Shown here in pieces: positions 1 to 39,678 of a stretch of 39,678 nucleotides of DNA (positions are counted from its first letter, which is position 1; the number at the start of each line of letters is the position of its first letter). The stretch covers positions 1-39,678 of the forward strand of contig JAFRLX010000080.1 in the NCBI GenBank assembly GCA_017430965.1, written 5' to 3'. The notes below the pieces were generated by a model that made no database searches, was not told the DNA's origin, and saw only the letters and a program-made list of their open reading frames with translations. This DNA is from Clostridia bacterium (lineage in GTDB: Bacteria; Bacillota; Clostridia; Oscillospirales; Acutalibacteraceae). Position numbers and translations under genes: made by a program.

Positions 1-90
1 AGCGATAAAAAATCCCTTGAATACGGCAAGTATGCAAAGAATTTTTTCTCACTTATCCGAATAAAATAACTTAGCAAAAACTGCGTAGCA

Positions 91-139
91 CTCAAAATCA
101 GCCTATTTTTTGTTAGAATAAAGTCAAAAACTGCCAACT
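91..139 (+). repeat. Left copy of an imperfect ~50-bp inverted repeat
   Basis: Begins CTCAAAATC-GCCT, has a T-rich middle and ends AAAAACTGCCAACT. Allowing two or three small gaps, roughly three quarters of positions match the reverse complement of 21346-21395. The copies face each other across ~21 kb. Confidence 0.5.
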
Positions 140-233
140 TGAGAAGCGATTTGTCAAGGATATTTTTTGCAAAGAAAAACTGTGAGTTACAGGTTATCTG
201 TGACTCGCAGTTTCTTAGAAATACATATATATT

Positions 234-261
234 TTGATTATTTATGATAATGTGGTAGAAT
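234..261 (+). promoter_or_regulatory. Predicted sigma-A promoter of gajA
   Basis: A TTGATT -35 box at 234-239 and a TAGAAT -10 box at 256-261 are separated by 16 nt. The start codon follows 44 nt later, with a GAAAGGA ribosome binding site at about 291-297. This is the only good promoter in front of the two-gene operon. Confidence 0.6.
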
Positions 262-304
262 AAAGGCTGGAGATAATGAAATTTTTTCACGAAAGGAACA
301 ACAA

Positions 305-2269
305 ATGTACTTATCGAAAGTAAAAATTGAAAACTACAGGTTGTTATCAGATTCACAGATAGACATTGATAAGAAGACCACGCTTATTGTTGGGCGCAAC
401 AATACCGCAAAGACCTCTTTTATTAATTGTCTTGAAAAAATAATAAAAGAAAACTCTATCAGTTATAATGATTTTCCTTTATCCAAAAGAGAGAAGCTAT
501 TGGATTTGACATCCAGGTTTATGGAAAAAACGATTACTTATGAACAATTTATAAAGGATGTGCCTAAGACAGCAATTGAATTAACCATTGACTATTCTTC
601 AGAAGATCCGGAAGACAATTTGGGTGCTCTATCACCCTTTATTATTGATGTTGACGAAGACACAACCATCGCAATCATTCGTATTGAATATATTGTCAAA
701 CCCGATGAACAAGCATTAATCACTATTTTTAATGATAGTTTTTATAAAGACGGTACTTTTAATCCTGACTTAAAAGAAGCAAAGACGACATACCAAAAAC
801 ATTTTTCCAAAATATTTGGCAGAGTGATTCTTGCCGTAAATCCAAAAGAAACCGCAAACACACAAATTAAAGATTCAAAAGAATTAGAGGAATTGTTTCC
901 TATATATTCAATACCAGCCGAACGCGTTTTAGGTGAGGATGATACCCATAGAAACAATTCATTAACCCAACTAATTGCCTCTTTCTTTAAGATTAATGAT
1001 GAAGATTTTGAACCTGAAGTCGCCGAACAGGTTAAAGAATTGATAAAATCCGTTGAAAAAGCGAATAGAAAAGTTCAAGAAAATAGTGATGAATTATTAA
1101 GTTCAATTGTTGACAAATCTATAGGATTTGGTTATCCAAATGCCGAGGAGTTACAATTGGCTGTGAGTACAAGGTTGGCGATTGACGAGCAAATAATAAA
1201 TAACACCGAATTAGCTTATAAATCAACTAAGGATGGCGAAACGCTCCCAAGCAATCATAACGGATTGGGTTACAAGAATTTGATAAAGATTGAATTCCAG
1301 TTGGCGGCATTTGCTCAAGAAATTAAAACAAAAGGTGTTGCATGTATCCCTATGCTTTTTCTTGAAGAGCCGGAATCACATATGCATCCTCAAATGCAAC
1401 AAACTTTTGCCAGGTATCTTGAAACATTTATCGAAAAATTTGAGAGTGTTTCACTTCAAACAATTTTAACAACGCATTCTTCCCATATTGCCAACACTAT
1501 GGAGTTTTCTAAAATACGCTATGCACAACGAACTTCACAAGGAGTTATATATAAAAATTTAGATGAATTTGCAAAGCAACAGTCAGACAATTTAGATTTT
1601 ATCAGAAAGTATTTAACAATTAGTCGTTGTGATATGTTTTTTGCTGATAAACTAATATTTGTTGAAGGCGCCTCCGAAAGGCTTTTACTCCCAGACATGA
1701 TTGAAAAATGCAATAACGAAGGATTGTTTGACAGCCAAAAATTCAAATTAACAGAACAATACTATGCACTGATTGAAATTGGTGGTGCTTATGCTCATTT
1801 ATTTATTCCGTTTGCAAACTTTTTAGATATTCCGTGCTTAGTTTTAACTGATATTGATTCAGCAACGCACACACGAAAATTTGAATTTGTCAGCAAAGGT
1901 GTAATATCAACTAACTCTACAATTAATTGGTGGGTTCGCAACCTCAAAAAATATCCTAAAGCTAAAAAAGTCAGCTTATCTGAAATAATAGAACTTAGCC
2001 CTGAAGAGAAGAACCTTGGAAAGTGTCATTTGGAATTTCAAGTTGAAGAAAATGGCTTGTGTGGTAGATCTCTGGAAGAAGCCATTAGAAATGTTAATAG
2101 AAGTATTTACAACTTAAAAGAACCTGTTAGCGAAGACGATCTTAAGTTTTCAGATAGTAAGAAGACAGATTTCGCTTTAAAACTAATTTTTGAACATCAA
2201 GAATATATTGTGCCTCAGTATATCAAAGATGGATTAGTGTGGTTAAATGACCAAACTGTTATAAATTAG
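305..2269 (+). CDS. gajA: Gabija protein GajA: OLD-family ATP-dependent nuclease
   Basis: This is a 654-aa OLD-family protein: an ABC-type ATPase followed by a TOPRIM nuclease domain. Visible motifs are a Walker-A-like GRNNTAKTS at residues 30-38, a Walker-B-like LEEPES at about 353-358, and TOPRIM signatures FVEGASE (452-458, Glu454) and DID (516-518). In Gabija, GajA is a DNA nuclease that acts when nucleotide pools fall during phage infection, in complex with GajB; that is family knowledge. The gene lies 12 nt upstream of a UvrD-like helicase, the diagnostic Gabija pair. It is longer than the roughly 580-aa Bacillus prototype. The Walker A has Ala-Lys in place of the usual Gly-Lys, as in several OLD proteins. 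Base composition is clearly AT-rich compared with the genes after 21 kb, which fits transfer. Confidence 0.9.
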   Translation: MYLSKVKIENYRLLSDSQIDIDKKTTLIVGRNNTAKTSFINCLEKIIKENSISYNDFPLSKREKLLDLTSRFMEKTITYEQFIKDVPKTAIELTIDYSSEDPEDNLGALSPFIIDVDEDTTIAIIRIEYIVKPDEQALITIFNDSFYKDGTFNPDLKEAKTTYQKHFSKIFGRVILAVNPKETANTQIKDSKELEELFPIYSIPAERVLGEDDTHRNNSLTQLIASFFKINDEDFEPEVAEQVKELIKSVEKANRKVQENSDELLSSIVDKSIGFGYPNAEELQLAVSTRLAIDEQIINNTELAYKSTKDGETLPSNHNGLGYKNLIKIEFQLAAFAQEIKTKGVACIPMLFLEEPESHMHPQMQQTFARYLETFIEKFESVSLQTILTTHSSHIANTMEFSKIRYAQRTSQGVIYKNLDEFAKQQSDNLDFIRKYLTISRCDMFFADKLIFVEGASERLLLPDMIEKCNNEGLFDSQKFKLTEQYYALIEIGGAYAHLFIPFANFLDIPCLVLTDIDSATHTRKFEFVSKGVISTNSTINWWVRNLKKYPKAKKVSLSEIIELSPEEKNLGKCHLEFQVEENGLCGRSLEEAIRNVNRSIYNLKEPVSEDDLKFSDSKKTDFALKLIFEHQEYIVPQYIKDGLVWLNDQTVIN

Positions 2270-2281
2270 GAGAACTTAAAA

Positions 2282-4033
2282 ATGAATGAAAATTCCATAG
2301 TCAAAGGCAATTATGAAATTGCAAAAGAAGAAGCCGATAGAGTTGACAACGAAATAATAGGTGTTCTTCGAGAAGGAAAAAGCTTCCGAGTCGAAGCAGG
2401 AGCCGGTTCAGGGAAAACCTATTCATTGATAAAAACTATTGAATGGATACAATCTAACAAACAAAAAGAATACAAAAAAAGTAAGAAACAGGTTATTTGT
2501 ATAACATATACTAATGCTGCTGTTGATGTGATAAAAGAACGTTTAGTACCAGACTCTTTTATCATCCCTTCAACGATTCACTCTTTTGCCTGGAATGCAA
2601 TCAAACAGTTTCAACATGTTTTATTAGACATCATTGAAAAGGATGATAATTTCAAAAATAAAGAAGGAGACTTTGAAAAGGCAGAGAAAGTCAACTATAC
2701 GTTAGGTCACAGATATAAAGAACTTGGAGTGCAATATTTGCATCATAATGATGTATTGAATCTTTTTGTTAAACTCTTAGAAAACAAGAAATTCCGTCGC
2801 ATTTTTTCAGATAAATATCCTCTAATACTTATAGATGAGTATCAAGATACATACAAACCAATTATAGATGAATTCATTAAATATTTTATTGCTGGAAATA
2901 TGGGTCCACAATTCGGTTTTTTTGGCGATGCATGGCAAACTATTTACCAATCAAACAATGCATGCGGTTTAGTGGAGCATGAAAATATTATACCGATAAA
3001 AAAAGGGTCAAATTTTCGTTCTGCGCCTAAAATAGTAGATTTGCTCAACAAGCTTCGTCCGGATTTGCCCCAAGTTTCTGCCATTGATGGATTTGACGGA
3101 GAGGTGACAGTAATAACATGTGAAGACTATGTTGGCGAACGAAGAAAGGATAGAGGATTTAAAGATGATTTACCAGTGCCAGAATTAAAAAACAGATTGG
3201 ATGACATTCGAAAATCTATTAGAGATAAGTATCCTTCAAAGGAAAATTTAAAATCATTAATGATCACACATAAAGTATTGGCTGCTCATCAAGGATATGG
3301 ACAGCTATTAGACATTTTGAATAATGGTTTGCGTGATAAAGAGGATATTTTTCTTTTGTTCTTTATGAATACTGTTGAGCCGATTTATGAAGCATTGGTA
3401 GATTCAAATATGGAACTTTTATTTGACACATTAAAGTTAAATAGATTTCCGATAACAAAAAAAGCTGATAAGGCGCAGTGGAAAGTACTTGAACAAGCAC
3501 TTTGTGAAGCTCGTGAACAAAAAAGTATAGATGTGCTGAAAACAGTAATAAATTCAAAATTGATACCTGTTCCTCCAAATATTGAAACGTATTATAAATA
3601 CTATACTTCTGTACCGGAACTAATGTATGATAACATAACAATCAAAGAGTTTTTAGATATTGATTACAATCAATTTTTATCTGCAATTAATTTTCTCTAC
3701 CCTGAATCGGAGTTTTCTACAGAACACGGAGTGAAAGGAGAAGAATACGATAATGTAGTTTTCGTGATTAGTAAAGGATGGTATCAATATCAATTTGATA
3801 TTTACGCACCAATGATTAGCGGCACAGCTCCTATTCCAAGAGGGAAAGAGGCAGCTTTTGAGCGTAATCGGAATTTGTTCTATGTTTGTTGTTCCAGACC
3901 AAAAAAAAGATTATTTATCTTCGTTACAATTCCGGTAAATGGTGCTTTCGAAAGTTTTTTAACAGATTTGGTTGGTGAAGAAAACATTCTAACTTATTCA
4001 GAATTTGTTAATAAAAACAAAAACGAACAATAA
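2282..4033 (+). CDS. gajB: Gabija protein GajB: UvrD/Rep-like helicase
   Basis: A 583-aa superfamily-1 helicase-like protein. Walker A is VEAGAGSGKT (residues 37-46), Walker B/motif II is DEYQDT (185-190), and near the C-terminus there is a motif-VI-like stretch NLFYVCCSRPKKRLF. In Gabija, GajB is thought to sense or process DNA termini produced by GajA or phage replication and to stimulate killing of infection. The ribosome binding site AGGAG lies in the 12-nt gap after gajA, so the two are co-transcribed and probably made in similar amounts. It is longer than the roughly 500-aa Bacillus prototype. A stand-alone repair helicase is unlikely given the neighbour. A perfect terminator closes the operon. 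Confidence 0.88.
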   Translation: MNENSIVKGNYEIAKEEADRVDNEIIGVLREGKSFRVEAGAGSGKTYSLIKTIEWIQSNKQKEYKKSKKQVICITYTNAAVDVIKERLVPDSFIIPSTIHSFAWNAIKQFQHVLLDIIEKDDNFKNKEGDFEKAEKVNYTLGHRYKELGVQYLHHNDVLNLFVKLLENKKFRRIFSDKYPLILIDEYQDTYKPIIDEFIKYFIAGNMGPQFGFFGDAWQTIYQSNNACGLVEHENIIPIKKGSNFRSAPKIVDLLNKLRPDLPQVSAIDGFDGEVTVITCEDYVGERRKDRGFKDDLPVPELKNRLDDIRKSIRDKYPSKENLKSLMITHKVLAAHQGYGQLLDILNNGLRDKEDIFLLFFMNTVEPIYEALVDSNMELLFDTLKLNRFPITKKADKAQWKVLEQALCEAREQKSIDVLKTVINSKLIPVPPNIETYYKYYTSVPELMYDNITIKEFLDIDYNQFLSAINFLYPESEFSTEHGVKGEEYDNVVFVISKGWYQYQFDIYAPMISGTAPIPRGKEAAFERNRNLFYVCCSRPKKRLFIFVTIPVNGAFESFLTDLVGEENILTYSEFVNKNKNEQ

Positions 4034-4063
4034 TGAACAGAAGCTGTTATTACCACAAAGCAA

Positions 4064-4103
4064 AAACACCCCGATAGAGGTTCAAGACTCTATCGGGGTG
4101 TTT
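4064..4103. terminator. Bidirectional intrinsic terminator between gajB and the convergent small gene
   Basis: A perfect 16-bp stem (4064-4079 paired with 4088-4103, 8-nt loop) with GC-rich core and A/T runs on both sides, so it can end transcripts from either strand. Confidence 0.9.
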
Positions 4104-4127
4104 GATAATACAATGCTTTATTTTGGT

Positions 4128-4538
4128 TTACCGGACTTCTCCGCTGCAGCGCCAGCGCAGCTTTTTGGCGCAAATCACGATACCCTCGTAGTCCTCTACA
4201 TCTTCAAGGGGAATATCATCATTTTCGCAGAAGATAAAGCAGCCGTCTTTTAAGAACAGCGAAGCGCCGAAGATTTCGCAGGTATAATGCTCATCCAAGG
4301 GAAACAGTTTTAAATAGACTAAATCCGAAAATTCCAGCTCCACATCTTCGATGCCGGCGATAGCTGTTTGAATGGTGACGCGCAAAATGCGCTTGTCATT
4401 GAGCGGATACATGCCCTTTTCTGTCATATATGCGCCACTGACATAGTGCATTTCTTTGATACAGCTGTCGTGAAAATAACAAACGGTATCGTGCATAAAT
4501 TGATGAATATCCTGCTTTGTTTTTATCTCGTGATACAT
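4128..4538 (-). CDS. Hypothetical protein, 136 aa
   Basis: No family recognised. The start at 4538 is chosen over an upstream in-frame ATG at 4598 because a clear TAGGAGAAGG ribosome binding site lies just before it. The product is soluble, acidic in the middle and C-terminal part, and has several cysteines; there is no signal peptide or membrane segment. Codon and base use is richer in GC than the flanking Gabija genes and resembles the genes after 21 kb. It converges on gajB and shares its terminator, and it is divergent in style from the protease next door, so its relation to either is unclear. Confidence 0.65.
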   Translation of the reverse strand: MYHEIKTKQDIHQFMHDTVCYFHDSCIKEMHYVSGAYMTEKGMYPLNDKRILRVTIQTAIAGIEDVELEFSDLVYLKLFPLDEHYTCEIFGASLFLKDGCFIFCENDDIPLEDVEDYEGIVICAKKLRWRCSGEVR

Positions 4539-4609
4539 GTGCCTTCTCCTAATTTTTACTGTACCTATGATAACACAATTCTTCCGGCAAAACAACACAG
4601 CCTAATCCA

Positions 4610-7600
4610 TTATGCAGTTACTCCATATATATCACTGCTCAGTTCAATAGAGAGATCAGCAATATCAATTACATTATCTTCATTAATGTCATATAAACTT
4701 GTACTCTGTTGCGCTTTATCCCCATATGCAATGAGCAATATAGAAACATCTTGAATATCAACAGTGCCGTCCTTATTAAAATCATAATAATTCAAATTGC
4801 TTTCACCTGTGATAATATCTTTTTTATAATCACCATCGCTGGTTTTAACTTTGCAATAGAAGTATTTATAATTATATTTTGAAGTATCTAAATCTTCGCT
4901 TGTTTCGCCTTTCAATGCTGACCCACCGTGATTATCCTTTCGGTTGGTACCATACCACTGTATTTGTTTATTAAACCCGATTACCTCTGCTTTTATCATT
5001 CCACTTGACTGATAACCCATATTCTCCGGCTCGGATTCTAAAAGCGGTAAGGGAATAAATGTGTATTTGTTGTCTTTAGCAAATTGTTGGGCATAGGTAT
5101 TTGGTGTGCCGTAAATTTTTGAGTTTTTATAATCGTATATTCCTTGATCACGATACCAAATATGATAGTAATTATATTTAACATCTGTTAAATTGTGAAT
5201 ATCAAAATCTGTAAAGTCTAACAGCCCTCTTCTTAACGGACACTCCGTCATCTTTGATGAAACGATTAAGCAAATATCCTCACCCAATACTGGATAATGC
5301 CCGACATATTCCGCTTCCGGCAAACAAAGCGAAGTCACTGTTTCTGAAATACCATATGCGCCTAATGTCTTTAGCTTTGGTAGAGTAAGAGCACCTTTTA
5401 ATTGCCTGACGTGCCAAAGCCCCCAATCACCAATTTCTGTTACCTCAGACAAATCAATGGTTCTTAATCGATTACATCCTTGAAAAGCATTGTTGCTGAT
5501 TATTTGTATGCCTTTGGCATCAATCTCTCTCAAGCCAAAACAATAGGTGAAGGCTTCTTCACCAATGATACTTGCTTCTCCCAAAGTAACTTTTTTTAAA
5601 CACTCGCAATCGTAAAACGCTTTATCTGCAACTTCCTTTGCATTTGGGAAATATGCTTCTTGAATATAACTGCCTTCTAAGTTTTTTACTATTTCAACAT
5701 TGGGTGCAATTATACTAACAAGGGAAGGTGTCGATAATAATGTTTTGTTTTCATCTTCATCCCAATCTCGATAAAACCTCCACGAACTTGCTGAACTCGC
5801 ACCGGTACACGGCATCACCTTCGATGCAGATGTCACAAATTTTAAATGTGTTGAATGCTGTATAGTGCCGGTTTCATATGTTTTGGGTAAATTGATGCTT
5901 GTAATGAATTTTGCATTTGAGTGCTTCATAGAAACCGTGTTAGAATAATAAGAAGGGGTTCCTTCAGGTAAAGTTTTAAGTGTTCCTAATCTTTTAACGC
6001 TAATACCTTTTATGGTTTCCGGAATAATGAGTTCCGTTACCGTTCCGGTATAACTAATTAAGTGCCCTTCTTCATTAATTTCCCAATGACTTTCATCGAA
6101 GTCATGATACTCCATGCGATACTCTCTTGCTTTTGGAAGACTCGGTGCTTTGCCATCTACATAAGCAACTGCTCTTATGGATGTTGTGCCGTCAATCACA
6201 ATATTGCCGGTATAAAGAGTTCCGTTAAACTTAGAAGGGTAGGATTGGTCAGTAGTATAATAAATCTCTGCACCTTCTTCAGACAAAAGCTTTAAGTTGA
6301 AAACTCTATCAATATAGTGTCCACTCTCAACAGAAAAGCTAACTGCTTGCGTCCTTTCGCCTATAATGGCAGCCGGCACATTCGGCATACCGCTGCCATA
6401 ATACACCTCTTTATTATCAGGTGTAGGGTAATCCGCATATGCTTTCGTCCATCCTGCAGAAGTTGAACCATCCCCATCAGTATCACTTAAAAAGAACTCC
6501 AAATCTTTATGAAAGCCGTCATGGTAATTCAAATCTTCAAATGTAACGCATGAATTTTTTAAAGTGCTTTCAACTTCCCGCCTTGAATCATCGGGATGAA
6601 ATGACTTTACCATCGCCGAAGCGGCTGCAATAAACGGAGCAGAAAACGATGTGCCGCTATATGCACCATTTATTCTATTGAATGTACCATAGTTATTGTA
6701 AATATTGTGACCGGGAGCGGCGAAATCGACTCCGTTACCATAATTGGAATAAAAATCCTCATTCCCGTTTTGATCAATAGCTGCAACGGTGATACATTCT
6801 TCTATGCAGGCGGGTGAGAATTCTGCCGCATTTCTGCCTTCATTTCCCGCGGCAACAACTACTGTTACATCATTATCCAATGCATTTTGGATGCTTTCGA
6901 GCATTGCATTTGTCGGTTCACCCTCTCTTCCTAAAGAAAGGTTAATAACATTAGCACCGTTTTCTACTGCCAAATCAATACAGGTGCAAATATCCAATTC
7001 ACTGCCTTCGCCGTTTTTATTCATTGCTTTATAGGCAACCACTTCTACATTGTCATTAGTGTTATCCAAAACAATAGCGCACACATTGGTACCGTGTCCG
7101 AAATCATCATGTGCCGAATTTGCTTTGCCGGAATTAGATAAGTTGATTCCCGAATCAATCATTCTTTCATTGTCGGTGTAAAATTCAGAGGAAGTATCTA
7201 TTCCCGAATCAATTACGGCAACTATTGTTTTAGATGTGTTAAGCTGATGACTCTCAATATATTCCAACGCTTCATCGGAACCCAACATATAGTTGCCGTA
7301 ATTGAGCGCCTGCGTTTCATTCAGGCAGTCGAGCTCAGCCCACTTTACAAATGAAAGTGAGCGGTAATAGGCGAGCGCTTCTGTGGCTTCCGACTCGGTA
7401 TCATATTGCAAAATGTATTTGCCGGCGGTACCTTTAATGCACACCGCATCACCGTACACATCCGGTTGCTTTGCCGCTTTAAGAATGACGCGGCTGTTGA
7501 CCGATTCTTCAATTGTTTTTTCTTCCGCTTCTGCCTCATTGAGTTCTTCAATCGCTTCGGCAAAACTCTCTGCTGAAACAACATTTGCCGCAATGCTTTC

Positions 7601-7672
7601 AAACGAAGCAGAAACCGAACCGCATAACAGCAGCACAGCAAGTAAAAGAGAGAAAAATTTTTTTGTTTTCAT
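4610..7672 (-). CDS. Secreted subtilisin-like (S8) serine protease with LRR and dockerin modules
   Basis: A 1020-aa exported modular protease. The start at 7672 has an AGAGGTG ribosome binding site and gives a good signal peptide (Lys-rich start, LLLAVLLL core, to about residue 29). The catalytic triad is visible: Asp155 in VIDSGID, His193 in FGHGTNV, Ser342 in SGTSFSAP, with oxyanion Asn277 in AAGN. After the protease come a chitobiase-C-terminal-like segment (about 470-525), BspA-type leucine-rich repeats (about 665-770, AFxxCxxL pattern), and at the C-terminus a dockerin with two Ca-binding repeats (DFNKDGTVDIQD and DINEDNVIDIADL). Dockerins bind cohesins of cell-surface or cellulosomal scaffolds, so this protease is probably displayed on such a scaffold. 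Paired LytTR-like repeats 70-104 nt upstream suggest control by the nearby two-component system. Confidence 0.85.
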   Translation of the reverse strand: MKTKKFFSLLLAVLLLCGSVSASFESIAANVVSAESFAEAIEELNEAEAEEKTIEESVNSRVILKAAKQPDVYGDAVCIKGTAGKYILQYDTESEATEALAYYRSLSFVKWAELDCLNETQALNYGNYMLGSDEALEYIESHQLNTSKTIVAVIDSGIDTSSEFYTDNERMIDSGINLSNSGKANSAHDDFGHGTNVCAIVLDNTNDNVEVVAYKAMNKNGEGSELDICTCIDLAVENGANVINLSLGREGEPTNAMLESIQNALDNDVTVVVAAGNEGRNAAEFSPACIEECITVAAIDQNGNEDFYSNYGNGVDFAAPGHNIYNNYGTFNRINGAYSGTSFSAPFIAAASAMVKSFHPDDSRREVESTLKNSCVTFEDLNYHDGFHKDLEFFLSDTDGDGSTSAGWTKAYADYPTPDNKEVYYGSGMPNVPAAIIGERTQAVSFSVESGHYIDRVFNLKLLSEEGAEIYYTTDQSYPSKFNGTLYTGNIVIDGTTSIRAVAYVDGKAPSLPKAREYRMEYHDFDESHWEINEEGHLISYTGTVTELIIPETIKGISVKRLGTLKTLPEGTPSYYSNTVSMKHSNAKFITSINLPKTYETGTIQHSTHLKFVTSASKVMPCTGASSASSWRFYRDWDEDENKTLLSTPSLVSIIAPNVEIVKNLEGSYIQEAYFPNAKEVADKAFYDCECLKKVTLGEASIIGEEAFTYCFGLREIDAKGIQIISNNAFQGCNRLRTIDLSEVTEIGDWGLWHVRQLKGALTLPKLKTLGAYGISETVTSLCLPEAEYVGHYPVLGEDICLIVSSKMTECPLRRGLLDFTDFDIHNLTDVKYNYYHIWYRDQGIYDYKNSKIYGTPNTYAQQFAKDNKYTFIPLPLLESEPENMGYQSSGMIKAEVIGFNKQIQWYGTNRKDNHGGSALKGETSEDLDTSKYNYKYFYCKVKTSDGDYKKDIITGESNLNYYDFNKDGTVDIQDVSILLIAYGDKAQQSTSLYDINEDNVIDIADLSIELSSDIYGVTA

Positions 7673-7711
7673 AAAATTCACCTCTTTGTATAGATTTCCT
7701 ACTTCCATAAT

Positions 7712-7776
7712 ATTATAAATAAGCATAAAAACAAGTTTTTAAGAAAAATGCAATGTCTGAACGGAAAAATGCAAAA
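7712..7776 (-). promoter_or_regulatory. Protease promoter with paired LytTR-type direct repeats
   Basis: Two copies of a GGAAAAATGCAATG-like element (7742-7755 and 7763-7776, plus-strand reading) start exactly 21 bp apart. A TATAAT -10 box on the minus strand lies at 7717-7712. The same repeat, with the same 21-bp phase, sits upstream of the LytTR regulator gene at 10943-10977. LytTR regulators typically bind two direct repeats about two helical turns apart beside a weak -35 box. Confidence 0.65.
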
Positions 7777-7822
7777 AAACAATATTCAAGTTTGCTATTT
7801 TGATAGTTAACTTGTTATGGAT

Positions 7823-7852
7823 TTGCATCTAAAAAGAAAAATATGATATAAT
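7823..7852 (+). promoter_or_regulatory. Predicted promoter of the TPR-like membrane protein gene
   Basis: TTGCAT at 7823-7828 and TATAAT at 7847-7852 with an 18-nt spacer. The gene starts 23 nt later, after an AGAAGG ribosome binding site. The LytTR-like repeats at 7742-7776 lie just upstream, so they could also act on this divergent promoter. Confidence 0.5.
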
Positions 7853-7875
7853 TAAATGGTATAGAAGGTTTTGCC

Positions 7876-8688
7876 ATGAAAAACAATAAAAAAGCAATAA
7901 ATTTCCCAGAAGTCTTGTTATCCGTTTTTTTAAGTGTTGTCGTTGGAATTATCATCACCTCAATTATCAATTATGAATTTCCAGAATTATTAGCCGGCAT
8001 AGGTATTCAATCTGCCAAAATACAAGTAATTAATGAAAGCAGGAAAAATGGCAATTTTGAAAAAAGCATAAAACTATGCAAACAAATGACCAAAAACAAA
8101 GAAAAAGCCCCCTATGCCTATGTGGCAATGGGGGAAATGTATGCGTTTGAAATGGAGAACCATTCGTATAAAACAGCATATGATTGTTTTAATAAAGCTA
8201 TTATAAACTGCTCTGACTTTAATATTTTTAATTCTTGTATGCTTTTTATTATACAACAATCAAAATTGGTTAAAGATAATAGAAATGATATTAATATTTT
8301 TGACAGTGAACATATTGGTTTTGTAACAGATGTTCTTAACGGGTTGGTTTTAACAAACTCTTCAATATCTGATATATTAACTACAAAATATCCATTTTCC
8401 AAGAAAGATGCACAAGAACTATTCTTTGGTGATGGACTAATAATTGTAGAAACGAATTGGAAATATGTTTCAACGCTAACAACTGACAATCCGGATTTAT
8501 CATTTATTAATAAGAAAGAAAAGTTAGTTTTCATTGATTCATGGCAAGAATTAATATCGCCATACTGCGCAACAACTAAGACATATTATAAATATTATCG
8601 TTACAAAGGTATTCCAAAAGAAACATTAATTACTATTGATGATATATTAAAAAATCTTAACAAAAGTGTCAAAACTGAAATACATTAA
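7876..8688 (+). CDS. Membrane-anchored TPR-like protein, 270 aa, function unknown
   Basis: One N-terminal membrane segment (about residues 12-33) is followed by an extracytoplasmic or cytoplasmic domain with TPR-like helices around residues 45-115 (alternating small and aromatic residues, pattern AYVAMGEMYA and AYDCFNKAI). The C-terminal half is rich in Lys, Asn and Ile and is not recognised. The gene is AT-rich like the two-component genes beside it. It is divergent from the dockerin protease and shares its intergenic control region, so a role linked to protease export or signalling is possible but is only an inference from position. Confidence 0.7.
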   Translation: MKNNKKAINFPEVLLSVFLSVVVGIIITSIINYEFPELLAGIGIQSAKIQVINESRKNGNFEKSIKLCKQMTKNKEKAPYAYVAMGEMYAFEMENHSYKTAYDCFNKAIINCSDFNIFNSCMLFIIQQSKLVKDNRNDINIFDSEHIGFVTDVLNGLVLTNSSISDILTTKYPFSKKDAQELFFGDGLIIVETNWKYVSTLTTDNPDLSFINKKEKLVFIDSWQELISPYCATTKTYYKYYRYKGIPKETLITIDDILKNLNKSVKTEIH

Positions 8689-8721
8689 CAATCTAATCCA
8701 TATCTTTAAGATTTAAAATTT

Positions 8722-8764
8722 AACCGCACAAACAAAACGATTCAATCGTAGTGTTTGTGCGGTT
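8722..8764. terminator. Bidirectional terminator between TPR gene and histidine kinase gene
   Basis: A 12-bp perfect stem (8722-8733 with 8753-8764), with a small nested hairpin in the loop and TTTCATTT after it on the plus strand; two converging genes end on either side. Confidence 0.8.
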
Positions 8765-8855
8765 TTCATTTCAATTAGTTATAATAGGTGTTTTACCTGA
8801 AAAATATATTAAGGACTTTATTATGTTATAAATATATTTATGTTTTAGAAAACAT

Positions 8856-10166
8856 TTAAGATAATTGAGCATCTATGATATTTTGTTTTGGGAATATAAT
8901 AGTTGTTTCGAATATCTTGTTTTCATCTCCATATTCCCAATCGTAAATACCATTATACTTTTTAACAACACGCATAATGCTTTTACTGCCAATACCATGA
9001 AATTGTTTATCCGGTTTTGATGTTAATAATTTACCGGATTTTTGTTTCGGTGCTTCATCACAAGAATTGCTGATGATTAATATATCCTGTAATTGGTTTT
9101 TTGCTACAATGCGCAATGATATTTTCTTTTCCGCGCTTTTTTCGACAGCCTCAACAGCATTATCCAACAGATTACACATTAAAGAAGTTAACTCGTTATC
9201 TTGAATGTACGAAAGATTTGAGCTTTTTACATCTACTGAAAAAGAAATGCATTTATTGTTGCAAATCATTGTATACTTGTTGATAATTAAATCTAAAGTC
9301 GGGTTCTTACTAATACCTATTTTACTAACAGTTCCGATTTCGGAAAGAAGAGGCTCAATATAATGATGAATTTCTTCTACATCATCCATATTATTGATTA
9401 ATGTTAATTGATTCTTGTAATCATGTGAAATCCGGCGCATTTCTTCATTAGCAGTTGTTACTAATTCAAATGCTTTTTTCTCTGCCTCATACTTTTGATT
9501 TTCAATTTTTAATTCAGCAACTTCTTGTGTTTTTCTTATTGTCCGGTTTTGAATAATAAAAACAAAAAAACTTGTTGCTACAAGCAAACAAACTGCAGCA
9601 ATCCATAAATAGTAAATTGTGCTGGTTATCTCTATCTTATAGATGATATAACGAAAAACCAACATTATAAAGCAATTGGAAAGCGGCACTATAATAATTG
9701 ATAGATAGTTTTGATTCTTAATATTTTCATTCTTCGAAAAAATTCTTATAGATATTATGCATAACGTAAAATATAATAATTTACTAAAGAAAATAACTAA
9801 TCCATAAGTTATCATGTACTTATCAAATTCATTAAAATTATGATGAAAAATATTAGTAAAAATAATAATGGTGATATATTCTGCAACTATCATAGAGACA
9901 GACATGATTGTCGAATGCAATACAGCTATTAGAGGTTTAATACTGAATGATAACCATAGTAGTACCGTATTGATGAACAGAAAGCATATAAAATTTAATA
10001 TTGTACTATTAATTAAAAAAACACAATATAGAATTGCATATCCAACAATAGTCAACGCAATTCGTTTGCTTAATGACAGTTTGGCCTCAAATAGTGTTCC
10101 TGAGTAGTATAAAAAAACAAATGCTCCAAAAATATACATAAGTATATCAATTACAATTTTAGACAT
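8856..10166 (-). CDS. AgrC-like GHKL sensor histidine kinase
   Basis: A 436-aa membrane histidine kinase of the AgrC/ComD class. The first ~205 residues form about six hydrophobic segments. A coiled stretch leads into the H-box RRISHDYKNQ with His248, then an N-box LLDNAVEAVE and a G-box containing GIGSKSIMRVVKKYNG, which is the usual GHKL ATPase layout. Such kinases sense peptides or other signals at the membrane and phosphorylate a LytTR regulator. Its start overlaps the end of the regulator gene by 8 nt, so the two are translationally coupled. No agrB-like peptide processor and no recognisable agrD peptide gene was seen nearby, so the signal is unknown. Confidence 0.85.
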   Translation of the reverse strand: MSKIVIDILMYIFGAFVFLYYSGTLFEAKLSLSKRIALTIVGYAILYCVFLINSTILNFICFLFINTVLLWLSFSIKPLIAVLHSTIMSVSMIVAEYITIIIFTNIFHHNFNEFDKYMITYGLVIFFSKLLYFTLCIISIRIFSKNENIKNQNYLSIIIVPLSNCFIMLVFRYIIYKIEITSTIYYLWIAAVCLLVATSFFVFIIQNRTIRKTQEVAELKIENQKYEAEKKAFELVTTANEEMRRISHDYKNQLTLINNMDDVEEIHHYIEPLLSEIGTVSKIGISKNPTLDLIINKYTMICNNKCISFSVDVKSSNLSYIQDNELTSLMCNLLDNAVEAVEKSAEKKISLRIVAKNQLQDILIISNSCDEAPKQKSGKLLTSKPDKQFHGIGSKSIMRVVKKYNGIYDWEYGDENKIFETTIIFPKQNIIDAQLS

Positions 10167-10878
10167 CGCAATACCCTTCTTTCATGTAATTTAAATAGGC
10201 TTTTCTGAATTCAGTCTGGTGCCGGCTGGAAACAGGAATATCCACTTCTCTATCACCAAAATTCACTATAACTCTTGTTCTTGAATAAAGCTTCAAATAA
10301 TTAAGATTAATAATATAGGAATTATGTGGGCTAACCAAATACGAAGTGGAAAGAGTTTTTTCTTTCAAATCTTTCATTGAGATATTAGCAACAATAGTAT
10401 CATTGGTAGTATAAATGTACACCCGTTTCAAATAAGATTCTATATAAATAATATCCTTCTTGTTAACATGATAATTCTGGTTGCTCTTATCGCATATGCA
10501 TATTTTACCGTTATCAAGTTTTTCCACTGCTCTTTCCAAAGCAACAAATATTCTTTCTTTTTCAATTGGTTTATCTATATATCGCAATATGTCTAAATCC
10601 ATTGCATCATCAAGATACTGCTCATAAGAAGTAACAATTATTAATAAAGTATTTCTATACTTACTTCGATAAGCTTTTACCAAATCAAGTGCATTGTAAT
10701 CCCCTAATTCGATATCTAAAAAAAGGATATCTATTTCCTCCGGACACTCTAATAGCTCTGTCCCGCTTAAAAAAGTTTTGATGTTCGGTTTTAAAAGCTT
10801 TTCATTAAAGTATGATTCTACCATTTCTTGTAATAGTGAAACGGTTTGAGGCATATCGTCACAAATCCCAATAATCAT
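10159..10878 (-). CDS. LytTR-family response regulator (AgrA-like)
   Basis: A 239-aa regulator: receiver domain at residues 1-120 with acidic pair Asp7/Asp8, phosphorylated Asp55 (LFLDIE) and a conserved switch Lys in YIDKPIEKE; LytTR DNA-binding domain at about 135-235 (motifs YHVNKKDIIYIES and SPHNSYIINLNYL). The start has a strong AAGGAGG ribosome binding site 6 nt upstream. It is the first gene of the operon with the sensor kinase. Direct repeats matching those at the protease promoter lie 65-99 nt upstream, which suggests autoregulation. Confidence 0.88.
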   Translation of the reverse strand: MIIGICDDMPQTVSLLQEMVESYFNEKLLKPNIKTFLSGTELLECPEEIDILFLDIELGDYNALDLVKAYRSKYRNTLLIIVTSYEQYLDDAMDLDILRYIDKPIEKERIFVALERAVEKLDNGKICICDKSNQNYHVNKKDIIYIESYLKRVYIYTTNDTIVANISMKDLKEKTLSTSYLVSPHNSYIINLNYLKLYSRTRVIVNFGDREVDIPVSSRHQTEFRKAYLNYMKEGYCDV

Positions 10879-10906
10879 TTTTCAACCTCCTTTTTCTTAA
10901 CATAAT

Positions 10907-10977
10907 ATTATAGAATATTTTAAGCAAAAAATAAAGATTTAAGGAAAAGTGTAGTGTTTTAAAGGAAAAATGCAATG
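10907..10977 (-). promoter_or_regulatory. Regulator operon promoter with paired LytTR-type repeats
   Basis: Repeats at 10943-10956 (one degenerate copy) and 10964-10977 (GGAAAAATGCAATG) start 21 bp apart. A TATAAT box on the minus strand is at 10912-10907 and has no good -35 partner, as expected for an activator-dependent promoter. Confidence 0.62.
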
Positions 10978-10999
10978 AAATTTGCTTATATATTAAAGC

Positions 11000-11025
11000 A
11001 AGGCGAGAGAAAATCCTCTCGCCTT
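11000..11025. terminator. Probable terminator after the 390-aa hypothetical gene
   Basis: A perfect 10-bp GC-rich stem (11000-11009 with 11016-11025, 6-nt loop) between the end of the unknown gene and the regulator promoter. The T-tract after it is weak on both strands. Confidence 0.6.
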
Positions 11026-11089
11026 ATAAAACACCTATGAAGCTAATTTAGTCTTTAGTTTAGTTGTATATTTAAATCACCATAATCTA

Positions 11090-12262
11090 TTACTCAAACA
11101 TTTCATTTAATAACGCTTGATACTTTTCAGGAAGTGATATTAACATAAGTTTAAACCATAATTCTTCAGTGAATATTCCATTTTCTATGCACCAAATTTT
11201 ATAATGCAGTTCTCTTGATTCAGTATGGTGGTCTATTGATATTCCGTTTTGACAATCACAATATTTCTTCTGATATATTTCCCCATTGTATTGGTTTTTT
11301 GCGTAATCAATATGAGTGAAATGCTTTTTCAATGGAAAATAAATGCCATGCAAAAATGTTGTTATTACACGTTCGTTTGTCTCCCTGACATGAGGTAATG
11401 TTTCGATTTCTATATGCCAAAACTCTGAATTATTTATTTTGTCAACATCCTTTTTTATAACAAAGAGCAGTTTATCAAATGTTTCTTTGTCATAATGAAC
11501 TATTATGGTTTTGTATTGTTTAAGAATGCTTTTATCAAAACAGAATTGAGGCCCTCGAAATTTTTCGAAACAGATACCTGTAAAATCGTGAAAATCGTTC
11601 TTCGGAACAGAGAGATTTTCGTCAATGCGGTACAGAATATCACAACCAGCGGTTTCTTCAATTAATTTTGCAAAACCAACCGACTCATCATAAGGGTTTA
11701 TCATTGATTTATTTGTAAAAACATTGTAATAATAACCTTTTTCTTTAAATATTAGCCCGTCTTTTTTGAAAATTGCTCCATTTACTTTAGTTAATCCATA
11801 TTGGTTTGTTGGGTATATAAATTGCTCATTTTTAACTAAAAGATTTATATCAATTATCTTTGTACATAAATTGTCAATTACGAAGACAGAAATCATTAAA
11901 GCAACTGAATCATAATTAATGTCATCAATAAAAGGAGTGATTATTTTTTGCTCAATTGTTTTTGTTAAAAACTCTTCATATGATAAATATTTTTTGCGTT
12001 TAAAATAGTTAGGAATGAGACACAAAAACGAACAGGTTCTATCATTCGATATTATATAGTTTATTACCTGATCAACATCTATATTTTCTTTTCTCATAAT
12101 ATTTTTAACATGGTTTATTAATGGAAACATAAATGGTTCAATACATCTGTCATGTTTCTTAGCGTAGTACACACCCATACCAGATATTGTCCAACATATA
12201 GGTAATATTTTTTGACATTCTTGTGAATTTGACAATTCTAAGAAGAATAATTCTAAATCCAT
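11090..12262 (-). CDS. Hypothetical protein, 390 aa, family not recognised
   Basis: The start at 12262 is preferred over an upstream ATG at 12289 because AAAGGAT lies 5 nt before it. The product is a soluble protein with no signal peptide or membrane segments and no catalytic motif I can name. The central and C-terminal parts are rich in His, Asp, Glu, Cys and aromatic residues (for example a HIDYAKNQ stretch and CDCQNGISIDHH), which could hold metal, but this is speculative. The gene is strongly AT-rich, monocistronic with its own promoter and terminator, and sits between the two-component genes and the mobilization module, a typical cargo position. Confidence 0.7.
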   Translation of the reverse strand: MDLELFFLELSNSQECQKILPICWTISGMGVYYAKKHDRCIEPFMFPLINHVKNIMRKENIDVDQVINYIISNDRTCSFLCLIPNYFKRKKYLSYEEFLTKTIEQKIITPFIDDINYDSVALMISVFVIDNLCTKIIDINLLVKNEQFIYPTNQYGLTKVNGAIFKKDGLIFKEKGYYYNVFTNKSMINPYDESVGFAKLIEETAGCDILYRIDENLSVPKNDFHDFTGICFEKFRGPQFCFDKSILKQYKTIIVHYDKETFDKLLFVIKKDVDKINNSEFWHIEIETLPHVRETNERVITTFLHGIYFPLKKHFTHIDYAKNQYNGEIYQKKYCDCQNGISIDHHTESRELHYKIWCIENGIFTEELWFKLMLISLPEKYQALLNEMFE

Positions 12263-12307
12263 ATTTATCCTTTTCACAGATTTTATCATTTATAAATCTT
12301 TTTTTGA

Positions 12308-12336
12308 ATTATACTATAGTTCAATGAAAAATTCAA
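12308..12336 (-). promoter_or_regulatory. Predicted promoter of the 390-aa hypothetical gene
   Basis: On the minus strand, TTGAAT (12336-12331) and TATAAT (12313-12308) are 17 nt apart, about 45 nt before the start codon. Confidence 0.6.
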
Positions 12337-12435
12337 TAACACTAACTTTGATCCATTATCTTTACAAGAATCTTCAAATTCAAAAATCTTTTTATAAAAC
12401 ATAAATGTTAATTGAGTAAGTATTATATTGCAACT

Positions 12436-14142
12436 CTACTTCAAATATCCATTCAATTCTTCTATACTCTTTGACCTTTCTGTTTGTCTGTTTTGCCGCC
12501 TTTGCTCTGCTCGGTAGTGCCTGACTGCAGCTTCATCAATTGTATCATCAAGATAATAGTCGACATCTCTTACAGAGGACAGAAATGTGTCGCGGTCAAA
12601 GTCTTTACCGCAGGTGTCTTTTAATTTCTGCATTGCTTCATTCTCTTTTTGCTTTCTATACTTTAATCGCTCGGCATCAAACTCACCGGTATTAAAAGCC
12701 TTTGCCTGTTCTTTGTAGAGTGCATATTCCGCCGAGAGTTTTTCCAATTCTTTTTTGTATTTTGCTTCTTCTCTTTCACATTGTTTTAAGGTTTCTTCTA
12801 ATCTTTCAAGCCGCTTTTGAACGCGAGGGAAGTCACTTTCACTGGCACATTCAAGAGAAACAAGCAGGCTCTCTTTTTCTGTTTTGAGTTCTTCAATTTC
12901 TTCGGAGAGTGCGGCAATGCGGCGGGATAATTCCCGATGCTTCATTACTTGAATTACAGGGGTTTCTTTTTTTACAGAGAGCAAATCGGTGCGCTGTTTT
13001 GTTTTATCCTTAAGGTTGGAAACGACTGCTTTAATGGTTTCAAAACCCTTTTTGATTCCCTTTGTTTCATTTTTAATGGCATATTGTTTAAACTGTGAAT
13101 CAACAAGATGATAACTGAAAATGAGAGCGGTTTGCCGCAAGCTTTCCATTGCCTCGGCAAGTTCTTTTAATGTCATTTTCACAATAGCCGAAAGTTTCCG
13201 AACAGTCTCTTTTAGTTCACAAAGGAGGGCGTTATCCGCTTTTATGCGGCGATTGATTTCACAGCGTTCGGAAACAAAGCCGGCTTTTTCCATACGCCTT
13301 GCCGCTAACCCTTCATGAATCGTCGGTTGTTCTTCCAACCCTCTTTCTTTGTGGGAACGGTGGTCGATATGCGGAATAGCTTTGCCGGTATTGTCCAGAT
13401 AACGGTTAGTCATTGCCGCCCAACTCGCCCTCCAAATGTTTAATTGTTCCTCGCTGTTCCAACGGGCAGCAGTGGGATTTTGCCTACCGAACCTTGTGCT
13501 TTTCGGGTACTTCGATGCGCGTTCATATCCCATCTCTTGGGCTTCACTCGGCGGCAAGTATTCTTTCTTATTGCCGATGAAATATGGGTATTGTTTCTCC
13601 CAGCCTTCCGCTTTTGCAGTGGCAAATTCGGAGGAAGTTAACCCTTTCTCCATACCACCCCTAACACACAAATATTCTTTCTCGGTTTTCTTTTGCCACT
13701 TGCCTTTTTCGTCTAACGGGCGCACGGTTAAAAGAATATGAGCGTGAGGGTTGTGTCCGTCTGTGTTATGAATTGCTACATCGGCACACATACCCTCTGC
13801 AACAAAGTTGGTTTTTACAAACTCTGTGAGTAAATTTATCCGCTCTGTCTTGTTTAACTCCGTGGGTAATGCCACCACCAGCTCGCGGGCAAGGCGGCTA
13901 TCCTTTGTTTGCTCTGCCGCTTCAACAGCGTTCCAAAGAGCAGACCTATCCTGCCATTCGGCGGGAGCATTGGCAGGCAAAAATATGTGCTGCCATTCTA
14001 ACCCCCTCTTGCGGGTGAAGTCATGTAACACACCATCATAGTCGTTCAAAACCTTTGAGCAACTCATATAGGCGGCTGCGGCAACGGCGCTTCTGCCGGT
14101 GGAACGGGTGATGATTTTTGCTTCTAAATGATAGATTGCCAT
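12436..14142 (-). CDS. mobA: MobA/MobL-family (MOBQ) relaxase
   Basis: A 568-aa relaxase that would nick one strand at oriT and pilot it into a recipient through a helper conjugation system. The N-terminal ~200 residues match the MobA/MobL family: MAIYHLEAKI start, AAAAYMS with a Tyr at position 25 (the catalytic position in RSF1010 MobA), and the metal-binding HNPHAH with His130, His133 and His135. The C-terminal ~270 residues are long coiled coil (about 285-340 and 405-490), likely for partner binding; no primase domain is seen. The matching oriT lies about 300 nt upstream, so the protein probably acts in cis on its own leader region. No type IV secretion genes are visible, so it is mobilizable, not self-transmissible. 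Confidence 0.9.
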   Translation of the reverse strand: MAIYHLEAKIITRSTGRSAVAAAAYMSCSKVLNDYDGVLHDFTRKRGLEWQHIFLPANAPAEWQDRSALWNAVEAAEQTKDSRLARELVVALPTELNKTERINLLTEFVKTNFVAEGMCADVAIHNTDGHNPHAHILLTVRPLDEKGKWQKKTEKEYLCVRGGMEKGLTSSEFATAKAEGWEKQYPYFIGNKKEYLPPSEAQEMGYERASKYPKSTRFGRQNPTAARWNSEEQLNIWRASWAAMTNRYLDNTGKAIPHIDHRSHKERGLEEQPTIHEGLAARRMEKAGFVSERCEINRRIKADNALLCELKETVRKLSAIVKMTLKELAEAMESLRQTALIFSYHLVDSQFKQYAIKNETKGIKKGFETIKAVVSNLKDKTKQRTDLLSVKKETPVIQVMKHRELSRRIAALSEEIEELKTEKESLLVSLECASESDFPRVQKRLERLEETLKQCEREEAKYKKELEKLSAEYALYKEQAKAFNTGEFDAERLKYRKQKENEAMQKLKDTCGKDFDRDTFLSSVRDVDYYLDDTIDEAAVRHYRAEQRRQNRQTERSKSIEELNGYLK

Positions 14143-14518
14143 AGTGATATACAGGTGTCCTTTCTTTTTGTTTTTTGTTTCTTTTTACGAAAAAAGAAAA
14201 TGGATATCGATATGTCGATATCCAAAAGTGTCAAAGCACCTTGCAGGCTTTGACAAAAGCGGTTGAGGATAAGAACAATAGCGGGGGGTATTCCTGCTAT
14301 TGCACTTACCGAATACCGCTCGAACAGGCGAATGCGTTCGGCTGTTCGGTAGGCTTCAACGAAGCCGCATAGCCTCGCAGAGCGCACGCTTCTAACGCCT
14401 GTTAGAATACCACCGCTTGAAAAAACGCGCAGTGTTTTTTCAAGTGGTGAGTAAGTGCGCCCTTCGGGATATTTTAAAGCCCTCGCCCAAAGATTTCTCT
14501 TCGGACAAGGGCAAATAA
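14143..14518. other. Mobilization leader region with several inverted repeats
   Basis: A non-coding stretch between the relaxase and DUF3847 genes. It contains a 10-bp stem palindrome at 14201-14224 (loop of 4), a 9-bp stem at 14229-14255, a 6-bp stem at 14352-14366, and the oriT hairpin with nic at 14412-14463. The palindrome nearest the relaxase start is a plausible operator or relaxosome accessory-protein site. A 65-codon open frame at 14175-14372 runs across these repeats and is not considered a gene. Confidence 0.65.
14412..14463 (+). other. oriT: Origin of transfer (oriT) with RSF1010-type nic site
   Basis: An inverted repeat (14412-14426 with 14434-14448, 14 of 15 pairs, 7-nt loop) is followed after 3 nt by TAAGTGCGCCCT at 14452-14463. 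This is the nic core shared by RSF1010/R1162, pSC101 and pIP501-type origins, which are cut by MOBQ relaxases. By analogy the cut would fall between 14459 and 14460. Presence of the hairpin just 5' of the core and a MobA relaxase next door support the call. Confidence 0.85.
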
Positions 14519-14725
14519 TTAATCTATATTCAGTTTCTTTTTGATTAAAAACCTTTCTGTTTCTTCGGGTGTCATTGATTTAACTTGCGGAAAAATCTTC
14601 TCCAAAACGGCACCCTTTTGAATCAGTCGCCGTGTTCTTTGCTTGCGTTCTTTGGCGCGGTCTCTGGCGGCGGCTTCTTCCATTCGATGAATGGCTTGTG
14701 TTAATTCTTTTTGTGTGTTTAACAT
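14519..14725 (-). CDS. DUF3847-like small protein of mobilizable elements
   Basis: A 68-aa basic, helical protein with a central KERKQRTRRLIQKGAVLE segment and a C-terminal SMTPEETERFL motif, which is the pattern of the DUF3847 family commonly found beside MobA/MobL relaxases in Firmicute elements. Its position next to oriT suggests a relaxosome accessory or copy/transfer regulator, but no function is established. A GGAGGAAA-type ribosome binding site precedes the start. Confidence 0.75.
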   Translation of the reverse strand: MLNTQKELTQAIHRMEEAAARDRAKERKQRTRRLIQKGAVLEKIFPQVKSMTPEETERFLIKKKLNID

Positions 14726-14775
14726 ATTTCCTCCATAGAAATAGGCGACCTGTCAAATTGACAAGTCGCCAAAAT

Positions 14776-15278
14776 TTATGCTGTTTGTTTTTGTTTCTCG
14801 GCTTCCTCTTTGCAGGCAACGCAACAATAGTTTCCGTCCTTATTCGTTGCAACAAAAACTGTACCGCAGTTTTCGCAAACACATTCCCGACGCCGGGTTT
14901 TATCCGCTTGGCTGATATAGAACTTTGTGCGGCAATTCGGGGAACAATACAATGCGCAGGATTGTTTTGATTCAAAAGTCTTGCCGCAAAATCTACACTC
15001 TTTTTTGAAAGTATCACCCACTTGCCATTCACCGGCTTTGATACGGTGATAGCGCTCGCGTGCTAATTTGCGTTGACGGTCTTTCTGTGCCTGCTTTTTG
15101 ATTTCCTCCGCCGTTAATTCTTGTGGCGGTAATTCAATTCGCCCGACAAAGTTGAGATAGATTTCCATTTCAACCGTTCTCACACCGTCAATTTTTTCGG
15201 GTGCATGCACAATGATTTTTTCAATAAATTCATTGATCATCGGCGCGGTCAATTCCGTGAAATCCGTATATTTTTTTA
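14776..15278 (-). pseudogene. Frame-shifted C-terminal part of the serine recombinase (DUF4368 + zinc fingers)
   Basis: Read in the other frame from the A7 run (plus-strand T7 at 15271-15277), the sequence continues as KKYTDFTELTAPMINEFIEK, the usual DUF4368 domain that ends large serine recombinases of this class. It is then followed by an unusual extension with two Cys4-like zinc fingers (CRFCGKTF...YCSPNC and CENCGTVF...CCVAC). No start codon with a ribosome binding site is visible at its beginning, so it is probably a severed tail and not an independent gene. Removing one A from the run would fuse it to the upstream recombinase into a protein of about 656 aa. Confidence 0.75.
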
Positions 15279-16747
15279 GCAAGTGCCATGAATTGTTCGG
15301 CACGGGCTGTATCTTCCTCATAAGCAGAAAGCTGCTCTTCGGCATCAGCAACAAAGTTGGTCAATTCTTTTTGCTCTGATTCATATTCGGCAAGCAAGCT
15401 GTCAAAACGGTCTTCGGTGAGTTTGCCGACAGCATAGGTTTCATAAAGCTTTTTAATTACGATATTTAACTCTTCGATGCGCTTTTTGCTTTTGGCGATT
15501 TTGCGCTTCGTCAGTTTTGCCGCTTCTTTTTGTCGCAGCTGTGATTCACAGCGCACCTTTTCAAAGAAAGCTTCTTTGTTTTCAATAGCATAAGTGCTTG
15601 CATAGCGAATGGTCTCTAACAATAATGCCCGAATCGCTTTTGTTGCAATATAGTGAGTGCAACAATGATTCAAATGATAGTGTTTGCCGAGTGTATAGGT
15701 AGAGCACTCGTAGTGGTCTCTATGTTGTTTGCCGCGATGGTTATACATCTTGGCACCGCAATCGGCACAGAATATTAATCCTGTTAACGGATTAGCTTCG
15801 CCGAGAGTATCTTTTCTTCTCGGTGTTTTTCTCAAACTCTGTGCAAGCAGCCAAGTTTCTCTGTCAACAATCGCTTCATGGGTGTTTTCAAAGATTAGCC
15901 ACTCTTCCGGCGGATTTTTCACACCATGTTTATCCTTGTAGGATAGTTTGCGGGTGCGGAAGTTTACCGTGTCGCCGCAATACTCCTGTTTAGAAAGAAT
16001 GGCGCTGACCGTGAAGCCTGTCCAACTATACGGATGCGGAAAATCCTCTTTGTTTTTCCAACAGCCGATCCCTTTCCTTGCAAAGTACACGGATGGGGTT
16101 TCCGTTTTCTCTTCAAACAGTATCCTTGCAATATCATAAGGACCATGCCCTTCGGCAGTTAATCGAAAGATACGGCGCACAATTTCTGCCGCTTCTTCAT
16201 CAATCAACCAGTGATATTTATCTTCTGGATCTTTTTTGTAGCCGTATGGCGGGCTGTTGGTTGTCGGTTTTCCCGATTCTCCCTTAACACGAATTGCCGC
16301 TTTTTGCTTGCGACTTAAATCCCTCAAATACCATTCGTTCATGATATTTAAGAACGGTGTAAACTCGTTGCTACTTTGGTCGTCACTATCCACATTGTTG
16401 GCAACTGCCACAAAGTGGATGCCATGTTGGCGAAACATCACTTCGGTATAGAAACCGGTCTGCAGATATTCTCTGCCGATACGGCTCATATCCTTGACAA
16501 GCACATGGGCGACCTTGCCTTCTTCGATATCGGCTATGAGTTGTTTCCATGCCGGGCGGTCAAAGTTGCCGCCGGGATAACCGTCATCGGTGTAATGGAC
16601 AAGATTACCATAGCCCTGTTGTAAGGCGTAGTTTTCAAGATACTTCTTTTGATTGATAATGGAATTGCTTTCACCAAGCAATTCATCATCACGCGACAGC
16701 CTTTCATACAAGGCTGTGATTTTTCCTTCAGTCTGTTTTGTAGCCAT
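15230..16747 (-). CDS. Large serine recombinase (TnpX/resolvase class), truncated by frameshift
   Basis: A 505-aa product that would excise and integrate the element. The N-terminal resolvase domain (about 8-155) has the catalytic Ser18 in YERLSRDD. The recombinase domain spans about 170-310, a zinc ribbon (CADCGAKMYNHRG, then Cys/His residues) about 333-375, and a coiled coil about 405-490. The normal reading would pass from LAKK into YTDFTELTAP (DUF4368), but a seven-A run where six are expected shifts the frame, so this version ends in IYGFHGIDRADDQ. The start codon overlaps the TnpW stop as TAATG, indicating translational coupling. Truncation in the C-terminal coiled-coil/DUF4368 region could impair synapsis; activity is uncertain. 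Confidence 0.88.
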   Translation of the reverse strand: MATKQTEGKITALYERLSRDDELLGESNSIINQKKYLENYALQQGYGNLVHYTDDGYPGGNFDRPAWKQLIADIEEGKVAHVLVKDMSRIGREYLQTGFYTEVMFRQHGIHFVAVANNVDSDDQSSNEFTPFLNIMNEWYLRDLSRKQKAAIRVKGESGKPTTNSPPYGYKKDPEDKYHWLIDEEAAEIVRRIFRLTAEGHGPYDIARILFEEKTETPSVYFARKGIGCWKNKEDFPHPYSWTGFTVSAILSKQEYCGDTVNFRTRKLSYKDKHGVKNPPEEWLIFENTHEAIVDRETWLLAQSLRKTPRRKDTLGEANPLTGLIFCADCGAKMYNHRGKQHRDHYECSTYTLGKHYHLNHCCTHYIATKAIRALLLETIRYASTYAIENKEAFFEKVRCESQLRQKEAAKLTKRKIAKSKKRIEELNIVIKKLYETYAVGKLTEDRFDSLLAEYESEQKELTNFVADAEEQLSAYEEDTARAEQFMALAKKIYGFHGIDRADDQ

Positions 16748-16947
16748 TAGGCACTCCTTTCAGACTGACGGCTCATTTGCGGTACCGCCATTATACCACA
16801 ATCCTTGCCGGTTTCCAAGAGTTCATTGTGCATCATTCTTAAAATTTTATCTTCCATTGTTTCCTTTCCGTCTTTCTTAAAATGAATTTTCACCTTATAT
16901 GTGGTTGAACCAATGCGACGGAGGAAAACAGTTCTTTTTTCTTGCAT
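16747..16947 (-). CDS. tnpW: TnpW-like transposon-encoded protein
   Basis: A 66-aa protein with the TnpW pattern TTYKVKIHFKKDGKETMEDKILRMM. It is found directly upstream of serine recombinase genes in Tn4451-like elements; no biochemical role is established. A GGGAGG ribosome binding site lies 9-10 nt upstream. The stop codon overlaps the recombinase start by one base. Confidence 0.75.
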   Translation of the reverse strand: MQEKRTVFLRRIGSTTYKVKIHFKKDGKETMEDKILRMMHNELLETGKDCGIMAVPQMSRQSERSA

Positions 16948-17065
16948 ATTTCTATTAACCTCCCATTGATGTTTTGATTATTTCGTGTATAATATTTATT
17001 GTTAGTTCCGCTTTGGTGTAATCGAAAACATATCAAAGCGATAAAACACCTTAACGAATAAAAAT

Positions 17066-17106
17066 CGCTCTCCGAAAAACGCTTACCAAGCGGCTGTTAG
17101 AGAGCG
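17066..17106 (-). terminator. Terminator after the Cys_rich_VLP gene
   Basis: A 7-bp GC-rich outer stem (17066-17072 with 17100-17106) encloses a smaller stem; on the minus strand it is followed by ATTTTTATT. It separates the Cys_rich_VLP gene from the tnpW-recombinase operon. Confidence 0.65.
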
Positions 17107-17121
17107 AAAGCGTTACATTTT

Positions 17122-17466
17122 TCATTTTTGTCGATGTCTTCTAACGCGTTCGGCAGTTCGCAAACGCCGCATAAACGAAGCACAATTTGCACTGCAATAT
17201 TGCTTGTTGCCTGCAGCAGCAAAAGATTTGCCGCATACCTTACAGCGCTTAACGGGCAAAGAGTGCAAAGCGGCGTCTAATTCCGCATCGAGCGGCAAAA
17301 CGGCTTTTTCAAAATAGCGGCACAGCTTACTGTCGGTAAACGCAATGCCAAACATATAGCATTCGTCTTCCAACAGAAGACAACCGCATTCACAAAAATA
17401 ATTGGCACAAGAATGTGTCACTAAATGATGAATTCTTTGTTTTTGGCGTTTTGTCAATTCTGCCAT
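17122..17466 (-). CDS. Cys_rich_VLP-like protein with C-terminal zinc finger
   Basis: About 114 aa from the start MAELTKRQKQRIHH at 17466, chosen because GGAGGAAT lies just upstream; an earlier ATG at 17508 lacks a site. The first ~75 residues carry the Cys-rich domain common in Firmicute conjugative and mobilizable elements (CANYFCECGCLLL, then a Cys, then AVLPLDAEL). The C-terminal ~40 residues are a CKVCGKSF...YCSANC zinc finger with a basic tail. DNA or RNA binding is likely but unproven. It is divergent from the sigma-like gene at 17613. Confidence 0.78.
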   Translation of the reverse strand: MAELTKRQKQRIHHLVTHSCANYFCECGCLLLEDECYMFGIAFTDSKLCRYFEKAVLPLDAELDAALHSLPVKRCKVCGKSFAAAGNKQYCSANCASFMRRLRTAERVRRHRQK

Positions 17467-17543
17467 TGGTATTCCTCCTTTCCGAGAGTGATTTGTAATC
17501 TGAAACACAAAAATATGATTACTCCCTCACTAATAGGAGAAAA

Positions 17544-17570
17544 ATGGCACGGTTTGCGGAACTGTTTTGA
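17544..17570 (+). other. Possible 8-codon leader peptide
   Basis: ATAGGAG followed after 5 nt by an ATG opens a frame of eight codons ending in TGA, 43 nt upstream of the sigma-like gene. A strong ribosome binding site on such a short frame is typical of leader peptides, but no attenuator stem was identified. Confidence 0.3.
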
Positions 17571-17612
17571 ATTATTGATACAAAATTTTTAATTTCGGGA
17601 GGTGAGACTGCG

Positions 17613-18329
17613 GTGGACTATGAAGAAATACTCCAATTAAAAGAGACAGAGCAATTAGAAGAAGCAATTGCCGAAGAATACAGAGCCGAATTAGCACTTG
17701 ACTTAGAGCAACCGGAAGAACGTAAGCCGCAGCCGGAATTATCACCCGAAAAGAAACGATTAAAAAGAGATATCGAACGGGAAGCGCTTGCAAGAATGGA
17801 ACAAGCCGCGAGAACGGTGGAAGATTTTGAACAGGTAGTTGCGTGGTGGGACAGGCTTGACAGCAACCGAGAGAGAAAAGAACGCTATCACGAAATCAGC
17901 AGAAGCGGCGATGATTTGCCTTTGGAGTTCGGAGCGGCAGCCGACGGTACGGTTTTCCCCTCGCGGTTCAATACAGTATTGGCAAAACTTATTCAAAAGG
18001 GCGATTTTATCGATGCGATTTGCTTTTGCCCTTATGAAATTCATGAGCTTGTCACAGCCGATTATCTTTCGGCAGCATTAAGAAAATTGTCCGAAAGCCA
18101 CAAGGAAATCCTCTTTCGCAATGTTGTAGAAGGTGAAAGCACAAAATATATTGGTGCGATACGCGGGCAAACGGATAGAAACATCCGCAAAGTGAAAGCA
18201 ACAGCCCTGCGAAAGATACATAAAGCCATCACACCGGAATTGATAAAAAGAGTGAACAATAAAAACCCTCTTACCATTGAGGAAAGAAGATTTGTTAAAA
18301 ACGCCCTTGACGATAACAAGAGCGATTAG
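17613..18329 (+). CDS. Sigma-70 region-4-like DNA-binding protein
   Basis: A 238-aa protein starting at GTG, supported by GGGAGGTGAG at 17597-17606. The N-terminal ~60 residues are highly acidic and Glu-rich, and a helical segment follows to about residue 90. The C-terminal part (about 145-210) has the helix-turn-helix pattern of sigma region 4 (LSAALRKLSESHKEILFRN ... STKYIGAIRGQTDRNIRKVK). Region 2 is not apparent, so it is more likely an element-borne regulator than a complete sigma factor. It heads a co-oriented run with the DUF6076-like and AlbA_2 genes. Confidence 0.75.
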   Translation: MDYEEILQLKETEQLEEAIAEEYRAELALDLEQPEERKPQPELSPEKKRLKRDIEREALARMEQAARTVEDFEQVVAWWDRLDSNRERKERYHEISRSGDDLPLEFGAAADGTVFPSRFNTVLAKLIQKGDFIDAICFCPYEIHELVTADYLSAALRKLSESHKEILFRNVVEGESTKYIGAIRGQTDRNIRKVKATALRKIHKAITPELIKRVNNKNPLTIEERRFVKNALDDNKSD

Positions 18330-18379
18330 TATAATAGTAATATATTATTTAAATATTAGGTTACAGCCTGTGAGGAAAT

Positions 18380-19288
18380 ATGAAACATCAATTTGAAAAC
18401 TCTAATTCCACTTGGGTAAGATACAGTCGATATGAATGGGAAACGGCTGCAAACGGCAAAGAGTATTTAACTGCCGGCGTCGATGCCAAACCGGAGATTT
18501 ATGATCCGCTCAAGGTTTATGAAGATTTGGTTTTAAGCGCACTGTATATTGGTAGGCTCGGTATGAGCAAAGCAGAAGATAGTATTATAAAGGAAGCGAT
18601 TAAAGCATTCGCCGAAAAATATGGTTTGTTTGGTTTAATGACGGCATTGCCGACCACTGCCGAATTCTTAAATTATGAAGCTGTGTATCTACCGAAAAAC
18701 CACTTCATCAAAGCGGAAACAATGAAATGCGAAGACTACCTTTCTCTTTTCTTTCCGTTTAATAAACCGGATGTCAGGAAAAAAGATGCTAATGTCTCGT
18801 GGGAGATTGCCGATGATAAAGAAATGATGGCATTGGCTTTGACAATGGATGAAAGACCGATGGCGGTCAACCTTTGTTTTCAGCGCAACTATGCAGAAGA
18901 ATATGAATGGTTAAAGCAACAGTTTATCGATTGGGCATTTAACGCAAGCACCACCTATTTGTATTATGCCGATAAAGAGTTTTTAGGTGACGATTCAAAA
19001 CAATTAATGCGGCAAAGTATGGCAGCATTTGGGGGCAATGCACCGACATACCACATTGCTTTGTTGGATAAGCCGACATTGGTGTGGGATTTTCATTCAT
19101 TATTGCTCGGCATACAAATGACGCTTTCGTTTATGCTGACAGATGAACACAAGCCATTAAGAGTGTGCAAAAAATGCAGTAAATTCTTTGTGGCAAGCAG
19201 ACCGAGTGCAGTTTTTTGCAGTCCCCGCTGTAAAAACCAATTTAATGTGTATAAAAACAGGGCAAAGAGTAAAGATAGTGAGGAATAA
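18380..19288 (+). CDS. DUF6076-like protein with C-terminal zinc finger
   Basis: A 302-aa protein of unknown function. Most of it (1-255) is a helical domain with conserved aromatic residues; the end carries CKKCSKFFVASRPSAVFCSP followed by RCKNQF, a CGNR-like Cys4 finger with a basic tail. This resembles DUF6076 proteins of Firmicute mobile elements, from memory of the family and not from a search. A TGAGGAAAT ribosome binding site lies just before the ATG. It ends 2 nt before the next gene, so both are made from one message. Likely nucleic-acid binding. Confidence 0.7.
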   Translation: MKHQFENSNSTWVRYSRYEWETAANGKEYLTAGVDAKPEIYDPLKVYEDLVLSALYIGRLGMSKAEDSIIKEAIKAFAEKYGLFGLMTALPTTAEFLNYEAVYLPKNHFIKAETMKCEDYLSLFFPFNKPDVRKKDANVSWEIADDKEMMALALTMDERPMAVNLCFQRNYAEEYEWLKQQFIDWAFNASTTYLYYADKEFLGDDSKQLMRQSMAAFGGNAPTYHIALLDKPTLVWDFHSLLLGIQMTLSFMLTDEHKPLRVCKKCSKFFVASRPSAVFCSPRCKNQFNVYKNRAKSKDSEE

Positions 19289-19290
19289 CT

Positions 19291-20781
19291 ATGGGAATTG
19301 AGAAATATATCGGTGAAGCAACCGAGTATGATAAAAAGTTAAAGTTAGAGGTACGCAAACCGAAAAGCTGGCTCAAAAGTGTCAGCGCTTTTGCCAACGG
19401 TATCGGCGGCACCCTCATTTTCGGCGTTGCCGATGACGGAACAATTATCGGGCTGTCCGATGCAGAGGGTGATTCCGAGATAATTAGCGAAAACCTCAAA
19501 GCTAAAATGGATCCTATTCCCGACAGTTTGATGGAAATACTTTCCGAAAACGGCAAAAAGTTTATTCTTTTAAAAATATTACCCGGGCAGGAAACACCGT
19601 ATTACTACTTTGGAGAGGGTAACCGTATCGCTTTTGTACGTGTGGGCAACGAAAGTGTACCTGCAGATGCTACGGCTTTAAAAAGGTTAGTATTAAAAGG
19701 TGCTAATTTAAGTTATGATAGTATGTCCTCGGTTTACAAATTTGAGGATTATGCTTTTACAAAATTGCGCACAGTTTACCGCAAGCAAACCGGAAGCGAA
19801 TTTGAAGAAAACGATTTTATTTCTTTTGAATTAGTAGATAAAGAAGGTAGCCTCACCAATGCCGGTGCACTGTTAGCAGATGAATCACCGATTAGGCAAT
19901 CTCGCCTATTTTGCACAAGGTGGAACGGATTAGATAAAGCTTCGGGTGTGATGGAAGCATGGGATGATAAAGAATATGAGGGTTCTCTCATTTCGCTGCT
20001 TCAAAACGGCACCGAATTTGTGAAGAACAATTCCAAAAAGCGTTGGAAGAAAACCGGTTCGGGCAGAGTGGAAATGCCCGATTATCCGGAGCAAGCCGTT
20101 CATGAAGCATTAGTTAACGCTTTAATTCATCGCGATTACACCGAAATCGGCAGTGAAGTGCATATTGATATGTTTGATGACCGATTGGAGATTTATTCTC
20201 CGGGTGGGATGCCGGATGGTTCTGTTGTGCAAAATGTGGATACAGACAAAGTTGCTTCCAAAAGGCGCAACCCGATTATCGCGGATATTTTCAGCCGCAT
20301 GCACTTTATGGAACGCCGCGGCAGCGGCTTCAGAAAGATTAAAGCCGATTACCGCAACGCCGTCAATTACAGCGAGAAATTGGAACCTGTTTTTGAATCG
20401 GATTCAAATGCTTTTTATGTGATTTTGTTTAATTTGAATTATGGTACGGAAGTGGAAAACTCGGACATTGAAAGTGAAAAAACAGGACATTCAACAAAAA
20501 AGCAGGACTTTGGAACCGCAAAAACAGGACATTCGATAAGAAAACAGAACCTTGAAGAGTTGATTGAAAGATTGAATTTCAGCAAACCTACTCAAGATAA
20601 TATTGTTCTTTTGTTTTCGGCTTTTGGTTTTGATAGTGTATTTTCCAGAGCGGATATTATTCGTCATACCGGTTTAACACCTTCTCCTGCAAGCACATTA
20701 ATACGAAAAATGAAAGAATCTGAACTGATTGAAGAGATAAAAGGGCAAGGAAAAGGAAAATACAGATTTAAGAAACAATAG
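19291..20781 (+). CDS. AlbA_2 (Schlafen-type) DNA-binding / ATPase-like regulator
   Basis: A 496-aa protein with three parts. An N-terminal AlbA_2 domain (about 10-130; LKSVSAFANGIGGTLIFGV). A middle RecG-like HATPase_c_4 domain (about 265-385; QAVHEALVNALIHRDY and RLEIYSPGGMPDG). A C-terminal winged helix (about 430-496; RADIIRHTGLTPSPASTLI). Between them lies a short linker with two KTGHSxxKQ repeats. Such proteins are usually called ATP-binding transcriptional regulators; some AlbA_2 proteins are linked to defence, which is not shown here. Ribosome binding site GAGGAATAAC precedes the start. Confidence 0.8.
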   Translation: MGIEKYIGEATEYDKKLKLEVRKPKSWLKSVSAFANGIGGTLIFGVADDGTIIGLSDAEGDSEIISENLKAKMDPIPDSLMEILSENGKKFILLKILPGQETPYYYFGEGNRIAFVRVGNESVPADATALKRLVLKGANLSYDSMSSVYKFEDYAFTKLRTVYRKQTGSEFEENDFISFELVDKEGSLTNAGALLADESPIRQSRLFCTRWNGLDKASGVMEAWDDKEYEGSLISLLQNGTEFVKNNSKKRWKKTGSGRVEMPDYPEQAVHEALVNALIHRDYTEIGSEVHIDMFDDRLEIYSPGGMPDGSVVQNVDTDKVASKRRNPIIADIFSRMHFMERRGSGFRKIKADYRNAVNYSEKLEPVFESDSNAFYVILFNLNYGTEVENSDIESEKTGHSTKKQDFGTAKTGHSIRKQNLEELIERLNFSKPTQDNIVLLFSAFGFDSVFSRADIIRHTGLTPSPASTLIRKMKESELIEEIKGQGKGKYRFKKQ

Positions 20782-20787
20782 AAAAAG

Positions 20788-20815
20788 CCCGTTACAGGAG
20801 TGATTCTGTAACGGG
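20788..20815. terminator. Shared terminator between AlbA_2 gene and tnpV
   Basis: A perfect 10-bp stem (20788-20797 with 20806-20815, 8-nt loop) flanked by AAAAAG and TGTTTTTT, between two converging genes. Confidence 0.85.
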
Positions 20816-20821
20816 TGTTTT

Positions 20822-21196
20822 TTAGGTATAGATAATTTCTTGAAGAACTATTTCTTCGGCTCGGTGGTGAATATTGTTCATTGCGGCAACCCAAGCAACC
20901 ATATCGGTGGCTTTTAGCTTTTCGGTAACGCCTTCTTGTTTGGCAATTGCATTAACGAGTTGTTCTATTCGCTCGTTGCAGGCTTTGTCGGTTTCCGCTA
21001 AATGTTTCGGCAGTTCACCGGTGCCTCGCAATCTGCTGTAAAGAGATTTGCGATACTTCTTTAGGTATTGCCGCCGCATTCTGCCGTACTTGCCATACTG
21101 ATATTCTGCTTCCGGCAATGCAATATCGGGAACAAACACATCCCCTTGCCGAACATAAGTTCCGCCAAGCTGCTCAAAAATCGTTTTTTCGCTCAT
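20822..21196 (-). CDS. tnpV: TnpV-like transposon-encoded protein
   Basis: About 124 aa with the clear TnpV pattern: FEQLGGTYVRQGD, YGRMRRQYLKKYRKSLY, TEKLKATDMVAWVAAMNNI, RAEEIVLQEIIYT. It is a marker gene at the edge of Tn4451-like mobilizable elements; its role is unknown. Two adjacent ATG codons exist; the second (21196) has better spacing from AAGGAG, the first is at 21199. The right-hand inverted repeat of the island lies ~150 nt beyond its start. Confidence 0.85.
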   Translation of the reverse strand: MSEKTIFEQLGGTYVRQGDVFVPDIALPEAEYQYGKYGRMRRQYLKKYRKSLYSRLRGTGELPKHLAETDKACNERIEQLVNAIAKQEGVTEKLKATDMVAWVAAMNNIHHRAEEIVLQEIIYT

Positions 21197-21345
21197 CATC
21201 GGCTCCTTTCCGTAAATCGGGTTTGCAGTTCGAGTGAAATTTTACTCCTTTCCACAACTGCGTATCAATTTACCGCAAATGAGCCGCAGTCATTATGTAT
21301 TAGGTAGTTAAAAACCACCCTTTACATAGTAACTCTTGGCTGACG

Positions 21346-21395
21346 CCAGTTGGCAGTTTTTACTGCAATTATAGCGAAAAAGAGGCGATTTTGAG
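21346..21395 (-). repeat. Right copy of the imperfect inverted repeat / probable element end
   Basis: Reverse-complement partner of the repeat at 91-139, located between tnpV and the first chromosomal gene (ribokinase). Shared cores are CTCAAAATC and AAAAACTGCCAACT. The surrounding 21200-21487 holds no gene. Confidence 0.5.
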
Positions 21396-21487
21396 CTATT
21401 CCTCCTTATTGAGGGTGCCCCTTCGGCAAACCGAACACGGTGCAAAATGATATTAATTTTTTCAGATAATTTTCTGCGCCCCGGCTT

Positions 21488-22384
21488 TTATTCGCCAAGC
21501 TCCTCAAGCTCCGGTATGGAGGGAGCGGCGCCTTGCCTTGTCACGCAAACGGATGCCGCTTTTGCGGCAGTTTCCATCGCCTGTTTGGGGCTCTTTCCCG
21601 CTGCGATGCTTTGCAGAAAATACCCTGCAAAGGTGTCGCCTGCCGCGGTGGTATCCACCGCTTTGACCTCAAATGCACTTTGAAAAACGCGCTCTTGATT
21701 GTGAATGTAAACGGAACCGGCTCTGCCTAAGGTGAATACAAAGCGCACCTGCGGCAACATTTGGCTGAGGGTCTCCATTAAGTCAACTGCGCTCATCTTT
21801 TGCGCATTTTCTTCGGCGGCAAGTGCCCTCGCCTCGGTTTCATTCAATAGAATATAGTCTGTTTGCTCCAGCGGATAGTGCTTCACTTCCTGCTGCATCG
21901 GCGCCGGTGTAAAGGCAATGAACATTCCCTTTTTTCGGGCTTGTTCGATTAAGTACGCAATGTGATTAATCTCATTTTGCAGCACCAGAAAATCGCCGCT
22001 CTCAAAGTGTTCAAGCACCCTGTCAATTTGCTCTGTCGTAATGCGCCGATTGGCACCGCTAAAGAGCAGTATGCCGTTTTCGCCGTCCTCCATGTTTTGA
22101 ATGATGGCGTGGCCGGTTTTTTCATCCTCTAAAACACTCACAAAATCCGTGTTGACATTCGCCGCTTTTAAAGCCTCCACCAGAGGCGCACCGTCTGTCC
22201 CGATGCTGCCGGCGTGGTACACTTGCGCACCTGCCTTCGCGAGCGCGATGGATTGGTTTAAGCCCTTACCGCCGCAGAAGGTTTTCACCTGACTTGCCGC
22301 GAGCGTTTCGCCGGCGCCGACAAAGTGCGCCACTCGGTATGTGTAATCCAAGTTTAAAGAGCCGAAGCATAAAAATTTACTCAT
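21488..22384 (-). CDS. rbsK: Ribokinase (PfkB family)
   Basis: A 298-aa sugar kinase that would phosphorylate ribose to ribose-5-phosphate with ATP. Signatures: substrate-binding GGKGLNQSIALAKAG near residue 38 and the ATP/anion-hole motif DTTAAGDTFAGYFL with the catalytic Asp near residue 248. Length is typical. Its start overlaps the end of the upstream nucleoside hydrolase gene by 8 nt. Together the two form a salvage pair: the hydrolase releases ribose from nucleosides and the kinase traps it. Specificity could be another sugar, as the family is broad. Confidence 0.88.
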   Translation of the reverse strand: MSKFLCFGSLNLDYTYRVAHFVGAGETLAASQVKTFCGGKGLNQSIALAKAGAQVYHAGSIGTDGAPLVEALKAANVNTDFVSVLEDEKTGHAIIQNMEDGENGILLFSGANRRITTEQIDRVLEHFESGDFLVLQNEINHIAYLIEQARKKGMFIAFTPAPMQQEVKHYPLEQTDYILLNETEARALAAEENAQKMSAVDLMETLSQMLPQVRFVFTLGRAGSVYIHNQERVFQSAFEVKAVDTTAAGDTFAGYFLQSIAAGKSPKQAMETAAKAASVCVTRQGAAPSIPELEELGE

Positions 22385-23321
22385 TTTTCCTTAACTCCTC
22401 ATTATACATCAGTATTTCATCAATTTGGTTTTGATAAAAATCATCTTCTTTGATTTTTACCAGGTAAGCGTGCGGACCGGCTTCAGTCGGCACAAAACTG
22501 TTTTTGCCGCTTTCAGGGTCAACTGCCGCCCTGCCGCGCACGCGCCGGTACCCTGCTGTTTCGGCATCACCGATAGTGGCAAAAAGCGCCGCCATCGGGT
22601 CCCAGGATGGCCTGCCCTTAGCGCTCAGATGCGCTGCATAGGCAGTTCCGGTCAGCCCCGGCACTGCTTTGCCGCCTGTGATGATGTCTCTCCCGACCTC
22701 ATAGCCCAAAAAAGTGAGCGGCACCGGGCAGTGGTCGCACAGGTATGCTGCAGCTTTGCGGTTGACTTTGTAGGCACTGAAATTATACTCCTTGCCGGGC
22801 ACTCTGTCCCATCGACCGCCCATCACAATGACTTCGGCAACCTTTTCTTTGACAAGCTCAATTCCGCTCAAATCACTCATTTCATCCGGCGGTGATTGCA
22901 GCAATTCCATCAGCAGACCGGGAAAGCCGACATCCAGAACCACCGCTTTCTCTTCAAGTGAAGCAAGTACCCTGCGGTAGAGTTGATACGCTTCAGGGCA
23001 ATCGGCATTGGTCAAACCGGAAGGGCAGAATGCGGCAAGCTTTTTTTGGTATAGGCAAAGCATGCCTTTGCGCGTTGCACTTGTTGTAAGCCCTATCGGA
23101 ATATCGCCCAAGTCATACTGCGCACACACCGCTTTTAGTGACGGCGCGGAATAGCGCATCACACTGTTGATGCCGATGGCTTTGATAGCGACCAATCCGC
23201 AGCGCTGTGCTTTGAGCAGAATGTCCAGTGCGGCAACATCATCACAATCGCTCCACCAATCCGTACCGAACAGAACCGGAATCGGCTTTTCTCTATTCAC
23301 TTTGATTTCTTCAAAAACCAT
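22377..23321 (-). CDS. Nucleoside hydrolase-like protein (IunH family)
   Basis: A 314-aa protein of the nucleoside hydrolase fold that would cleave the N-glycosidic bond of ribonucleosides. The N-terminal Asp cluster TDWWSDCDDVAAL (Asp21, Asp25, Asp27, Asp28) corresponds to the family's calcium/ribose site, in the TDxxxDxDD variant rather than the classical DTDPGxDD. A second signature is VIVMGGRWD near the middle. A strong AAGGAG site precedes the start. It is first in a two-gene operon with ribokinase, which supports a ribose-yielding activity. Confidence 0.82.
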   Translation of the reverse strand: MVFEEIKVNREKPIPVLFGTDWWSDCDDVAALDILLKAQRCGLVAIKAIGINSVMRYSAPSLKAVCAQYDLGDIPIGLTTSATRKGMLCLYQKKLAAFCPSGLTNADCPEAYQLYRRVLASLEEKAVVLDVGFPGLLMELLQSPPDEMSDLSGIELVKEKVAEVIVMGGRWDRVPGKEYNFSAYKVNRKAAAYLCDHCPVPLTFLGYEVGRDIITGGKAVPGLTGTAYAAHLSAKGRPSWDPMAALFATIGDAETAGYRRVRGRAAVDPESGKNSFVPTEAGPHAYLVKIKEDDFYQNQIDEILMYNEELRKNE

Positions 23322-23443
23322 ATATCTCCTTGTATGCGTGTTGCTACTTCTATTAAACCACTTTTGAAGCTTTTTTTCAAATGGTATTGTCTTTCATCTC
23401 GGTGTCGGGTTCTCTGCCATACGGCAAAAGAGCTTATGGCTTG

Positions 23444-23472
23444 TAGACATTTTTTCTTAACTATGCTATAAT
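23444..23472 (+). promoter_or_regulatory. Predicted promoter of the Ser/Thr kinase gene
   Basis: TAGACA (23444-23449) and an extended TGCTATAAT -10 box (hexamer 23467-23472) with a 17-nt spacer; the gene begins 88 nt later with a GGGAGG site. Confidence 0.6.
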
Positions 23473-23559
23473 TGCATCATATTCTATGGGTAAATCCCGT
23501 TTTTCAGTTTTGCGCTGTTTGCTTTGCTACTGCACATAACATAAAGGGAGGGTTTTGAA

Positions 23560-24612
23560 ATGACATCGGTCATCGCAGCAACATGGCCTGAGTGGAAGCC
23601 TGTCAAAGTCATAGGAGAAGGTTCCTTTGGCAAGGTCTACCTTTGCACAAAAAAAGAGCATACGCTCCATGTCTCCGCTGCCGTAAAAGTCATTACCATC
23701 CCCAAAAATCAAATGGAGCTTGAGCGTTTAGTGGCGCAAAATATGTCGCAGCAAAGCATCCGAGAGCATTATTTAAACATTGTGGATAATTGCGTAAACG
23801 AAATTCAGATTATGGAAACGGTCAAAGGCGCCCCTCACATTGTTCACATAGAGGATTTCAAAGTGATTGAGCGCACCGATGCTTTCGGCTGGTATATCTT
23901 AATCAGAATGGAGTTGCTCAAAAGCTTACCGGAGGTGCTCCAAAGCCGCCCGCTGACATATCGGGAGAAAGCGCAAATCGGTATTGACATGTGCACCGCA
24001 TTATCCGCCTGCCATAAAAACCGCATTTTGCATCGCGATGTCAAGCCCGCCAATATCATGATGTCCAAAAACGGCGGCTACAAGCTTGCAGATTTCGGCA
24101 TTTCTTTTTGCCGGGATATCACGCAGAGCGAAATGGATTTAATCGGCACCTCTCTGTATATGGCACCGGAATCCTTCACTTCAACACAGTATAACGAGCG
24201 TGCGGATATCTATTCCCTCGGTCTGGTTTTGTACCAGTTGTTCAACCAAAACTACCCGCCCTTTATTCCGATTCGCAACCAAGAGGCGACGGAAGAAGAA
24301 AAACGCTACTCCATTGCCTGCCGCAGAAAAGGGCAGCCGCTTTCGCTGCCGATGAATGCCGGCCCTGCCATGGCTCAGGTCATTCTTACCGCCTGCGCAT
24401 TTTCGCCTGAAAACAGATTTGTTTCTGCCGAGCAAATGCGCTTAGCTCTTATGAGCGCGCAGCAGTCAGATGCTCAAAATATGCCGCACGGCGGCTATGT
24501 GTCGGAACCTCCTGCGCAACAAAACAAAAAAAGTGTACTGGTTTTATCCATCATCGCTGCCGCACTGTCCGTTTTAATTATCATTATGTTTTATTTATAC
24601 TTTTTCCAATAA
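23560..24612 (+). CDS. Membrane Ser/Thr protein kinase (PknB-like)
   Basis: A 350-aa Hanks-type kinase. Visible motifs: Gly-rich loop GEGSFGKV (19-26), ATP Lys43 in AVKV, catalytic HRDVKPANIM (His158-Asp160), DFG (178-180) and APE (202-204). One membrane segment (about 325-348) ends the protein, leaving almost nothing outside. It lacks the extracellular PASTA repeats of the usual cell-wall kinase PrkC, so its signal must come from a partner. The next gene, 80 nt downstream in the same direction, encodes a membrane protein with an extracellular SH3 domain and a Thr-rich region. Confidence 0.9.
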   Translation: MTSVIAATWPEWKPVKVIGEGSFGKVYLCTKKEHTLHVSAAVKVITIPKNQMELERLVAQNMSQQSIREHYLNIVDNCVNEIQIMETVKGAPHIVHIEDFKVIERTDAFGWYILIRMELLKSLPEVLQSRPLTYREKAQIGIDMCTALSACHKNRILHRDVKPANIMMSKNGGYKLADFGISFCRDITQSEMDLIGTSLYMAPESFTSTQYNERADIYSLGLVLYQLFNQNYPPFIPIRNQEATEEEKRYSIACRRKGQPLSLPMNAGPAMAQVILTACAFSPENRFVSAEQMRLALMSAQQSDAQNMPHGGYVSEPPAQQNKKSVLVLSIIAAALSVLIIIMFYLYFFQ

Positions 24613-24691
24613 GTGCACAGCCATTTTCTCACAATAAGCGCCCGTGCGGGCGCAAGTAAGCCAAACAATAACACTCACAAAAGGAGCCGAT

Positions 24692-25318
24692 ATGGAACAA
24701 AATCAAAACCATTCTTCATCACAATCCCGGCGCGGCAATACAGGAGAAACCGAACCGTTTAATAACACTTTAGATAACAGTTATGAGTATTTGCCGGATT
24801 ATTCGACTATCACGACTGCCAATCAGTCCGGCAGCAAAGAGAAGGTCAACAGTAAAACCGTGTTGGTATGCGTTGTCGCTGTTTTATCCATCATTTGTGT
24901 GGTGCTGGGCATTTTTCTGGGCTTAAAGCTGTATAAACAATCAAAGGAACCCTCCACAACACAGCAGCCGTCCACATCACAAAGCGAAACCTCCACCACC
25001 CAAAAAGAGACCACCACGAAAAAAACCACTACCACCCAAACGCAGCCGGCAACAACTGCACCACCCACAACCGCGCCGCCGACCACCTCTCCACCGCCGG
25101 CACCTAACGGCGGAGAGCTTGTCACCGTTAACTTAGATGCGGAATCGGGCAACCTGCTCAATATTCGAGAAGGTCCGGGCTATGATTACGGCATTAAGAC
25201 CCGCATTTATAACGGCACAGTTGTCACGCGTTTGTACCAACAAAACGACTGGTCTTATATTGATTACGGAACCGGTCAAGGCTGGTGCGATACCGAGGTT
25301 GCAGGATTTGACAGGTAA
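24692..25318 (+). CDS. Membrane-anchored bacterial SH3-domain protein with Thr/Pro-rich linker
   Basis: 208 aa from the ATG at 24692, chosen for the AAAGGAG site upstream. Order: a cytoplasmic ~50-residue N-terminus rich in Ser/Thr/Asn; one membrane helix (about 54-76); a Thr/Pro-rich linker (about 82-140) with repeated TTA-PPTTAPP-like units; a C-terminal SH3b domain (about 145-205; NLLNIREGPGYDYG and WSYIDYGTGQGWCDTEV). SH3b domains usually bind peptidoglycan. Co-orientation with the kinase suggests it is the kinase's sensor partner or substrate, which is an inference. Confidence 0.82.
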   Translation: MEQNQNHSSSQSRRGNTGETEPFNNTLDNSYEYLPDYSTITTANQSGSKEKVNSKTVLVCVVAVLSIICVVLGIFLGLKLYKQSKEPSTTQQPSTSQSETSTTQKETTTKKTTTTQTQPATTAPPTTAPPTTSPPPAPNGGELVTVNLDAESGNLLNIREGPGYDYGIKTRIYNGTVVTRLYQQNDWSYIDYGTGQGWCDTEVAGFDR

Positions 25319-25416
25319 TTTGACCTTGTTATGCTCAAAACAGTCCGACAACCCTCGGCATTCATATTGTGCTAACGGCTGAAATAGAAAAGCGAAACAC
25401 GGAATGTGATAACACA

Positions 25417-25445
25417 TACCCCGACCGAAAGAATCGGTCGGGGTA
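25417..25445. terminator. Hairpin between SH3 gene and Fn3 gene, likely terminator
   Basis: A perfect 12-bp stem (25417-25428 with 25434-25445, 5-nt loop), between converging genes. The T-tract is poor on both strands. Confidence 0.6.
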
Positions 25446-25470
25446 TATTGTTGCATAAATATGCTTTCGT

Positions 25471-26472
25471 TCAATGCCATCCGGGATCATGTCCCTCACT
25501 AATCAATTTTGCCTCTAAATATTGGTCATATGCCACATTACTCCAAGGTCCGAAATAGTATTTTCCACCTTTAATGCAATAGGTTCTAACCCTTGCCATA
25601 ACGACATCATCCCCATAGCCGGAACCGAGAAACATAAGAGATGTCTTTCCGGAGCCCTTGACCGCCTTGGTTAAAAACCAATCTTGCGACACACCGGTGT
25701 ACCAACCATCAGGCATGCCAAATTGAAGTTGATAGCCTGCCACGTTTCCACTTGCCTTTGTCCACTTCACATAATGATACCAAATCGGAGGTGAAACATT
25801 CGCATTTTTCGTAATACTGGTTAAGCTGACCGCACGCACTGCGGGCGGGGTAGTCATACCTTTCACCGCAGCAAATGCCCCGTAATAAACTTGACCAAAC
25901 GATTTTGTGTACGCACATACTCTAAAATGGTATGTAGTAAAACTGTTGAGATTTTTCGCCACAATCATGTTTGTTTGAACATTGCGGTAAAACATCCACC
26001 TTTTATATTTAACATTGTAGTATTGTACGGTATAGCCGCTCGCTTCAGTCTGTGCTTTCCAAACCAACTTCATTGCATTCGGCGAAGCAACTGCGATGCG
26101 CAACCCGCTTGCAGTTCTCGGTCTTATTGTAAAATAGCGCGTAGCACTTCCTTTATAGTCGCCTTGAAAAACTACCTTCACGGCGTATTTTCCCGGTGCT
26201 GTTCTGCCTGCAGAATAATACAGTTCATAATCAACCCCTTCAATTAAAAGGTTTCCTGTGCTATCTTCTGCCATTACAGCCGGTGTGCATTGTTTCCCAC
26301 TGTATACAAACTTAGTCTGCGCCAGTGTCACGCTTTTAACTTTTTTTACAGCTCTTACCGAATAGGCAGCTTGTTTATGAAAAACAGCTGCACTTGTCAC
26401 ATTCAAAGAAACTGCAAATGAAGTTACCAACATTGTAACTGATAATAGAATAGCTATTATTCGAGTTTTCAT
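25471..26472 (-). CDS. Secreted fibronectin type III-like protein
   Basis: A 333-aa exported protein. Signal peptide to about residue 28 (MKTRIIAILLSVTMLVTSFAV, cleavage after a TSA-A-like site). Next is an Ig-like segment (about 45-115; KQCTPAVMAED...GVDYELYYSAGRTAPGKY), then one clear Fn3 domain (about 118-215; MKLVWKAQTEASGYTVQYY, TYHFRVCAY) and a second, looser Fn3-like copy with a Trp-rich end. No enzymatic domain is seen; a cell-surface or binding role is likely. AGGAG lies 7 nt before the ATG. Decayed sequence near 35770-35880 resembles the tail of a similar Fn3 protein. Confidence 0.75.
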   Translation of the reverse strand: MKTRIIAILLSVTMLVTSFAVSLNVTSAAVFHKQAAYSVRAVKKVKSVTLAQTKFVYSGKQCTPAVMAEDSTGNLLIEGVDYELYYSAGRTAPGKYAVKVVFQGDYKGSATRYFTIRPRTASGLRIAVASPNAMKLVWKAQTEASGYTVQYYNVKYKRWMFYRNVQTNMIVAKNLNSFTTYHFRVCAYTKSFGQVYYGAFAAVKGMTTPPAVRAVSLTSITKNANVSPPIWYHYVKWTKASGNVAGYQLQFGMPDGWYTGVSQDWFLTKAVKGSGKTSLMFLGSGYGDDVVMARVRTYCIKGGKYYFGPWSNVAYDQYLEAKLISEGHDPGWH

Positions 26473-26658
26473 CTTTATTCTCCTGTCTCATTCATATTCG
26501 GTGCTTATCCTCATTTTAACACTAATATTGTGGCGAGTTCATGTATGATGCCGGGTATTTTTTCGGCACCTTTTGCAAGTAAAAAGACAATGGCAGCTCG
26601 CCAGCCCTTTAAGCAAAAAAGTTAAATCCTAACCGGTTTTCGGCTGCCTCGCTTTTTG

Positions 26659-27033
26659 CTATGCTTTCCACAACGAATGCAAATTGCAGTAGGCGTAAAC
26701 AGCTTCTACCTCATCGCCATCACACATAGAAAAACAGACCTGCGGCGCATCGCCCGGTTGCAGTGCCTTGCGCTGATTGCCAAACTTGGTTTTCAGGGAA
26801 ATCCACTCAATGTAATGCTCCGGCAGCATAGGATGGTCCACGGAGCCGACACGCACCTTCACTTTATTTCCCTCTACCTGATACACAGGCACGTGTTTTT
26901 CCACAGCAGCATCTGTTGTGCCGGGGATAATTTCCCGCATCGGTTCACCGCAGCAGATAATCGGCACACCTGTGCCTTTGACAATCGCAACAATTTGCCC
27001 GCAATGTGCGCAGCGATAAAACTTCATCTCCAT
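26659..27033 (-). CDS. dfx: Desulfoferrodoxin / superoxide reductase
   Basis: A 124-aa two-iron superoxide reductase that reduces superoxide to hydrogen peroxide without making oxygen, typical for anaerobes. The N-terminal rubredoxin-like Fe site is C8xxC11...C27C28 (FYRCAHCGQ, ICCGEPM). The catalytic Fe site is given by EKHVP, VDHPMLPEHYIEW and YCNLHSLWK (the equatorial His residues and axial Cys). A GGAGGG site precedes the start. It stands alone. Confidence 0.92.
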   Translation of the reverse strand: MEMKFYRCAHCGQIVAIVKGTGVPIICCGEPMREIIPGTTDAAVEKHVPVYQVEGNKVKVRVGSVDHPMLPEHYIEWISLKTKFGNQRKALQPGDAPQVCFSMCDGDEVEAVYAYCNLHSLWKA

Positions 27034-27090
27034 ACTTTTCCCTCCTAAAATAATTTTTTATAATATAGTGTATTGCTTATTTACCATGCT

Positions 27091-27315
27091 TTATTTTTCA
27101 TCCGGTTGTTCCGGTGTTTGCGGATTTACCGCTTCGCCGGCTTCCGCCTCAGCTGCCTCTTTTTTCGGCGCTTCATCCTCCGATGTCTGCGCTGCTTCAA
27201 GCTCCGGTGATTCCGCTTCCGCTGCTTCTGTCTCCGGCACCGGTGCTGCCTTCGCGACGGCGCGCACTTTCTTAACGGTTTTAATGGTGTAAGTCACTCC
27301 CCACTTTCGGAACAA
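27091..27315 (-). CDS. Possible small Ala/Glu-rich protein
   Basis: An open frame of 74 codons beginning at TTG, with a short basic head (YTIKTVKKVRAVAKAAP) and a long Ala/Glu/Pro-rich acidic tail. No convincing ribosome binding site is seen and the start is uncertain. Low-complexity tails of this type do occur in real small proteins, but the frame may be chance. Listed with low confidence. Confidence 0.35.
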   Translation of the reverse strand: MFRKWGVTYTIKTVKKVRAVAKAAPVPETEAAEAESPELEAAQTSEDEAPKKEAAEAEAGEAVNPQTPEQPDEK

Positions 27316-27687
27316 GCTGAAAAATAAGCCGGTTCATTTCTACATTTTATTATAACATATTTACCATAGTCCTTACAACCGTTTTTCGCATCGCGCCGAA
27401 ACCGCTTCATTATCCTGCAACCCTCTAAGAAAATGAAACAAAAAACCGCCGGTCCAATACAGAATTGAACCGGCAGTTTATTTTTTTGTGTCTACTAACT
27501 ATTGACTATTTCATAAATTCGGCGATTTTTAATGCTTTTTCCGATTGCTTCTCAATACAGAATGCTCTAATGCAACTGAAGAATAAAACAATTATATAAA
27601 AATAAGGAATTGTCGCGTGGTTTCAGCCGCTTTTTCGACAGTCTGAAAATTTGCGCTTGCAAACGGTGTCTTTCGATTTAATCGTCA
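27316..27687. other. Intergenic region with one terminator
   Basis: No gene seen. It contains the hairpin at 27444-27478 and otherwise AT-rich sequence downstream of the HAD gene. Confidence 0.55.
27444..27478. terminator. Bidirectional terminator downstream of HAD-IB gene
   Basis: A 15-bp stem with two mismatches (27444-27458 with 27464-27478, 5-nt loop). Runs of T follow on both strands (TATTTTTTTG on plus). Confidence 0.8.
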
Positions 27688-28317
27688 TTATTCCAGGTGA
27701 ACGCTCCAGCCGGTATCAATCATTTTCTTAACTTCTTCGACTGTTTCTTTATCCATTTCGGGCCAATCGTTCAATTTACTTGCAGAGTCGGTTACCAAAT
27801 AGGCTTTTTCCGCACACAATGCAAGCGGCGTATCGGAAAGGGAATCGGAGTAAAAATTATCAATCTTCGGAAAACCTTTATCGAAAATATACCGGGCTTT
27901 TTCTTTTGCATACATCAGGTTGTGAACAAACACGCCGCTCTCGCGGTCAAATTCCGTTGCCACATAATTGATTTCCAACCGCTTGGCTATGGGCGCAATA
28001 ATGCAGGAGGGAGAAGCGCTGATAATCAGGTCATCCGGCTTTTTCTGCGCCAAATACCAGGCGGAAATCTTGCCTTCATTTTTATCCCAATAGCGCTCAA
28101 TCTGTGTGTCAAAATCATCCACCTCAGTCAAGTAGCTGAAAAGCTTGCGCTGGAATTTGTAGTTTGGTAATTTACCCTTTTTTACCAGAATATAGGCTTT
28201 GATTGTCGGGAATAAATGCGTAAAAATCAATTTCGGGTGGCGCTTCATACACCAAAAAGCAAAATCCACCGTACAGTCTGTGTAATAAATGGTGCAGTCA
28301 AAATCATATACATTCAT
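27688..28317 (-). CDS. HAD-IB family phosphatase (SerB-like)
   Basis: 209 aa from the ATG at 28317, chosen because AGGAGAG lies 6 nt upstream. Motif I is YDFDCT (Asp5, Asp7), motif II is a Ser in LIISASP, and the acidic motif is YSDSLSDTPLAL. HAD-IB enzymes are small phosphatases related to phosphoserine phosphatase; the substrate cannot be told. It lies downstream of the esterase and NRPS genes in the same direction, 130 nt after the esterase. A decayed copy of the same gene lies at 33486-33736 upstream of the STAS gene, so the NRPS operon is flanked by two HAD copies. Confidence 0.85.
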   Translation of the reverse strand: MNVYDFDCTIYYTDCTVDFAFWCMKRHPKLIFTHLFPTIKAYILVKKGKLPNYKFQRKLFSYLTEVDDFDTQIERYWDKNEGKISAWYLAQKKPDDLIISASPSCIIAPIAKRLEINYVATEFDRESGVFVHNLMYAKEKARYIFDKGFPKIDNFYSDSLSDTPLALCAEKAYLVTDSASKLNDWPEMDKETVEEVKKMIDTGWSVHLE

Positions 28318-28447
28318 GCACATCTCTCCTTGCTGAAATATTGCTGCGCAAAAGCACCTGTCGCGCAGCAATTTTAAATAACAAAAACGGGGTCTATTCC
28401 GAGTCGATGTTGTCTATTTTCGAAAAACCCTTATCGATTAATTTTTT

Positions 28448-30130
28448 CTATTTCTTTGAAGCCTTAAAAAGCAACACAGCTGCCGTAGCAGCGGATGCGG
28501 CGGTTCCCAGCGCAACTGCGAGTGTTTTGCGCACAAAGGGAACATTATAATCCAGTGTTGAATAAGAAGGATTAATCTTGTAGCGCAATATTGGATTGAG
28601 CAGTTCGCGCTGTGCTTTAAGAGGGTCGCTTTCTATGTGAGGCGACAGGCTGATGATTGCGGTCATTCTGCGCTTTTCATCATACGCCGGCCAAACCAAC
28701 CCGGGTATGGAAGGGTCACCCGTGCGCGCAAAGTTCGCCCACATGTCGCCGACCGTTTTTGTCAGTGCGGCATCGGCAGGCTTGCCGGTATAAATTGTCT
28801 GATCCGGATTTTGGAACACGTAGGCAAGCTCTACCGCATGGCATGCACCGCGAAAGCGGACGGAAGACGGCTCAGTCCAATAGTACATATAGACTTTGCC
28901 GCCGTTTCTTGTGTGCCCTTCCGCCTGCCTGATGGCAGGTAAGCGGAACTTGATTTCATTAAAAAACTCTGACAAGCGCCAAATTTCATGACCCTTCAAA
29001 AGGGACATGAATTTCTTGACACGCTTTCTGTCTGAGGGGCTGAGCAAGCGTATGTCGTTCTCAAACTTAACCGGAACACCGAAGAGGTACGGAATAATGC
29101 CGCCAAGTTCACCAATCCAATAGTTGCTCTCGTTTGCATTGGTGCCGATGAGCATATCGATGCCGACAGTCGAGCCGTCCATATACGGTGTGTAAGGGTC
29201 GAGAGGAATCAGCCTGCCGTCGCGCTGCGGAAAGTTGTTGTACTCATTCAGCTCTTCATTAAGCTTTTTAAGCTCATCCTCCGAGAGCGCCATCAGTTCA
29301 TCCATATCGCGTGCGCCCGATTCCTTAAGCAGGCGGTCGGTGAAATCCGCACAGTCTTCTTTTGCGTAGGTCAGTGCAACCGAGCCGCTTTCGGCAATCA
29401 CGCGCCGAAACAGTCCCTTTGCTTCATCTATAATCGGTAGCAGCGATACACTGCCGCCGCCCGCAGACTCGCCGAAAATGGTGACATTATCCGGGTCGCC
29501 GGAGAAACCGCTGATGTTTTGCTGTATCCACCTGAGCGCTTCAATCTGGTCGAGGATGCCGAGATTCGGCGCATCGGCAAAGTCCTCGCCGCCTGCAACA
29601 GCCGAAAAATCGACAAAGCCCATCAACCCCGTGCGGTAGCCCACAGTGACCAACACGATGTCGGGGTGGGCGGTCACGAAGTTCGTGCCGTCATACAGCG
29701 GGTCAGCGGTACCGCCCCAGCCGTAAGAGCCGCCGTGAAAGAATACCATGACCGGCTTTTTGTTGTCGGAACAGCTGCGGTTACACCAAATGTTTAAATA
29801 CAGGCAATCTTCCCCCTGCGGGTAATAAGACGCCTGTTCGGTGCGCCACTCGGTTTGAATCGGTGATTTGCCGTTATAGTACGCTTCATATATGCCGTCA
29901 TCCGGCTGCACCGGCAGTGGGCGTTTCCACCTGCGCTCTCCTGTGGGCGGCTGGGCAAAGGGAATGCCGAGGAAGATGTTTACATCTCCCCGGGCTTTCC
30001 CTGCAAAGGTACCGTTCACACACTTTGCGGCGGGCGCAGGGGCGCAGTCAGCCGGCAAAGGTCGGTTCTCGCCGTAGCGTGCTTTCAATATATCTTTGAT
30101 ATTTTGTTTTTTTACATTTTTTTGATGCAT
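28448..30130 (-). CDS. Type-B carboxylesterase with C-terminal membrane anchor
   Basis: A 560-aa alpha/beta-hydrolase of the carboxylesterase type B family. Oxyanion-hole HGG at 132-134, nucleophile elbow GESAGG with Ser222, and the QPPTGERRWKRP and EDCLYLNIW signatures. A hydrophobic segment near the end (about 532-552, followed by KASKK) is unusual for the family and suggests anchoring in the membrane. Its ATG overlaps the NRPS stop as TAATG, so it is translationally coupled to the NRPS. It may release or modify the NRPS product, since the NRPS has no thioesterase domain; that is inference. Confidence 0.85.
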   Translation of the reverse strand: MHQKNVKKQNIKDILKARYGENRPLPADCAPAPAAKCVNGTFAGKARGDVNIFLGIPFAQPPTGERRWKRPLPVQPDDGIYEAYYNGKSPIQTEWRTEQASYYPQGEDCLYLNIWCNRSCSDNKKPVMVFFHGGSYGWGGTADPLYDGTNFVTAHPDIVLVTVGYRTGLMGFVDFSAVAGGEDFADAPNLGILDQIEALRWIQQNISGFSGDPDNVTIFGESAGGGSVSLLPIIDEAKGLFRRVIAESGSVALTYAKEDCADFTDRLLKESGARDMDELMALSEDELKKLNEELNEYNNFPQRDGRLIPLDPYTPYMDGSTVGIDMLIGTNANESNYWIGELGGIIPYLFGVPVKFENDIRLLSPSDRKRVKKFMSLLKGHEIWRLSEFFNEIKFRLPAIRQAEGHTRNGGKVYMYYWTEPSSVRFRGACHAVELAYVFQNPDQTIYTGKPADAALTKTVGDMWANFARTGDPSIPGLVWPAYDEKRRMTAIISLSPHIESDPLKAQRELLNPILRYKINPSYSTLDYNVPFVRKTLAVALGTAASAATAAVLLFKASKK

Positions 30131-33117
30131 TATTTCTTCTTTCTGAAAATGGAGGCGAAAATGGAGAAGATGTTTTGTTTATCAGCGATTTTCTCTTTAA
30201 TTTCTCCGATAGTCACATCCGCTTGAGAATTATGTGTCACCATAGTTTGCGCAATCTTCACATAAATATCTTTAAATTTCTCAATGCTCTCTTCTTCATA
30301 TTGGCTTGCAGCAAAGTCAATCATTAACTGCAAACCGTCGGCACCGTCAAGCACCTCAATGTCGAGTATGGTTTGGGATGCCGCCTGATTTTGGCGCACA
30401 TCAATATTTTTGATGTCAAAGCCCTCAAGTCCGCCCATATCACGAATATCTTGCTGATAGAGCAGATAGGCTGATTCTTCACCAACATCGCCGTTAATTT
30501 CAACATACGGGTAACAACTGTGCTCAATGCCTTTTTGCACCTGCTCATGCACATCGGCAAAAACATTACGCAGTGTGTCATCATCATGAAAACGGATGCC
30601 TACCGGCAAATCGCGGAACAACAGACCGACGGAACTGAGCATATTCATATCTTCACGGCCGTTGTAAATCCATGACAGTTTAATATCGGGCGCTTCGTTA
30701 TAGACCGAGATGGCGAGCGCCGCTACGGTAATGAAAAATTCGTTGCGGCTAATCTTGTAGGCGCGTTCCACCGCTTTGAGCATCGGCTGTTCAATGCCGA
30801 GGTCACCGAAAATTTCACCCATCTCTTTGCCTTCGGATTCGTGGTCAGTCTTGGGCAGGCAGGACCATTCAATGTTATCATACCTGTCTTCAAAATACTT
30901 TTTGCTCACTTCGTAGAAATCGGTATTGACCGCTTCCTCACGCTGGCGAAGCATCAGGTAATAGTAGTCTTTTTCCATCTCCATACCCATATATGCTTTG
31001 CCGACATCACCGAGGAATACATTCAAAGAAGTACCGTCAAAGAGCGAGTGGTGCACATCAAAGAAAACATAGCCGGCTTTTTCGGTTTCAAACACACGGC
31101 AGCGGAACAGGTTGCCGCCGACAATTTTGAAGGGGTAAACCAGCGTATCTTTCACAAATTTCAGTTCAAACTCGGAGAGTTTTTCCACATGAATATCCGG
31201 CAGGTTTTCCGGCGCGTATTGCTGCACAAGTTCACCGTCTTTATTCCATGCAAAGGTGGTCAACAGGGCAGGGTGGTTGGCGATGGCTTTCTTTAACGCC
31301 TCCGCCAATTTATCCATTTCAAAAATATCGGTGCTGACCTGCATCATCGAGAAGAGGTTATACATCGTGGAGTTCGGCGAATAGAACTGGTAGTCTACCA
31401 TATATAACTGCTCGGTTGTGAGCGCATGCGGCTCTTTGAGCGCCTCATCGTTCTTTTCATCGGGGCTGACGCCGTCATCTTCCTCGAGCGCCTTTGCGTA
31501 GAGTTCGGCAATTTTAGCCGGCGTTCTGCCGCGGAATACCTCGGAGGCGTTCAACCCGGGCAGGTCGGCTTCCGTCACCAATTCAATGGAGTGCAGTGAG
31601 TCGCCGCCCATCTCATAAAAGTCGTCATTAATACCGACTTGAGAGAGTTTGAGCACTTTTTCCATCGCGTGGCAGATTTTTTCTTCCACCTCGTTGGTCG
31701 GGGCAACATAATCACTCATAAAGTCACTCGCATCCGGTTTGGGCAGTGCTTTTCTGTCAAGTTTGCCGTTTGGCTTGAGCGGAGCCTTATCAATCTTGAT
31801 ATAGTAAGCGGGAATCATGTAGTAGGGCAGGCGCTTCATCATTTCCTGGCGCATCTGCTCACTGTCAAATTCGACATCGTCAATATAGTAAGCGCACAGG
31901 TAACTCTTGCCTTCATCCTCAAAACCGCGTGCAGCAGCCCAGTCCACACCGAGAACCTGCTTGACCGCCGCCTCAATCTCGGCGGGTTCGATACGGTTAC
32001 CGTTAATCTTAATCATATCGCCGCTGCGCCCGAGAAGGACATAGTTGCCGTTTTCATCTTTCTTGGCAAGGTCACTGGTGTGATAAATGCCGTCAACAAA
32101 TGCTTTTTCGGTCTCTTCGGGCAGGTTGAGGTAGCCGCGCACATAGGGGTTTCTAAAGCACAGCTCGCCGGTCTCGCCGTCTGCAACTTCTTTACCGTCC
32201 TCACCGATAAGGTAGATTTCCGTTTCCACCTCGGGCTTACCGATAGGGCAAGTCTCATAGGCGCGGTCAATCGGGAATACGCCGACTGCAAAGCCGCTTT
32301 CGCTCGCTGCGTAAATGTTGATAAGATCAACATTTTTATTGTACAAATTGTTGGCAGGCTCACTGCCGACAAAGAGCATCCTGAGGAACGGACCTGTGTT
32401 GTCGCCCAGCATGCGGACATAGGAAGGCGTCAGGAAAGTAATCGTGATGCGCTTGGTGATAAAGAACTTTGCAAGCGCGCCGGTATTTTTGATGGTTGCA
32501 TAGGACACAACAAAAGTCTTTCCGCCGGGGATGCTCAGCGCTTTCAAAATCACGATAATCGAAGCAACGAAGTTTAACGGTGCGAGCAGCGCCAGGCGGT
32601 CGGAGCTGTCAAACGGTGTCTCGCCGTTGACCTTGATAGATTCAATAGCGCGGTCCAAGTTTCCGTATTCATGCAAAACGCCCTTGGGATTTCCTGTTGT
32701 ACCGGAGGTGTAAATGGCATAGGCGGCATCGTGCTCATCCGGCGTTTCAAAACCGGAGAGCGGCTCAATGCGCATAATTTCATCCCAGTTTTCAGCGGAA
32801 ATTTCCAGCTTACAGCCGCAGTCCGAGCGAATAAAGTTGATACGCTCGGGAGCATAGGTGTCCTCTACGAGTGCCCATGCAGCGCCGGCTTTCCAGATAC
32901 CGACCATCGCAATAATCGGCATCACGCCGCGCGGCAGGTTGATGAGCACAAAGTCCTCACGACCAATGCCGTTTTGCTTAAGATACGCGTAGATGCGGCC
33001 GCTCATATCGTCTAACTGAGTGTATGTAACGCCTTTGGAATGTGCTTCGTCAAACAAAATAGCCGCACCGGGATTCTCGGCGGTATATTGCTGTAACAGT
33101 TCAATAATTGTTTTCAT
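30130..33117 (-). CDS. Single-module non-ribosomal peptide synthetase, order A-T-C
   Basis: A 995-aa NRPS. Adenylation domain about 1-460: A3 YTSGTTGNPKG (136-146), A7 YHTSDL (345-350), A8 GRSGDMIKINGNRIEP (363-378), A10 PNGKLDRKA (449-457). Carrier domain about 470-545 with phosphopantetheine Ser507 in GGDSLHS. Condensation-like domain about 565-960 with HHSLFDG (689-695), so the HHxxxDG active site is intact. There is no thioesterase, reductase or epimerase. The C domain after the carrier suggests that the tethered amino acid is joined to a freestanding nucleophile or another carrier. Located 12 nt after the STAS gene and overlapping the esterase. No phosphopantetheinyl transferase is in the window. 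The A-domain specificity pocket was not assigned. Confidence 0.88.
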   Translation of the reverse strand: MKTIIELLQQYTAENPGAAILFDEAHSKGVTYTQLDDMSGRIYAYLKQNGIGREDFVLINLPRGVMPIIAMVGIWKAGAAWALVEDTYAPERINFIRSDCGCKLEISAENWDEIMRIEPLSGFETPDEHDAAYAIYTSGTTGNPKGVLHEYGNLDRAIESIKVNGETPFDSSDRLALLAPLNFVASIIVILKALSIPGGKTFVVSYATIKNTGALAKFFITKRITITFLTPSYVRMLGDNTGPFLRMLFVGSEPANNLYNKNVDLINIYAASESGFAVGVFPIDRAYETCPIGKPEVETEIYLIGEDGKEVADGETGELCFRNPYVRGYLNLPEETEKAFVDGIYHTSDLAKKDENGNYVLLGRSGDMIKINGNRIEPAEIEAAVKQVLGVDWAAARGFEDEGKSYLCAYYIDDVEFDSEQMRQEMMKRLPYYMIPAYYIKIDKAPLKPNGKLDRKALPKPDASDFMSDYVAPTNEVEEKICHAMEKVLKLSQVGINDDFYEMGGDSLHSIELVTEADLPGLNASEVFRGRTPAKIAELYAKALEEDDGVSPDEKNDEALKEPHALTTEQLYMVDYQFYSPNSTMYNLFSMMQVSTDIFEMDKLAEALKKAIANHPALLTTFAWNKDGELVQQYAPENLPDIHVEKLSEFELKFVKDTLVYPFKIVGGNLFRCRVFETEKAGYVFFDVHHSLFDGTSLNVFLGDVGKAYMGMEMEKDYYYLMLRQREEAVNTDFYEVSKKYFEDRYDNIEWSCLPKTDHESEGKEMGEIFGDLGIEQPMLKAVERAYKISRNEFFITVAALAISVYNEAPDIKLSWIYNGREDMNMLSSVGLLFRDLPVGIRFHDDDTLRNVFADVHEQVQKGIEHSCYPYVEINGDVGEESAYLLYQQDIRDMGGLEGFDIKNIDVRQNQAASQTILDIEVLDGADGLQLMIDFAASQYEEESIEKFKDIYVKIAQTMVTHNSQADVTIGEIKEKIADKQNIFSIFASIFRKKK

Positions 33118-33129
33118 ATTCTCTACCTC

Positions 33130-33429
33130 TTATTCTATCGTAAGGATGTCCGAAAAACCGGTAACCTCAAAAATTTCCATAACGCTTTCATTCACATTCA
33201 GAATCGTCATTTTACCTTGTTTGTTCATCTGCTTCTGTGCAGCCAGCAGCACTCTGAGCCCGGCAGAAGAAATGTAGTCGATATTCTTCATATCCAAGGT
33301 AAGATCGGTGACATCGTCGATGGATGCCTTGATTGCCTGCTCCAAATCCGGAGCGTTGCTCGAGTCAATTCTGCCCGAAAGCGCATAAAACGCTTTTTCG
33401 CCTTCGATGGTTTTTTTGATGTCTAACAT
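33130..33429 (-). CDS. STAS-domain anti-sigma factor antagonist
   Basis: A 99-aa protein of the SpoIIAA/RsbV class. The start at 33429 follows AGGAGA; an earlier ATG at 33471 lacks a site. The conserved loop DYISSAGLRVLL contains the Ser that partner kinases phosphorylate, and the N-terminal GRIDSSNAPDLEQ is typical. It is first in the STAS-NRPS-esterase operon. No anti-sigma kinase or sigma factor is adjacent. Why a STAS protein should open an NRPS operon is not known; it may set NRPS or esterase activity through protein partner switching. Confidence 0.85.
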   Translation of the reverse strand: MLDIKKTIEGEKAFYALSGRIDSSNAPDLEQAIKASIDDVTDLTLDMKNIDYISSAGLRVLLAAQKQMNKQGKMTILNVNESVMEIFEVTGFSDILTIE

Positions 33430-33485
33430 GTTTGATTCTCCTTTTTTAAAAATTTGCTCTTTTTTGAGCAAAATGTTGTTCCGTT

Positions 33486-33736
33486 TTATTTGCTGTATTC
33501 AGCCTTGCTCTCATGCTTGCCCGATAGCGCTCTGTTTGGATGTTGAAATCCTTCGCCTTGGTCAAATAGCCGAAAACCCTGCGCCGGATTTTCAGTGCGG
33601 CAGTTTCCCTCTTTTGCAGAGTAAAAAGCTCTCATTGTCGGAAATAAATGCGCAAAAAATGTTCGGTTCATGCCTTATGCACCAAAAGGCAAAATCAATC
33701 GTACAATTCATAGAATAGGTTGATGATATACATTCA
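33486..33736 (-). pseudogene. Decayed N-terminal copy of the HAD-IB phosphatase gene
   Basis: On the minus strand, translation in shifting frames gives NVY, then CTIDFAFWC, a damaged stretch, KRGKLP, and RRRVFGYLTKAKDF with IQTERY. These line up in order with CTVDFAFWC, KKGKLP, QRKLFSYLTEVDDF and TQIERY of the intact HAD protein encoded at 27688-28317. At least one deletion near the start, an in-frame stop and further frameshifts make it a pseudogene. Only the first ~85 codons are represented. Confidence 0.78.
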
Positions 33737-33801
33737 TTTGCTTTACTCCGAAGGGTTCTGCGGATGATGTATTCTATTATAACACATAATAATAAAATTT
33801 T

Positions 33802-34575
33802 CTAATGCTTTTCTTTCATCGGTGCTTGTGAAAACGGTCCGTGATAGCGGGGCTTGCCTTTTGTCAGCTTGCCGTATTCAACCGCCTCTTTCGGGCAAAG
33901 GTTGATACATGCCATACAGTGAGTGCATCGCTCTCCCCAAACCGGCTTTTTATCCTGCAGCGAAATGTTACCCAGCGGGCAAAGCTGCACACATTTTCCA
34001 CAGCCCACGCAGTCCTCGGTGGCACAAAATGCTTTCGCATGAATCATCAGTTTGTAATATGGTTTTAAGATAACGGGTGTTGAGCGGCTTTCCCAACTTT
34101 TCATGCCGGATGGCGGCAGTGCGCGACCGGCAAGCACGGCAGCTGCAACGGCATCAATAGCAGGCAGAGCCGCGGCAATCTTCGCCCGGTTTTCAGCCGG
34201 CGTGCCTATCTTAAAATACACGATGTAGTTCTGCGGCATATCAATTTTTGCCGTTCCGCAGTAAGAAAGGCCTTTTTCCAAAGCGAGTTTTTGACAGTAG
34301 TCGGGTGAAGCGCCCATACCGCTCGCACAGCTCATCACAAAATAGGCGCGACAACCCTCCGGAAAGCGGGAATGGCTCAGAAACTTCATAAAAACAAGCG
34401 GCGGGGCGGCAGCATACACCGGCGAGACAAAAATGTAGGTGCCGGTCTTTTTAAAGTGAACGCCTTTTTTTGCCCGCATAGCCGGAGCAGCATCAAACAC
34501 TTCATCACCAACCGCAGCGGCAATCCGCTCGGCGACAAAGCGGCTGTTCCCCGTACCGGAAAAGTAAACAATCAT
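33802..34575 (-). CDS. EFR1-type flavodoxin/ferredoxin protein
   Basis: A 257-aa electron carrier. An N-terminal flavodoxin-like domain (YFSGTGNSRFVAERI at the FMN phosphate loop) is fused to a C-terminal 2x[4Fe-4S] ferredoxin domain (CVGCGKCVQLCPLG and CTHCMACINLCPKE). EFR1-family proteins are widespread in anaerobic Firmicutes and move electrons to unknown partners. It is monocistronic or weakly linked to its neighbours. Confidence 0.9.
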   Translation of the reverse strand: MIVYFSGTGNSRFVAERIAAAVGDEVFDAAPAMRAKKGVHFKKTGTYIFVSPVYAAAPPLVFMKFLSHSRFPEGCRAYFVMSCASGMGASPDYCQKLALEKGLSYCGTAKIDMPQNYIVYFKIGTPAENRAKIAAALPAIDAVAAAVLAGRALPPSGMKSWESRSTPVILKPYYKLMIHAKAFCATEDCVGCGKCVQLCPLGNISLQDKKPVWGERCTHCMACINLCPKEAVEYGKLTKGKPRYHGPFSQAPMKEKH

Positions 34576-34945
34576 TCTTTTACCTGTTCTTTCTAAAAAG
34601 CATTTTTACACCGCGTTAGTCCTAAAAGCACGCGTTTCACACTCAAATGTTTTATAATAATAAAATATATGCGTGTGATTATAACTCATATATCATAGCA
34701 TTTCAGCGCAAAAAAATCAAGTGATACGCCGGCGCAAAAGCGTTATTTTCTTTTTTTGCAGCGGGCAGTTCCGCATATCTTCCCGCATAGGTTCAGCCAC
34801 CGTGTGCTTCCACAAAAAATACCTCGTTTTTTAAACCCGCAACGAGAACAGAGAGAAAAAATCGCTTTCAAAATCAGTGCAAAAAATTGACAATTTGCCA
34901 AATTATTGGTATGATAAATAAATCAAGAACAAAGAGGTGCAAAAA
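34576..34945. other. Divergent intergenic region
   Basis: Control region between the EFR1 gene (minus) and the DUF308 gene (plus). It holds the DUF308 promoter listed separately. No gene or RNA element was recognised in the rest. Confidence 0.5.
34887..34915 (+). promoter_or_regulatory. Near-consensus promoter of the DUF308 gene
   Basis: TTGACA (34887-34892) and TATGAT (34910-34915) with an ideal 17-nt spacer, 31 nt before the start codon. Confidence 0.75.
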
Positions 34946-35641
34946 ATGAAAAAAGTTTTAAAAAGCATTAGCTCTTATGTGATGGTTGTGTCCATTTTGG
35001 CATTAGTGCTCGGCATTGTTTTCATCGCTTACCCCGAAATTTCTCTTTTCGTCCTCGGCATATTGGTTGGCAGTTATTTGGTGATTCAGGGTATTGTGAT
35101 GGTGGTTTTAGGCATCAAAGCGCTGATTCAGCATGCTCCGTTTGAGGGAATTTTGCCGGGTGTTTTGAGCATCCTGCTCGGTATCTTATTCTTAGAAAAC
35201 CCTGCCGACTTAGCAAACTTTATCGGCATTGTTTTAGGTATTTGGCTTATTGTACACTCTATCGGCGGTATCAAGCTTGCTGTCAACATGCGCGGTACCG
35301 GTGCACCGTGGGTGTTGCTTGTGATTGTCAATGTCATTGGCATTATCGCCGGCGGCTGCATTATTTACACGCCGATTCTCTCTTCCGTGACATTTACAAC
35401 GGCACTCGGCATTGTGCTCATTGTCAATGCAGTCATCAATATCATTGATATGATTGTGGTCAAGATGTTTGTAAAAGTGGTCGATGAAGAGATAGAAGAG
35501 CTCGAAACAGTTGTAGAAGAAGCTATCCAAGAAGCGGAAAACACAGTTGAGCCCGTGGAGGCAACGGTGGTTGAAAACGCACCTGCAGCAGAACCCGCCG
35601 CAGAGCCGGATGCCCCGGCTGAAGGCACAACTCAAGAATAG
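34946..35641 (+). CDS. DUF308/HdeD-like membrane protein
   Basis: 231 aa from the ATG at 34946, which has an AAAGAGG site upstream; an in-frame GTG at 34937 overlaps that site. About six membrane helices fill residues 10-175, in the paired-helix layout of the DUF308/HdeD family (ALVLGIVFIAYPEISL, VLSILLGILFLENPADLA). The remaining ~55 residues form an acidic Ala/Glu/Pro-rich cytoplasmic tail. HdeD-like proteins are linked to acid or general stress in some bacteria; the role here is unknown. Confidence 0.85.
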   Translation: MKKVLKSISSYVMVVSILALVLGIVFIAYPEISLFVLGILVGSYLVIQGIVMVVLGIKALIQHAPFEGILPGVLSILLGILFLENPADLANFIGIVLGIWLIVHSIGGIKLAVNMRGTGAPWVLLVIVNVIGIIAGGCIIYTPILSSVTFTTALGIVLIVNAVINIIDMIVVKMFVKVVDEEIEELETVVEEAIQEAENTVEPVEATVVENAPAAEPAAEPDAPAEGTTQE

Positions 35642-35966
35642 AACCTCTCAATACAAGTCGAATCGGGTGGACTTAGCCACCCTCTTACCCCGCCGTGTGC
35701 CGTTTGGCATACGGCGGTTCCGTTTAGGGCAACCCGTAACGAGGTTTGGTTGTTGCGTTAGCCCGACGGGAGTCGAACAATAGTTTGCTTCGCCAATGGT
35801 CTTATAGGTCCTAACGCGCACATAGTAAACTTTATTGGCGTTGTCCGGTAATGCTTTATTGCAGTGAAAGTGTCATTTGCATCCTCGTTGGTGATAATAT
35901 TGCCGGACACAATGACACCCTCATATAAATAGATTTTGCTTTTGCCGAATAAGGCAAGATTCGTAA
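35642..35966. other. Gene-poor region with Fn3-protein remnant
   Basis: A GC-rich hairpin lies near 35693-35720 (CCGCCGT/ACGGCGG arms). On the minus strand at about 35880-35770 a short frame reads NANKVYYVRVRTYKTIGEAN, which looks like the last strands of a fibronectin type III domain; nothing upstream of it continues the domain. This is a fragment, not a gene. Confidence 0.5.
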
Positions 35967-36365
35967 TCCGAACTTGCCGCAGCAGTCGCTCTGTTGCTCA
36001 CTTGCGGTGACAACGAAGAGCGTGCCGAAGTGTATGGCTGTGCCGCTGACCGCAACCAGGCATCGATTGTTTTCAATGTGGCTGCCGATATGGTGCGAAT
36101 GTGCCCGGCACTGAATTCCAGGGTAAAAATCCTCGAATCACAAAAACGCCTGATATACCTTCCCACCAAAAGTATCTACCAGGTGTTGTCTGCCGATGTC
36201 GGCAACAAGCACGTCTTCGGGGTTATTAAGCAAGACAGAAACTACCGAAGGATAGCGAGAAAAGGCAAAAAAGCAGTTACAGTTGAAATATTACTCATTT
36301 CTACAGGCTTTAACCTTTACAAATACCATAACAAACTAAAAAAATCCCAAAAACATGCAGCGTAA
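35967..36365 (+). pseudogene. Fused remnants: phage large terminase segment plus transposase tail
   Basis: One open frame joins two unrelated pieces. The first ~75 codons (SELAAAVALLLTCGD, AADRNQASIVFNVAADMVRM, SQKRLIYLPTKSIYQVLSAD) match the N-terminal ATPase of phage terminase large subunits, starting within the Walker A region. From about 36207 it switches to HVFGVIKQDRNYRRI and then a hydrophobic tail, the pattern of the C-terminus of DDE transposases of IS1182/IS5-like type. There is no proper start codon or ribosome binding site. It marks an old prophage and insertion sequence. Confidence 0.65.
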
Positions 36366-36462
36366 AATTTCAACATCAATGTTGAAAACCACGCCTCATT
36401 TTTTGGGTAAGGGGAATTATATCTAAATTTCTTTTAAAATTGAATTTCAACAAAAAAACAAA

Positions 36463-36508
36463 GGCTGTGAAGCCACGCAATTAAAAAGTATTGCGTTTTT
36501 TCACAGCC
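36463..36508 (-). terminator. Terminator of the Ig-like repeat protein gene
   Basis: Outer 9-bp stem (36463-36471 with 36500-36508) and inner 6-bp stem (36476-36481 with 36490-36495); on the minus strand it is followed by a T-rich run. Confidence 0.8.
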
Positions 36509-36518
36509 CCAAGCATAC

Positions 36519-37982
36519 TTATTTTATCACTATCTTAACCGCCTTGGTGCTGGCATTATAAGAGGTAGTCTTTTTATAACTGAGTTTTAAAATGTAAGCG
36601 CCTTTTTTCAGGTTCGGCAGTTTGATTACCGCTTGCCCCGAAGTGTTTGTTTTTGTGGTATAAGTTCTGCTCGCGATTGTATATGTTATCTTATTATTTT
36701 TAATCGACAAGCCGTTGGCTTTATCTTTAAGCGTTGCCGTAAAGACTTTTGGGTTTGTACTCGATTTATAAGTTTTGCCTTTGGCGTCAATCACCGTACC
36801 GTGAACATTAATCTTGATTGTAAATGTCCTTGTAGTGCCGAGAGGAGTATAAACCAACATTTTGTAAGTGCCTTTTTTCAGCCCTTTGAGCGAAAGGGTG
36901 GCAATGCCTTTCGCGTTTGTCTTTACGGTATATACTTTTCTGTTAATTGTAAATTGAACCTTTTTGTTCTTATACACCCCGTTTTTAGTATTATCGTAAA
37001 ACGACACGCGCGCATAGGCATTTGTCGAATTTACCGCTATACTTTGAGGCGATATAAGTTTAATGTTAACACGCGGTTTGAGTGTAATTGTAATGGTTTT
37101 GTAAGCACCGTCACAAACAAATTTGGCGGTGCACGTTCCTGCACTGTTCTTCGCATTTACGGTGGCAACACCGTTTTTATCGCTCTTTATTACGTAGATT
37201 CTTCCTTTCATATAAAAGTTCACCGTTTTGTTCGGTATCGGGTCGCCGACTTTGTTGAGAATCGTCGCGCTAATGCGCAAATCCCTAAAAGCGACGCCAA
37301 CATAACTTGTTTTTGAAAGTTTGATTTCGGTCGCTTTTGAAGCATCATAAATTTTCACAACAAGCCCTTTGTAGGGGAATAAATATCCCCCTGTGCCGAA
37401 AACGGTTTTGTATGTGCCTTCGAGCTTAGCGTTCAAAGCTGCGGTGCGCGTCAGAGTATATACAGTCTTACCGCTTGTATCGTCGCCTTTGAGGGTAGCA
37501 TCCGCATTGTTGTCTCGGTTAAAGTCAAGTTGGCAATTATGAGCCAAACTGCCCGCACTTGCCCATTCGCTTTGTGCAAGCATGACTGCAACCTTTTCGG
37601 AAACTTGGTGCCCTTTTGTGTCCCCGAGTTTTACTATCGGGCTGGTTTTATCGGCAACTACCGCCTTGATGCTTACATCCTGCTCCGGCATGAGAAAACT
37701 GCCTTCATCGGACAAACTTATTTTGCCCGTGGCGGTGGTGATTTCAAATTTACCGGTCAAATACTTGCCTGCGGGGAAATCGTATATATCATTACGAATA
37801 GCGGGCGTAATGTGCTCGTTAGCACGCGCCGCCGTCACCTTGGAGCCGCCAAAAAAAGCGCAGGTATAAGCGTCGGTAGTGATGTTATAGTTTGTAGCCT
37901 GCTCGGCAAAAGCGCAGAAGCCTGCCGAAAATGCACTCACAAAAACGCAAAGCGCCAAAATGAGACTCAGTGTCTTTTTCAT
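36519..37982 (-). CDS. Secreted Ig-like repeat protein
   Basis: 487 aa from the ATG at 37982, which has AAAGG nine nt upstream; an ATG three codons earlier overlaps that site. Signal peptide to about residue 26 (LSLILALCVFVSAFSAG). A unique N-terminal part (about 27-205) is followed by three Ig-like/Big-type repeats with a shared pattern of NK-V-FxxxxRxYxxKTNxxGxAxxxLxxLKKGxYK (for example about 240-290, 335-380 and 430-475). The C-terminus ends in KAVKIVIK with no sortase signal. A surface or adhesion role is likely. Confidence 0.8.
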   Translation of the reverse strand: MKKTLSLILALCVFVSAFSAGFCAFAEQATNYNITTDAYTCAFFGGSKVTAARANEHITPAIRNDIYDFPAGKYLTGKFEITTATGKISLSDEGSFLMPEQDVSIKAVVADKTSPIVKLGDTKGHQVSEKVAVMLAQSEWASAGSLAHNCQLDFNRDNNADATLKGDDTSGKTVYTLTRTAALNAKLEGTYKTVFGTGGYLFPYKGLVVKIYDASKATEIKLSKTSYVGVAFRDLRISATILNKVGDPIPNKTVNFYMKGRIYVIKSDKNGVATVNAKNSAGTCTAKFVCDGAYKTITITLKPRVNIKLISPQSIAVNSTNAYARVSFYDNTKNGVYKNKKVQFTINRKVYTVKTNAKGIATLSLKGLKKGTYKMLVYTPLGTTRTFTIKINVHGTVIDAKGKTYKSSTNPKVFTATLKDKANGLSIKNNKITYTIASRTYTTKTNTSGQAVIKLPNLKKGAYILKLSYKKTTSYNASTKAVKIVIK

Positions 37983-38286
37983 CGTCTTCATCCTTTCGAA
38001 AAAACAAGGTATTCATAAAAATATATTATCATATTATTTGAGATAATGCAATTGGAACTTAATAATAAAATGCCTATTGGTATGGTTGAAAAATTACTCA
38101 AGAGCGAGGGTGAAGGTGCGAAAATTTTGGCAGGAGTGCGAAAGTCCCTTGCCCCGAAAAAGTATCACCGCCAGGTTTCCCTGACGGTGATACTTGATAG
38201 ATGATTTGTTACTAAGCTATTACATATTTCACCCCAAAATGTAAACCATTACCCCACAAAGCAAACTATAACTTTTTTGGAATTGG
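37983..38286. other. Intergenic region with one large hairpin
   Basis: No gene recognised. A stable hairpin at 38160-38195 is listed separately. The rest is AT-rich and includes the upstream region of the Ig-like protein gene. Confidence 0.5.
38160..38195 (-). terminator. Strong hairpin, possible minus-strand terminator
   Basis: A 16-bp stem with one mismatch (38160-38175 with 38180-38195, 4-nt loop). On the minus strand it is followed by a short T run; on the plus strand it is not. It may be a second terminator behind the rRNA operon or part of a dispersed repeat. Confidence 0.5.
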
Positions 38287-38700
38287 TGAGAGCGTGTATT
38301 TTTAGATAAAGGAGGTCTTAAAAAAACGCCCACCGAAAATGGTGGAAAGAAAATGAAGTACCTGCAAAGCAGGTATGAAGTAATTCTGCGAATTATGAAG
38401 TATTGCAATTTTCACTGCAATATAAGAACCCGACCAACTAACCAAATCAAAGATTTGGAGTTGGTTCCCGGAACCTTGGCGTTCGCAGCACCTTGCGCTG
38501 CTCGGCTAAAAACCCGACCAACTAACCAAATCAAAGATTTGGAGTTGGTTCCCGGAACCTTGGCGTTCGCTTCGCTCGGCTGCAAATCCGTTCATCCGCT
38601 TTAGCGGATTTCATCACGCAGTGATTTCATATTCGTGGATTAATCGCTTTCAGCGATGATATTCACGAATATTTCATCCGTTCGCAGAACGGATTTAATT
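38287..38700. repeat. Composite palindromic repeat array
   Basis: Left arm (about 38352-38422): small hairpins separated by ATGAAGT. Centre: two identical 60-bp copies at 38427-38486 and 38511-38570 (84-bp period), each with its own imperfect palindrome. Right arm (about 38580-38700): small hairpins separated by ATTTCAT, the near reverse complement of the left separator. The whole has inverted symmetry around a direct duplication. An apparent 83-codon frame across it comes from the repeat. Confidence 0.75.
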
Positions 38701-38701
38701 G

Positions 38702-38738
38702 AAAAACCTCGCTTGTGTATCCACAAACGAGGTTTTTT
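38702..38738 (-). terminator. rRNA/tRNA operon terminator
   Basis: A long stem (arms 38702-38716 and 38722-38737, one bulge) starts 2 nt after tRNA-Asn and ends in T-runs; it closes the minus-strand rRNA operon. Confidence 0.85.
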
Positions 38739-38739
38739 C

Positions 38740-38815
38740 TGGCGCCTCAAGTAGGACTCGAACCTACGACTCCGCGGTTAACAGCCGCGTGCTCTACCAA
38801 CTGAGCTATTAAGGC
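38740..38815 (-). tRNA. tRNA-Asn (GTT)
   Basis: 76 nt with encoded CCA. Acceptor GCCTTAA pairs with TTGAGGC, anticodon loop CTGTTAA gives GTT, and the T-arm has GGTTCGAGTCC. It is last in the rRNA operon, 8 nt after 5S. Confidence 0.93.
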
Positions 38816-38823
38816 AAAAGGAT

Positions 38824-38938
38824 GTTGGCATTACCTATTTTCCCGGGCCGTCGCCAGCCAAGTATTGTCGGCGCGAAAGAGCTTAACTACCGTGTTCGGA
38901 ATGAGAACGGGTGGACCCTCTCCGCAATCAACACCAAC
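38824..38938 (-). rRNA. rrf: 5S ribosomal RNA
   Basis: About 115 nt; the minus strand contains CCGTTCTCATTCCGAACACG and GTTAAGCTCTTTCGCGCC, diagnostic 5S segments, and the ends pair (GTTGGTGTT with AATGCCAAC). Ends are approximate by one or two bases. Confidence 0.93.
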
Positions 38939-38978
38939 TATTCACTTTTATTATAAACTGCAAAGCAGTTATAATCAC

Positions 38979-39054
38979 TGGTGACCCGTACGAGATTCGA
39001 ACTCGTGTTGCCGGCGTGAGAGGCCGGAGTCTTAGGCCACTTGACCAACGGGCC
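38979..39054 (-). tRNA. tRNA-Glu (CTC)
   Basis: 76 nt with encoded CCA. Acceptor GGCCCGT pairs with ACGGGTC; the anticodon loop CTCTCAC gives CTC; T-arm AGTTCGAATCT. It lies between 23S and 5S, 5 nt after tRNA-Lys. Confidence 0.92.
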
Positions 39055-39059
39055 ATATT

Positions 39060-39135
39060 TGGTACACCATCAGGGACTCGAACCCTGGACACCCTGATTA
39101 AGAGTCAGGTGCTCTACCAGCTGAGCTAATGGTGC
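39060..39135 (-). tRNA. tRNA-Lys (CTT)
   Basis: 76 nt with encoded CCA. Acceptor GCACCAT pairs with ATGGTGT; anticodon loop CTCTTAA gives CTT; T-arm GGTTCGAGTCC. First tRNA after 23S. Confidence 0.93.
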
Positions 39136-39429
39136 ATATCCATTGGGTTCAAAGACTCAAACCTTAATCGCTTTATAGCAATTATTTCTTGATATTTTTC
39201 CCGAAATCTTCTCGATTTACGGCAGTAAAACTTCGGCGATTTCGAAAAAACTATCTAATAAATCTTTTGCTATAAAGTGCTACGCAGTTTTTTTTACAGA
39301 TGAAAACCAAGCAACATTAAGTCTAAAAACCGATTAGGGTTTAAGTCTTTAAACCCTAAGGTTACAAATTTCTTGCACCCTCAAAACTGAACAAAGAGAA
39401 AAGTTGAATTAACAGTTACAAACCAAATT
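39136..39429 (-). other. 23S-tRNA spacer with hairpins
   Basis: Transcribed spacer. It has a perfect 10-bp stem at 39334-39343 with 39350-39359 and a 17-nt block at 39276-39292 that matches window positions 76-92 inverted. No gene. Confidence 0.6.
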
Positions 39430-39678
39430 TGGTCAAGCCCTCGACCTATTAGTATTGCCAAGCTCAATACATTACTGCACTTACACCTGCAACCTATCAA
39501 CCTTGTAGTCTACAAGGGGTCTTACTAGCTTATGCTATGGGATACCTTATCTTGGAAACGGCTTCACGCTTAGATGCTTTCAGCGAATAATGATCTCCCC
39601 ATTGTGTGGTTTCTGATGTTTCTATAATATCACTTGGATTTACTCCTTTTAAACCTATAACTCCAAGTTCATAAGTTC
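39430..39678 (-). rRNA. rrl: 23S ribosomal RNA, 3' end (partial)
   Basis: The minus strand reads GCTGAAAGCATCTAAGCGTG near its start in this window and ends with AATAGGTCGAGGGCTTGACC, the conserved last ~250 nt of 23S. The gene continues beyond the window. The 3' end is approximate. Confidence 0.95.

Follow-up and report, generated by a model that had tools for sequence, protein, structure and literature searches.

A gene set centred on a single-module A-T-C NRPS, carried mostly by bacteria of the ruminant gut, probably serves, as its sequences suggest, to join an oily acid to another molecule. In the window, by which we mean the whole 39,678-nucleotide stretch of DNA analysed, this synthetase lies between a STAS gene and a carboxylesterase gene, and in its relatives both of these genes recur far above the local background. 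Genes for a SpoIIE-type phosphatase and an RsbW-type kinase also recur there, and together with the STAS protein they would make up a partner-switching module, an on/off switch of the kind that ordinarily governs genes for stress and sporulation. This adds a wider context of partner switching and export to the STAS-NRPS-esterase unit recognized in a sequence-only reading of the window, the interpretation of which is, as a whole, partly supported.

The operon and its recurrent neighbours

The genes, their motifs and their linkage are direct observations. All four genes that the sequence-only reading had assigned to one cluster are confirmed in place by the ORF calls, Pfam and NCBIfam, in the order STAS, NRPS, carboxylesterase and HAD-type protein along the minus strand (33429..27688; Table 1). 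The STAS gene begins with an ATG that has AAGGAG ahead of it, and a gap of 12 nt separates this gene from the NRPS gene. The NRPS stop codon and the esterase ATG share one base (TAATG), bearing out the coupling by overlapping stop and start that had been read there, and the 130-nt spacer between the esterase and HAD genes contains a stem-loop read in the sequence. An EFR1-type ferredoxin gene and a decayed HAD copy lie upstream of the STAS gene, and a promoter-like site is found upstream of the operon, with the number of such sites not above chance: the promoter and terminator scans were both at chance level (9 against 9.9 expected and 11 against 9.4 expected, respectively).

Table 1. Features of the operon and its surroundings in the window
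Feature	Coordinates	Strand	Basis
STAS protein, SpoIIAA/RsbV type, 99 aa	33130..33429	-	Pfam, NCBIfam, PDB alignment to SpoIIAA and RsbV
Single-module NRPS A-T-C, 995 aa	30130..33117	-	Pfam, alignment; core motifs invariant 82/82
A domain, residues about 1-460, A4 'LNFVAS', A10 Lys kept	31738..33117	-	LgrA and family alignment
T (carrier) domain, GGDS motif, residues about 470-545	31483..31710	-	PF00550; both Gly and Ser 82/82
Terminal C domain, HHSLFDG, residues about 560-970	30208..31440	-	PF00668; H, H, D, G 82/82; PDB matches
Basic C-terminal tail of NRPS, 'NIFSIFASIFRKKK'	30133..30207	-	K/R count in last 5 residues
Type-B carboxylesterase, 560 aa, Ser222/Glu334/His431	28448..30130	-	PF00135; triad 50/50
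Hydrophobic C-terminal segment of esterase, residues 534-560	28451..28531	-	Kyte-Doolittle hydropathy
HAD-type protein, neighbour outside the recurrent unit	27688..28317	-	PF12710
Decayed second HAD copy, upstream of STAS	33500..33750	-	Nucleotide identity to L040 and L039 HADs

A survey of the neighbourhoods of 82 A-T-C loci showed that the unit of STAS, NRPS and esterase is recurrent. These loci comprise the window, L035 and L039-L118, with L033 and L034 (on the same contigs as L040 and L041) and L036 left out of the counts; L090 and L101 have identical NRPSs from one MAG. Because the best 80 of 198 relatives were kept, the survey leans to close relatives. The esterase gene is directly downstream of the A-T-C gene in 54 of the 78 testable loci, and the STAS gene directly upstream in 43 of 80. 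With STAS counted on either side (≤200 nt upstream or ≤2.5 kb downstream of the NRPS), the figure becomes 51 of 73, where L068 and L108, with a STAS gene slightly beyond these limits, are scored as having none. When all genes within 5 kb were clustered without preselection of families and the labels verified by HMM, the four largest clusters were the esterase (53 loci), STAS (43), PP2C/HATPase (32) and MATE (19), and Pfam confirmed the SpoIIE, HATPase_c_2 and MatE identities of these neighbours. The next two clusters, the fifth with 11 loci and the sixth with 10, have no match to the family HMMs; judged by eye, the former seems to consist of antisense frames across STAS, and the example given for the latter seems to be an ABC transporter.

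Matches to the families fall off steeply with distance: between the zone ≤3 kb from the NRPS (434 kb of sequence searched) and that at 4-10 kb (547 kb), they drop from 61 to 4 for STAS, from 27 to 3 for HATPase, from 24 to 5 for PP2C and from 20 to 5 for MATE. The HMMs of the last three were seeded from NRPS-side proteins, with the 4-10 kb zone, scanned with the same HMMs, as the control. On a tree of the NRPSs (FastTree, 79 rows), no fewer than 15 changes are required to account for the STAS arrangement (up, down or none) and no fewer than 11 for the esterase state; the STAS link has therefore been remade or lost repeatedly. STAS is absent from many loci (22 of the 71 tree rows with a scored state have none close to the NRPS), as would be expected if it lay there by chance, or as a housekeeping gene, and played no part in the pathway. 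We nevertheless consider such an origin of the association very improbable indeed, given the 61 nearby matches against 4 farther out and the persistence of the link through all these rearrangements.

The HAD gene is another matter. Its product scores barely over the PF12710 cut-off and below the cut-off of the NCBIfam HAD-IB models, and in the 5-kb clustering it forms no neighbour cluster of at least four loci. HAD genes within 4 kb of the NRPS were found only in the window, L039 and L040 (L033 being the same contig as L040), and the decayed copy in the window retains 70.6% and 71.4% identity over 248 bp to the upstream HAD genes of L040 and L039, respectively. The HAD protein was rejected as a pathway member, since no NRPS outside the window and its closest relatives was found to have one next to it. 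Because it does not recur, the proposed set of four genes is not upheld: conserved co-occurrence fails for the HAD gene only and stands for STAS, NRPS and esterase.

The A-T-C NRPS is patchily distributed: at E 1e-150 it was found in 7 of 394 genomes from the order, and at 1e-200 in 9 of 391 from the class, with the window's own genome included in both. The 11 A-T-C loci scanned from these order and class genomes, with flanks of ≤1.5 kb, have STAS in 2, the esterase in 3 and MATE in 1; without the already counted L051 and L094, the 9 new loci have STAS in 1, the esterase in 2 and MATE in 1. Thus, the linkage to STAS and the esterase is weaker in the distant members. For 65 of the 80 surveyed relatives, the titles name a ruminant or belong to a MAG series that we take as ruminant, and the titles as a whole give Oscillospiraceae/Ruminococcus, Lachnospiraceae, Erysipelotrichaceae, Bacilli and one Christensenella, among others. 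A scan of viral contigs returned no relative.

The A-T-C synthetase and the esterase

Pfam resolves the synthetase into AMP-binding (residues 11-329), PP-binding (479-537) and Condensation (576-968) regions; it gives A, T and C only, confirming the earlier statement that a release domain (TE or R) is absent. The family alignment retains the A3 TSG, the A10 Lys, the G, G and S of the carrier and the H, H, D and G of the C domain in 82/82 members, and because these core motifs are invariant, the enzyme looks active. In contrast, the Asp that holds the alpha-amine at A4 is present in 0/82, its place being taken by V (74), I (5) or A (3). LgrA, the linear gramicidin synthetase, shares the A-T-C order and is alignable to the window NRPS from the A into the C domain, but it has this Asp ('SFDG') where the A-T-C members carry V, I or A, and it continues to a second module. 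The ten pocket positions, by what we take to be the GrsA numbering, read VAISMFIFAK in 62 of the 82 members.

As a control, we inspected A domains from other NRPS loci. The 45 rows comprised 5 A-T-C members without the Asp, 5 unreadable rows and 35 other A domains, several of which look like near-identical NRPS pairs. An automatic column count over the 45 rows gave D 20, V 15, I 3, A 1, T 1 and gap 5, with some of the V, I, A and T rows visibly shifted; hence, 'FD' was read by eye in context and found at A4 in 31 of the 35 and absent from 4. Two of these four (L038 A1 and L010) lie directly behind a STAS gene. As the A4 Asp is missing in all of the A-T-C members and kept in most of the other A domains, an alpha-amino acid is an unlikely substrate, and the claim that the NRPS loads one amino acid is probably wrong. 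A hydrophobic pocket of this kind would suit an oily acid; the missing Asp is also compatible with alpha-keto, hydroxy, aryl or beta-amino acids.

The C domain comes last, with no carrier after it, which is why we infer a free amine or alcohol as the acceptor; the soluble acceptor previously put forward would then be the likeliest route off the carrier. Rhabdopeptide-type terminal C domains use free amines and follow peptide modules; the likeness to the present domain, which is also last and for which an amine acceptor is proposed, is one of description only. The C motif is canonical, so that an acceptor carrier in trans is possible as well, and the NRPS might be an initiation module that hands its acyl or aminoacyl group to a carrier encoded elsewhere, e.g., the A-T-C-A-T-R NRPS on C21 of the window's own genome. 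A dimodular relative with two A domains exists (L007/L036), and an NRPS-like neighbour is found ≤6 called genes away in three loci (L069, L097 and L105). However, the C21 NRPS already begins with a module of its own, and the neighbour clusters of at least four loci include no second NRPS, by the examples listed, which leaves this arrangement quite improbable.

Gut Clostridia possess fatty-acid-amide (CTA/Oaa) synthetases, reportedly the subject of Chang et al. 2021. The A-T-C protein could be a fused version of these, using exogenous fatty acids and amines to make fatty acid amides: it combines the same three functions of adenylation, carrier and condensation, has no acceptor carrier, shows a hydrophobic pocket without the amino-acid Asp and comes from gut Firmicutes. 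In contrast, the published A, ACP and C are discrete proteins and the C protein frequently has DHxxxDS, as far as the excerpts of PMC13142362 and, for the general description, PMC13060934 go; here, there is one protein, and the family has HHxxxDG throughout. We regard the fused-synthetase explanation as unlikely on balance. The A-T-C protein may work like the fatty-acid-amide synthetases, but because it is one protein and lacks DHxxxDS, filing it under them was rejected on these two features.

The basic tail of the NRPS has at least 3 K/R among its last 5 residues in 73 of 79 members. The idea that it is a membrane-targeting amphipathic helix was set aside as weak, the helical moment being modestly above that of shuffles (mean percentile 0.70).

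The esterase (PF00135, 3e-90) has Est50 and the p-nitrobenzyl esterase among its nearest solved relatives. It has the type-B family and the triad in common with them and differs in an extra hydrophobic C-terminal tail that follows an 'NVPFVRK'-like linker. Among the 50 esterases with a full-length call, the triad is kept in all and the tail in 42 (defined as a mean Kyte-Doolittle hydropathy >1.6 over at least one 19-residue stretch of the final 60 aa); two of the eight without it (L054 and L102) reach a contig end. Thus, the C-terminal hydrophobic segment noticed in the window is both real and usual. Because no N-terminal window of the esterase reaches a mean hydropathy of 1.5, its simplest reading is that of a putatively tail-anchored enzyme facing the cytoplasm.

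Switch proteins beside the synthetase

The window STAS protein matches PF01740 (2e-17) and scores above the cut-off of TIGR00377. In the PDB alignment, the Ser of its 'YISSAGL' motif falls on the phosphorylated Ser of SpoIIAA, which we take to be Ser58, and this phosphorylatable Ser is kept in 61/61 of the STAS proteins ≤3 kb from an NRPS. On the side of the kinase, the ExxxN box is present in 22/22 separate and 5/5 fused HATPase domains (domains >60 bits). A HATPase is found ≤3 kb from the NRPS in 21 of the 82 loci and a PP2C in 24. Certain loci bring several of these genes together: STAS, A-T-C, PP2C and HATPase in L042, and, in one stretch of L045, MATE, two STAS-domain proteins, A-T-C, esterase, PP2C and HATPase. 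Two relatives bear strain names: Ruminococcaceae bacterium P7 (L084) carries PP2C-HATPase-STAS-NRPS, and Lachnospiraceae bacterium AC2029 (L074) carries NRPS-esterase. A kinase and a SpoIIE-type phosphatase are also present at L080. MatE and HATPase_c_2 are even joined in single proteins, of 589 aa in L060 and 582 aa in the window's own genome. The notion that STAS is a switch is strengthened by the recurrence, next to this NRPS, of genes for a SpoIIE-type phosphatase and an RsbW-like kinase.

HMM scans of the window contig returned no kinase, phosphatase or MATE match. Elsewhere in the same genome, C21 carries STAS, the A-T-C-A-T-R NRPS, the MATE-HATPase and a SpoIIE-HATPase; C68 carries STAS, an acyltransferase and a SpoIIE-HATPase; and C16 carries a SpoIIA-like STAS-HATPase-sigma operon. 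The genome has eight SpoIIE matches >90 bits, none of them on the window contig. In a comparison that took in four of its SpoIIE proteins, the one on C141 shared 64% identity over 256 aa, and the one on C68 62% over 250 aa, with the NRPS-side SpoIIE of L042, and these two are candidate trans partners.

The putative module resembles RsbU/RsbW/RsbV and SpoIIE/SpoIIAB/SpoIIAA in the STAS Ser, the HATPase_c_2 kinase with ExxxN and the SpoIIE-type phosphatase of the relatives. It differs from them in that no sigma gene is seen beside it, a biosynthetic enzyme and an exporter occurring instead, and in the fusion of kinase and MATE. The switch proteins might still act as in those systems, freeing a sigma factor, or another transcription factor, whose gene lies elsewhere and which then transcribes the operon, and leaving the NRPS untouched. 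The STAS protein does score as an anti-sigma antagonist (NCBIfam, PDB alignment), the C16 operon places a complete set of such genes in the same genome, and the operon has its promoter-like site, of a kind no more numerous than chance. Conversely, the examples listed for the neighbour clusters include no sigma-like protein, one SigF-type query, which distant sigma types or a factor in trans could escape, found no sigma gene in the loci, and, in the MATE-HATPase fusion, the kinase domain is coupled to a transporter. Transcriptional control thus seems a real possibility, if somewhat short of probable.

Gene linkage falls short of proof that STAS touches the NRPS. Nevertheless, we tentatively suggest that the STAS protein may bind the A-T-C synthetase, or both the synthetase and the MATE-HATPase exporter, and so gate catalysis, in a system that has spread among ruminant gut Firmicutes. 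This would amount, no less tentatively, to partner switching having moved from sigma factors to the post-translational control of an assembly enzyme and an exporter. SypA/SypE of Vibrio fischeri offers a precedent for STAS acting downstream of a kinase/phosphatase as its output, with the target still to be found; that system controls a polysaccharide biofilm, and the excerpt of its description mentions no NRPS (PMC10120452).

A possible pathway and its significance

Taken together, the family might activate a hydrophobic acid and, with a STAS phospho-switch in control, pass it by way of the terminal C domain to a free amine or alcohol, a scheme in which our confidence is evenly divided. In this scheme, the substrate, the acceptor and the direction of control are what we infer. 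The A domain would activate a hydrophobic carboxylic acid without an alpha-amine and load it onto the T domain. Lacking an acceptor carrier, the terminal C domain would transfer the acyl group to the amine or alcohol, and this transfer would release an acyl amide or ester. At the membrane, the tail-anchored esterase may hydrolyse the product or free the acid, and the MATE protein, where present, would export the product. The RsbW-type kinase would phosphorylate the conserved STAS Ser, the membrane SpoIIE-type phosphatase would take the phosphate off on a signal, and the phosphorylation state of STAS would set whether the pathway runs. In the window's genome, the kinase and the phosphatase would act in trans.

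The earlier impression that this is not a described pathway agrees with the searched literature (most subscription journals lying outside it), in which no family that combines this gene arrangement with an assigned product was found, nor anything joining STAS, SpoIIE or partner switching to an NRPS. The nearest context there is that of the fatty-acid-amide and dipeptide-aldehyde systems only, and a word search for STAS, transporter, anti-sigma or esterase in the excerpt of PMC13142362, on the fatty-acid-amide systems, gave no match.

If the proposed mechanism is true, rumen organisms would possess a direct on/off switch for a secondary-metabolite enzyme that acts outside transcription. It would also predict a family of acyl conjugates new to science, made by several Firmicute families. 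Further, STAS proteins would gain a new kind of target, which may bear on SypA, a non-canonical STAS awaiting its target, according to the excerpt of PMC10120452.

Flanks of the cassette

HAD copies lie on both flanks of the STAS–NRPS–esterase cassette in two of the compared loci, L039 and L040. Compared with the two copies of L040, the downstream HAD of the window shows 94.6% identity to the upstream one as against 81% to the downstream one. In the window itself, the upstream copy is decayed; together, these sequence relationships suggest an exchange of copies.

On the STAS side, inspection by eye revealed a TTGAACA-n-TGTTCAA inverted repeat 5' of the STAS ribosome-binding site in L039, L040 and a further locus, L041; no clear copy of this repeat was seen by eye upstream of STAS in the window. 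The small membrane protein of L035, also divergently encoded, resembles the DUF308/HdeD-like protein of the window by eye.

Features of the window and of the compared loci
Feature	Locus	Positions	Remark
DUF308/HdeD-like gene	window	34937-35641	divergent from NRPS operon
Small membrane protein	L035	7901-8485
NRPS C-terminal end	window	30133-30207	basic, phenylalanine-rich, conserved
HAD copies	window	27688-28317; 33500-33750	sequence comparison
HAD copies	L040	8959-9587; 15056-15684	sequence comparison
Zinc-ribbon protein	L112	12988-14991	~670 aa
Zinc-ribbon protein	L116	12989-14992	~670 aa
Zinc-ribbon protein	L117	5938-7968	~670 aa
Second NRPS locus	L038 (G000 contig C21)	367-10380	same genome as window
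STAS fused to APH-type phosphotransferase domain, with another STAS and SpoIIE-type protein	L142 (G000 contig C2)	2870-6408	fusion of 393 aa
STAS, then Acyl_transf_3 protein and SpoIIE–HATPase fusion	L141 (G000 contig C68)	10336-13764

Replacement of the esterase

In three loci (L112, L116 and L117), which form one clade of the A-T-C NRPS tree, the esterase is replaced by a zinc-ribbon protein directly 3' of the A-T-C gene.

Related loci in the genome of the window

The second NRPS locus of this genome combines STAS with an A-T-C-A-T-R NRPS (1976 aa), a MATE–HATPase fusion and a SpoIIE–HATPase fusion; the first A domain of its NRPS likewise lacks the A4-motif Asp that binds the substrate alpha-amine in amino-acid A domains. 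Elsewhere in the genome, the STAS–APH fusion adjoins another STAS and a SpoIIE-type protein, and a relative (377 aa, 35% identity) is found upstream of the NRPS in the compared locus L045. On contig C68, the switch adjoins a different enzyme, namely the Acyl_transf_3 protein.
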